NCBI GenBank assembly: GCA_021292105.1
Contig: CM037864.1
Span: forward strand, 40,414,514-40,478,513
Source of the DNA: Anadara kagoshimensis
Lineage: Eukaryota > Mollusca > Bivalvia > Arcoida > Arcidae
Reading direction: 5' to 3'
Length of the DNA stretch: 64,000 nt
Part shown: piece by piece, positions 1 to 64,000 of the stretch
Layout of the letters: each line of letters opens with the position of its first letter
Position numbering within the stretch: position 1 is the first letter of the stretch
The notes under the pieces: model-generated
Databases searched by the model: none
What the model was told of the DNA's origin: nothing
Seen by the model: only the letters and a program-made list of their open reading frames with translations
Made by a program: the position numbers and the translations under genes

Positions 1-66
1 ATTTCCGAGGAAGAAATTCCCATGGAAGATGATTTGGATGCAGCTGTGAATAGTATTCTATTTTAA
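1..66 (+). CDS. C-terminal end of an unidentified protein (last 21 codons, partial)
   Basis: The window opens inside an open frame that reads 21 codons to a TAA at 64-66. The peptide is acidic and ends DDLDAAVNSILF. Codon use is balanced and GC content is higher than in the AT-rich DNA that follows, which fits a terminal exon. The rest of the gene lies to the left of the window, so neither the domain content nor the family can be named. I do not recognise the tail. It could be a chance frame, but acidic coding-like sequence ending abruptly in UTR-like DNA makes a real C-terminus more likely. Confidence 0.55.
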   Translation: MSEEEIPMEDDLDAAVNSILF

Positions 67-2660
67 AAAATGTTTTGCAATGATCAAAATTTAACATATC
101 CTGGCGATTATCATATCGTTTTGTAGAGTTGAGATTTAGATTACAAGTTCTAATTCATCCTTTTTTTAATGTTTTGAGAATATGGTAGTAAAACGAACAC
201 AGCTACTGAACAATTTATTTGAAGATGTATCTTTTGTTCTTTTAGTTGGTCTCAAATATTCTCCCAATTAGTGCTTTATTTGATTGCACCATAGCCAAGA
301 TTTACCGTATATTATTTCCAATTGCAATGCTTCTCCGTCCATGTTGAATTTTTTTTTAAAACTTAATATATGAAATTAAAATGGAAAGATCTCAATATTT
401 TCCTGTTTTTATAAAAACCTATAATATAAAAGGGAGGGATGTGTTCACATATAGAATTTCACTTATGATGCCTCCCTACATAGTGGGAGACATTTACCTT
501 CTGTACTGTAAACATATTTATTTTCGGGATGTACTAATTTTCGCTTATTTTGGGGTTGTTTGTTTTGCGCGAAATTCAATACCGAACAAAAATGTTATGT
601 TATGTCTATTGTGTTATATAGTGCATATTTCAAAAACGCGAAAATTTAACTACGCGGATATGTCTAAATGTCCTATACTGCGAAAATAAATACATGCGAA
701 ATTAAATATGTTTACAGTATTTGATTATGATTAAAAATAAAGTTCTATGAATTTGTGGAATAAATTCAGTTTCAATGAAACTTCATTACTTGATGCACAT
801 GCTGCTGTAAATAATTTATTCTGTGTTGTCTCCCTTTGATTGTATTCAATTGAGAATAAGTAGTGAAACTTACTGCTGAGAGAGAAAAAAATATAAAATT
901 AAAAAAAAAGTTGGGACCACAGATACAAAATTTAGATTATAATAATATAAATTTTAGGTTTAATGTTGTCTCTTGTTTATAAGGGTCTTTATAGTGCAGA
1001 TGGGCTAAACATTAATGTCTATGCAAATTTTAATTCTAATTGAAATTAAGTCGATTTGAAGATAAAATCTGATTTTGCATTTTTATTAATTTTTCAGTCT
1101 TTAAACAAATGCTAAAATTAATATTTCAATTTTTATGATTATACCGGTACCGTAAGATGAATTTATATTTTTGCAGTGGTTCAATTATCTGATTTCAGAA
1201 GATAGTATACATACTGTATTGTGTTTTCTGTTCCAGAAACAAACCACTGGTCTGGCATAAAACCATTTTTAAATTATGTGTTTTATTAAGTTAATGAATT
1301 ATGTTCAAAGTTGGTTACATTGCAGGTTTTTTAACCAATTGGTATTCAGGAATACTGTAGTTGTTAACTGTTACCATAACCATCGGGGGGGGGGTTGTTA
1401 TAGGTTAGCAGAGAAATTTTTCTGGCTGCATTCTAAAAAACCCTAATCTCTGCTCAGGATAAAACCTAAATAATTTATCTTTATGTTTGTTGTTATAACT
1501 ATCCAGCAGGATGTTGCAAATAACTGACCAATGTGTAACACAATGTGGTTCAGAAAATCTTACTGGCTGCAGTCCAATGCCACTTTGTTTCTGCACATGT
1601 CTAAATGATTGGTGAAAATGAATTTTCCCTGTGTTTGTTAATAATGTTTGTTCAAAACTCTCCAACAGGATGTTGTAAGGTGTTTCTATTGCAAAAATAA
1701 ATGCATATCAGATGGTCTCTGTTAATATTGTTTCCTGAAATGTTTGGAAGGAGGAGGAAAGATAGAAAGATGGCAACACATAATGCATCATTTCATTATA
1801 GTTAAATGTATCATCATCATCTACATTAATATCAGAACTACTATTGTTCCAGGGAACTTAGATAGTCGCTTTTTTGTCAATTAAGATTTTATGTTTAATG
1901 TTTATATTCAATGTTATACATATTGAATCTAAAATTGAGTTTGCAGTTCAACCAGGAGTAATAAACACCTATCTGAGGTATACAACACATTGGTTTTTCT
2001 GTTATGAAAAACAACAAAAGTTTTGGTATATACCTGTTTTGTAATTCAAGTTCAAGTCAGCAAACCTCATAGGTTTGATAGGTGATATGATTTTATTTAC
2101 AGGAATATAAAAATAAGTACCAATATTACAATACTTGATTTTATATTTAAAGATAAATCGACTATCTAAGTTACCTAGAACAATAGTAAATAAATTCTTT
2201 ACTGCCTTTGTTAGCATATATCACAGTTGATATACTTTGATAAAAATAAGTTAAGTTGTTAGACATGAAAGGGAAGCATTGAATATTGCAAAAAACATTC
2301 AGTTTGTAGAATGTTGATTTGTAGTTTGTAGTTTTAAAAAATCCCCATTTTCATTTTTGAAAATCCTGTGCTTACATTAATAATATTTATTATTATTTAT
2401 ATTTTTTGCTATTTTTATAATTTTTGCAATTTTTGTACATATCTTTGTTGTATATGAAGAATATTTTCAATCATTGATGAAATAGATTTTTACAGTATTT
2501 TGTAAAGTTTTATGAAAGGAAACAGTTTACCAAATGGTCTTTTTGGTAGGACAAGAAAGGAAGGAATATTAATTTAAGCATTTTTGCATGTCAGTGTTGT
2601 AATGTAACTTCATATTATTTATATTTTGTGAGAAAAATAAAATGTAAAAATGAAACATAA
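67..2660 (+). other. Probable 3' UTR and downstream intergenic DNA of the left-edge gene
   Basis: This is AT-rich sequence with no convincing coding frame. It contains a MITE (504-719) and several AATAAA hexamers on the plus strand, for example near 735, 762 and 2636. The one near 2636 is followed by T-rich DNA. The true cleavage site cannot be chosen from sequence alone. A G-run lies at 1385-1394. Confidence 0.3.
504..719 (-). mobile_element. MITE family A, copy 1
   Basis: This is a 216-bp non-coding element with about 21-bp terminal inverted repeats. The left end reads TACTGTAAACATATTTATTT and the right end is its near-exact reverse complement. TA occurs at both borders, as with TA-targeting DNA transposons. 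The interior carries CGCGAAA blocks. A second copy lies in the opposite orientation at about 14183-14392 and aligns along its whole length, which confirms a mobile family. There is no coding capacity. Confidence 0.8.
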
Positions 2661-3348
2661 ATAATGATGAATTGTTTTCTTTCTCATGTGACCTCATGCT
2701 GACCTATTAAACGTGCCCTTTAGTTATGGTTGTTAGGTATCCTGGTGTACAACTTGCTTACGTACTAAGTATTTTCACTGGCTTTCCAAGTATGGGGTTT
2801 GGGGCTCAAACCCCAACTGCATGGCATGAAAAAGAATTTCCACTTCTATTAATGCAGTGTTAGTCCATATATGTGAAATAATCTTCATTGGAGATGCAAG
2901 ACTGTCACACTATCATATGGTTCGCTGACCATTCCTTATATGTGAATGGACACTGATATAATTTGTTGATGTTTGTGTTCCCATAAACAAGACGATTACT
3001 CTTTACAAAGAACATAGTGAATCTGTTAGCAAGAAACTCTAGGGAATAGACATGGCAATTTAAAATGGTCATTCCAGGTGTTTTCATTTATTTATAGTGC
3101 AATTTATGCAAAATTTTGGCACTTTGTTGGATGCCTGAAAAACAAATATTTATCCATTGTTATATCAACATTCTTGAAGTAATTGTCAATACTAACTACA
3201 TGCAGTTTGAGGTGTCAAATCTACATCCCCAGAGTCTGTTTAGGAAAATGCAAAATGTATTTAGGAATTCATCCTATTTAATTGAATTTTGAAAATTATT
3301 CCTTTTGCATGTATTTGAAATGGATACCTGTTGGAAATCTGATACATG
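2661..3348. other. Non-coding DNA with a strong short hairpin
   Basis: No gene is seen. Around 2795-2816 the sequence forms a hairpin with arms GGGGTTTG and CAAACCCC. It may be a decayed tRNA-like T-arm of a SINE, but no A box is recognisable next to it. Confidence 0.4.
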
Positions 3349-3526
3349 CAACCAAACCTGTCTATAAAAGCCATTTAAGGGAACCAGTAAAAGAGGGTTT
3401 TATGGACAGGTGTCTGTCTTGCAGAGGTTTAAATATTATTAATTCAGAGCAACTGGGATAAAATTTTACTGATCTTTAAAAGCAGGTGGTCCTTATATAA
3501 AGGTGACCATTAAGACGGGTTTAATT
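3349..3526 (+). repeat. Palindromic 'AACCTGTCT' dispersed repeat, copy 1
   Basis: This is a roughly 178-bp element. It starts CAACCAAACCTGTCTATAAA and ends with the diverged reverse complement. Inner blocks are AGGACC/GGTGGTCC. Related copies lie at 43228-43404, 52191-52326 and 52332-52508. Imperfect terminal symmetry and lack of coding point to a non-autonomous DNA element. Confidence 0.65.
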
Positions 3527-4693
3527 GCATATCCTTTCTACATAGCCATGTGTGAAAAGTAATGTCTCGATATAAGTGAGCTTATTTTTACTGGGAGTTA
3601 AAAGACGATGAGTCAAAAGAAGTAGCTACATGGTAAACATCAAAAGCAAGTTACTGATACTCGTTATTATTATCCTCTGCCTTTCGAAGAAAGAGGGAAT
3701 ATTAAATTCTCGTCCGAAATTCTTGTCTGCGCTAATTCTCCAAAACTATGAAGCACTGTTTCACGAAACTTGGTGCAAAGCATCAACATAGATAGGAGAT
3801 GCGCGTATCGTTAACTTGAGTTGGTTTGCTCATTTTCCTTGGAGTTATAGCCCATTGAACATAAGTGCAAATCACAAAAAGAACCTGCTAGCGTGGGGTC
3901 CTAATTCACTGGATTTGCTTGCCGAGTAACCACTTCGTAGTCAACGTTTTATGTTGTTCTTAACCACATGCAGTCTTTTTGCCATGCAAATGTATTGGAA
4001 CAAAAATCTAACCTTGCGTTTAGAAATAGCAAACAAATACAATCGAAGTGATTACAGATCCTGCAATTCACGGACGAATGTGACTAATTATGGCATTGCA
4101 TACTAATTTCTAGCACTTAGAAATGGAGGTTTGCGTCCAGTCAAGATTGGTAAAGACGGTCAGTTGTGGAACGACCCAGAATATGCGGAGAAAACCATTG
4201 ATTCGCAAACGGACACGCCTTCACTGTAGTAAATACCTAAGGGTCTACTTATTTGGTAAACAATATTTTTCCAGCCATCAGGACAGAAACTTTTGCCTTA
4301 AAATACGGTTAAATTTCAATTTTCAAATTCGCCACACTTTTATGTTTTCTACCAGAAAGTATGGAACATGAGAGGAGAAACTGGTTCGTCATAACAAGAG
4401 CTCTGTAACTGAATGGTACGAGCGGAGATGGTATCATGGATGTCCCTTCCATTGTTACCTGCGCGGAGATGGTATCATGGATGTCTCCCTTTAATTGTAC
4501 AATGTTAGTTAAAGAATCTTGACTGGCGTTAAACGTATAATCTACTCTACTCCGTGTTGCATCTCGGACGCCTAAGTGGAACGCTTCATTAGAATTAGAC
4601 GGAACTCCATAATACGGTTTCTGGGGTTGTTTAGTGCCTGTCAATAAGCGTTTTCTGTCAGAAGCTGTAGATGTATGTTTGGCGTTAGGTCTA
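3527..4693. other. Repeat-rich non-coding DNA left of the CACTA element
   Basis: No supported gene. A 23-bp phrase starting GCGGAGATGGTATCATGG occurs twice about 40 bp apart near 4420-4485. A minus-strand frame of about 80 codons (roughly 4450-4690) ends in a good GTAACA donor context. I recognise no family in it and do not call it. Confidence 0.4.
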
Positions 4694-4990
4694 CACTGTA
4701 AAAATTGTGTTTTCATTTTAAACACATTGAAAACGTGTGATTTGTGTAACATGTAATGGAAAGTGTTGTATCATGAAACTGATACGACCAGTACATGTGC
4801 TTGTCATAACATGTGTTGAAATTCAACATGTTTTTTAATCAAGGTCATATGTTTTACGTAAAAACACATAGCTTGAAATGTGTTTAAACGTAAAACACCA
4901 AGCTTGGTGAAACATTTTCTAGTACATGTAGCCATAAGAGAACACGTTAAAATATTTGTGTTCTATATCGATGTGTTGTCATATCAAATA
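4694..4990. repeat. Left terminal and subterminal repeat region of the CACTA element
   Basis: The 20-bp terminal repeat is followed by many short palindrome-like motifs in both orientations: AACATGTG, CAACATGTTT, AAAACGTGTG, AACACGTT and AAAACACAT. In maize En/Spm, such subterminal motifs are the binding sites of TnpA. That role here is inference. Confidence 0.75.
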
Positions 4991-5549
4991 ACGTTTTAGT
5001 TATTACTTGTACTGTTTTTAATTTTACCATCTTTTCATCAAGAAAAACTTATAATGTTGTTACCATAAAAAATTAAAAATTTAGAAAAACAACAACGAGT
5101 GATGGTGTTGTTGAAGATTTAATGATGGGGTTGGAAATTGGAATTAATTATCAGCAAGATGTATTTTGTATCACCAAGAATTACTTTATTACAATTAAGG
5201 TCGTGGACATGGTGTGGAATATGTCACTACATTGAAATGGTGATAAATCGTGGTATTTATTTTGACTTTAGATTTGAATGTGCTGTTACACCAATCTTAC
5301 CACTCTTCACCATGATATAAATATTATATCATACTTTCATGTGCTACTTTTGAATTTTTATAAAATAATGCATTTAGAATAGCACTTTTGAATGCATTTT
5401 TTTAAATAAAAATTCAAAAATAGCACATGACAATACTTTGGATAGTAAAATATTTTTAACCATTTATTATTTAAGAAAATAACCTAACAGACCACTTTCT
5501 AACCTTGACACCTCAATTTAAAGCTAAATATTGCTTTGTTACATTTCAC

Positions 5550-5665
5550 AATAAAATGAGTCAGTGAAATTGACCGGATGTAGTCACAAAAGGCGGGATC
5601 TTGTTTCCACTTTCCCTTGCATCGCACAGATCAGACAGAAGCGACCAGCGTTTTTATAATAAGTG
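5550..5665 (+). promoter_or_regulatory. Probable promoter and non-coding first exon of the CACTA element genes
   Basis: This is a locally GC-richer patch between the left subterminal repeats and the first coding exon. It has an AP-1-type TGAGTCA at 5557-5563 and GGCGGGA at about 5592. A GTAAGTA donor follows position 5665. It lies where the element's shared transcript should begin. The start site itself cannot be read from sequence. Confidence 0.45.
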
Positions 5666-6320
5666 GTAAGTAATTTTTTCATAAACTATTTTAACTCTCG
5701 ATGTGAAATAGTCACATATGTAATGGAATATCAGTTATGGTTTATCAAATTATTTCATAATTTTTAAGGAGATTTTGAATGAAATATTTTACCTGCAACT
5801 GACCACACCACGTGGTCCTGTCGAGAACTTCAGAAGTTTATTTTTAATGCCTTGCTTTAATTTTGTATATTTATTTTAATGATATAATTTAAGAATTCAA
5901 ACTACACTGTCTTTTTATAATTACGTGATATTTAGTTTAAGATTTATTCAAGAATATATATGAAGCCTACTGAGGGTTTTGGCGGGGTTACTGGTCAATC
6001 ATCAGAATTAATTGGAAACGTTACATCTACGAATTTTTGTTAGTAATGTATTTAATTTCATTTACAAGAATGATAACATTTCTATATCACTACCGACAAG
6101 CTAATATCTTGAACTATACCAGAATAAAAATACGAAAACAGAAAAAAGGAGATCCCGTAATATGGCCTCTTGTGTGAAAGTGAGATGAATGTTTATTTAA
6201 ATTAAATGTTTCCATTGATACAATAGGATGACTGGTAACTAGTAAATCGTATTTATTGACGTGACCGAGATTTTTCCATTGTTCAATTCCTTTTGAAATA
6301 GTGCTATAAACATTTGTAAA

Positions 6321-6361
<41 letters not shown>

Positions 6362-6416
6362 GATTTTGTTTTTTAAGTTTCCCATATGGAACAAATTTAT
6401 ACATATGTACTTTCAG

Positions 6417-6800
6417 ACATATGGGTAAACATATCGAAATAAATAGAAAAAAATACCAACAAAGGAGGAAAAAGGTGCAAAAACAGAAAAAACAAAATAA
6501 AAGCATTAGAAATCTCCACCTTCTTCGGAAAAAAGTCAGGTTTCCAGTTTTTTTTAACAAAAGTCAAGACTTAAGACACACAGAGGGGGAAAAGTTTACA
6601 ACTACTTCGTGTAATAGAGGTGTCACTAACAGTGTTTTAGATGCAAAAACAGACAACCGTAGAAAGTTATCTGAATTGAAAGATCAGCATGGACAACTAG
6701 AACAAGAGTTTCTTAAAGATCCCCTCTACAAGCGATGGAAACATTTCCAAAATTTAAAACACAAACTTTCGAGAATATCATCGTCTGATATGTCAAAATC
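6417..6800 (+). CDS. Possible basic coding exon of the CACTA element, uncertain
   Basis: A good acceptor (TACTTTCAG) ends just before position 6417 and is followed by ATG at 6421. About 125 codons stay open to possible donors at 6796-6801. The product is very basic at the N-terminus (KKYQQRRKKVQKQKKQ) and then has a charged stretch suggesting a helix (ELKDQHGQLEQEF). Neither donor joins in frame to the SAM exon at 6918. It may therefore be a separate short protein, a 5' leader exon or a decayed exon. No family is recognised. Confidence 0.3.
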
Positions 6801-6917
6801 ATGTAGGTATATGCATTCTCGTTTTTTAATCTATTTATTTTTTAGAATGTTTTACTGACATTAATAGTTGTAATAATAATAAAATAAATGCTTTAAAACG
6901 TCTTAAATTTTTTTTAG

Positions 6918-7023
6918 AATGGTAAAATGGAAAAGTCGATTACTGTGGATTCTTCGATTGAAGAAGTCAAAGAATATTTGATAGAAAAAGAAATACAGCA
7001 AGAAATTGTTGATGTTATAGAAA
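6918..7023 (+). CDS. SAM-domain gene of the CACTA element: exon with N-terminal half of the SAM domain
   Basis: The acceptor TTTTTTTTAG ends at 6917 and translation probably starts at ATG 6927. The peptide starts MEKSITVDSSIEEVKEYLIE, the first helices of a sterile alpha motif. The exon ends in phase 1 before GTGAGT at 7024. It joins in frame to the exon at 9790 (A plus GC makes Ser), completing a classic SAM core around IESNEVDGITFLEI. SAM domains mediate protein oligomerisation. In this element family the SAM protein is the accessory partner, by position comparable to TnpA of En/Spm (inference). The 51-bp CT repeat right after the donor is intronic. Confidence 0.75.
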
Positions 7024-7027
7024 GTGA

Positions 7028-7030
<3 letters not shown>

Positions 7031-7081
<51 letters not shown>
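7031..7081. repeat. (TC)n microsatellite
   Basis: An uninterrupted dinucleotide run in the intron just after the first SAM exon donor. Confidence 0.95.
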
Positions 7082-7088
<7 letters not shown>

Positions 7089-7186
7089 GACCACTGCGTC
7101 GCTGTTTTATTGACTCGTTTGTTCCGTCACTTCAGTATGTGTTGATTTGTTTGATTTTGAAAATTAAAAATGGTTCAAGTTTTGAA

Positions 7187-7283
7187 AATTTATATTATAT
7201 TATATTATATTATATTATATTATATTATATTATATTATATTATATTATATTATATATTATATTATATTATATTATATATATAT
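7187..7283. repeat. (ATATT)n pentanucleotide microsatellite
   Basis: About 18 copies of a TATAT-type pentamer. They lie in the intron directly upstream of the transposase start. Confidence 0.9.
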
Positions 7284-7327
7284 TGTATTATTTGCATGTG
7301 ATTTCAGGGGGTGAAATTATTTAGAAA

Positions 7328-9756
7328 ATGGACCAAAACTGTAGCATGTGCCCATTTTTTTCAGAGGACTGCAATGAATTCATTAGGCATCTTCTTAAAA
7401 GACATAGAAACGCAGCTAACTTCATTGTTCACTGTGATTTATGTGGTGCATCATTTAAGACTATCGCGTCATTTCGTACTCACTGTGGAAAAAAACACCC
7501 GAATAGGTTATTGGAAAACACAAACTTTGATAACCAGAATGAAGGCGCTTTACAGGATGATCCCCAGGAGGAAAATGTTGAACAAGAGGATCAATCGTTG
7601 TTAGAGGGAGCTTTTCTTTTAAAACTAAAAGCGGGACATAACTTAAGTCAAAATGCTGTCCAGGAAGTATTACAATCAACTAGATTGATAGTTAATGAAA
7701 AACTAGAAATAGTAAAGAGTCGATTAATGCAAAACTTACCTCAAGAAACTCGCGAAACGCTAAACCTTAACGAGTTATTCAATGTCGATTTATTTTTTAA
7801 TCTTGAAACTGAACATAAGCAAAATAGCTTCTTTGAGAAACGGTTTGGTTACATTAAACCAAAAGCAGTCAAACTCGGAGAAACCTTCGTAAATAAAAGA
7901 TTTAAAGGTCATGTTAAGACCAGGATAACTGATGTTTTTGGATATTACGTTCCATTTCTGAGTCAGTTAGAACAGCTATTGAATATGCCTGAAATAATCG
8001 AGTATCTTAGTTATGATCACTTAGATAATAACCTAATGACGAATGTCATGGATGGCTTGTATTATAGATGTGATGAGTTCATTTCTCGAAACAAACCCCT
8101 TGTGTTTGCGATTTACACGGATGATTTTGAAATTGTTAATCCAATTGGATCACACAGAAAGAAACATAAACTTTGTATATTCTACTGGGCTCTTCTTAAT
8201 ATTCCCCCTGAACACAGATTCAAAGTCCAAGCCATTCAGTTGATGGCAGTTGCCAAATCACAGGATGTTAGGAAATTTGGAATTAAAAACTTGACCCATA
8301 ATTTTGTTAGTGATATGAATGCATTGTATGATGGATCAAGTTTATGTGTTAATGGCGTGGATAAAACTTATAAAGGAAAACTTTTGTTTGTTCTTGGGGA
8401 CACTTTAGGCGCACAAATGATAGGGGGTTTTAAGGAAGGGGTTGGTACAGCAGAAAAACCGTGTCGGACGTGCGAAGTGTCTAAAACTGACCTAGATAAA
8501 AGTTTTTGTCATGAGGATTTTGTTTGTAGAGACGAACAAGAGCACCGTGATAGGTGTTCCACACTTTCTGAAATAAGTAAAGGTGCTAAAAAGTATTGGT
8601 CAGTAAGATATGGTATAAGCAGCAGAAGTGTTTTATTAAATTTAGTTGATTTTGAGGTAACAAAATGCATACTGCATGATCCTATGCACGTTCTGTTAGA
8701 GGGCATAGTGCGGAAGGAACTATTACTGATTTATACGTTTTTATTTTCAAAAACAAATATTTTACATTGAAAACTTTGAACAATGCAATTCAGAATTTTC
8801 AGTACAGTCAAGATGAAATGAACGATAAACCAGAGAAAATCAGTAGGAAAGAGATAAAACAAAGAAAGCAGATATCTCTCTCAGCTGCTTCAATTAAAAT
8901 TCTCATAAATTTGCTACCGCTTATGATTGGCCATTATATACCAGAAAAGGATAAACACTGGCAAAATTTCATCCGCCTCATTCAAATAACAATGCTGTGT
9001 ACATCTGCTGTAGCTTCAGAGACGACGATAGCATCTCTGAGAATTTTAATAGCATCCCATAATCGCCAATTCAAGATTTTGTATCCTGACGTTGCATTCG
9101 TTCCAAAACTACATTACTTGGTTCATTTTCCTAATCAACTTCGGTTATTTGGTCCATTACGCAACCACTGGTGCATGCGTTTTGAAGCAAAACACAATGT
9201 TTTGAAGTCAAAAAAGTGGAAAAATTTCAAAAATCTTTCAAAATCGGTTGCTGATCAACATCAGAAATGGATGTGCTTACAACAAATTGGCATTCGGGGC
9301 GAAAAATCTCACGCTTATCTATACGCAGGTGATACTGTGCAAGATGGTCAAGTGAATCCTGCAAGTGAAGCACTTGGAAATCTTTACAATAAATTGGTTG
9401 AGAAAGAACCAGGAATTTCTAAAACCGACGACTTACTTCAGTGCAAGCACGTGAACATTAAAGGAAAAAATTATAGAGTTGGGACGGTTTTGCTGCGTAC
9501 TTGGAATAACTTTGAATATCCAGACTTCGTAGAAATTTCAAATATTTTCATTTGTAATCATGCAAAATTCTTTCATTGTGAAGTTTTAGGCGTTATTGGA
9601 TTTGAAAGTCATTTAAACGCGTTTGAAGTGAAAAAAACAAATGAAACTGTGCTACTGACTTTGGATGAAATTACATATAAGTTTCCCCAGATAACTCATA
9701 ACGTCACAGGCAAAAAATATGTCATGCTCGAAAACGTAGACGACGCATGGATATAA
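7328..9756 (+). CDS. Tnp2-like (CACTA-type) transposase with N-terminal C2H2 fingers, one frameshift
   Basis: ATG 7328 has a good context (AAAATGG) and follows an in-frame TAG. It lies 22 bases after a CAG acceptor at 7305. Residues 5-26 and 36-57 are two C2H2 fingers (C-x2-C-x12-H-x4-H). From residue 260 come IYTDDFEIVNPIG, LLNIPPEHR, LGDTLGAQMIGGF, a CRTC knuckle and LHDPMHVLLEGI. These resemble the acidic catalytic blocks of plant Tnp2 and match multi-copy uncharacterised proteins of fish and cnidarians. Likely catalytic acids are D265/D266, D358 and D451. The frame breaks near 8755-8767 and resumes in another frame, with LNNAIQNFQYS, FVPKLHYLVHFPNQLRLFGP and NHWCMRFEAKHN, to the stop at 9754-9756. 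The pieces together are about 800 aa, a normal length. The gene lies wholly within an intron of the SAM gene on the same strand. It presumably catalyses excision and integration of the element; this copy looks inactive. Confidence 0.85.
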
Positions 9757-9789
9757 CAATTTTCTTAAATATATTTTTATTCAACCTAG

Positions 9790-9920
9790 GCAATGAAGTG
9801 GATGGAATTACATTTTTGGAAATAAATGAGAATGATTTAATGCAGATGTTTCCTGGAAAACTGGGGGTCCAGAAGAAATTTCTCAGAATTTTAGCAGATC
9901 TGAAACCAAAAAGCACCGAG
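9790..9920 (+). CDS. SAM-domain gene: exon with C-terminal half of the SAM domain
   Basis: The acceptor TTCAACCTAG ends at 9789, only 33 bases after the transposase stop. The exon enters in phase 1 and reads NEVDGITFLEINENDLMQMF, then KLGVQKKFLRILADL. This is the conserved second half of a SAM domain. It exits in phase 0 at a GTAAAA donor. The exact phase match with the exon ending at 7023 shows that the transposase lies within one intron of this gene. Confidence 0.75.
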
Positions 9921-9990
9921 GTAAAATTTTGATATTCTAATTATCTTACATTGGATAGAAAACCAGATATATTTGTAATATTAGGGTAAT

Positions 9991-10038
9991 TATATATATA
10001 TATATACATGTATTGTATATATATATATATATATATAT
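9991..10038. repeat. (AT)n microsatellite
   Basis: Interrupted AT run within an intron of the CACTA element's SAM gene. Confidence 0.85.
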
Positions 10039-10206
10039 GACAATGTATTAGTTCGAAATGGAGTATGGGATTTATGTTTGAATGACAAAGACTGAAAGTG
10101 TCCTTATTTTTTTTATTAGAAACTTAGACACTTGTATTAATTTAAAACTTTTGAGAATCAATTCTAATCTAAGCATTTATTGTGGTACCTCATTAATTGT
10201 AAATTC

Positions 10207-10210
10207 TGCA

Positions 10211-10243
<33 letters not shown>

Positions 10244-10245
10244 TT
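10207..10245. repeat. (ATT)n microsatellite next to an acceptor
   Basis: About 13 copies of ATT. They form the AT-rich tract directly before the acceptor at 10249 and may act as the polypyrimidine region. Confidence 0.9.
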
Positions 10246-10249
10246 GCAG

Positions 10250-10582
10250 AGTTCAAGTAATGATACATCATTTCAAGCTTCAACATCATTTCAAGAATCA
10301 GTGTTTCCAATAACTGAATCCACACCGACATCTTCATATGCTTCCAAATCATATTCTAAAGTAGATGTTGCATCCATTTCCCTGCCAAAGTTCTCACCTT
10401 CTGTTGCTTCATTATTAGAGTCAGGACGTATAATAGAAGAATATGATAAGCTTATTGAAGAGTGTGCATACCATCTTTTAGCTGTAGCAGATATTAGAGG
10501 CCGCGATGAATATGCAGAATTTGGAAGACGTATGTTCCAACAATATCCGTGTATCAAATTCAACGAGGGATCAAGCCCATGG
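10250..10582 (+). CDS. SAM-domain gene: exon with the 'LPKFSPSV...YP' conserved block
   Basis: The acceptor TTTTGCAG ends at 10249. The exon is 111 codons, phase 0 to phase 0, and ends SSPW before GTATAT. A Ser/Thr-rich linker is followed by ISLPKFSPSVASLLESGRI and GRRMFQQYPCIKF. This block is shared by the second, SAM-bearing protein found beside Tnp2-like genes in many animal genomes, as I remember that family. The function of the block is unknown. It probably belongs to DNA binding or complex formation. Confidence 0.7.
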
Positions 10583-11120
10583 GTATATATAAAGTTTTAT
10601 GTTATCGTATGATATCATAATGACAAGTGCAGATTTTTTTACTATTCCAAAGGAAAATGACATACTCGTATACATGTATATTGTAAGAGTACACTCACTG
10701 TACATCACTTAATCGACAAAATTTTAATGAATTGCATTTTCCTCGACACAATATAACATTTAGACGAGAAGAGAATAAATTTGACGAAATTTCTTTGTAT
10801 ACAAATTCCATGTCTGTCGGCGAAGTGTCGTGTAGGCGATACATTATGTTCAGCTCAAGAGTCACACTGAAGATGTATGAGCACTTGGATAATGATAACT
10901 CCTTGTACAAGGACAAAAAAGATTCCCTAAGTTGATATAAATGTTTTTTTACCACTGACAGGTGGGTGTGCTTGAGGTTTTAGTCCACTTTGGACAGTTG
11001 TAGTTAACTTTCCGATTACCTGCGTTGGTGTGTTGGCTTTTAAGTATTTCCAAATATTAAATCATTTAAACAATAATTTAAATCAAGCATTAAATTACAC
11101 TTAACTTTTTTTATTTGTAG

Positions 11121-11254
11121 ACTATTTTTAACACAAAATTATCGCAAAAAAATAAGATCTGTAAGATGTAAAAGGAAAAAAAGAAGTGAAAATGGTCCAA
11201 TGAAAAGCAAGAGAAAGCAAAGTAGCAACTTTGCCAGAATAGACGTTATGCCAG
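11121..11254 (+). CDS. SAM-domain gene: short basic exon, frameshifted
   Basis: The acceptor TTTATTTGTAG ends at 11120 and the donor GTAAAC follows 11254. The start in phase 0 reads TIFNTKLSQK. The family then expects IRSVRCKRKKRSENGP, which is read one base out of frame. A 7-A run near 11145 is the likely slip. The piece is strongly basic and could include a nuclear localisation signal. The splice sites are intact although the frame is not. Confidence 0.6.
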
Positions 11255-11520
11255 GTAAACTAATTAACTGCCTGTATACAGATTAAGTTTCTATATTGTA
11301 TATATATATATATTATATATATATAGATAAATCATCTGGAAAAATCAATCCAGCAGGGACAAATCAATTATATGAAAAACCTTAGCATCTCCGATTTTAT
11401 TGAGATGTTCTCGATTCTATCAATGCAAGGTCCTCAACGTGGCACTTGATGAACCTCACGGCAAATAACTAGACCATCTGTTGCAATATAATCAGAAATG
11501 TAGCCCGTTGGGTTTTTTCT

Positions 11521-11534
11521 TTTAATTAATTAAT

Positions 11535-11565
<31 letters not shown>

Positions 11566-11596
11566 TTATTTATTTATTTATTATTTATTTATTATC
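11521..11596. repeat. (TTTA)n microsatellite
   Basis: Tetranucleotide run with a few interruptions, in an intron of the CACTA element. Confidence 0.95.
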
Positions 11597-11650
11597 ACAA
11601 AACTAGTCCCATGTTATCCTTAGTTCAATATAATATATTTATTTTAACAG

Positions 11651-11851
11651 AGGATGAAACAATGTCTCATGAAGACGCAATAAAGTCTTGAAAGAAGAGT
11701 ACATGAGGCCGAAAATAGAACGGGACAGGCTTTAATACTTAAAGTGCAACGGTCCACACTTAAACGTCGCCGTAAATGGATATTAAATCTAGAAAAAACA
11801 AATATTGGACAAATTGTAGAAATTTATCCATTTCTTAAAGAAGCAACATAT
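11651..11851 (+). CDS. SAM-domain gene: exon with 'TLKRRRKWI...YPFL' block, frameshifted
   Basis: The acceptor TTTTAACAG ends at 11650 and the donor GTAAGTA follows 11851. The entry frame reads EDETMSHEDAIK and then stops. A neighbouring frame carries SLERRVHEAENRTGQALI, then STLKRRRKWILNLEKT and IVEIYPFLKEATY to the donor. The RRxWI and YPFL words are typical of this family. One extra A near 11685 would explain the break. Confidence 0.6.
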
Positions 11852-12131
11852 GTAAGTATCGATTAAAGTTTTATCTCGCTTGAAAATGTTGAAGCTGAAT
11901 ATTTTTGTGTATGGGAAGGGATGGGTGGGTTGGAGTCTAATGAAATGGGGTGTTTAAAATATTGAATAATTAACGTATGATTTATTAGCTTAATTGAGTA
12001 TTGCATGGTTTCGATGTTTCGAGTTATAAACACACACTGCAGTTCTGGACCGTCGCAGCTGTTCATCTAAAATGTTCATTATTGCGTTGCAATAGAATCT
12101 ATCATATGCAATACAAATATTATATTTGCAG

Positions 12132-12262
12132 ATTGACAAAGATTTGCTTTGCTGTATCCTGAAATTAAGCTTGATAAACTAGACGAAGCATGGCTTGAAA
12201 TGTTGACAAAACTTGATAAAGTCCTAGGCATGCAAGAAAGTGTTGATGTTGACGATGAAATG
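12132..12262 (+). CDS. SAM-domain gene: exon with 'YPEIKLDKLDEAW', frameshifted
   Basis: The acceptor ATATTTGCAG ends at 12131 and the donor GTAAGA follows 12262. The main frame reads FALLYPEIKLDKLDEAWLEM and ends VDVDDEM in phase 0. The entry frame from the previous exon does not match it. Exon length (131) is one base off a multiple of three, as expected for a single indel near the start. Confidence 0.6.
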
Positions 12263-12265
12263 GTA

Positions 12266-12299
<34 letters not shown>

Positions 12300-12325
12300 A
12301 CTCTTTTTGTTTGTGTTAAGGGGAT

Positions 12326-12406
12326 GATAAAACCATAAGACTTTAATTGACACGGAGATATTTCTAATATCTATCTCCGTGTTAATTTAAGCCTTATACT
12401 TTTATC
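12326..12406. repeat. Long imperfect hairpin within a CACTA intron
   Basis: Two 35-base arms (12326-12360 and 12372-12406) pair with about seven mismatches around an 11-base loop. The inner 11 bp (ACACGGAGATA) are perfect. It may be a small foldback element. It lies just after a CT repeat. Confidence 0.75.
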
Positions 12407-12588
12407 TCGTCTGCAAAATGCGAAACTTAGCAATAAATCTTTATCGTCGTCATTCTAGTCATTGCCAATTTTGACTTTTTCTATTAAAGTTATATGCAGT
12501 TATGCAGTTTTAAGGAGATACTTGTTTTTGATGGTCAACATTGCTATATTAAAAGGTAATATTCAAATAATATTAATTTTATATTCAG

Positions 12589-12693
12589 AATGAACTTGAT
12601 GACAGAAGAGCCGTCGACATAATTGACCGTGTCTCGCAGAGAATAAATTACAGAAACAAAACAAAGATAGAGCCACCAATAAGTGTTATAAAT
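12589..12693 (+). CDS. SAM-domain gene: 35-codon exon
   Basis: The acceptor TATATTCAG ends at 12588 and the donor GTAAGTT follows 12693. The exon is open, phase 0-0, and reads NELDDRRAVDIIDRVSQRIN and then a basic Lys-rich end. It links the exon at 12132 to the terminal exon at 13390. Confidence 0.6.
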
Positions 12694-12769
12694 GTAAGTT
12701 GGGAACATTATTGTGGTAATAATACCGGGATCTGGTGGTAACTGTGAAACGTTCTAAAAGATATTGATA

Positions 12770-13280
12770 CATTCGCACATGTAATGAGTGATTGTGTATT
12801 ACACTATCGAATATATAAAAAGGTTAAAGTTGATGATTTTTTTATATTGTACGAAATCCTGGAATACAAGTGATTTTGTGGTACAGTACCAAATCCTGGT
12901 GCTCATGTTGGGTGACTGTAAAAAGCTTTTTACAAGATCCTGGTACATGTGATAGGTGATGGTCTATTACAATATCGCTTATCAAAAGTGCTAATGCTAA
13001 TGCTTAATATTTATTCAGAAGATTCTTGGATATTGGCAATATTTTAGCAATAGTATCAGATCCTGGTGCTCATGTTGGGTGACTGTACTTGTTGTACAAG
13101 ATCCTGGTACATGTGATAGGTGATGGTCTATTGCAATTGCGCATTTTGAAAGTTAAAGTTTGTAAATAATTTTTTTACAACATCCTAAAATACTGGGAAA
13201 TTGCATGGTAATATACATGGTCCTGCGCTTACTGTTTAAGATCCGGGTACGTCTGATGGAAGGATACATGTTAAGAACAT
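12770..13280. repeat. Degenerate ~166-bp tandem repeat in the last intron
   Basis: The phrase TCCTGGTGCTCATGTTGGGT starts at 12895 and again at 13061. Each is followed by GATCCTGGTACATGTGATAG. Weaker copies flank both. It is an intronic tandem duplication with no coding value. Confidence 0.75.
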
Positions 13281-13389
13281 TTTACATAAGTCTGTTTTAT
13301 AGCAATTTTTTCAACATCGATATGTTTTTGTCGAACATAATGAGACGCTTTTTTAAACTAACTATATTTATATATATTTAATATTTCAG

Positions 13390-13833
13390 GCACTTGATCT
13401 AACTGAGAATATTAGGAAAAATTCGCCACCAAGACTTGTAGTCGACGCAGATTTCAAAGTTGCCTACATTTTGGTAGATGATGTCGCAGTTGCTGTCGAG
13501 AAAAAGACTTTTGTTGAAATGATTTTACTTTTGCTGCAAAGCTATTACGTTTGGAATTTAAACTATCCCAAATTATATCAGATTCTTGGGTTTTTGCAGG
13601 TCCATCTTTTAAAGGATGGAACTGTTTTCGAAAAATCCATGAATTTATTAAATTCGAAAAAAGATATATTGAACAAGATTAACATTAAAAAAGGAAAGGG
13701 TTCAGATCTCATTATTTGTTTGTTGTTATTGTGCACGGTTTCTACCATTAAAACATGTTTTAAAGTTGAACATTTTGTAAAACACATTCCGGGTGATGAA
13801 TTGAGAACAAAAAAAACTCTAAACATGTTGTAA
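13390..13833 (+). CDS. SAM-domain gene: terminal exon
   Basis: The acceptor ATATTTCAG ends at 13389. The exon enters in phase 0 and stays open to TAA at 13831-13833. It reads SPPRLVVDADFKVAYILVDD, then YYVWNLNYPKLYQILGFLQ. The P-x-L/I-V start, the VDD turn and the YP...FLQ ending match the C-terminal region of the SAM-bearing partner protein of this transposon family. The last 40 codons run into the right subterminal repeats and may be a recent extension. Confidence 0.65.
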   Translation, partial: ALDLTENIRKNSPPRLVVDADFKVAYILVDDVAVAVEKKTFVEMILLLLQSYYVWNLNYPKLYQILGFLQVHLLKDGTVFEKSMNLLNSKKDILNKINIKKGKGSDLIICLLLLCTVSTIKTCFKVEHFVKHIPGDELRTKKTLNML

Positions 13834-14103
13834 ATCCATACACGTTTTATGTCCTTCGTAGTTAAACATGTATAAAAATTTACATGTTTTCTTCAAAACA
13901 TGTTTAACCTTTAAACACGTTTTCCCCAAAACATGTTTATCTATAGAATACGTGTTAGACAAAACACGTTTTGTCCTAGAACATGTTTGTAATCAACACA
14001 TGTTTCGATTTAAAACATGAATTGACCTTTTTAGGTGTTCTCGATTCATCACCCGGAATGTGTTTTAAAAAATGTTTTAACTTAAAACACATTTTTTACA
14101 GTG
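13740..14103. repeat. Right subterminal and terminal repeat region of the CACTA element
   Basis: At least ten AAACATGTTT, ACACGTTTT and AAACACATT motifs lie in both orientations. They end in the CACTG terminal repeat, which reads TTTTTTACAGTG at 14103. Density and motif type mirror the left end. Confidence 0.8.
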
Positions 14104-14112
14104 TACAGTATC

Positions 14113-14533
14113 GATCTGTCCAAACTTTAACAAAAACCGTAACGCATTGATGCCGAATCGGCAGTTGATCTCAGTCCCTCCTTACGGTATTTATTTCGAG
14201 TGTATTTATTTTCGTAGTACTTATATGAAATTTAGACACATCCGCGTAGTTTATTTTTTGCGTTTTAAAAATATGCACAACAAAATAAACATAGTAAAAA
14301 ATTTTACCTGATATAAATTTAATTTTCGCGCAAAACCAACAACCGAAATCGGCGAAAATTAGTACTCCGCGAAAATAAATATGTTTACAGTATCTACTAT
14401 CTAGGGGTCTTCTTCGGTAGCTGATATGTACCCTTCGATGGTTTTTCGGAAACTAATAACTATCCATTTCTCGGCCATTCGTCAGCTGAGCTTGACTCCT
14501 TTTCGTTAGCTTATGTTAAACTTTCGACAGGTC
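14113..14533. mobile_element. MITE family B, copy 1, split by a family A MITE
   Basis: The right end at 14533 is the reverse complement of GACCTGTCGAAAGTTTAACA. The left end at 14113 is a diverged form of that sequence (GATCTGTCCAAACTTTAACA). Inner blocks CGGCAG...GATCT and GACTCCTTTTCGTTAGCT also occur in the intact copy at 43934-44139. The family A MITE at 14183-14392 sits inside it, so family A inserted after family B. The CACTA right end is only 9 bp away. Confidence 0.75.
14183..14392 (+). mobile_element. MITE family A, copy 2
   Basis: It aligns over its whole length with copy 1 (504-719) in the opposite orientation. Shared words include ACATCCGCGTAGTT, CGCGCAAAAC and GCGAAAATTAGTAC. 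The right end reads AAATATGTTTACAGTA. The left end is diverged. Confidence 0.75.
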
Positions 14534-14606
14534 TGTTTTGTATATTCTGGTCGGGTAAACATGTTCTTGTCATCAACTTAACCAATTTTGACATCAGTTT
14601 CAAGCA

Positions 14607-14630
14607 AAAAAAAAAAAAAAAAAAAAAAAA
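14607..14630. repeat. (A)n homopolymer
   Basis: A run of about 24 A with no recognisable retroposon body upstream. Confidence 0.85.
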
Positions 14631-15416
14631 CCCTTCAGCCATTGTTTAAAAGCAAAAACCAAATGATCATGCCTTCGTTTACAAATTTTGATTTTTGCTT
14701 GTCATAAATACTTTGAAATGGTTTGTATTCTTCTCATAAAACGTGAATTTCAGTTTAAGTCTTTTTTAAGAAATTGTTCATGTCTTTATCGTTTGGTGTC
14801 ACAAAGATCCATCACTTGGTTGAAAGGACACGTGCACGCAAGTGTAGGTAGTTAGTGGTGCCGCCCTGTTAAACACGTGGGTAGTTAGTAAACAGGGTCC
14901 TGGGGGAAGTTTATCATAATCTATTCCGGTATCATATGGTTAGGATTCCTTAAGGATATCGAATATTTAGATTTTTTCTAAAACTTCTTGGATGTTTTCT
15001 TACAACAGCTGATTAAAGCATAAAAACTAAAACAAGGCAAAATTAAACATTTTTATTTATAATTCAAGTTTACATTTGTTATTATTCCTTTCTTAGCGCT
15101 GCTATGGGCGTATATTTTCATGTAACATGTGTTAACACTTCAGTTTTAACTTTTTGGTTTTTTTTTATATTATTTCTGGGCTTATTTTCAATTCACTTTT
15201 CGTTAAGTGTCAGATCGGTTTATTGATGTTAATAACCTATAAAAACTACGTTTCTGACTTTTATTGTTCACAAACAATACCTAGATTTTTTTTCAACTTA
15301 GCGGTATTATATCTATAACATTTTAACAGTAACCATACTGGGATTGCAAAACGGGTTTATAATCAGTCTATTTTATGAACATTTAAGACCGTTTAATTTC
15401 TGTGCAGGCTGATACC

Positions 15417-15518
15417 AAGCCGAACTATCTGCATTAACGACGATGAGTTACTCTTTGAATTGTTAAGATTGTAGCAATGTAAAATAACTTACCATTGTTA
15501 AGGCAGATAGTTCGGCTT
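15417..15518. repeat. Foldback with 21-bp arms
   Basis: The arms AAGCCGAACTATCTGCATTAA (15417-15437) and its reverse complement (15498-15518) differ at one position. The spacer is 60 bases. It is likely a small inverted-repeat element. Confidence 0.8.
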
Positions 15519-15712
15519 GAGGCTGTTACGTGATTTTACAAATACAAAATATAACACAATTGTCACAAACAGCCATAAAAACACTCTTTACATTCAACAA
15601 ATTACAGATGCAACAACACTAAATAACAAACACGGAATGTCTGTTGGTCGTGGAAATGAAAAAAAAATTTTCGATGCGACATAAAACAGTGTGCAACTAA
15701 CTATCAAAAGTT

Positions 15713-16692
15713 CATATATAATATGTCAAAGCCAAGATGCGTGTCATTGTGCGAATCCACATGTAAATGAGAAAGCCAAAATTTTTGGCATTGTACGAAT
15801 CCACATGAACATGACAAAGCCAGAATGTGTGGCATTCTACGAATCCACCACATGTATATGACAAAGCCAAAATTTGTGGCATTGTACGAATCCACATGTA
15901 AATGACAAAGCCAGAATTTGTGGCATTCTACGAATCCACCACATGTATATGACAAAGCCAAAATTTGTGGCATTGCACGAATCCACATGTATATGACAAA
16001 GCCAAAATTTGCGGCATTGCACGAATCCACCACATGTATATGACAAAGCCAAAATTTGTGGCATTGCACGAATCCACCACATGTATATAACAAAGCCAAA
16101 ATTTGTGGCATTGTATATCCACATGTAAATCAGGGGCGTAGCTGGGGTGTTTATAATGTGGACGCCTAAAGAGGGCAGGGGGTTTTGGGGCCTCCCTGAT
16201 GCAAATTTTCGGCCCTCCAGGGCGCTATTTATCAGAATTTTTCTTATAATTTTATGTTATGCTGTGGTAGTGTTTGTCGTTTCTTTGAGGACTTGTTCAT
16301 TCTTAAACCTGAAGACGAGGTACAAGGGGATCTGATGTTGTATGGCATAAGCACTACGAAAACAACACACTCAATAATTGAGAAAGTCAAGTTAAAATGG
16401 GAGTTCAATTAATATAGTGGTGAGGTTAAACGGGGGAGAGGAAATATATTTGTAAATATATTGCGTTAATACATAATAAAACGTGACGAATGGCTAGTAG
16501 AAATTCTTTAATGTAATCAAATCAGATAGTTTCAATTGTTTTGCCATGCCGGCAAAGTCAAGACAACACCGGAACCGCACCTCAGAGGCTATCGAAGTCG
16601 GGTATAAACCGAATTCGTATATAACATTTCCGGTAAAGACCAACGGTTTGGTATAAGAAATATATTATATTCTCTCTCTCTCTCTCTCTCTC

Positions 16693-16731
<39 letters not shown>

Positions 16732-17098
16732 AAAAACGATGTGGACGTTTTTGCGTACAAACGTACGCCTGGCTACGCCCCTGTAAATGACAACAACATA
16801 ATTTGTGACATTGTACGAATCCACGTGTATATGACAAAGCTAAAATTTGTGAAATTGTACGAATCCACATGTACATGTATATGGCAAAGCCAAAATTTGT
16901 GGCATTGCACAATGCCACATGTATCTGACAAAGCCTTAATTTGTGGCATTGGACGAATCCACATGTATATGGCAAAACCAAATTTGTGGCATTGCACGAA
17001 TCCACGTGTGTTTGACAAAGCCAAAATTTGTGACATTGTACGAATCCACATGTATATGACAAAGCCAAAATTTGTGGCATATACTGTGCGAATCCACA
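15713..17098. repeat. 44-bp minisatellite in two blocks
   Basis: About 16 units of a 44- to 47-bp repeat built on CACATGTATATGACAAAGCC then AAAATTTGTGGCATTG. Block one is 15713-16130 and block two 16784-17098. The 47-bp variant carries a doubled CCA. All long open frames here (for example 15704-16124 on the minus strand) are by-products of the repeat. Confidence 0.95.
16131..16783. mobile_element. hAT-like non-autonomous element inserted in the minisatellite
   Basis: A 653-bp insert with perfect 12-bp terminal repeats, CAGGGGCGTAGC and GCTACGCCCCTG. The CAGGGGCG start is typical of hAT elements. TAAAT flanks both ends. The unit sequence CACATGTAAATGAC is restored if the insert is removed. 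Five clear flank bases are fewer than the usual eight for hAT, so the class is likely but not certain. Inside lie a (TC)n run and a (T)n run of about 34. No transposase is present. Confidence 0.8.
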
Positions 17099-17309
17099 TT
17101 TGGCGAGCTGTTTTTCTGATTCTGTTTTGCAAGAGGTTTGGCTAAATGTGTTCCATGTAGCTTGGTTAAGGACAGTGTGTAATGCAAAGGCAAAAAAATC
17201 AAAGGTTTCATAAGACTGTGGCTTCTAGCGACTACCTACCCTACCTGCCATCCCAGACAGATTTGTGGAAAAGGTATGGTAAAGCAACAACTCTTATATT
17301 TTGAATGTC

Positions 17310-17450
17310 ATTTCGGTAGCTCAGTTGGTAGATTGCTTGCCCAATATATGAAATGTCAGTATGAACCCTTAGAGTGGCTGGGTCTGACCAAGACTTGAAA
17401 AAAAAGATGTGACTGCATTTATAAACGAAAGTCAGAATCCCTTTAAAAAG
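17310..17450 (+). mobile_element. tRNA-derived SINE remnant
   Basis: GGTAGCTCAGTTGGTAGATTG is a good Pol III A box, and TATGAACCCTTAG about 35 bases later is a degraded B box. The body after it is short and no tail is clear, so this is probably a truncated SINE and not a tRNA gene. Confidence 0.55.
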
Positions 17451-18319
17451 ACCTTAGACGTGATACACTAGAGAAATCCTCCCTGCATATTGCCATAATC
17501 GCACTGCAAAGGGAAAATTCTGCCACTTCAACTATATCTGTGGTTCCAATTTTTAGACTCTTAGGCGTTTCAAATAGATGTTTGATTTGTTGTCTGCAAG
17601 TAGCACGTATTTGCTTCATTGAAGGTTTTGTCATGACCGAAGTGAACATCTTAAATAAAATCGGGGTTTGGAATATTTGTAAGAAATAGAAAAATAAGCT
17701 GTTTCTGCCCCCAGACCATTATTTACACGTGCCTTGTCACGGGCTTTGTTTATTTGGCTAAACGTATATGTCTTTATATAAATGTTTTTTGAACAATGTG
17801 CATAATAAGTTTGTTTTGTAGGTATTTATATTCCATGCAACAGTTGGCGGATTTTACTACATTCTTTTAATTGTCCATATAATGAAAGTACGGTAAAAAT
17901 TACCATGTATAAAAATGATGATGAATTTATATTACCTAATTAAGAATTGTTAAAATGTGTGAAACATTTGGAAAAAAACCACCAGCTCATAACCTGACTG
18001 TGTGCACGTTATACCTAGATGATAAAAACTTCAAAATGAATTATAACTTTGAATTTTATGAATATTTAAAATACATTTATATGTGCGAGAAATAATAAAT
18101 AAAAATAAAAATTTCTAATTAGAATTGACATGTGTTGTTTTCTATATTCTTGTTAAAATAATGACAGTATTGTGTTAAAATAAAAGTATAATATTTTTTT
18201 TATTTTGTAGACACATCATAAGCCTCAATATGTGTTTGTTTGTTTCTTGGTTAATTCGCATTTTGGTGATCTGTCCTTATCCGTTTGTCGTTCGTTTTGT
18301 TGTTTCGTATTCTTGTTCG

Positions 18320-18320
<1 letters not shown>
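17451..18320. other. AT-rich non-coding DNA
   Basis: I see no gene. A 68-codon minus-strand frame at 17443-17649 has no recognised domain and no splice support. Confidence 0.4.

Positions 18321-18322
<2 letters not shown>

Positions 18323-18370
<48 letters not shown>
18323..18370. repeat. (TTGA)n microsatellite
   Basis: About 12 perfect GATT tetramers. Confidence 0.95.
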
Positions 18371-18424
18371 AGGCGAGTGGATAGATTAATAATTAATCGA
18401 TTTGGGCTTTACGTCGTTTTGTTG

Positions 18425-19100
18425 TGTTCTTGGTTAAGAACATTTGTCATTCGTTTTGTTGTGTCGCGTTCTTGGTTGAACATTTGTCATTCGTTTTGTT
18501 GTGTCATGTTCTTGGTTGAGAACATATACCATTCGTTTTGCTGTGTTATGTTCTTGGTTGAGAACATATACCATTCGTTTTGCTGTGTTATGTTCTTGGT
18601 TGAGAACATTTGTCATTCGTTTTGTTGTGTCGCGTTCTTGGTTGAACATTTGTCATTCGTTTTGTTGTGTCATGTTCTTGGTTGAGAACATATACCATTC
18701 GTTTTGCTGTGTTATTGCTTGGTTGAGAACATATACCATTCGTTTTGCTGTGTTATGTTCTTGGTTGAGAACATTTGTCATTCGCTTTGTTGTGTTGTGT
18801 TCTTGGTTGAGAACATTTGTCGTTCGTTTTGTTGGGTCGTGTTCTTGGTTGAGAACATTTGTCATTCGTTTTCTTGTGTCATTTCTTGGTTGAGAATACA
18901 CCATTCGTTTTCCTGTGTTATGTTCTTGGTTGAGAACATATACCATTCGTTTTGCTGTGTTATGTTCTTGGTTGAGAACATTTGTCATTCGCTTTGTTGT
19001 GTTGTGTCCTTGGTTGAGAACATTTGTCATTCGTTTTGTTATGTTGTGTTCTTGGTTGAGAACATTTGTCAATCGTTTTGTGGCGTCGTGTTATTATATC
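18425..19100. repeat. 42-bp minisatellite with higher-order structure
   Basis: About 16 units. Each starts GTTCTTGGTTGAGAAC, which can fold as GTTCT/AGAAC around TGGTTG. Two main types alternate: A has CATTTGTCATTCGTTTTGTT and B has CATATACCATTCGTTTTGCT. A shortened A unit lacks GAGAA. The order A, short A, B, B occurs twice in a row, which shows duplication of a four-unit block. Degenerate units continue to about 19520. As 42 is a multiple of three, long open frames appear on both strands and are not genes. Confidence 0.95.
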
Positions 19101-19520
19101 GTTCGTTGTGATGTATTATTGGTCGTTCTTATGTCGTTCGTTTTGATGTTTTATGGTTTTTGTTTTTGTCGTTTGTTTTGTTGTGTTCTTGGCAGTCCAT
19201 GTGTAGTTTGTTTTGTTGTGTCGTGTTCTTTGTTGTGTGCTTTGTTGATAGGCATTCTTGGTTATTCATTTTATTGGCGTCTGTTTCATTGTGTTGTGTT
19301 CTTGGTCGTTTGTTTCTGGTTTATGTTGTTTTTGCATTTTTTTTTTTTTTGCTTTTTATAATTATGTCATTTGTATTGTTGTTTCGTATTCTTGGTTGTT
19401 CATTTGCCATTCAATTGAATGTGTTTTGTTCATGGTTTTTCGTATAACGTTCGTTTTGATATGTTGTGTTTTGTTCGTTTTCTTGTGTTGTTTTCTTGGT
19501 CTATTTTGTTGTTATCAAGC

Positions 19521-20625
19521 AGACCTATATTCGTTATTCACTTCAGTTTTTTAAGTTAAGTACATATACTATTATAATGTTACATTATCATAATTGAAAT
19601 GACGCCAATAGCATTTTTGTTGTTGCCAGTATGCATTTGTCTTGCAACTAGTGGTGTATGCGGCGATAGTTTATTTCGTTGTCCTTCCTGTTGCCATTAA
19701 AATGTCAAAACATCTTATGGCCAAAATCCGTATTATTCATTATTCCTAATATCCTAAGCTGCAGAAGAAACAAACTGTACGCAAGTGGAAATGACAAAAA
19801 ATGGGACTTCCAAGTGATTGAGATCTTTGTTTCTGGGAGCCATTTTTATTGAGAATTACGCTTTCAATTTTATTCTGGAAGTAGATCGTGTGTTTCTTTA
19901 ACATTTAATGGGAATGAATTTAATTAATTTAGTTAATGCATATAACTCTTTTGACCGTTGGTCTCACATTGAATAGAAAGTTTCCATACCTGACTTCTCT
20001 AAATTTAGATGCACAAGTTTTCTATAGGTATAATAATAAATTCTAAAGATGATGTCCAAATAGGCTACAGTTGTCTACTCAACCCTTTTTATCATCGTCA
20101 AATCATAATGTCATAATTAGCGGCACGCGTCACCATGACACTTATCATCAGCACGCGACATGTGCATGAATTATCTATTATATGTGCGCGTGACCTCGGG
20201 GCATTTTCTATGCAACCTCCATTGATGGAAATTAATGTCATAAATACGAAAGGCGAAGTGGCCCTCGCTACTTGATAATAAAGGTATAATCCCCATACTT
20301 TGTTATTTGCGCATGAATGAATCAACAATTGTCATTTCAACAAGATGACAAAAAATTCATATTTATTCCATTCATTAAAAAATTAAGAAACGCACCAAAA
20401 ATAGGGGTCGTCAGACTTAAAGGAGGAATTTCATTGTTGGTTAAATTTAAAACACCGTGTTACCTGTATTTTAGAGTTTTAAAACAATTTTTGAAGTTTA
20501 TTGTGAATCGCGATCATGGTGGTATTTTTCAGAGAAAGTGGAAGGCACAACAATGAAAATTGTAAGTGTGATGCGGAAAATATAAAATTAGGGATTGGGA
20601 AAAGTGTCTTCACTACATTGTAGTA
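19521..20625. other. Non-coding DNA, no feature recognised
   Basis: AT-rich sequence with only short frames. A plus-strand frame of 79 codons at 20317-20556 lacks any known motif. Confidence 0.4.
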
Positions 20626-20631
20626 GGTGAA

Positions 20632-20674
<43 letters not shown>

Positions 20675-20790
20675 ATACAAATTTAAATAAATAAATAAAT
20701 AAATAAATTTAAAAGCTATTAAATTAAAAATAAATAGATAAATAAACAAACAAATAAATAAATAAAAAGGAAACCCAATCACAGGCTAAG

Positions 20791-20833
<43 letters not shown>

Positions 20834-20836
20834 ATA
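20626..20836. repeat. (AATA)n microsatellite, two blocks
   Basis: Long AAAT tetranucleotide runs at about 20631-20706 and 20790-20836, with an impure centre. Confidence 0.95.
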
Positions 20837-20839
20837 TGT

Positions 20840-21630
20840 AGCCCTAATCAAAGACCTTAAAATGCTGCTTCGGTCCTCGAATAACGGTCAAATGCGAATT
20901 TAGATGGTATTAAAAGTCGGCATGTAATGACTTATTTATTAGTATGGGGTATGGTACCAGGCCACAATTTGAACAATTGTCTTGGGTTTTATTCTACCGA
21001 TGAAAATTGTCAGGAAACGGTCCCATCTGTTTGTATAAAGACACGTGTCCATGTCGGATCCCTCTTTTAAAATTCGACAGAGCGTACAACACAACCCTAC
21101 ATCCTGACATCATTAAATTTATTTTGAGCCGATCTATCAATTATAAATTGTAATAATTAATTCGATGAATTTATAAAGAGCATAAACAAATCATAATGCG
21201 TTAAAATAATTACAACTTTTGTCTTATAAAACAACATCACCTGGTATTTCTAAATGATGTTTTTGCGTGATAGAAATAATCAAAATTAACTCTAGTATAC
21301 ATGTAAGACAATCATAAGTTATTACGCACGTTTTTACACGTGGGCGATTAAAGTTATTACAAACAGCATGATATTAACATCTTGCCGTTATAATCGTGTA
21401 TTATTTATTTGTTTATTTATCCTTAAAATTGTTTATGATATATTTGCTTGGTTATTTATATTTTGCGCTGAGATTAATCGTGAAGAAACACAAGACCATC
21501 TTTCCTCGGGTACTGGAAATCACAATTGAACAAAGTCTTGTCATCATCTTCCATACCCAGTGTCCGTAAGAAGTCAATGTTTTATGCATTTCCACGAATG
21601 AGTAAGGCATCTTTAGAGTCTTATGTTGAA
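20840..21630. other. Non-coding DNA
   Basis: No gene, RNA or repeat element that I can support. Confidence 0.35.
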
Positions 21631-21639
21631 TGTTCATCT

Positions 21640-21830
21640 CCTATTGGTTATCCAAATAGTCGCAAACTCTTGCTTACCCTTCCGAAGCATCCGGCCTCAC
21701 TTCCCTGGTTAAACTTAACTTGTGTTTTGCTTAATTTGTCAGTTTTCAATGTTTTTACTTTGCTTTTGGAATGTGATTAGAAAATGGAATGGTATGTTTG
21801 TGTTTGAAAAAGCAAACATGTATATGAATA
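21640..21830 (-). repeat. Dispersed repeat R1 copy
   Basis: Contains CTTCCGAAGCATCCGGCCTC, CACTTCCCTGGTTAAACTTA and GTCAGTTTTCAATGTTTTTA. The same words recur, often as reverse complements, at 22365-22545, 26095-26235, 36190-36440, 37655-37770, 45768-45910 and 47225-47370. No ends or coding part are clear. Confidence 0.65.
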
Positions 21831-22364
21831 GATCTTTTACATGTTTCAGCATTTCATGCAAATTTGGGTTGTAACTAGATATAATTTAACCAAACCTAAT
21901 CTAAAGCATGGTTCAATTCTGCGCATGTGATTGGTGTGACTTGTGATGGTAGACCACACACATAACATTAACGAACACTGAAAAGCACTAATGTATCGTG
22001 AAGCGGGAGAGATACATGTTCAAATTTAATTCATTTAAGCTGGGCTTTTTTACGAACCGCATGTGAGCGATGATACAAATCAGACACTTGCTTCGAAACG
22101 TGTCGATGTTATCGTCCGAGTAGCATATTCATTTGACCCAAGTATTGCTTGTTCTCACTGCGGGAACTTTATATAACGATGCAAACTAAATACAAATCGT
22201 TGAGTCAAAGATAAAGCAAGCCTAGAGTGCCCTCAAATAGTTTCATGGCCGTCTCTATATGATGTCCCTGTATCTAAAATTGTCCGGGATCATCCATATT
22301 TTTGACATTGCGTAGTTCCATGTTGCTTTGATTTTTACTGCACACGTTACCAATGTAACTAGTT

Positions 22365-22545
22365 AAACAGGAGGTGCTTACTCTTCTGGAGCACTCAGAC
22401 TCACTTTCCCGATGGAAGTTGCCGTGTATAACCCACTTTGCCAGTTTCAAAGTATATGCTTTACTGTTTGGATTGTGATTTGTGCATGGATCGGTATGTT
22501 TGTTTTTGATAAAAGGAAAAATGCCGTTAATTAATTTACACAAAT
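22365..22545 (-). repeat. Dispersed repeat R1 copy
   Basis: Shares TTCTGGAGCACTCAGACTCA, CACTTTGCCAGTTTCAAAG and GATTGTGATTTGTGCATGGA with the other R1 copies. Confidence 0.6.
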
Positions 22546-22549
22546 ATAT

Positions 22550-24780
22550 GAAACGCACAGATAATAGGGACATTGCCGTGTATGACATAAAACCTGTTGC
22601 AAACCACGAACACTAAACATACGGTTACAAACGTACGACTGCGTGTGTCTTTTGTCCGACCTCCCTGACACCCCCGTTGATGTCAAGATTTAACTGTTAA
22701 AATGTACTTAAGCAGTAGATTAAGATTTATGTCCATAGATGTTTATCATTGACTTATGTTGGTGTTTTACAAAATACCCTGCCAAAAAAACCTCCCCATC
22801 TAAAAAACACAGCTGTTATCTATTGTTAGGACGTACACTAGTAATTAACGGTTTACAATTTACCTTATATCAATTAACGTTGCTTTTGTAAATGAAACAT
22901 AATATTCTTTTATTTTACAATTTGACAACAGCTGATGTGGAAACATTTTGTTTTTAATTGATTAGTATGTTTTTATAATTATCTAGATTACATACAGTAC
23001 AATTCCTATAGAATGCATGTACTTCGTCAGTCATGTGTCCTGGATCGGGTTGTCCAACGTTCCGTTAGCTAAACCTGATTGTTAGTGAAAAGTCCAAATA
23101 GTATTTGAACGCGTTTTCTTACATTGTAGTTAAACAAAATTTACCTCCCTTGATCATAATAGTTATAAGCACTAAATTTTCAACATTAATTTCAAAAGTA
23201 CTGGATTATACAAATTTTCACTAATGAACTGGCTAAGCAAATGTGACTTTGAACAATCAGGCCCTGGACTCTTTAGTCTTAAAACTGAGTCTGCACACAT
23301 TGTAACATAAACATGTTATAGCTTATGTAATTAGTTCATTGTTTGGCGAAGTAATGCTTATTTTTTATGCTTTAAATGTACATACCACTATTCCCATGGC
23401 TAACTTTGGTTTTTAGAGCATGATCAATATGTATCCACGCTCCTCCATATCTCTTGTTCTAGATAGGTGGTTCTGGCCAAATGATTTACTTACTGGAAGT
23501 ATCTTTACCTAAAATGCGTCGTTTCCAAAAATGCAATGGAACACCAAAAAAAGTAAAAAATGAATAAATTTACAAGTTTGCATTTGCCATTGTTTTTCCC
23601 CATTTAATTGGTGTTTGCATGGCCTTAAATTTGCATTTGCAATCTGACAGTAAGGTACTAAAAATGTATTAAGTTTCGTTTGAAACCTCTTATTAATATA
23701 TCCACATGACTCCCAGCTGCACACAAACGTGGTTCTGTTTGACATGAGCTAATACCAAGACTAAACAATGTGTTGATAACAGTTATTTGGTTAGAGATGC
23801 TCATCTACTCAGCCATTCAACTTGTTTCAGGTTTGTCTCAGTGCAGATGAATACCAAAGTAAGTTCGGGTGAATCAACAAGGACTGTGTCATGGATTGCA
23901 ACCAAAATAACTTAAGCTCTACGCAATAGTTACAACCGTAATAACTTAAGTCGTGGACCATTGTGGTTGTTAAACAAAAATATCAGTTATTTTACATTTA
24001 CATAACTTCAAATTTCAGCAATTCGTCTATAGCTGACGACTAGATATAAGTGGAATCTTGGTTGGAGACGTAAATCCTCGTTCATTCAATTACTCAGTAA
24101 CACAGTCATCGGGATATCGAGCTGCAGTGACGCTTCTTTAGAGCATTTAATTGTTTAATATGTTCTGTCGCTTTTTCTGAACACTTTCCTTTTGTAATGA
24201 TAGAAAGTGATGCCATTTGTAATAATGTAAATGTTAATATGAGACTATGGTTATATTGTATGTCGGGTATATATATTTTTTCATTATAGTAATTATATAT
24301 AGACGACACAGAACCTGTTTTGTGAAGCTGATGACAGAATCCAGCAAACAGAATTATATATAAAAAAACCTATGATATCCGTATAATAATTGTCACTGTA
24401 CACAATACATAGTTATCAGAAGCTTAGCTGCAACTTCGTTTTAGCCATTAATAGTTTTTTAAAAGCTAAAAATAATTCATTAACTCTATACAATTTCTAT
24501 TCATTGTTGACAGATTTTAATCTTTCTACCAGAATATATCCGTCTAATGCATGAATGCTTTACAATACATTTCCATTCAGCTTACATCTAAATCTATACA
24601 TCCTGATCCAGAAAGTTTTGAACAGTCCTTTAGAATTAAAATATGAAATGGTTTTCTTTATTATAAATCTAAATGTTCATTTTGCGACGTACATCACGGA
24701 ATTAAACTGTTTTGCAACGGGATGTTTACTTTAATGAACATGACAAATGGTTGTCATCAAAGTACCTACTTTTATAAGAG
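22550..24780. other. Non-coding DNA
   Basis: AT-rich, with only short unsupported frames. Nothing else is recognised. Confidence 0.35.
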
Positions 24781-24824
24781 AGAGAGTTTATTTTAGGGGG
24801 GAGAGAGAGAGAGAGAGAAGAGAG

Positions 24825-24913
<89 letters not shown>
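24781..24913. repeat. Compound (GA)n-(GT)n-(GA)n microsatellite
   Basis: Three adjacent dinucleotide tracts. They abut the 3' end of the minus-strand SINE at 24915, which suggests growth from a SINE tail. Confidence 0.95.
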
Positions 24914-24914
<1 letters not shown>

Positions 24915-24916
<2 letters not shown>

Positions 24917-25240
24917 GAGTAATGAAGTTTAACGTCCCAGTCAAGAATATTTTACTTATATCGCGACATCGTCAGCTATAGCCGAAGGTGCAGCAATTCT
25001 GCCTATGCGTTGCGCTGATGGCATTATACAACAGTGTTCTTTATCGTGCTAAGCCCACCAAGACACGGGACCTCGTTTATTTTAAGTTCCCATCCGAAAA
25101 AACCGTGACTTTCATTTCGTAATGCCGAGGACCTGGCAAAAGAACAGTCACTACCCACTTTCAAGTATTGGGTCGGGGTTCGAACTCACGACCTCCCACT
25201 ATCGGAGCGAGCACTCTACCAACTGAGCCACCGCAGTGAG
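24915..25240 (-). mobile_element. tRNA-derived SINE, near full length
   Basis: Read on the minus strand, it starts GCGGTGGCTCAGTTGGTAGA (A box) and has GTGAGTTCGAACCCC (B box) about 40 bases later, so the head is tRNA-like. The body has GAGGTCCCGTGTCTTGG, a word I remember from a conserved central region in mollusc SINEs. It ends GGGACGTTAAACTT followed by the CT repeat. The length of about 326 bp fits a full SINE. It is not a tRNA gene because the tRNA-like part is imperfect and is followed by a SINE body. Confidence 0.85.
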
Positions 25241-25244
25241 ATAC

Positions 25245-26090
25245 AGCCACGAGTCCTGAGAGAGAGAGAGAGTGTCCGATTTCCACTACTTAACCTGAGA
25301 AAAACCATTCATTTCTTCATTTCCCATCTCCTGGCTGTTTAATAAAACTATAGTTTTATTCTACACAGATTTCCTCTATTGGATTTTCTCCATCTTGTAG
25401 CTAGTTCTTGTCAATTACCTTCCACTAGTCATATTTTATTCAATAGTTATCACACAATTTCTTGTTACAAAAAAGGTGTTTGTATCTGTATTATGATAAA
25501 ACAATACACTCTATTCTGTGTACAGTAGTACTTTACTTGCTGTTCGGTGCTTAAGTAAGCCCTATGATAATTTTTAAAGCGCATACAAGTACATATGTAA
25601 GATTATTTGTTTCGCCAGTGAAATTGGTCCAAAGGGGTGGTTTTCATTGGTGATTTAGCTGTAAACAAAAACAAAAACATTAATAATTTCTACCCTGTTT
25701 AATACTTACCTCAGAATTTACTACTAGGGTTTGCATGTTAACTTCGGAACATGTGTAATTATAAAGTCCTCTTAAAGAAAAAGGACAAAACATATGACTT
25801 GACATGTACCATTTTTAGAATTACAAAATGTATATCATTAAATACATTTGAAAAATGTTACATGACAACATGTTGTCAATTGTGTCATACACTATATATA
25901 TATATTGTTTTAATGTATGGTACATGTTGCATTACAGATGTAAAAGAAAATCTACACAATACCAAGTAATTGCATTTCTTTTGGATAATTGTTATTAATC
26001 TTGTATGAACGGCACATTTAAGGATTGTTACTCTTTAGAAACGAATCAGATTTTGTTCCATCATTCAGGAGCCATGTTTCAACTTTGCAT
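25245..26090. other. Non-coding DNA
   Basis: No supported gene. A short GA run follows the SINE at 25257-25272. Confidence 0.35.
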
Positions 26091-26094
26091 TTAC

Positions 26095-26235
26095 CTTATC
26101 AAAAATAAAACATACCCATCCTTGTCCAAATCAGAATACCAAGGTAAAGTAAAAACCGTTAAGACTGGCAAATTAACATTAACGAGGAAGGTGAGACCGG
26201 GGCTCCGGAAGGATAAGCACCTGCTGTTTACCTAA
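26095..26235 (+). repeat. Dispersed repeat R1 copy
   Basis: Contains CCTTGTCCAAATCAGAATAC, GTAAAAACCGTTAAGACTGG and AGGAAGGTGAGACCGGGGCT, matching the R1 family in the forward sense. Confidence 0.6.
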
Positions 26236-27854
26236 CTACATTTATATTTGACGCCATTGAACCTGCTACACGTATTATGGCTAGCTTCCTATCCTGTTTT
26301 GGTCGTAAATAATGTATAACAGTTATGATTTATTTATTTTCTTATTCCATAGACTCAATTAAAAATTAACACAAAAACTACGTGCTTAAAGTCCCAAGTA
26401 AAACACGCCATTCATTGGACATACGTAGTGCCCGTCCGCCGTCCAAAGTAGGGATTAAAGTAATGCTTGTACTTTATCATTTCTGGAATCGTGTTTTGTT
26501 GCGATAATGTTGCAAAAAGTGTTATGTGCTAAACCTGTTTTACTTTATTTCATAAGAAATAAAACAAAATAACTTAGCTCATGGCAATAGAATATAGAAA
26601 ATTTGTAGTTGCGAATCATGCACTCAACAATGGGCAATACAACCAACAACATGGCGCAACAAAGAAATCAGAAAAACAAGATGTATATCTTATACATAAT
26701 TTCGGAATTCTGTTTATAACACCCCCGACTTTGGACATGCAAAAGATTTAATGACAAAATGGTTTCCGTTGATGTGATTACACTACTTTAGGAAGGGCAA
26801 CGATTTTGCACAGGGACATTTAATGAAAATAGTACAAACTGGCATGGTTTCGGTACTTTACGGGTAGGACCTACCCATTCTAGTTATTTTACAAACAGTT
26901 ACCCGAATACACGAACATATTCGTCGCCCATAGTACTTGGTGTTATTTCACTTTATAACTTGTTGTTCTAGAACTGTTATCATGAAATAAGAAGCAAAAA
27001 CTGTATTTCAAAAGTATAAGTACCAAAACGTTGGATGACACTTATTGCGTTAAGCCTTCCAATATATGCATCAAAGAAATGACGACAATCAAAAGATGTG
27101 AAAATAAACACAAGATCAATTATGAAAATTAGAAAAGGTGACAAGCGAAAAAACTATATTAAGTAACAGCAATCCAAAAATATTTTATTTTATGAAGAAT
27201 GTTTCACTATCAATTAATCCCACAACTTGTGAGTAAAATATTACTCATATAAAAGACCTTAAAACAAAACGAGACTGATTTTTAACTTAATTCCTAAATA
27301 GTGTTTTAGCTAGGATCTGGCGAATTTTTGTCATAAAAGAAACAAATCCATCATAGTAGGATTTGACTATTTTGACTGGAGGTTTAACCATATAACATTA
27401 TTATTGATAAGATAATAATTGGTCCGAATATATTTGATAGTGTATTAATACCTATAACGGTGACAGTATATACCCCCTGTAATTCAATCTGAGTCATTAA
27501 AACGCTAGCCTTGGATATTGAAGAATGGTGGAGGGAAACGAGGATAAGGCATGGACAAATGATATGAGACTTAATGTTGTGTGGTCACAGAAGCTGTCAT
27601 GAATCTTAGTCTCCTGTAATCCCCGACCCCCAGGATGATGTTTGGATATCAGTATCCTATCAGATTATGTTTTATTATTTCAAAGGGATTTTGTTAGGAT
27701 TCTCACGCAGAAAACTCCACTGGATTTGAGGATTTTCATAATTTATTTTATGTTATGACTGAATTAAGTTTCAAAGTTCAATCTTTGTAAAGAAAAAATA
27801 TATGAACAAGAATAACATTGTAATACTGTACAATTTTTGTGGGAACAAAGAATA

Positions 27855-28290
27855 AAACATTGTAATTTAAAATGAAAAGCATGCCTGCAAAAACCAATGC
27901 AATGCGAAATACGAAACAACAAATGTACGAAATAGAAAGCAAAACAAGATACATGCGTAATGAGTCGAACACTTAAAAAATCCAAGACTTTGGACGTTCA
28001 CTGAATTCAATGGCATATTATCCAATGGTGTATATGAAGTACTTAATCGCATATACAAGAAAACACTGTACCGTCATTAAATGCAATAAAACATTACTAC
28101 CTTAAATGGAACGCATACCTGGCAACAACCAATGCTATCAGGAGCATGAAACAACAAACTTACGAAAAATAAAGTGAATTATAGATAAACACACATTGGG
28201 ACAACATATTATAAAATCCACGACTTTGGACTGTCACTGGGTCTAATGACGAAGAGCATTCAATGTTGTAGATGAAGTGTTTTGAAACAG
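27855..28290. repeat. Dispersed repeat R2, two copies in tandem
   Basis: A block of about 200 bp (27855-28050) recurs at 28082-28290. Shared words are AAAACATT, CCTG/GCAAAAACCAATGC, GAAACAACAAA, then AAATCC and GACTTTGGAC. Weaker copies lie at 26610-26760 and 41405-41560. No coding. Confidence 0.65.
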
Positions 28291-31200
28291 TAGTGGGGTA
28301 GTGTAATCGAATCATAATGGTGTTAATTTTAGAGAAACGTTACTCCTATTATACGCCTTTCTTAGCCGTCTGAAATAAATTTCATTTTAAACGTTAAAAC
28401 CGGTTTTAAAATTCGGAGTCGTTTGATTTGCTATGTCACATACCATTATTTGAATGTATTTTATGATTAAATTAAAAAAATGGTATATGACAGCTAGATA
28501 GCCACGTTAACTATAGACGTCAATTGGTTTGAGTTGTATATACAGTAGATCTAATATTACGCGTGACTCTTGAAAAATAACATTGCCCATTGAAAATTGT
28601 ATGGCATGTATTAAAAAAACCCAAACCAATAGACCAAAAAGGGCGTTTGGCTTGGCCATCTTAATGATTACACTTAGCCAGGTACCACTATAAAATATTT
28701 TCCATAATTTCTTCTGGAGCAGCAAGTTTGTTCTTGGCCATATTTGTAATCTGAATGTCTGATTGATCTCCCACATGTGATGGTGTATACCTTGTTCGAG
28801 CGTTTTGTGTCGCTTTTTGGGGGAAACGCTGTTCTTTTATGTCCCTTTCTTAGTCTGACGTAAAGATGATATCTTCAATCGGCAAAGACCATATAGAGTT
28901 GTTCAGTGGTTTAGTTGTTTAAACGATGTTTTATTTTAATCTTTACTTGCAGAACTAACTATCTGATATTGATCTTTTCTTGATTCAAATATGACCATCT
29001 GGAAGGAGCAATGTTTCTGTCGTGAAGGCTCTAAACGGACATATTTGCATCATTCTGTTTCACCTCATTTTGAAAACTAATTGTCTTGTTTTTTGCGCCG
29101 AAATGCTACAATGAAGTAACATCCGCTGAAATACTTTTCGAACGTGTCCAACATTTTGAAGTGCCGGCTAAGGTTTTAGGAGGTGAGCATTGCTTGTAAC
29201 ACAAAATGTTACAACCTGAATGGTATAGTCAATCATAGTGGTTTTTTATTATAGGGCGGCGTGTCCAGCTTTTAGTTTATTTGAACATTGTAGACATGTT
29301 TTTGTATCCGATTGATGTTCCCGATACTGAATGAACTCATAGTTCCTTTATCCGATGTTGCATTTGTTGCTGATCCATATTTACCAAACTCCGTGTTTTC
29401 TTTTTTGGTAGTTATCTCTATTGTAGATGTTTTATTTCTGTGTTCTGTGAAATTATGTTCTTGTTGATTGACAGGTGTTATTTCCTTTTATTTGAAAATG
29501 TTGCGTGATGGGGATTTCTTGCAAGGGTGCATATCTTGCGCGTGTGTGTCTTTAGTACATAGTATGTTGTGTGGCTCTTAGAAAATACGTTTGTTGCTAA
29601 TGTTTTCTTGGTTTTTAGCACAAAGCTGAATGATGGACATTTCTTGAAAGATTGCATATCTTTTTGTTGCTTTTGGTATGTGGCACAAAGCTATGCCATA
29701 AACGTTTCTATTAAGACACTATTAATTATTTATGTTTTTGTTCGTTTCTTTTGGTCTTTTGTGCAATGCTTCGCGATATACATGGGTCTTTAGTACAAAG
29801 CAGTTGACAGTGTGACGCTCGTGAATTGAAAGGGTACGCGTCTTTTTCCAGTACAAAGCTTGGCCTTTACAGTCTATCAGAGTCTAGTACTTGTGCATCT
29901 TTTAGGCTTGCTACTACCGTATAAGAAACAATGTTTCTCAACCCTTGCTATCTTTAAGGGTAATATATTTTCATATGGTCAAAAATTTGTGAAATACTTT
30001 TTTTAAAATTCTATAGCTTTTTAAATGGTTTTGCATGCACAGTATGGTTAAAATGTTTATAACACACTACAAATTGTGTTTGGATTACTTGGATGGTGGG
30101 GACCCTCCAAAAGTACTTGAAACACACCAATGCATATAATTTTTTCGTTATACCCAGTATCAATCTAAAGTCTGTAGGTTTATAAATATGTGTTCATACG
30201 ATGTTGTTCTTAGAACACCATACTTTGCATTGTGTTGTATTTAGACAGTTCTCTATAGCTTATGCATTGTTTTTATATATGTCGTATGCTGCTATTGAAT
30301 GTGGCACTTGGTATTACGGACAAACAGATGGGCTAGATTTTCACAATTTTAAAATCATTAGTAGGCAAATTTTCGAAATTTGTAAGTATGTGTTACTCTT
30401 ATAGAATGGTTTCTCAGAAATTAGAAACCAGTTGTAGCGATTTTGGTTCAACACTATGTCTTCCGTAAAATATGTTGTATAAAAATGAAATTTATTCTTC
30501 TACAATATTGTGCTCATATTGATTTATAAATTGTGTGGAAATGATGTTCTTGCATTGCTGTGCATACTGTACATAATGATGTAGGGGGGGGTGGTCATTC
30601 AAAAAGTTGTGTCACAGGCTTAGAAACAAACTTAATGCAATGATCAAATTCATTATTATTTTTCCTTAACTGAAATTCACCCATGTATAATGGACATGTT
30701 TCAAAGGTCCCTCCCTTTGGCGTAAGACATTGCAATATCCCTTATCTAATGCTCTTATTGTTTTATAGCTGTCTCCCCTCAATCATGTCCGAAATTGCTG
30801 ACTAGAAAAAAATAATATAGGCTTCAATGAAGCCAATTTGTCAGTTGTAAAAATACAATTACATTCAGTTTTAAATTAAGTCAAAATCTTGATTGTTTAT
30901 TGGTCAGAGCGGCGTTGCTCTTAAACACAGAAATGTCTGTTTAAACACTGAGATACATGGCGCTTCTTCTGGTGGATGTTTTTATGTTATTGCAATTTCT
31001 ACCTTCCAGAGCGGCTTGCTGACTTTGCAATCCATACAAAATTTGACAGCAACACAGCGACATATGTCAAATAAATCTCTCCAAATTTCCATATTTTGAA
31101 GACACTTGATTAGAACTCCCTTTTGAATATATAGGTATGTATAGAGTATTCTTGACTCTGTGCAGTCTGAAGACTAAATTTTGGTCAAAGATGCTTGTTG

Positions 31201-31540
31201 CTGTTTTAAAACAGCGTGTATTTGGCGTCAGAATACCCCCTCAAAAATATTTCAACCTATATCAATAGAAACGGTAGAATGTCTCCAATCAACACAATAA
31301 TAACATTTTCATACTACTTGCATTGTCACAAATCTATGAAACTTAATGTAGCTGCTTTTTTCAGACGTATTATCAAATTCCATTTATGTATGAACATACC
31401 GATTTTAAAACAATTATATCTTTGTAAATTTTTCGTGAAATAATTTCGTTTTTAACTATTGAATTTCATCGTATTATATTATTAATTTTGTATTGTATAT
31501 TTAATTCAATTAAGTTTCCTTGAGAGATATCCAACATATG
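28291..31540. other. Non-coding DNA
   Basis: About 3.2 kb with only short frames and no recognised domain. Around 29520-29800 the word TTTAGTACAAAG or close variants recur, which suggests old local duplication. Confidence 0.35.
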
Positions 31541-31571
31541 TAATTACATATTATACCAGTTTTATATTTAC

Positions 31572-31617
31572 AGCACTAGACGGCCGTTTCGGAATACAAT
31601 TCCTCGTCAGTAGTGCT
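31572..31617 (-). ncRNA. Type I hammerhead ribozyme with minimal stem III
   Basis: Read 5' to 3' on the minus strand: AGCACTA (stem I), CTGACGA (core), GGAAT-TGT-ATTCC (stem II hairpin), GAAA (core), CGGCCG (very short stem III), GTC (cleavage triplet), TAGTGCT (stem I partner, 7 of 7 paired). All catalytic core bases of the hammerhead consensus CUGANGA...GAAA...NUH are present. Cleavage is expected after the C of GTC, opposite plus position 31579. A stem III of only about 2 bp is characteristic of hammerheads in Penelope-like elements and retrozymes, which are thought to act as dimers. Confidence 0.85.
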
Positions 31618-31910
31618 TGGACCAAAATTATGAAACCAAAATTATTTTGATGATGTTGAAAAGATACCCAAAGGACCAAAATATATTTTACCAAATTAAG
31701 CTAAGAAAATACTTTGCATGAGGAAGTATACCTTAGTTTTTGAGAAATTTCAAATTTTAACTTGCAGGAAATTTAGACAATTATAGTATATTTCTGACAA
31801 TAATACGAAATTATTGCCTACTGAGTTTGTGATATCCTCGGGGCACCAGCCACCAGCAGAGATATCGGCTCAGGGGTTTAAATTACATATTATACCAGTT
31901 TTATATTTAC

Positions 31911-31939
31911 AGCACTAGACGGCCGTTTCGGAATACAAT
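31911..31939 (-). ncRNA. 3' half of a second hammerhead ribozyme
   Basis: Has the stem II 3' part, GAAA, CGGCCG, GTC and TAGTGCT, identical to the full copy. The 5' CTGACGA and first stem I strand are absent at this border, so the unit begins or is cut here. Confidence 0.75.
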
Positions 31940-32905
31940 ACAATGTAACTTTTAACAAAGTCGCACCTTCACACATTTTGAGTTTTTATACGGTATTTTT
32001 TAAATGCATTGTTTTTAAAAAACAACACATGGTAGTAAAAATGAAATTTTATGTAATATTTTTATCATGTGCAACCATTGAATATTCTGAAAAAAAATAT
32101 AATTTAAAAGTAGCACATGTCATTTAGATGAAATGTATTTCAATGTTACTGAATTACAGGAACCTTTTAGTGTTGCTCAGAAACATGATCAAAGTGTTCT
32201 TCAGTTACATTTCCGCATTCGTTTAATTAATTATTTCAGATGTCCATGTTGCAACTGTCGCCACTTGGTAATTTTTAACTTTTTACGTGCAATTAAAAAT
32301 TATTACAGACAACAATAGTTGTAAAATTTCAGGAAAAAAGTCAAATTTTACGCCGTATACCGCCTCTGTTGGATACTTACGGTACTGTGGTCCACTTGAA
32401 CAGATGTCTGAGTGGTCCTGAATATGCTAAAACTCGGATTTATTTATTTATATACTTTACTTTAATTTAATTTACGCGTATTTCGCGTAAATGCTTGATT
32501 TTGCCCTGTACTGTATTGAAATTTATGCGCTATAATTTAGTCAACAAATTCGGAAATTTTTGATCAGCTGATTTTGAGGAATTTTAAAACCACTTTACAG
32601 TCATTTTTGATACATTGTGGATGTTAGAGATAATTACAAAAATACACTTATTTAAATATTGAAAATTAACGCATAACAAGTTATTTAGAACAAATTGAAA
32701 ATTACTTAAAAAAAAGAAAGAAAGAAAGCAAGAACTTGATAAAGTAAAAATAAAATAGTTCGTCTTTAAAATTTAAGCTTTCCGTTTGTGTAAATGCTAT
32801 TAAATAGTTTTCCTTCTGTTATCAGGATGGAGGAAGGTGATTTTTGCTGTCATCTGTTTACTGAACGAAATATTTTGTTTTGCATTAAAATAATTTAATG
32901 AATAA
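31940..32905. other. Non-coding DNA
   Basis: AT-rich, with no gene recognised. Confidence 0.35.
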
Positions 32906-32908
32906 ACT

Positions 32909-33070
32909 GTAAAATAAAATAAAATAAAATAAAATAAAATAAAATAAAATAAAATTAAAATAAAATAAAATAAAATAAAATAAAATAAAATAAAAAATAA
33001 AATAAAAATAAAATAAAATAAAATAAAATAAAATAAAATAAAATAAAATAAAATAAAATAAAATAAAATA
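32909..33070. repeat. (AAAAT)n pentanucleotide microsatellite
   Basis: About 31 copies with a few single-base interruptions. It is the longest pentamer tract in the window. Confidence 0.95.
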
Positions 33071-33074
33071 ACTT

Positions 33075-34140
33075 TTGATATGCTACTTTATAGCGACTTT
33101 AAAACCCAACAATTTGTTCTAAATAGGCATCTTACAATATTTATAAATTAATCAGAAAGAGTAAAGGATTGTTTCAATACTACGGTATCCGTTTTCTAAA
33201 AAATTGCGATGCTCAATGATAAATCTACTTTTTTTTAAACTTTATGGCTTGAAGAGTTTAATTGGAGTTCAAATTTAAAATGATAATTCAATTTCATAAA
33301 CATTTTAATTAAAGCGTTGCTTATTTTTCTTCAATTGTTCATTTTAGACTGCCGATCTAAGAATTAAAATCTTAATCTATCTATACCTGTTGTTGTCTTT
33401 CTTCTTTGGTAGTTTCTCCCTTTTTTAAAATCTCCTCAACTATCGTGAAAAAAATTGCAACATAAAACTTTAAAATCTTTTCATGCCTATTTTTATTTTT
33501 ATAAAAACTTTCCATATATTTCAGAAATAGTGTAAAAAAAATCCACGTTAAGTCCGAAAAAAGTACACTATGTATAATTTCATTTTGTTAACTTTCCATT
33601 TGTGGGTTAAAAATCTGTTTTTATCCAAAACATCATTATAACTAAATAAGTCTGAATCACAAAATCTCTCCAAAATTAGTCCAAAACAAGCCCAGCTGTA
33701 TTAACAACGTTGAAATAAATTCCTAAAAATCCCGTCCTCATCGGGCAGTTTATAAGCAGGTGATACTAAGCTGCTCTCTCAGATACAACTAAATTATCAT
33801 TAAACTAGCTACTATTTTATTTGAAAGGAATTACGTGAAATCAATTAGTAATCAATTTCATCTGTTTGTGACAGACTTAAGTTTCGATTTCTTTCAGGAA
33901 TTCAAATCCCTATAATTTGTTACAAGTATTTATCGGTATTGTAAAATCGAAAATTATTTGGCTTTAAATGGTTGTGCTATCGACATGTTTTCTTCGATTT
34001 ATACTACTAACCCACATTTTATTAACCACATATGTCATAGTATGTTTATTTCACCGATAAACGATATTCTTAGCGAAAATTTTTTTTTTTCGGATTCACC
34101 TTGTTTTTAAAAAAATGCTTGTTACCTTCGAAATACACGC
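33075..34140. other. Non-coding DNA
   Basis: No feature that I can support. Confidence 0.35.
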
Positions 34141-34143
34141 ATA

Positions 34144-34151
34144 TGAGAGAG

Positions 34152-34199
<48 letters not shown>
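34144..34199. repeat. (GA)n microsatellite
   Basis: Near-perfect dinucleotide run. It is followed at 34209-34281 by an impure CAA/CAG trinucleotide tract. Confidence 0.95.
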
Positions 34200-34200
<1 letters not shown>

Positions 34201-34760
34201 ATCTTCCGGAAGTAACAAAACAATAACAACAACTACAGCAGCAACAGCAGCAGCAACAATAGCAGTACTATAAGCAGCAACATTCAATATGTATGATGCA
34301 TACACTAATAAAATTGGAATTCATGACTACAGGATAACGAAAAATACTTTACGAGGAAAAAACAACTACATGTAATTGCTATGCACTTTTAAAATACAAC
34401 ACATTTCAGTTGTTAATCTTTTAAATAGAGGAAACTATAATGATTATTTTAAATAATAAATACAATGTATCAGAAAATTATACAATTCTACATGGTAAAG
34501 ACTTTATGAATAAAGTCATTATAGAACAAAACAGAATTTTTTATCCCCAACTCGCTAAACCATATCATTCAATTTTAATTTATCTCTACCTACATCAAAT
34601 GCTGAAAATGCTGTTTCTTCCGTATTTTTGTCACATTATTCAGCATTTAAAGTAAATGCATGTACATGAGCTCGTATACTCATTATTATTGGGATGGAAA
34701 TCTAAATTAAAGCATCTTTGTTGAAGCTAATTATTATTTTTTGAGCTGTCAACCGCCGAA

Positions 34761-35015
34761 TTTGTAAAATTTTGAAAATGACAGTTAAATCTACACATTT
34801 TCACTTATTAGATCTAAGTAATTAAAGCGGATTCTAACGGATACCTTAAACAAAATTGTGAGAAAACTGAATTTATTTTAAGTCAAAATTTGTACAATTT
34901 TGAAAATGGCAGTTAAATCCACATATTTTTAATTATTATATCTAAGTAAATAAAAACGGTATCTAACGGATAAATACAACAGTATATGGGAAAACTGAAT
35001 TTGTTTCAAGTGACA
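34761..35015. repeat. ~128-bp direct tandem duplication
   Basis: Two diverged copies start at 34761 and 34889. They share AATTTTGAAAATG, CAGTTAAATC, TCTAAGTAA, TCTAACGGATA and AAAACTGAATTT. Confidence 0.8.
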
Positions 35016-35019
35016 GTTC

Positions 35020-36185
35020 TTACAGCAGGGTGATAAAAGATCTAAAATGTTTCCTTTGAAATTCGCACAATCATTGATACACCCTCTATAATTGTATGTA
35101 AACCTTAAAGTAAAAACGTTTTATAACAATATTTACCAACACAAGAGTGGGTTTGTTACTGAAAATATTGAAACAGCTAGTTAACAAGAATGTAAGGACA
35201 ACTAATTATTAACAAATTAAACCTTTTACTAAAAAACCACGTGTTCTGGCTCTCATATCTACAATTAAAACACCAACGTGGCAATTGTGAGTTTGAAAAC
35301 CTTTGTCACTTCAAAAGGGGCTTGACAAATAATGGACAAAAGATTGTTTTCAAATTTGCGGGAGTGTGTGAGTGCAAGCCACGCCCCCGGCACGCGTCGG
35401 TTTAGGCAGACAATATGGATCGCGTGCCGATTATTCTGTTTATTTTGGACAATAGCTAACGGTATGTCAATAAATGGTGTGTTAACCAAATATTAGGTTT
35501 GAAAACTTACTAACATATGCGCTGTTTGTTTTTAATCAAATGGACGATTTAAAAGTTGGATGAAAACAAATGCTAAAAGTGTTTACACAGTTGAATTTAC
35601 CTCTAGCAAGCCTGAGAGACGGACAGGTGGTCTAAATTATCAGTACCCCTGAAAAACAAAATCGTACCTTGTTGCTAAAACAGAAAAAATGAGTACAACA
35701 TCTCATTTAAAGACTATTCACATTGGGTATAATTGAAAAAGGTTCGATCACTTTAATATTAGAAGTATCATACTTCAATTTTTTGTTTTGCTGATGATTT
35801 TTTGCTAGTTAATAATTTAGACTTCTGTCTTTCTAAGATTATCACGTAAAGCACCCAAAATATTAGATTTAACACCTAAATATTAGATTTAACATAATTG
35901 AAAATATAGTAATATGACTAAAATCCAGCAATTTAAACACAAAATAAAAATTTGAAACCCCACACTACTCAAATACGCATATTTTATTGTCTTCATTATT
36001 AATTTGATAATCATGAAGTTTCAACCACACATAAGCACCTTGTAAAGGTCATTGGTTCTGGTTTTTTAACGGATGTTATTGGGTAGCAACAACGAGGTAA
36101 TCAATGAATGCATGTTATGTAAGTATCTCGAAGCTTGGTTGCGATTTTGAAAGGTGTTGAATTCAAAGTAAGCAAAGCAACCTCA
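35020..36185. other. Non-coding DNA
   Basis: No gene recognised. The phrase ATATTAGATTTAACA is duplicated at about 35860-35895. Confidence 0.35.
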
Positions 36186-36189
36186 AACA

Positions 36190-36440
36190 TAACACCCCAT
36201 GTCCAAAAACAATAAATACAACATATAATTCAATATACAAACATATAGAAATATAGAAAAGGATCCAGGAAAAAACCAGAATGGCTTATATTAACCCGTT
36301 TCCTTAGCAACTATAAAATTCAAATAATATATACAATATACAAGAAAATACTTTGAAAACTGTCAAACTAAGTTAAATCCGTGAACGTCAACAAAGAAGG
36401 TGAGACCGAGCATAAGCATAAAGCACCACAAAGACTTAAG
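36190..36440 (+). repeat. Dispersed repeat R1 copy, diverged
   Basis: CACCCCATGTCCAAAAACAA and later TTGAAAACTGTCAAACTAAG and AGGTGAGACCGAGC match R1, with an extra insert of about 100 bp between the blocks. Confidence 0.5.
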
Positions 36441-37654
36441 CATAATCATAAGCAGAAAGAAAGGTGACGTGGAAAATCATCTAAAAAATTATCCAAATTC
36501 TCATATCACCATAGAAGTTGGAATGATCCCTGATTTGGAGACGTTTTGAAGGAAGGGGTATATCATCACCACAAATGTATGAAATTATTTCAGCAACGTT
36601 TAGAAACTCTTGGCATTGATTGTGATTTTTAGACTTTGCAATAATTCAATTTTGGTATCTCAAAATTTAACAATATCGCATATTTTTGCAACAATCGGAA
36701 CATTGAGCAAATGTTTCAGTAGAACAAACACCAAAGTAAAAATGAAACTTTCATACTATTGAAAGACTTATTGGTTGAGGTAAATTAAAACATTCCTTAT
36801 TCATGTTGACGTTCACAATATATGAGTTCAAATAGCTTAAAATATATTATACAAAAGCCAGTTATGCATCTGCAACTGTACATTTTGAAAGTTGTTTTTT
36901 CGGATTATGATTTCCGAGATGGTTGTCTTTGTTTCAGTAGAACTGCAATGTGGTTATTTAGGATTTCTATACTATAAAACGAGACTCTCAAAATTTTCAC
37001 ATGGCAATAATTGTATGGAATCGGAATATCAAAATTTAGGGTTCGTATAGAATTCATACATCAGCTATATTGAAGCTCCGTTTTCGGTAAGCAAAGACAT
37101 AAGGTTACAAACACCAAGGTAAACATACAATTACAAAATACATGGTGAATACTTTCGGTGACGAACGACCATATTTTTTTGAGAAGTTAGAATATAATAT
37201 GGTAATACCAATTAAGTAATCACGACCAAACATGACACAACGCTTGTTAAAATGCATTATGTCAAAGCTTTTGCTTATATTTTGCAATAATATCAAGTTC
37301 AGCTATGGCAAATATAGGTAGACTGTTCCCCGTCTTTTCGAGAGTTGCCCCTGCGACATGACAGAAGTAACAAAGGAAACCCGAGTTACGTTGTCCGTGG
37401 TGACTTTAAAAATTGCAAACGCGTCACGAAAGAAAATAGGTTTTGGGCAATTGTGGAGTAGTTTTTGCGCCAAAAGAACAGACACTCATTGTTTCACTTA
37501 CACGGAGACGTCACAGGAATCAGCTCGAATAAGGCAAACACCTATATAGGCTAAAAGTTCTCTAACACTGAAACACTTAATGTTTATATTATGCTCGATT
37601 CTAGAGTCTTAGAGAACATTGTTTTGCGACATTTTATGACGTGGCCAGCGTAGC

Positions 37655-37770
37655 TAGCTAAAAAGAGAAGTGTTTACCCTTCTGAAGCGCCCTATTTCAC
37701 TTCCCTGGTGAAAGTTCACACGACATGTCCTGGCACTTAACCAATTTTCATTTAGAGTTGTTTGTCAAAT
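37655..37770 (-). repeat. Dispersed repeat R1 fragment
   Basis: CCTTCTGAAGCGCCCTATTT, then CACTTCCCTGGTGAAAGTTC and CACTTAACCAATTTTCA match the R1 end. Confidence 0.55.
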
Positions 37771-38587
37771 ACGAGTCAAAACGGACAATAACACGCCATA
37801 ATTAACGAACAAACTCAAACACAATGACTATAATATGATTTAATAATCATTATTATTTCATTGAATGAAAACGCGTTCTTTAGAGTGAAAAAATTGCAAA
37901 AATATTGAAAAATCTGGAATTTACTACATCTATAAAATTAAGTATAATGTATAGAATTTATATTACATATATATCATAAATAAATACAAAACTAATTCCT
38001 ACAATGACATAATAAACAAAACATCCAAAAAGTACACTGACTAGAGAGACATACATGCAGTTAGTGTGGAGAGATAATAAGAAATCTGTGGTGACATGCT
38101 GCTTCACCGTCTTCATCATACCTGGCGGTTATTTCAATAGTTTTATTAAGTATCAAGATGTTACAGCGAGTTTAGTTCATTCTGAATGTCCGTAAGTCAA
38201 ACAAATGTGATTGAAAATCAATCGCCATCCCTCAATACAAACCGAACAAATGTTATCTCCTTAAGTTGATCTAAAAGCTAAATCTACACAAAAACACGAT
38301 TATTCTCTATAAATCTGTCGTCAGCTCATTATACAATTAAAAACAATGTCTCTGATTTTTAGAAGAAAATGTTTTCAATAACATGGGCATTAAGTATGAA
38401 ATGACGTATTTTAAAACATAAAGTCCACATGCATACGGTTCAAGTTTAAGTTTCTTTCAAACACACGTGTGAGTGATGTAGTTTTTCTTATCATGACACA
38501 CACATACACCGGATACAAGCACGCAGTCACGCACGCACACTAATAATAGACCCATAAGTTATCATGTTACTTTTCTAAGTCCACAAA

Positions 38588-38588
38588 C

Positions 38589-38655
<67 letters not shown>

Positions 38656-38693
38656 TTAAAGGGTCTATCTGATGACGTATGTCCTAAGTACAA

Positions 38694-38731
<38 letters not shown>
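38588..38731. repeat. (TTTA)n and (AT)n microsatellites
   Basis: A tetramer tract of about 18 copies at 38588-38658 and an AT tract at 38699-38731. Confidence 0.95.
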
Positions 38732-38733
<2 letters not shown>

Positions 38734-39487
38734 ATTTTTACCTGGGACAACATCTGTTTTACTTACATATTTATAATTACCACACTATCTTCTTTAGAGA
38801 ACAGCTAAGCTTTTGTATATAACAGAAATTTTACCTGAGTATTTCCTTTTTATCTCTGGCGTACCTCACACCTCTCATTGTCATGTGCCCAACACACCTG
38901 TTCTTTTTGTAATTGTTGTACCTTTTTATTTCTTTTTTAGCAAGTTTTTACCGCTCAACAACACCGCCAGACACACCTGTGAAATTATAACTTGCTTTTG
39001 AACAATACTTGTTCGCAATTGGGGACATATTCAATAAAATAACTAAAGAAAAGGAATTTTGTTATTGCAAAAACAAAATTTGTATTGTTACATGTCGATA
39101 TGCATGTTACAAATAATGGGGGAGGGGTATTCAGACAAAATAATCTATGCTCCAATTTCAATACATAAAGGTAAGCGGAATATGCAATAAAACGCAACAA
39201 GGTACCTGGTCTATTTTAACATTAAACAAACAACGTTTACATTAAAATTGATTAGTTATTAATTTAAATTTCGACTATAGTCTGCAGTATCTCCTAGACC
39301 ATATATGCACCGGAAGTGAGAAGAACGCCTTTTGCCTATGCAAATGCAGTTATGATAATATATGTGACATTGCTTGTAAGTATGATGAGCAGACGACTTT
39401 TCAGCCAACATAAGATTTGACGTCCGTTGATGTTTCCGAAGAGCAAAGCTCATTTCTGCTTTGCCGAGTTTGTTCTATTTTGGAATG

Positions 39488-39668
39488 TATGAATGAAGCC
39501 CGTTAAAGTTCATTTTACTAGTATTATGAAGCAAATCTTACCCAAAATAATGGACTTTATCCAAAACGTGTCCTGTGGGACATGCGATTTTTAATGTTTT
39601 ACAAGGCCTCGTGACTGTATGAATGAAGCCCATTAAATTTCATTCTACTTGTATTATGATGTAATGCC
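39488..39668. repeat. 53-bp direct repeat, two copies 129 bp apart
   Basis: GTATGAATGAAGCCCGTTAA starts one copy at about 39488, and a variant with CCCATTAA starts the other at about 39617. Both continue into TTTCATT/GTTCATT and GTATTATGA. Confidence 0.8.
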
Positions 39669-40449
39669 TATGCAATGTGACATACTTTAAACAACTTATA
39701 CATAAATGTTCTATATTTCTAAGTCGGATACTATACTGTGAATGTTTACAAGGTCTTATATCAGTCTGTTGTATTAGTTGTTATACTTTTGTCATGTGTT
39801 GACATGGTTATTGCTAAGTCTATTTTATTAAACAACATTTCTAATTCACTTTTGAAACATGTGTGAGGGTAAGACCATCAGCATCCAGTTAACATCGAAA
39901 GATAAGTCAAAAAAAATTATACAGTTTTTGTATTCCCAGACAATAACCATGTATAAGGAAAAATTCTAGAAAAACAGCATATTCAATTAAGGGAACAAAA
40001 TGGCATCTGATAAACCAAAGATGACTTCATGATGGAGTGAAATCGACAGGATAGAGAAACAGGCTATATCTTCTCCAATTATCCGGTTTAGATATATTAG
40101 ACTGTTTCATACAAATCATGGCTGGTATGATATTCTGCAGAAATAAGACAAAATAAGTAACGAAGGGCAAGTTAATGTCAGGAATGACTTCTTATGGCAT
40201 ATATAACTGTGTCTATTTTTATTACCTACATTGGCTGGGATATGTATGTATGTACTATGTAATTATATCAAGGTTCAAGCGCCAAACTTAGGAAATAAAG
40301 GAGTTTCTACATTAATATTTTACGATAGCATCACAATATCATGTAGCGGTACATTTGTACTTAGATCTATTTACTGTTCGTTTATATCCATATATGGGTT
40401 GATGGATTAACGTCAGATGTATACGGCTCATATTAAAAAAATAACCACC

Positions 40450-40848
40450 GCACCACCTCGGTGCCTTGGTGCTACAGCGTCTGCCTCGAGAGCGATAAAT
40501 CGCTAGTTCGAATCCCGTCCGGGTCCTACATATGACTTTTAGATAATACAGATATTACTTCCTTGCTTGCGCTCGTCATTCTGAGTATTGACTGATTTAC
40601 CCATTGTCAGTATTATTCTACCGGGAAAGTGATATGTTTGTCCACGGCGTACTGACTCTGTGAGCTAGCACCTTAAAGTTACAAAGCATATGCCTTAAAA
40701 CGTGCTCATACATCTCATGCATACACGAATCTGTTCTTGGATTAATCCTTAGAAATTATTTAACTTGTTCATATCGCGAATAGCTGACGAATTGCCGAAT
40801 GTGGCGTTAAACAACATTACAACAACAACAACAACAACAACAACAACA
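40450..40848 (+). mobile_element. tRNA-derived SINE with (CAA)n tail
   Basis: GCCTTGGTGCTACAGCGTCT is a tRNA-like D-arm and A box, and CTAGTTCGAATCCCG a good B box. The body ends GAATGTGGCGTTAAACAAC followed by about nine CAA. The GTTAAAC 3' end is shared with the SINE at 24915-25240, although the heads differ. The copy looks complete. Confidence 0.85.
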
Positions 40849-40849
40849 C

Positions 40850-41372
40850 AAAGTCAACCGCCACATCACCAGCTAAAAATGAAAGAGAAAGAGAAGACGT
40901 AACACAACAGAAATTTTGGTATTTTGGCCTACAGAACGTGTCGAATACAAATTTCTAATTCATCTTACATACTTGTATATGTAAACGTATGTTGACTTTG
41001 TTCTTATTGAAGATTTTACAACAACTGTAGCCGAACGATCAGTCGAAGCTTCGTCATCTTAAATAATATGTCGGTAAAACTATAGAATGTCATTAAAACA
41101 CGGATATTCCAATAAAGAAAATGTACTGGTAAATAAAAAAAACAAAGAATAAAATAAGCACAGGCTGGACATTTGCAATCCCAGGGATGTCCATGAACGA
41201 ATGACACCACTTGTCCACACTGCGGCTTGAAGAACATGTTGAATGACTACACAACGTTTCTTCTGTAATGAAACATATGATTGGCTGCATGGTCTAGTGT
41301 TATTAGACCAATTAACTTTTGTGTTTCACTCGATATTTTTTTACTCATTGTCTAGCATTTATACGAATTTGT

Positions 41373-41376
<4 letters not shown>
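40850..41376. other. Non-coding DNA
   Basis: No gene recognised. A poly(A) run of about 31 follows at 41377-41407. Confidence 0.35.
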
Positions 41377-41404
<28 letters not shown>

Positions 41405-41409
<5 letters not shown>

Positions 41410-41560
41410 CCCATGAAGTTTGCAAAAGCAAATGCAACCAAGAACACGAAACAACAAACATGAAACAAATGAAAAAGACAAGAAACGATAAACGTGTTAA
41501 AACCACTAATTATGAAAACCTGTCTTCGGACGGGCACTGGATAGAAGTTTATACAAAACT
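41405..41560 (+). repeat. Dispersed repeat R2 copy
   Basis: GAACACGAAACAACAAACAT, then CGATAAACGTG and TCGGACGGGCACTGG resemble the R2 pair at 27855-28290. Confidence 0.5.
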
Positions 41561-42535
41561 GCAACAAAGATCTTGAACACTGAAGAAGCATTTTAGAATT
41601 TTTAACACTAAGATTCACGTTTTGTTATACATAGCATAGTGTTTGCAACAAAATATAAAATATTGGATGTTAAAATTACTAGATTGATGGTGACAGATTG
41701 CGTGCGCCTACAATTTAAATAAACAAACATGAATTTAATCACACCAATACGAAGTTTTTGAGTAAAATGAAATTGACATTTTAAAAACAAGTGCTAAACA
41801 TCCCATTTGTTATCTATTACAAATCTGTGTTATGAAAGAACGCGCCCATAAAGCTTCATCAGTTACCCATGTTCAGAAACACGCCATGATATAACTGAAG
41901 TTTTAATCAGTAGTGGCCGCACGACCCCGCGACCCCGACCATCCATCAAATTCCGACATGCCACTGGGTGATCAGTAATGATAAATCTAGCTTACCGCTA
42001 AAAGATGGTATGATAGTTTTACATCAACTCACTCTCAAAGCCCCCGTCTTAATCCATCTCCCCAAAAATTGTAAATTTTGTCATCTCAAGCATCCATCTA
42101 ACACTTGTAAAATCAGTTATGATGTATATATATGTACAGAATCTTGACGGGACAATTTGAAAACTAATCGAATTCACTGTAACATCACTTTATTTTGTAT
42201 TTTGATCAAATGATTTGAATGTGATATATATAATATAACTTTATACGCTGTACATGTGATTGTGTACAGTTTGTTATTATTTCAACTAGAAACGTTTAGA
42301 TTAAAACATTTAAAACGTTTCTTACGAACCATTTATGAAATAAGTGGAATGGCCTCAGTTTACCAATCATTTTTTTTAATTTTGGCAACATTTTGTTTTT
42401 ATCAAAAGAATAAAATATTTTTGACAAAACTGGAATACAGATGTCATAAGCATATATCGCGGTCTTCAAAATGGTATCTTAAATTCATGACTATTTTAGA
42501 ATTAACACACTAACGTTTCAAATTTGCCAGATCTA
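41561..42535. other. Non-coding DNA
   Basis: No feature that I can support. Confidence 0.35.
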
Positions 42536-42537
42536 AG

Positions 42538-42709
42538 TTCAGAAAATCTTGATTGAAAGCGAATTGTCTGGAAAAAACCATCGACCCTCAGCAAGCGAAC
42601 TGAAAAAAACTGTCTCACCTCACATTAGGGTCAACTCCGAGTTAGATTCGAATCTAGGCGATGGGAGGCACTGTGATAAATAAACACGTGCTTTAGACCA
42701 CTTGGAGGG
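42538..42709 (-). mobile_element. tRNA-derived SINE (Leu/Ser-like head), partial
   Basis: On the minus strand, CCAAGTGGTCTAAAGCACGT resembles the A box of a class II tRNA, and AGATTCGAATCTAACTCGG fits the B box. The body CGCTTGCTGAGGGTCGATGG follows. No clear tail is seen. Confidence 0.65.
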
Positions 42710-43227
42710 TTTTAAAATAAGTGAGAAAAATACAAAACCGCAAAATACCATTTTTAAAAAGATTATACCCAGTTCTTATCGAAATTCAGGAGTTTTATAA
42801 ATATTGGTCTCTATATTTGTTTTTATCTCGCGCGTCTTGTTTCCCTGACTATCCGTCCATCGTTAGATGTTATATACTGTATGCACTTGGTACAATAGTT
42901 TGGCTATAGCCAATCACTTTTCCGTTTACATATTTCCGTGTTAACTGTATTAAGTTTAATAAAAAAAAACCATAATCTGTGACTTCGACAATAGATATAG
43001 TGTGAAATAGCAAAGGTTCAACTCCAAACTCTTCCGAACAAGTAATATGATAGGCCATTTAACTTTAACCTCACACCGGGACATCATTTTGTCACTATAT
43101 TTTGTGTTTGTCTAACGTCTCCTATTCTCAATATGTTTTGCATTGCTTACTTTGTGTTCTTGTGTGTATATAACATGATAATGGTTGCACTAACTATTAT
43201 TGTACATGTGCCAAATCTAGAATCATG

Positions 43228-43404
43228 TACAGTCGAACCTGTCTTAAAGGTCAGCTCTATATAAGGACCACCTGGTTTTAAAGGCCATTAAATGTTATCC
43301 CAATTGTTTTTTATGTTGTTTGAATTTTTACATAGGGCTATCTGCTCATAAAAACCACTTTCTTTGGCTCCTTTTGGTGGCTTTAATAGAAGGCTTTGAC
43401 TGTA
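43228..43404. repeat. Palindromic 'AACCTGTCT' dispersed repeat, copy 2
   Basis: Starts TACAGTCGAACCTGTCTTAA and ends GGCTTTGACTGTA. It is 177 bp with diverged inverted ends, and matches the copy at 3349-3526. Confidence 0.7.
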
Positions 43405-43933
43405 ATAGTAGCAAGCACATGATCGAGGGCATTTGCCAGGTTTGACCATGCTTTCTACACAATTTTAAAGTTCTCGTGATATTTATTTTGACACGTCTAT
43501 ATTTGGATATCAACGTATTTCAGATTGCGGTCAAAAACCCAATCCTTCAAGAAAATTACTTACCTGTTTGGCCGATTTTGAGTTTGATCGGAGAAAACAA
43601 AAACACACACCTGTTTATAATTAATTCCAGTTTCACTTGTTTCATCTGGGCATTACTTAGTAAAATCTGTTTATATATTAATTAGTTTGATGTATAAAAC
43701 ACGTTTTATGTAATACCGTACTGGTCATCGTGAGTTTAAACCTTCATTAGTACCATAACTAATCATCGCTCCTCTTAGTGTCACCTGTTCTTCATTGTTA
43801 CTAGGTACGATGCATGCTATTACACGTGTAAATCTCATTTTTACAGATTAACACACGTTTTTATCTTGTTGAAATATAAATCTGATTTTCAGAGATAAAC
43901 AAGCATATTTATCATATTGAAATATACAGTACA

Positions 43934-44139
43934 GACCTGTCGAAAGTTTAACACTGGGCTATAGCTAATGAAAAGGAGTCGATGTTCGAATACCGAGTGA
44001 CCAAGATACGAACAGCTAGTTACAGAAAGTATGCCCAGAGATAGAAAGAGATTGCCAAAAGGCTGTGTTGGTATAGTTAGCGAAGAGCCGATCTGAGCTG
44101 CCGGAATATGTTTTCGTAGTGTTAAACTTTCGACAGGTG
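43934..44139. mobile_element. MITE family B, copy 2
   Basis: 206 bp with near-perfect terminal repeats GACCTGTCGAAAGTTTAACA. The interior shares GAAAAGGAGTCGA and the CAGCT/CGGCAG region with the split copy at 14113-14533. Confidence 0.8.
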
Positions 44140-44300
44140 TGTATTGTTCATCAATTGTATCTATAGCGCATTGGTTACTATTAATAAGCACACGAAATCA
44201 GATCAAGTCTTTATTTTCACTTTCGAACATGACCAAAGGATAATCTTACTTACGTTATTTACGCTTATTTACGTTACGCAGGCAAACAGGTATATACATC

Positions 44301-44391
44301 AGATAGGTAAAGTTAGCTACATGTACCCGGTAATAGTAACTGGCTACTTGTAGAAGAAAAGCTAGCTACTAGTAGCTAACTTTACCTATCT
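44301..44391. repeat. Perfect hairpin with 20-bp arms
   Basis: AGATAGGTAAAGTTAGCTAC at 44301-44320 pairs without mismatch with 44372-44391. The 51-base loop holds more TAGCTAC and AGCTAGCT words, so nested folding is possible. The near-absence of arm decay suggests recent origin or upkeep by copying. Confidence 0.85.
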
Positions 44392-44396
44392 ATATA

Positions 44397-44590
44397 CACT
44401 AAGGGTACCCGCGGTCTTCTCCAACAAGGATTGTTTCTACTTGTTCTATTTGTACCGATAAATAAGAATATACACCACAGTTACTCGCGCTCTTTTCCCT
44501 CAAGGATTGTTTCTGTTTGCTCTAAAAGAATATACATCCCGGGTACTCGCGTTCTTTTCCTCCAAGAATTGCTTCTGCTTGCTCTATATG
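44397..44590. repeat. Three-copy tandem repeat of ~63 bp
   Basis: Three successive blocks each have GGTAC/GTTACTCGCG, then TCTTTTCCxxCAAGGATTG and TTTCTGTTTGCTCTA, then AGAATATACA. Copies start near 44403, 44479 and 44538 and differ in spacing. Confidence 0.75.
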
Positions 44591-44594
44591 TATT

Positions 44595-45765
44595 TGTGTG
44601 CTTTTATCAACATTGGATTTAAGTCGTTGGTAATATGACTGATTGTAAGAATAGTGTGGAAAGAAGTTTGCCAATCATTTCAAGAGAGTAGATCTTTGAA
44701 GGGATGACAAATGCTACACACAATGTTAATTACCATACAGGTAAACTGGTATTTGCAAAAATCTCCATATCGCGAATTTCACCCCATTACTCGAGTTTTC
44801 TTGGTGGGTGACAAACCACCTTCGGGAATTTCCAAAATTTCCTTTAGAAAAATGAAAAAATGAAGAAACAATAAAAATGCTGCTAGCATAATTTTATGTG
44901 ATGTCTAAAATATCAGGAATAACACGTTAATTATCGTAAAGTAGTTATCTCTTTTTCTGAAATAGAAAAAGATCTCTGTATTGTTATTGGACATACAATT
45001 TGGTAGTAAAAGCACATACCGACACGTGATCAATATTAGTGAAAGAAAATTACATGTGTTCATCTGTTGATCTCAGCGTATTTAAAAATCAAATCATTTT
45101 TATTCTAGACTTTAGATACCCATACGACTTGGTTGAATTCGGATATTAATGAATGCAAAAAAAAAAAAAACAAAAAAAAAAAAAAAAAAACAGAGCAATG
45201 CAATTAGAAAATCCCAAACTGAGCAGCATGCGCAAATCCTAATGTGGAACTGGACAGAAGCTCTTTGGACCTTGGATAAAAGGTCGCTGATTTGACCCAG
45301 AAAAGCGACCATTATCTTCAGTCCGGATTAGGGACATTGAACCCCGTGTCCTCGCGCAGTAACTGTACATGTACATAGAAAATGGTTTCTGGTTAGAAGT
45401 AATGTAAAATTATTGATTTTTCGTGCCCTTTCAACCGTGACTTGTTTTTATCAAGATAAATTGAAAATACGCTTTGTATTTACATTGAGAGACAAGATAT
45501 GCATCATGTGTTAATTAATAATAAAAATGATTTCAAACGTGTTTTATTCAGATATGTATAAAATCTAAATACTAATAAGCATAAATTAGTCATTCTTAGA
45601 TTTGAAATATTTGATATATAAAAAGGGAGTGAGATGGCTTGAAAAATGGCGCTGTTTACGCCCTTTTCGTTTTTATATCAGTCATTAGAAATCTTAAAAA
45701 GATTAAAAAATTTACATGAATTTTTGAGATATACTGATATGTTGTATATTCGTTTTAAATAACCA
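44595..45765. other. Non-coding DNA
   Basis: A-rich tracts at 45157-45191. No gene is seen. Confidence 0.35.
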
Positions 45766-45767
45766 AA

Positions 45768-45910
45768 ACAAACATACCAATCCATGTCCAAATTACAATC
45801 CCAGAAAAAGTAAAAACACTGAAAGCTGCCAGTTAAACGCGTGAACTGCCATTAGGGAAGTGAGGTACTCTGCATGGGTCACCTCCCCGGCTAAGCTAGC
45901 TACATTCGCC
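45768..45910 (+). repeat. Dispersed repeat R1 copy
   Basis: CATACCAATCCATGTCCAAA, then GTAAAAACACTGAAAGCTGC and AGGGAAGTGAGGTACTC match the family. Confidence 0.6.
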
Positions 45911-45972
45911 GCGTGTGTTATCAAGATTATGAAGGAATAGGAAGCAATGGGTTCATCGAATCTTATTGAAAA

Positions 45973-46520
45973 TTATAGAAACGCATGTTCAATAAAAGAC
46001 GGAAGATAAATGTTGTCTATTAGCAATTTTTTCCAAGCATTTTAGGTCATGGCAAGTGGTGTATGTAGAATGGACACTTTCTTGAAATTGTGCTCATTGC
46101 CTATGGATGACAACTTAATTTTCACCATCTTCATACAATAAATGTAGGCATAATTGGACAATTGCCATTTTAGCTAATTTATCTGTATTCCCCCAAGGTG
46201 AAAATATATGTATTTCACTGCTGTAAAAATATGCATTTTATTGGTTAAATATTTTCTATTATTTCATTATTAATATAATATTATAGTATATATAGAAACA
46301 CATGAAACAATAAAGGATGGAAGATAAATATTGTCGATCAACAACTGTTTCCAAGCATATTAGCCCAAGGCAAGCGGTATATGTACAATGGACAAACATT
46401 CTTGAAATTGTGCTCATTGCCTATTGATGACATCATAATTTTCACCATCTTCATACATTACAAACATGTATAATTGGACAATTGCCATTTCAGCTAATTT
46501 ATCTGAATTCCTCCAAGGTT
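45973..46520. repeat. ~230-bp direct duplication
   Basis: 45973-46200 is repeated at 46287-46520 with roughly 80 percent identity by eye. Shared words are GAAATTGTGCTCATTGCCTA, TTTTCACCATCTTCATACA and AATTGGACAATTGCCATTT. Confidence 0.85.
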
Positions 46521-47224
46521 CCGCTAGTATTTAACCTTTGATAATGTTTTTTCAGTTTAGCTGTATTGGGAGTTATATTTGTCAACTTGCTCTTTCAATT
46601 AAGTTGTATTTAGATTGAAAAACATGCATCAGTTGTTTGACTATTCCCGAAGTCCCTTTATACTGCTATGTTAGGGCAATCATACAATTAATCATTACAC
46701 GACAAAATACTGTTATACATCTTGTTTGAAAAAATATACTTCAAGGCAAGTGTTGAATTACTCTTTTAAATCGCAGAAGAGCAGCGGAGATGAAGGTAAT
46801 AAAGTGATATATTTAATTTATACAAAAGTGCCAATCCTTATAGCAAAATATCAAATCAACAGAGGAATATTTCTCCCTTGTCATGGGTGTTTTTGCCTGG
46901 ACTGAAAAGTGGAGACATAACAATCATATACGTGATCGTTCTGGTTCCTATTGGCGCAAACTTTTCAATATTGTTTTAGCCCCAAAACTAATTAGGTGAT
47001 GGGAAAGAGAATTTTGATATTAGATTCATCATGGAATATTTAGATATTGCTACACAGATGAACGTCTTTGGATAACATAAGGGTGCTTTTTCAGACATGA
47101 CGCGATATGTGGAACTTTTGTTCAATCCATAAGCATGACAAGTCAAATTATGACAGGTATACGCTGTGTAGATTTAACAGCATCAAATGTTTTGATAATC
47201 CAGCCATCAGACAATGATGTAACC

Positions 47225-47370
47225 AAATACAAATATACCAGTCCATGTTCAAATAACGATCCCAAAAGCAAAGTAAAAACTTTGAAAACTGGCAAACCAG
47301 TTATAAACACCCGAACTTCCATCAAACAAGAGCAAGCATCTCCTGTCAAGCTAGCCACATCTGCTTTATA
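47225..47370 (+). repeat. Dispersed repeat R1 copy
   Basis: ATACCAGTCCATGTTCAAAT, then CCCAAAAGCAAAGTAAAAAC and TTTGAAAACTGGCAAAC match the family. The copy has lost the CTTCCCTGG part. Confidence 0.6.
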
Positions 47371-49896
47371 AAGTTATTTTTCCTTCATGCCTCCAATTGA
47401 GGGATGTATCCACAATCTTGTGGTTTTGCTCAAAACATTTGTAGCCATGTGTTCATTGGTAGTCATGGTTACATTCACAAGAACATGTTTTGGAGATGAG
47501 CTAAATCCCCAATATGGATCTACTTTGTCTATGTGATTCAAACTCACCGACTTGCTATATCTATGCGAGTCAACTCCTTTGTGGTTACTATCCTACAAAT
47601 GTATTGAAGCACACAACTTGATATCATTTTGTCATTATAGACCGTGCTCATCCATAGTAGTAGGTTTTATAAACAGTAGTCTCAATATGTTAATCTTTAC
47701 CATCTTTTCGTATTTATTTATTTGATAAATATTTTGGTTGTTTGAACTGTTGTTAAGTAAATTTATTTTGCTATTGCCAAGTACAAGTGTTTTAGCTTTA
47801 AACTTGGCTATCATGTACTAGTGATGGGAATACTGTAAACCAATTTTTATTTCCATGCAATTAACATTTAACTTCTGTGTGTTTCATGAAGACAAAATCA
47901 CAAAAGCTAATTGTTCAAACTTGTTTCTGAAAATGTTGTGTTGTTTTTATACCCAACTTGCAGCTATAGTCCATATTGGGATAGTTAATAGTCTCAAAGA
48001 GAATCACAAAATTTAATATCTGTAATTAAAAGTTGGTTTACATTATTACCTCATAAAGAAATTCTACTTTACTGAAACACCATGTAGCACTATAAAGAAT
48101 AAGAGAACTATAAATTCTGCTTGGCGACTATTTATTGTTATCATTTGGTACAAGTTTCTCCTAAGTTGTTGCATAAGTGTGTGTTGGAAAAACAGGGTAT
48201 TGGTAATGATTTTTACACACACACAATTAAAATACAGACAGTACAACAAAGACCTAAAAACACAAGTCTTTGGTTAAAGAGACAGAAACTTTGGAATAAA
48301 ACAAAAATACTGATAAATCTGTACATGGGAAGGAAGGAATAAAAAGTAACATAATCTTAATGCAGATTACGTTGTTTTTCTCTGATAAAAAGAGTCACAG
48401 TCAAAAAGCGTGCAAGCGACTAAAGATTCATGGGAAAATTCTAATAAAAAATAAACATTGCATAAAAACGTACATAACTACGAAGAATTGGGAATGTCTC
48501 CACTTCAACCTTATTTCATACAATATAATTACTCCACACATGAAAAATTGCACCACTATGACAACACACATATAAATAGATGTATATTGCACAATATAAA
48601 TAATCATCATATGACAATCACATGACTTGTTAGTGTCACATGATACATTCTATTCTTGGGACTAAAATGTGACTAGTTTTGTTTTTCTTCAATATGGCAA
48701 AGATAAGGACCATGATAATGTTACAAAAAAATTTAAGTCCCTGATAACACTTCTATTATGATAATAAATATGAACTATTACAAAATTCTATGAAAAACCC
48801 CACAAAAAAATGGTGAAATATATGATTGTATAATACAAGTGAAAACAAATGATGACTGTGTCCGATGAAGAGGATGATTTATGATCTTCCAAGTTTCTTA
48901 TTTCAAATGAGATGAATATCTTCAAATAATTTATATTGATATGGATTTACATTAATATATTATATTTTTTATTTCAGAAAAATTTTGAATCTGTAAAATT
49001 CTGCTACATTTAATTTTTTGAAAAAACTGGTCAGGTAAAAAGGTCGATTTTAATATGTAGTATTTACAAGGTAAAATTTTTAAAGACTGTGAAATACATG
49101 AAAAGGTTGAAATTAATTCCATGAACATTTTATATAAGGTCATTTATATAAACATAACCTTTTTCCTATTTAAATGTTTATCAGATCTTTACTGAATTCC
49201 TAAATTGAGAAAGAAATCTGGAAGCTAGGTTACAAAATTTAAATCAGAAAGCCAATAAGTGTAATCAATTATTGTACTGGTTGAACTCTTAATATACCTT
49301 GTTTAACGCAGAGAAAGACAAGATCAACATCTCTTCATCAAATGATATGCTCAATACAATTGATTTGTATGTTACATATAAAAAACAGAAAATGTCATTA
49401 TGCTTAAATATTACCATAACACAAAATATTGAATGACTTCATATATATAATAACACTTCATTGTAAACATATATATGTACGTATATGCATTTATAAGAAA
49501 ATTCTGATTCTAACACTTGTCCTTTTTAAAGAATAATGAGAAATAAGCTGCTGCTGCTAAAACAGGTTTAAACTTGAAGCTGCCTCTTGTTTATTATATT
49601 GTAATGTCAATGTTGTCCTCTACATTACTATAGTAGTAGCAAACCAGCATCTTATTCACTTATTTCTAGGGAAATCACTAACATTTAAAGCTTAAAGTCA
49701 CTGATATTATTTAAAATAATTCTCAAAAAAATTCTGATATAAAGATTAACTATGCTCAAGATTTTTTTTTTTCAATTTTCCCAAATCAGTATAGACATTA
49801 CTCATTCCAATTTTACCATAGTAAAATTATAACACCTTCACAATCTTTCTTACTGAAAGTAACATTTTTTTTTTCAAATATCTTGTTCAACCTTTC

Positions 49897-49975
49897 AATA
49901 ACCCCCTAGTGAGCCTCATTATGACTGGGTGGCATGCCTTACAATAACCCCCATGTGAGCCCCATTATGACTGGC
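49897..49975. repeat. Short direct repeat, 45-bp period
   Basis: CAATAACCCCCTAGTGAGCC with CATTATGACTGG occurs at 49897. A near copy at 49942 reads CAATAACCCCCATGTGAGCC. Confidence 0.75.
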
Positions 49976-52190
49976 TTCATCACTCATCAGTTTAACAGTA
50001 CACTAAGTCAACCATGCATCTTATCTTAATATTACAAAGTCATGGAAAACCATAGCAACCACAATATCATCAGTAGCCATAATAGTATTTCTACAACAGC
50101 TTGTCAAGAAATAACTCAAACGGCTGACTAAATGTATATTATCCAAGTTTTACATCCTCAAATAAAATATACAAAACAGCTCCATTCTCTAGGCCTCCTA
50201 CAGTTCAAAGAAATAAATGATTATATAAAAACTCTCCTCCATTCCTGTATCTTCCACAGTTCAAACAAATAACCAAGAGTGATTTTATTATCAGAACATC
50301 AGAAACATCTCAGCGAATCAGACAATTAAAACACTGTCAAGCATCTGAGTGATGTTGACATAAAGCCAGCTTGCGCGCCAAGTATAATGATTGTGCGTAG
50401 TTTTAGCTACGTTGCAGATGGCAAAATTCCCATCATCACATATAAATTGTATGACTTCCTGATGGTAATAACGCGAGTTATATAAGCAGTCTACAAGACA
50501 ATCATCACCAGTTCAGAAATAAAACATCCCTTAACTGTTATATGCCAAAGTACATAATGATGGGGAAGGGTCAAAATATATGATGTAAAATATAACCAAA
50601 ATACTTTGATGTTAAATTTCAGATCTGATACAACTAATACAAGACCAGTCTGATGAGGGCTGGAAAGGTGAATGACAGAGCTATCAATTAAAGCTTCAGG
50701 TATTTAAGATACAATGGATTACTGAAAATAATATAAATTGGATTTTTGGTGTTTCATTAATGGATTTCTTTTAAAATATAAACATATCAAAAAACGTATG
50801 AGACATTGAATAACTAGCATGCAACGAAAAAGAAAATGAATTTTGTAGCACTGATTTTGGTTAAAAACAAATACCTTTCTCTTCAATGGCTGTGAATGTT
50901 TTAATCAAAACATACATATGAACATTTACCTCTTTAATATGCAATACGAGGTAAATAAGACTTATACAACCTTTAAAAACATCACAAATGTCAAGGTCAT
51001 GTAGTCATGGTTATCATAAACACATAAGATATATACTTATATGATATATACAACACAGAATAATGTCAAGGTCATTGTCATGATCCGACCTCGACACATT
51101 TAGAGACATCCATATATATTTATAATATGTATACTACAAACTATGTACAACCATGATGAAAATGAATTGTTCTATAATGTATATATAAAAAAATCTTTAC
51201 TTTTGTTTCAATAATTGCCAACAATCAACTCTTTTACTTAAAAAGAATATTGTTATTGCATGTTTCTGACCTTTGACCTAGGCCAAAAACAAGTAACACA
51301 TGTGTATATAAATACATATATATATAAAATCTAACACATCTACACACATATACTCACACTACTAACCAGGTTTTCAAAACACACACAAAAAATAAATAAA
51401 TAAATAAATTAAGCATAGGAATAACTCTGCAGTTTATCCTACAAAGTCTGTACAGATCCCACAAAAACAAACAAACAATAATAATATTAAAAACAATTAC
51501 CATATCCCCTTATGGCAGTAAATAGCCTTGAACATAACAGTGGAATAAATGTTGTAGCTCTTCAACAAAATCATGATACAAATTGTGCTATACAACACAA
51601 TGCTTTTCAAGTGGTCCCTAGGTGATCACACCTTAAAACTGTATATTAGTAGCTGCGTCTGTAAATTTGTTGGAATGTTTTTAAGCTCATTCCTTTCTGC
51701 TGCTTATTAACTTCAATGATATTCTCTACATGAAAGTGTGTTAAGAAAATGCCATTTCATGCTTTCTCAAAAAAATTCTTTTAGAGATTTGAGAAAGAAA
51801 AATAAAAACCTGTTTACATTTGGCAGATCAAATTCTGAAATATCTTTTGTTCAATTCATAATTATTTTGTTCTAAATTCTTAAATTTTTTGCAATCAGAT
51901 CTCTATGTGAAAATGGGAAAAATAAAAATTATGCAGATAGACAGATTTTTGAAATTAAAAAACAAAACCTGTTTTAGAACCCTGTCAAACCCAATATTTA
52001 TGCAATGAAAACGAATAATATAGCACTGTTACTGTGTTGATAAATTTATGTGATAAATATAAACACACAGTCTGTCTGTAAGACAAGGAAGTGAAAATAA
52101 ATAATAACACACCAGTGATATCTAATATCTACTGTTAACCATAGCCATGACAAAAATATACTGTTTAACCAATACAACCTAACTTAATTA

Positions 52191-52326
52191 TACAGTCAAA
52201 CCAGTCTTGAAGACAACTCATACAAAAGGGCCATCTGCTCACAAGCAAGGGGGTTATAATTCCAACTTATCAATGAACACTTTTTGCAGGTTCCCTTGCT
52301 GGTCTTGATAAACAGGTTGGATTGTA
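52191..52326. repeat. Palindromic 'AACCTGTCT' dispersed repeat, copy 3
   Basis: TACAGTCAAACCAGTCTTGA pairs with TGATAAACAGGTTGGATTGTA at the other end. It is 136 bp long. Confidence 0.7.
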
Positions 52327-52331
52327 ACACA

Positions 52332-52508
52332 TACAGTAAACCTGTATATAAATACCACCAAATGGACCGAAAAAATGTGGATTTTGCGATTAATGGACTT
52401 CATATAGAGGTTCTTTTTGGTAGAACTATGAAGGGACTTTAAAACAAAAGGTCTTAATGAACAGGTGGTCTTTATATATAGATGGTTGATTTAACAGGTA
52501 TGACTATA
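52332..52508. repeat. Palindromic 'AACCTGTCT' dispersed repeat, copy 4
   Basis: TACAGTAAACCTGTATATAA pairs with the end AACAGGTATGACTATA, and inner GGTGGTCTTTATATA matches copy 1. It lies 5 bp from copy 3, so the two form a tandem pair. Confidence 0.7.
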
Positions 52509-53669
52509 AATTTTCTCCTTCAAAAGCATTAACCAATCCGTCTTTCAGTTGTGATTTGAAATGAATATAATTGTCAAAAAATTAAAGAACATTTTGAACC
52601 TTGGGCCTTCAGGATTCACATGTATGAGGTAGAAAAATTACTGTTAAAGGCACATATCAAAATTAATAAATAAATCACTAATAATTCCCAGTACAAATAC
52701 CTGCAATCATTTTTTTATACAAAATGAAATAAAACTTATATCTTTTATTCCAGTGAAATGGTAGAAATCAGTTGTTTTTTTAAAATGAAACCCTGAAAAT
52801 TTGCATCGATCAATGGATTTCTAAATTAAGGTTCCGATAGTAAGAAAACAGAAAATGAAAAAGTCATTATTAGCTGAATTCAAAAGTGTTAAACAACAGA
52901 CAAAAACAGCATGTGTTAATTGGCTATAGTGTTTATAACTGTTGCCATGACTAGCAAAATAAATATATTGGCAAGTTGAATTTCAAACTGTAATGTTTTA
53001 CATTTTAACACTGTTTGTAACTTAAAATCCTGTCAGTAGGAAGTGTGAAAATATCAAATCAGTGAAAACTTACTAGAAGTTGAGGTAATAAGAGATGTTA
53101 TAACACCTTTAAGTTTATAACAGATCAGAAACAAACAATGATAAATAATAAGGACGGACAAAGGAAACAAAAATCTTCATTTAGACCATTTGGTTTACAT
53201 TAGTTAGTGATCAAAATGATGAAATAACAAATATACTTTAAAATATGGTATTGCAATTGCATTGAATTTTTTTTCCATCTATGAGTCTGAACGACCATCG
53301 AGACCAGATATTTTTGCCATGGCATGGTAGGAATGCTGTTAAAAAGGGCGGAATAATGAATTAACTATGTCTGTAAAAACACACAGATAGGCAAATAATA
53401 ATTGGATAAATTAACAAACAAATCACAATAAATAATAATAAATAATTAACAAAAAATCAACCATAATTCACTAAAATAATTAAAAAACAAAAATTAATAA
53501 ATATTGCACAATTTAATACAATGATTGTTGAAAATTGATAAAAAATGTAATTTGTACACTGAACGGATTTCAGATTTTGTAGATATAATAATAAATATTG
53601 TTCTCCATACTTAAAGGTCCAACACTTGATTCATCGTTTGACCTTTTTGCACTTAGGACTAGATTGATA

Positions 53670-53693
53670 AATCATTGTGACTTCACAATGATT
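53670..53693. repeat. Perfect 11-bp-arm inverted repeat
   Basis: AATCATTGTGA, then CT, then TCACAATGATT. Being in the putative Onecut 3' UTR, it could be an RNA hairpin or a palindromic protein site. Confidence 0.7.
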
Positions 53694-54469
53694 ATGAATG
53701 TTATGATATGTTGAAATAAATACTTGTAACACATGGCTAATAAATTAATTTTTTTAATTTCTTTCTTTTCAGAAAAAAATTATCGTTTCATTTTGTGATT
53801 TATTTTTAAAGTTTGAATTTGTAGATAAATGTAAGCACAGAAATGGATTTTTGTTGCTATTCAAACTTTGCCATTATAGATTGTTTTGAGCAAAAGCAGA
53901 CATAAATAGAACTATACTGGCTGCTTCAAATGATTAACCAGCATATAAAAAAGATCCAAAAATGTAATTAATATATAATATTCAGGAATGTGTGGAAAAT
54001 TGAGATTTCTTTAAGTTCTTCTGTCGACTTGCAGTCTAAAAACAATAAAACTTAAAAAAGAGGATTTAAAAAAACCTTAAAAAAGAGATAAAATTCTCTG
54101 ACATATATAGCAATATAATAATAATAAACTATGACACGGATCAACAGTTAAATACGGAATGGCAGATCCACAAAAAACTTTCAAAAAAGAAAGCTGGAAT
54201 GATAATTCTAACATATAATATGAAAACAGATCCATATCTCCTCTTGTTGTGGATAATTTGTCTATCAATACACACACATATATAAGTATTGTCTTAAGTC
54301 ACAAAATGAAATGGTTTCAATATGAATTTCGTCGTAATTTCATTCATGTCCTTTATGTTCAGGCTGCACATGAATGATGACACTTGTATGTCACATGAAG
54401 TTTTATAAGTCTACTGTATGATTCAATGATAAGATTGCTTCAACTATAATGTTTTAGTGAGATATATCC

Positions 54470-54741
54470 TCAGTGACTTTTACTGTCTCTTGTGATAGTT
54501 CCATCATCATCTCTCCATTTATCAACAGACCTCCTCCGTGCATTCATAAAGAAATTTGCTACTGTAGACACTTCAAGTCCCAACTGTTGTGCTATTGTAG
54601 CTTGCATTTCTTTAGAGGGGCGTTTTGTTTCCTTGAAAATTGCATGCAATGTCCGTCGCTGGATATCTGTAAACACTAGACGTGGTTTTTTGGGTGGCCT
54701 ATTTTCTTGCGGCTGAGGTTCTTGTTCTTTCCTTTTACAAG
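54470..54741 (-). CDS. onecut: Onecut (HNF6-family) homeobox protein: terminal homeodomain exon
   Basis: On the minus strand the acceptor TATCCTTTCAG ends at 54742. The exon then encodes 89 residues and TGA (54470-54472). It enters in phase 1. After CKRKEQE, the end of the Cut-to-homeodomain linker, the homeodomain begins at PKKPRLVFTDIQRRTL. It contains FKETKRPSKEMQ, LGLEVSTVANFFMNARRR and KW. Phe48 and Met50 in the recognition helix (NFFMNARRR) are the signature of Onecut homeodomains. The Cut domain must lie upstream beyond 64000. Onecut proteins are nuclear transcription factors acting in neural, liver, pancreas and sensory development in animals. The C-terminal tail after the homeodomain is short and acidic, then basic. 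Identity is secure; the paralogue is not resolved. Confidence 0.97.
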
Positions 54742-56647
54742 CTGAAAGGATAGAAAATACCAACATAAATTTAAATATTCATAAGTTAAGGAATATACAT
54801 TGCATATTCATGTGTTATCACTATCACCTTAGCTACCAAACAATTACACATATCAAATCATTAGATCTTTTTGTTAAAAGATTTGAGGACATGATTCACT
54901 CCCTATTTGTCCTTGTATTGGCTACACAATTTATTTATTCCATGTAAAACACTGTGTTGCATGTGAAATGTTATCAGACAGTTCTAAATGGAGGGAATAT
55001 GTAGGACATTTACATTAGTGCATACAATGTAACACAATATGTTAAGAAAGTGTCAAGTTCAAATTCCATTTCCTGTTAGACTAGCATGTGCCAATTTTAA
55101 CCAAATTCATCTTCCAATTTGATACTTAAGAGTGTGCCAAGATGTTATAGTCATTCCTATAGACAATGTAATTTTATCTCCAAGATAGAACTTTAGAAGT
55201 CATTGAAAGTGAAAAGAATTTAAATTGTAACATATTAACAAATATTAATGTCCAAAATGGTCAATACAGATATTTTTATTGTTTTAGTTAGAAATTTCAT
55301 AAAAAATGACCTTCAATAAAATTATGATCACATACAAGTCATAAAATTGAGATAACAATTGTGACAACAGTGTCATTTTAAAAATTTCTGCGTTTTAACA
55401 GGTAGAATTTCTTCTCAAAATGTTTGTTAGTACATATGTTGGTCAACAACAAGATCCACCCTGCATGTTTAATTTTCATGCTGTCAGTCAGATGAAAAAT
55501 GAAAAGACCAAATAAGTTTTTCCCAGCATGAAGGTAACTCTCCATATTTTATAAGAGGGCCAGTGTATGTAAACTTCATATAAAATCTCACTGTTAGTTT
55601 ATCTTTCTAAATATTTCTGTTGTTTCATATTTAAATATTTAAAATACTTAAATGCTAGAACACAGAAATCATGGGAAAACGTTTAACTGTCTCTACTGCA
55701 CATAAATAAACTGGTATAAAATGTGTGCGAGAGATAAAAGCACACACCTGGGACATGTCTCTTAAATTTACTTAGGACCTGAACTATGTTACTCCTACAT
55801 ACAAATGATATAATAATAATGATTGAAGATGTGTTTAATTCTATTATTGGGCATTTAGAAAATTATTAAACAGACCTATATTTAGATTATCAGATTTAAT
55901 TTTTACAAAATTTCCTAAAAAATCTATTTCTTAAATGTATTTTAGTTGACTTATAAAAGCATATCCAAGGGAAATAATTTTGAATGATAAAAATCTATTA
56001 ATTTAGTCGTCAATGATTTGTAGAATTGATTCTTTTGTCGAGTATTTTTAAGCTTCATCTAATACAAATAAGAAATCACATAATTTAACACCTTGACTTA
56101 ATCCATAATCAATAACAACTACAACATACTTTAGAATGATTCCGAGGTGTTTGTATGTGTGTAGGTTTTAACTTTCTATTGATAAACTACCAATAAAACA
56201 GTAAAAAATAAGCTAGATTTTTAAAATCATGCTACGGTATTTATCAATACAGCATTACTTTCATATAGCCATTAATTATCATCAAAGTTCTTTACGATTT
56301 TGGCACATTTTTAAATATCATATTATAATACCATTTTATCTAAGCTTTTAAAAAAAAGTATCTGTGATGAGTTTGCAAGGAAATCTAAGAAAATATTAAG
56401 CAACATATCAAACAAAGCTCTGAAAACAATAAGCCTCCACAACACTAGCTACACACTGCATCCAAAATAAAATAAATGCATAAAAGTGAAATATTTGAGA
56501 AAGGGTATTATAAAAGAGCTTGTTGAAAGTCTTCTTATTTTAGGATTAAAATGATGGCAAGAAAAAATAATTACAAGGAATTATTTGTTGGTGATAGACC
56601 TTGCTAATCTCTACCTTAAATTAAAATATGCCCAGATATATTACATA

Positions 56648-56655
<8 letters not shown>

Positions 56656-56728
<73 letters not shown>

Positions 56729-56739
56729 GAGAGAGAGAT
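56656..56739. repeat. (GA)n microsatellite
   Basis: About 40 GA dimers with one interruption, within the Onecut intron. The open frames through it are repeat artefacts. Confidence 0.95.
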
Positions 56740-57192
56740 GACCATTCAGCTTCAGTATTTAAAATGTAGTTATAAAAGCAAATTTCCCCTGGGAAAATGT
56801 AGGAAAAAGTACATGTATACAAATATTAAGTCAATAAAAATCTAAATCTAGAGTGTGAATCCAGCAGCTGAACCTAAAGAATTTATCATAAAGTTCAACA
56901 ATAGTCGTTTTATATCTGTTAAAACTGGTATTTGTCTTTACTATAAGCACTTGAAGGTTTTATGGATTTTTGTGTTTTCCAAATACAAAGATAGCACAAT
57001 GTACCAAGCACAATCAATGGAACATTTTAATTCAAATCACTTTTAACACAAGTTCAGTTATATTTACATATCATCTCAAAATAAAATCATACATATGTTA
57101 TTGAAACTTTATCCTTTTTTCAAATTCAGCATCTCCACATGAAAAACCTAAACAATACATGAATAGCAGCAGATGACAGAGTTCCAAACCAT

Positions 57193-57235
57193 TGACGTCA
57201 GTGACGCCCGATTTTCTACTTCTCTTTTATATATA
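57193..57235 (+). promoter_or_regulatory. CRE and TATA-like cluster in the Onecut intron
   Basis: CATTGACGTCAGTGACGCC contains the full CRE palindrome TGACGTCA. TTTTATATATA follows about 25 bases later. Spacing would suit a promoter read on the plus strand. It may equally be an enhancer or chance. Confidence 0.35.
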
Positions 57236-58761
57236 GAGACTGATTGTTTAATTTAAGCTTTATAATGTTTCATTACAGCTTTTTACTCTTACTTTTAATT
57301 AACGAAGGCAATATTTCAGATTTTGATGATTATCTTTGCTTTCATTAACAAGTATTTTTTTTTAATATGTATTTTTTTTGTGTGGTTGATTTCGTTTTTG
57401 ACATGTGCAACAGATGTATTGTGTAAGTAGCCATTTTTACAGAATCAGGGTAACATTATTTACCAAAATTGATTGATATATTGATATATATAAAGAAGCA
57501 TCTTTAAAAGAATTGTTATTGAAACTTAAAATGGAGTTAAAAAAAGTTCAAGGATATTTTTTTTTATAAATAGCAATCTAAAATGAACCCACACACCAAA
57601 AGATACCAATAAGATTACATGCAAACATTCAGGATCTGCATTACTACAGGTATCAACTCTGTACTTTTTAGAATAAAATTTATGAAAAAAACCACACATT
57701 TTTTAATATTACGACTGGGTACATTCAAAATTTTAGTTTTCAGTAATATGGTCCAGGTAAATTCATGATAGGCAGGCAGTAAACAAGGAAAATGTACTTA
57801 GATAAATAGTATTCCCATAAGGATAATATATAATGGTAACTGAATCAGAGGGTTTTACATAATTAATAAGTGAACTGCTATGCCCCAATAGTTGTAGTAA
57901 CAATAATACCAAATGTTTCATTTTAAACAGCTGTTCTTTATTACCTTGATAGACATTGTCACTTACAAAGAAGGACGGAAGGAGATACTGAGAAGTCAGA
58001 TGACTACACAGACGTAATAACCTTTTTATTAACATACAAAACAGAAAAAATTAAGATGGAGTATTTAAATTAAACATTTTTTTAAAACACTACTTTACAG
58101 TATCTTGGGAAAAACCTACTTAAATGAATTATTGGCTGCTAGCAGATAAAAATAAAATTGATATCATTTGATTCCTTGACAAGTTAAATTATGTTATGTT
58201 TAAATTACTACACAACTTTCAAAGATAGGCAACATTTAGGTAGTTTTTTTTTCAGATCAGTTAACAAAAATATTGCATCATATCTATTTTAGTGATGTTG
58301 TTTGAAGCATGTTGTTTTGAGTCCGTTTTACCTCCCAGTCAAGGTTCCTTCACTTATATTGAGGTAGTCAGTTCTGGAATGGTAGCGGATCGATTTATTT
58401 GACGTAAACGAGATAAAAGTGAAATACATTACCATGGTACTACAAAGCCTCTTGCAAACTCTATTTTATGTTTATAAAATCACTATTATCATAATTTTTT
58501 GAGTCAAATATATACTACAATATTTGTGCAGAACTATAAACTACAATGATGACAAGACAAATGAAAAGTTAATGCCAAAACTTATTTTCAAATTTTGCTG
58601 AATTTCAAAACTATGATTAAGATCATCATACAGATGTCACAGAGACAGGTTAAGGAGATATATGTGTGATTGACATGTCTTCTATCTACTAACCAGGATA
58701 TTATGTGTTACAACATCTATTATTTTGAGGCAATAGAATCCATCCTACTTTTTGACCTTAC

Positions 58762-58851
58762 CCGCTGAAAAATCTAGCCCAGTATGTTGTGCAACTGGCG
58801 ATTGTGTTGGATCACTAAGTCTGTCGGGAATATCAGCCATTGTCAGAAAAT
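58762..58851 (-). CDS. onecut: Onecut linker exon 2: 90-bp phase 1-1 cassette exon
   Basis: On the minus strand TTTCTTCAG ends at 58852 and GTAAGG starts at 58761. Only one frame is open. It enters in phase 1 and leaves in phase 1, exactly the phase of the homeodomain exon (its last G plus CT gives Ala before CKRKEQE). The product is 30 residues, including MADIPDRLSDPTQSPVAQHT and ending GLDFSA. It would lie between the Cut domain and the homeodomain. It can be included or skipped without changing frame. It matches no domain I know; a TQSP site is a possible kinase target. The call rests on splice sites, phase and balanced codons, not on a database match. Confidence 0.75.
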
Positions 58852-61800
58852 CTGAAGAAATACAAGAAATATGTGCCGGTAAAAGTTTTCAAAATTAGTT
58901 CTAAAACAAATCTAACCATGTTAGCTAGATAACATTTTGGTGTCAAGATTATCCATGCGATGGTCAACAAGTTACAATTTTTTGTGATGTGCCATTATCT
59001 ACATACAAAATCACATTTTACTAGAAATACTAATTGTGAACTTGATTTGAAGACAGAATGTAAAAATTGGCCTGAACTTAAACTCATCTCAAGTTTATGG
59101 TCAAAGAACTGACCGTAATAATCCAGACTAGTTATGATTGGATGTTTAAAACCAGTTATACTTAAACAAAATGTAGACCTGCACTCCCATTTCCCTTCAC
59201 CTTTAATACATCTTTTTTCACAAAACCCATGCAAAAATCCAGAAAATTGTGTATAGTCTGTTTGGAATCACAAAGAAACTTAATATTCTGTACATGTTTC
59301 ATAATATACCCATGTGTACCAATCTGAAGTAAGTTGTCAGCTACTTTAATATCAAATACACATACACTACAAATCTCAGTTATCGGTAGCAGTATTTTCT
59401 ATTTTCCTGAAACTGCTTTTTATCACAATTCAAAGAGTCTTGAATAATAAATGCTGCCAATATTATAAATAATATCCATATATGTAATTTAAATACTTTC
59501 GTTTAATATGGCTATCAGTTTGGATGTATGTACATGTAATTTTTTTGTATTAGAAAGAAATATAAAATCTCTTAGAAATGGGTTGTATCTAAATGGGGAA
59601 AAATTAGGAAAATTTTAAGGGGTTGGCAGGTCTACCAAAAATATTGCATTAAATAAAACAGAAACAGCGAGGTTTGATGTGTATTATATAAACTGGTTTC
59701 TGTGTTAAGTTTTATACGTTATATATATTGTACTGACATATAGGTTTAACAGAAATGTATAGATTGTTAGAGAACTTTGGTTATAGACTGATATGCACCA
59801 AGACAGACAGTACAAACAACACATTTATATAATATTCATGCAGTTATGATTGTAACCATACATCTATAGACAAAAATAGACAAATTTGTCCTTACCTACA
59901 AATAAATGAGAATGAGTTCGGATTTCCATACATGTAAATGGGTTTGACTTTTACTTTGGCAATGAGTTTCATTTTGGATATATATATGTACGAGTTTAAG
60001 TTTTAACAAACCTTGGCTAGAAATTGTCAAGTAGTTACTTTGTTGCCTTAGCTGAAACATGATTTATACTTTGGAAACCTAAGTTGTGGTTAAGTACTGA
60101 ATTTAGTGTTTAAAATAGAAAAGTTCTTAAGATGTTGTTCAATCGTTGGATCAAAATATAGGGAGAGATTTTAAAGGTAGCAAAGACATGGGTGGAAAGG
60201 TTATGCGTTTAAAATCAATTGGATATAAAGAAATTACCACATTTTCTTAAGATTGGACAAAATTCATTCATTACAATGTGACAGGTTATCAAAATGGAAT
60301 GTGCATACCATACATGTTATCAAAATACAGAAAATTATGGTGTAGAAGATCTGATAACACAATATAGTATTAGATGAACAGATCTGCTTGGACATTTTGC
60401 CATGGCAACATAGTAAATAAATACAAGTGGAACAATAAAACAAGAAACCAGGAATTTAGACACAATATTTAATAACAATAATCTGCAAGTATTAACGAGC
60501 AAAAAGGTGTGTCACTGGAGGACAATAGCCATTTTTCAGTACAACATGAATTTTTTAAGTCAGCTGCCAAAACTTCCGAGTTTTGCTAATGTTTATTTTG
60601 TAATACCAGAAATTATACATCTAAATAAACTTTAATTGAAATATATTGGATTCTTTCAGTACTAAACAGAGGTGTTTTGACTTACTAATGAAATTGCAAA
60701 GTTATGAATGGACGCACAGAAAACCTAAGCTTTGCAACCATGCATCTAAATTGGCAACATGATGTGAACTTGACTTATTTCCATCTCTCTGCGAGGAGAA
60801 TCAGACCGTTTACCATTTGCCTCTGTCTATCGCTACTTTTGTTGCCTCAGTCCATGATTGTATCCCAGCTCATGATGTGAAATCTATGAAATGGCTCATA
60901 AATTAATTGTATCTTTGAACAATGGTTACACAATATTTTGAGTATGATGATATGCACATTCATAAATCTAAATAGTAGGGATTTTTTAATGATGAATAAT
61001 AAAAAGAATGCAAACCCAAGCCTTAGAAAATGTGTAAAAAAAATCCCAGAGAATAAAGTGCACAAAATCAAAATGTGAAAAATATACAAAAAGAGACATC
61101 AAGCTGCAATTAGCACATCACAAAAATAAAATACAACTGCATGCAAAAGAATACTTAAAACCCCAAAGAAAATAATCAGGAAAATAATCATAAATGAATG
61201 AACAAAAATTAAAATTGATTTATAAGTTGTAAAATCAGAAACTTTCCTCACTGGAAATGCTTACATAAAAGATGTCTTTATATTAATAAATGTAATTTTG
61301 TTTTTGTTTCATTTTTCAGTTTTTGTTGTTGTTTTGGTTGGTTTTTAGGTCAGTTTCCATAAAGTTTGCATAAACATTATGTAACTTGATAAGTTCTGTT
61401 TGGACAAGAAAATGATGCATACTTATAAATAATGAAAATTATTAACTAGGTAGTTGCTGCAACCAGCTGCCTGAATGAGATTGGATAAAACTTGACACTT
61501 ATTTCTTCATAAATTATTCATTTATACAAACGACCATCAAAATAAATGACTCTGCCATCAAGCAAAGTTTACAATTAGATGGAAGTGTTTCTAGATTAAC
61601 TCTAGGAATCACAACATTAATTCAACATTAAATATCACAAACAGTCTACAATCCCATTATGTACATTTTATCCAATTTATATCAAACATTATAACCATTT
61701 ATTGACATTAACATGCATTCCCATTATTTATATGTGGTTAAATTATCTCCCTTTATAATGTACAACATCACATGCAAAATTCAACACTTAATATTCAATT

Positions 61801-62150
61801 TTGATTTTAGTTGGTTTTTTTTTTCCAAAATAGTGATTTTGTTCTTTTTTTTAAAATATTTTTTTCTGGTAATTATACATGCCTTTTCTTTCTTTTCTGA
61901 TTTATAATGGACTTCATCAAATAATTAAATAATCTGTAGCACATGTTCAGATTACTAAACCAATTAAAATAATTTCGAAATCCATGCTTTTTTTTAAACA
62001 CCAATTTATAGAAATGTGATTAACAATGTACTACATCTTATTTAATGTTCTGATAATTCCAATAGTTCCAATATACTGATGGACAATATCAATACATCCA
62101 TATAAAACATATAAAGTAATATAAAATAATAAACACCATTGTTGTCCTAC
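58852..62150 (-). other. onecut: Onecut intron between the two linker exons
   Basis: It begins GTAGGA (minus strand, at 62150) and ends TTCAG. AT-rich, with no other exon recognised. Confidence 0.55.
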
Positions 62151-62228
62151 CTATGGAGGGTTGGGCGCATTGGCCGTAGCCGATCGGACTGTCTTCTTTT
62201 TTAACTGTTACTTCTCCGATTGTTTTTC
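62151..62228 (-). CDS. onecut: Onecut linker exon 1: 78-bp phase 1-1 cassette exon
   Basis: On the minus strand TTTTTCTCCATAG ends at 62229 and GTAGGA starts at 62150. The 78-bp exon is open in the phase 1 frame, is symmetric, and encodes 26 residues containing TIGEVTVKKEDSPIGYGQ. VKKE fits the SUMO acceptor consensus (hydrophobic-K-x-E) and is followed by the acidic/SP residues DSP, as in extended SUMO motifs. The exon is locally GC-rich within AT-rich intron. Mammalian HNF-6 beta differs from alpha by a 26-residue spacer at this same place. Equal length may be coincidence, but the position and phase agree. Confidence 0.72.
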
Positions 62229-63743
62229 CTATGGAGAAAAAAAAATTAAAAAATATATGGTAGTTTTAAAGAATTCCAAATATTCTGTTTTCTTATGCTA
62301 AAATAATTAATATATGGCTATATTACAGGTTAAAATGGTACAAATTACATATATACTAGATGTTAATAAATAAGTATAAGGCATAAATACAGTATATATG
62401 TACATATGTGGCAAGTTCTCGAAATAGGAAGAAAGTTTCTGTTCATTAAGGAGACTCAGTTTAAGAGGGTATTCCCCAATTTGAAAAATCATTGAAAATC
62501 ACCTGTTTATTTCATAACGTTATTTTATGTTGTTGTTTTAACTTTTGATCTCTGCACTTTAAGATGTACATCCTGGTGATTATTGAAATGTCACTGACAA
62601 CGGCCATTTAGCCAATGTGCAGATCTTAGCAGACATTATGCCAAATTTTTAAATATTTGCTGGTATTTTCAATGACTTTTCAAATTGAAATCCTCAAAAT
62701 AAGAAAAGAACTTATTTCATCTACTGTTACTAAAGCAGATCAATGAAATGCAGTACAAATAAAATAAATAACAAATAAATGTGAAATAATAAATAAACTT
62801 CTTAATTCAAACATAAATTGTCTTATGATGTTTCAATATTACTTTCATTTTTAAATCAGTTGTAATAATTTCTTCTGTTTATTTGAAAACGATTATTTTT
62901 CTAATTTTACAAATTCATACATTAGTCATTCTGTGACCTATGGTAATGATAGAATCATAGTAACCACCCCACCCTCCAAACCAAGTCCATGTCTTGAAAA
63001 ATTGAACTGCTATTAAATGCAATTTTATGGAAGCCATGCAGTCAGTCTCTAGTTAGTAGTACATGTCACCATTCCCTTTCTATCAGTTTTTTTAAATGCA
63101 AGTTTGGTTAGTAAAATTAATTCTAAATTTTTTAAAACCAACCTGTTACATATATCTTAAATTTCATAAAAACTGTTATTAATGTCACACATGTATACAC
63201 ACACAGTCCCCGGGTACGGTACACAAAGGGAAGTGTAGTACTTTCAGTTTTTTCTTATACATGTATTAAGGTTCAATTTTCCATGCAATCATACATAATT
63301 TATTAATCTTTCTCTAACACACACCTGATATCCTAAGTTACCTTGGTATTTAGGCTTTTTGCGTTTCCTTGTGTTAAATTTTATCAAGCACAAAACCTGG
63401 TGTTTTTGTAATAGCTTAGATAAAACTTGGGTATCTTCTACATGCACATGAAAGTAATATGTAGTGGGATATAGCCTGGTGACAATCAACGACCACTGTT
63501 ATTGTGAATATGTCTGGCTATCTGTTAGTATGCTTCCATCAAGCATGAAAACCTGTTGTTTTTGTAATAAGTTGGATAAAACTCAGGTATCCACATGTAC
63601 ATGCTTGTCACATATATATAGAGATATCTGTGACATTTAACTACCTGGTTATTATGAATGTGTATTTGTATACAGAATGATTTTACAGTATAAACCTCTC
63701 ATATATACATGTAAGTGAGCTACAGACACCAATTTTTAGATTT

Positions 63744-63782
<39 letters not shown>

Positions 63783-64000
63783 CACGATTCAAAGGTTAAT
63801 TCATTATTTTTCTCTATATAAATCCTTACAAAAAAGACTGCCAGGCTAGAATACCTAGCTTCAATTCAATGTAATTTGCCTACAGAATAACAAAAACATC
63901 ACCATAGGAGCACCTTAGTATAAAACACTTGTTCAAACAGGTTACAAACCAAGCTGCTTTACTGCCATGGCAACGACAAGCTTAACTGACGGACCCAAAT
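62229..64000 (-). other. onecut: Onecut intron, continuing beyond the window
   Basis: No Cut-domain sequence is found up to 64000, so the exon encoding it lies further right. A (CA)n tract lies at 63748-63781, and a duplicated phrase GTTTTTGTAATA(A/G)...ATAAAACT at about 63400 and 63555. Confidence 0.55.
63748..63781. repeat. (CA)n microsatellite
   Basis: About 16 perfect AC dimers. Confidence 0.95.

Follow-up and report, generated by a model that had tools for sequence, protein, structure and literature searches.

The locus described here raises the question of how a short element that carries a self-cleaving RNA motif, and in which no coding capacity is apparent, is copied and inserted into a genome. 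It lies in a window of 64,000 nt (the whole stretch of DNA that was analysed) on contig C8 of the 1,115-Mb genome of the bivalve Anadara kagoshimensis, the assembly of which contains 19 chromosome-size contigs (C19 measures at least 60 Mb); the GC content of the window is 28–35% per 4 kb. The insertion amounts to 1.17 units (398 nt). Its flanks are unrelated to those of other insertions of the family, and its 3′ end point is the same as theirs in the sampled copies. Throughout, the unit is numbered from m1, the first base 3′ of the predicted cut, to m339, the last base 5′ of the cut. The 339-nt unit holds no frame of at least 110 aa (stop to stop) in the open-reading-frame listing.

A ribozyme and a half

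Read on the minus strand, the 5′ strand of stem I (AGCACTA, 31617–31611) is followed by CTGACGA (31610–31604), stem II with its loop (GGAAT-TGT-ATTCC, 31603–31591), GAAA (31590–31587), stem III in the form C(GGCC)G, GTC ending at 31579 and finally TAGTGCT (31578–31572). The initial annotation had recognized here a type I hammerhead with a stem I of 7 bp and a stem II of 5 bp, and this is borne out both by a full-model alignment of Rfam Hammerhead_1 (RF00163) at 31616–31573 (30.1 bits, E = 2.4e-5 in the 701 nt searched) and by a structural hammerhead scan that returns one match in the window and none in 200 dinucleotide-preserving shuffles. The score of 30.1 bits lies below the RF00163 gathering score of 34, so that a default Rfam scan of the window lists nothing. 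The core reads CTGACGA in the window copy, compared with CTGATGA, which is commoner in the family; the difference falls at the position usually called N7, which is variable in hammerheads. As judged by eye for the immediate stem, stem I runs over 7 bp without a bulge; canonical type I hammerheads have an internal loop in stem I that contacts loop II.

The same annotation had noted an identical 59-bp segment 339 bp away that holds the 3′ half of the ribozyme, and two exact copies are indeed found, at 31542–31600 and 31881–31939. The upstream copy, read from 31939 to 31881, starts within stem II and is devoid of CTGACGA and of the 5′ strand of stem I. Instead of two ribozymes, the locus holds a complete one and the 3′ half of another, and it is a 5′-truncated insertion, not a clean two-ribozyme unit. 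The proposal that two cut sites bound one monomer consequently stands as regards the 339-nt unit between the predicted sites and has to be amended as regards the ribozymes, only one of which is complete, the upstream site needing a dimer-type fold (Table 1).

Folding predictions indicate what such a fold would look like. The lowest-energy structure of the monomer is not the hammerhead (−13.9 kcal/mol, versus −8.9 kcal/mol for the hammerhead fold). Two copies joined via the palindrome ACGGCCGT are predicted to form a double hammerhead at −36.7 kcal/mol, compared with 2 × −13.9. The 398-nt RNA of the window (−83.9) is predicted to take up the dimer-type fold in cis, with helix III formed by the upstream and downstream palindromes and helix I by the pairing of the upstream TAGTGCT with the downstream AGCACTA. 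Both exact palindromes are kept in 14 of 19 copies of 385–450 nt, one being missing in the other five; where both are present, helix III is predicted in 14/14 and helix I (stem I) across the unit in 10/14. With this predicted layout, even a copy that has just one and a half ribozymes may be cleaved at its upstream site. The circle shows no unusual degree of structure (z = −1.36; 13 of 100 shuffles are as low).

Table 1 The insertion and its parts, in window coordinates
Feature	Position	Strand	Remarks
Whole retrozyme insertion	31542..31939	-	398 nt = m318–m339 + m1–m339 + m1–m37
Single 339-nt unit, m1–m339	31579..31917	-	GC 0.336; bounded by two predicted cut sites
Complete type I hammerhead ribozyme	31573..31616	-	Rfam RF00163, 30.1 bits; 0 hits in 200 shuffles
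Predicted cut site of complete ribozyme, after GTC	31578..31579	-	From the sequence, by hammerhead rules
Upstream predicted cut site	31917..31918	-	Predicted to be served only by the dimer-type fold
5′ partial copy	31881..31939	-	Ribozyme 3′ half + 37-nt tail sequence; 59 nt identical to 31542–31600
Upstream palindrome ACGGCCGT	31919..31926	-	One strand of predicted 8-bp helix III
Downstream palindrome ACGGCCGT	31580..31587	-	Second strand of predicted helix III
37-nt tail, m1–m37	31542..31578	-	Ends at the 3′ junction usual in the family

Copies across the genome and their ends

The initial annotation had reckoned with further copies in the genome, and these abound: at up to three mismatches the ribozyme core has 10,819 genome matches (5,464 + 5,355; reversed control, 0 + 0), both as dispersed copies and as tandem repeats with a period of about 339. 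Viral contigs gave no exact match to the core. Two samples were read. Sample A consists of 40 loci similar to the window copy, which is itself included (40 of 4,681 candidates were scored), and contains two pairs of duplicates recognized by common flanks (L015/L019 and L032/L040). Sample B consists of 40 regions over consecutive one-mismatch ribozyme matches on contig C1, from 310,542 to 13,135,579 among the matches listed, and yields 46 elements above the score threshold, of which 42 can be told apart by the 3′ flank. In both samples, most copies occur singly and dispersed, share their 3′ end and have flanks unrelated to one another. The median span in sample B is 229.5 nt, with more than one unit in 11 of 46 elements and at least 416 nt, room for two ribozymes, in eight; the 1.17 units of the window are therefore a long copy, and a two-ribozyme unit is not the usual form. 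Tandem arrangements are exemplified by C3:9.335–9.338 Mb, where matches are spaced by about 339 nt or small multiples, and by L041, with five tandem units. Three copies (L044, L049 and L059) have diverged to about 70–90% identity to the window copy and probably represent older sub-families of the same element. Across 38 loci of sample A (without L019 and L032, duplicates or badly aligned), the ribozyme is among the better conserved stretches, with a minor-letter fraction of 0.0144 versus 0.0245 for the rest; 12 of 339 rotations give a value as low.

The two ends of the copies behave differently. The 3′ end falls at m35–m42 in 39 of the 40 loci of sample A, which were chosen by similarity and include the window copy and the two duplicate pairs, and in 35 of the 42 distinct elements of sample B; in both samples the commonest end is m37, 37 nt beyond the ribozyme cut. 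The seven remaining elements of sample B end at m12, m19, m27, m28, m29 (two) and m325. The 5′ ends, on the other hand, are scattered in both samples. None of the 86 elements of the two samples has its 3′ end within 3 nt of the cut, and a 5′ end is found there in 1/40 (sample A) and 0/46 (sample B). Because ends at the cut are nearly absent, the insertions are not linear cut units. No poly-A or simple-repeat tail is common at the 3′ ends listed for the two samples, nor, given the variable 5′ ends, do these samples contain an LTR pair.

Genome-wide counts tell the same story. The tail m20–m37 has 15,370 matches (reversed control, 6), of which 1,856 (12%) continue to m45, compared with 4,615 matches for a control stretch, m90–m107, of which 2,178 (47%) continue 8 nt further, these four counts being made with one mismatch allowed. 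Variation between copies is alike near both patterns (minor fractions of 0.0162 at m41–60 and 0.0179 at m101–120 in the 38 loci of sample A). The counts drop away from the 3′ end, from 15,370 tails to 10,819 ribozymes and 4,615 matches at m90, with pattern lengths and mismatch limits that differ. Four tails on C1 were read individually: three lie at the ends of copies measuring about 194, 59 and 23 nt, and the fourth reads through.

An ACA target motif was considered and rejected as a likely selection bias. ACA follows 15 of 39 exact-m37 junctions (0.75 expected), by sample 13/24 in A and 1/14 in B, and the query for sample A had included the window flank, which starts with ACAT. The longest word shared between flanks measures 5.19 versus 5.15 in 37 loci (without L013, L032 and L038) and 5.93 versus 5.49 (s.d. 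0.11) in 71 insertions, in which shared words of at least 8 number 5 versus 3.5; shared local composition could be the source of this small excess.

When the joined flanks of 72 insertions were compared with the loci read, 119 matches spanned the join, the majority corresponding to a diverged retrozyme in the flank of L044; L005, L022 and L059 were left out of this reading as too diverged or repetitive. Three empty sites emerged. For L028, four of four uninterrupted relatives hold 6 nt at the junction that are absent from the filled site, for L030 three of three hold about 11 nt that are likewise absent, and for L064 the single relative differs by 0–1 nt. No target duplication is seen at these three sites, each with a few ambiguous bases because the last letters of the element match the target; the flank words given above, which show no clear excess in the 37 and 71 insertions, are in loose agreement with this. 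Target-site duplications of metazoan non-LTR retrozymes, when present, exceed 4 bp according to the available text of PMC7229834. The window itself contains at 24917–25238 a dispersed repeat that is uninterrupted in L056, L080 and L006 and interrupted by a retrozyme in L028 and L030; it serves as an empty-site reference.

Template and mode of insertion

An insertion longer than one unit that was copied from one circle would have overlapping stretches identical at birth. We compared these stretches in the 47 insertions in which 50 or more columns are repeated (without L019, L032, L047, L050, L053, L078 and L079, duplicates or badly aligned), counting as rare the variants present at 10% or less. 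Rare variants common to both stretches number 53 and occur in 22 of the 47 insertions, with 299 found in one stretch only; when the partner stretch is taken from another insertion, 2.6 are shared on average, with a maximum of 9 in 500 trials. A cruder count (without L013, L019, L032 and L047) gave 78 shared variants against 3.29 expected, one five-unit array being counted repeatedly. The repeated 59 nt of the window copy are identical. The signal is erased or absent in many insertions: the own neighbouring unit is unbeaten in 18 of 47 and strictly the closest in 10 of 47, and the 3′ unit is nearer to a unit of some other insertion than to its own neighbour in 29 of 47. The shared variants thus favour a circle at some generation and do not prove one for each copy, since a linear source derived from a circle would transmit the same sharing to its copies.

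On this evidence we consider it likely that the element is a non-autonomous non-LTR retrozyme, copied by reverse transcription of an RNA circle from near m37 with an enzyme lent by a Penelope-like element. A genomic copy would be transcribed from the minus strand, and the hammerheads are predicted by folding to cut the transcript into the 339-nt unit, probably mostly as dimers via ACGGCCGT. The unit would be circularized by a host RNA ligase, as shown for relatives in the available text of PMC7229834. The reverse transcriptase would then prime near m37, which lies 37 nt beyond the healed cut, a step supported by the junctions, and would proceed backwards across the junction and round the circle with no fixed stop. 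A fixed start and a variable stop would explain the single usual 3′ end, the ragged 5′ ends and the lengths from less than one unit to several, the window copy being an event halted 59 nt into its second lap. The 3′ ends, the shared variants and the empty sites together favour reverse transcription begun inside an RNA circle, and the junctions point to a common internal start, as would be expected of a parasite of a Penelope-like element. Penelope-like elements, as published, initiate internally, downstream of the hammerhead that they carry, and the enzyme would be on loan from one of them.

The template might instead be an uncut linear read-through transcript, in which the enzyme recognizes a site near m37 and multi-unit copies arise from multi-unit sources. 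An internal 3′ end fits this equally well; moreover, for a Penelope-like element of Anolis, ribozyme mutants left insertion in vitro unchanged, and the authors regard unprocessed RNA as the main substrate (PMC11167929, in its available part). What speaks for the circle is that private variants common to both units (53 versus 2.6) need a unit-repeating step, which a circle provides directly; a linear source that had itself been written from a circle would also hand on this pattern. We regard linear copying as rather unlikely. If the element is mobilized by a LINE, as a SINE would be, the LINE reverse transcriptase would have to recognize the 37-nt tail and prime synthesis from a nick in the target. 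Copies made in this way would have the common 3′ end and ragged 5′ ends that are seen, and LINEs themselves characteristically share a 3′ end and are truncated at the 5′ end. LINEs usually leave a target duplication, however, and the three empty sites without one led us to downgrade this explanation slightly, from rather unlikely to unlikely; initiation away from the RNA end and the lack of a common poly-A or simple-repeat tail at the listed 3′ ends also argue against it.

Two further explanations do away with retrotransposition. Ordinary satellite DNA spreading by recombination, with a ribozyme present by chance or for another function, would account for the tandem arrays (C3:9.335–9.338 Mb and the five units of L041). 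It is very unlikely in view of sampled copies that mostly occur singly and dispersed, between unrelated flanks and ending at one common 3′ point, and of a hammerhead better conserved than the rest (0.0144 versus 0.0245, with 12/339 rotations as low). As for a hammerhead-like sequence arising by chance inside an unrelated duplication, to which the score under the Rfam gathering cut-off might lend some credit, it is refuted by the copy count (10,819 versus 0 in the reversed control), with none of 200 shuffles giving a match, and its probability is negligible.

Possible helpers and known relatives

If a retrozyme circle is copied by a borrowed enzyme, a Penelope-like element is its likeliest source, judging from the published habit of these elements. 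In the available parts of the respective texts, the machinery of animal retrozymes is left open, with Penelope-like elements named as a strong candidate (PMC7229834), no conserved motif is reported that would help to deduce the helper (PMC7761336), and the Anolis Penelope-like element is described as starting reverse transcription internally, downstream of its hammerhead, in a manner reported as unseen in other retrotransposons (PMC11167929). A common 3′ junction in so large a family would provide a motif for deducing the helper and makes the question testable. This junction, 37 nt past the cut, may be new: among the titles listed in a literature search, chiefly of freely accessible papers, none concerns a 3′ junction common to animal retrozymes, and the available text of PMC7229834, searched by term as well, makes no mention of a usual 3′ junction at this distance. 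We suggest tentatively, with slightly less than even confidence, that metazoan retrozymes in general are the SINEs of Penelope-like elements, forming RNA circles that are reverse-transcribed from an internal start just past the hammerhead scar and round the ring. If true, this would account for the ragged 5′ ends as well as for the small multimers, and the start site would be a handle on the helper.

Candidate helpers were sought among GIY-YIG loci, 150 matches being scored of 248 candidates in the genome, at least one of them bacterial. We call Penelope-like those loci in which a reverse transcriptase and a GIY-YIG domain share one frame. Both domains exceed the Pfam cut-off in L099; one or both fall below it in L101, L102 and L103. 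The GIY-YIG domain precedes the reverse transcriptase in one long frame at L101:2751–5600, the order being opposite in L099, L102 and L103; the L101 order resembles that of the group called Naiad. The best GIY-YIG match of the genome among those scored (L081; G000:C22, about 287804–288031) falls within an open frame for UvrC (UvrC_RNaseH_dom, E = 3.9e-31) in which TGA must encode tryptophan, and contig C22 looks like a mollicute symbiont or a contaminant in the assembly.

A recent Penelope-like family (L102, L103 and L108–L127; 22 loci) has variable ends: in 10 loci the similarity breaks off no more than 6 nt from one point, 11 continue into a common stretch beginning with TCTATAAAATCC or one letter off, and one stops earlier. 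These ends resemble the optional tail of Penelope-like elements described in PMC11167929 (available part). Three other Penelope-like families (L083–L100) display, by eye, a hammerhead-like motif 3′ of the frame, CTGAAGA..GAAAGCGCTA. The stem I of this motif differs in sequence among the families and yet pairs in each (3–10 bp), its loop palindrome GCGC is comparable to the GGCC of the retrozyme, and it precedes a (TA)n run by 35–103 nt wherever such a run was found; it has no Rfam score, and two of the three families have a poor stem II. The minimal Penelope-like-type hammerhead CTGATGAG..CGAAACGTC, with 121 genome matches (58 + 63; control, 0), was also considered as a sign of the helper and was rejected, the one locus read (L104, two matches) being a changed retrozyme, GAAACGTCCGTC. 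No tail or ribozyme sequence shared by the retrozyme and the Penelope-like elements was found in L081–L103; the strong retrozyme matches in Penelope-like loci are nested retrozyme copies and the others are short and weak. Any link between the two would be one of mechanism, not of homology.

The element fits as a new member of the metazoan non-LTR retrozymes, which are described in the available text of PMC7229834, and in passages of PMC7761336, as having type I hammerheads, circles of 170–400 nt and Penelope-like elements as suspected helpers. The retrozyme identity proposed in the initial annotation is supported by these descriptions: the hammerhead is of type I (with an RF00163 score below the gathering score), the unit of 339 bp falls within 150–450 bp, the GC content of 0.336 is below 45–50%, and multiple genomic copies include dimers to multimers in a tandem habit. 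Such retrozymes are also described as devoid of LTRs, primer binding sites and polypurine tracts, as expressed in linear and circular RNAs of unit size with ribozymes that cleave themselves in vitro, and as co-existing with hammerhead-bearing Penelope-like elements; the Penelope-like elements present in this genome include the three families with the hammerhead-like motif seen by eye and without an Rfam score. The nearest counterparts are the retrozymes of the mussel Mytilus galloprovincialis (PMC7229834), as compared by their published description. A type I hammerhead, a low GC content and tandem and dispersed copies in the thousands are common to both, no coding capacity is seen in either, and the unit measures about 350–390 bp in the mussel compared with 339 nt here. 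The mussel ribozymes are described as devoid of most loop–loop contact nucleotides, and the uninterrupted 7-bp stem I suggests the same here.

The weak helix III with a palindromic loop, on the other hand, recalls what the same source describes for amphibians. The type I repeats of newt and axolotl (HHR_Amex1, 330 bp) have a very short helix III with a palindromic tetraloop and work better as dimers; they differ in their vertebrate host, their number (126,247 motifs in axolotl) and the canonical loop contacts reported for them (PMC7229834, available text). As to the Penelope-like elements of Frangieh et al. (2024; PMC11167929, available part), they have a hammerhead near the 3′ end, an internal start past the cut and a common genomic tail, as here, whereas they encode a reverse transcriptase and a GIY-YIG endonuclease and start about 85–92 nt past the cut (summed from printed positions) compared with 37 here; no sequence common to the retrozyme and the Penelope-like elements read here was found. 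The LTR retrozymes of plants (PMC4918200, available part) are similar in being non-autonomous, with a hammerhead and a circular RNA intermediate, and differ in their type III hammerhead, LTRs, circles of 600–800 nt and Gypsy-type machinery (as summarized in the available text of PMC7229834).

Finally, the window contains tandem arrays unrelated to the retrozyme, with units of about 44–47 nt at 15721–16127 and 16782–17080 and of 42 nt at 18416–19092. At 7325–9756, two open frames (481 and 358 aa) overlap, for which the Pfam matches are all weak (zinc fingers; DUF4218, E = 0.0064). Elsewhere in the genome, all four COX1 matches fall at G000:C4:4487676–4537603, on a chromosome-size contig, with up to nine internal TGA codons; this is mitochondrial DNA within nuclear contig C4, by transfer or misassembly.
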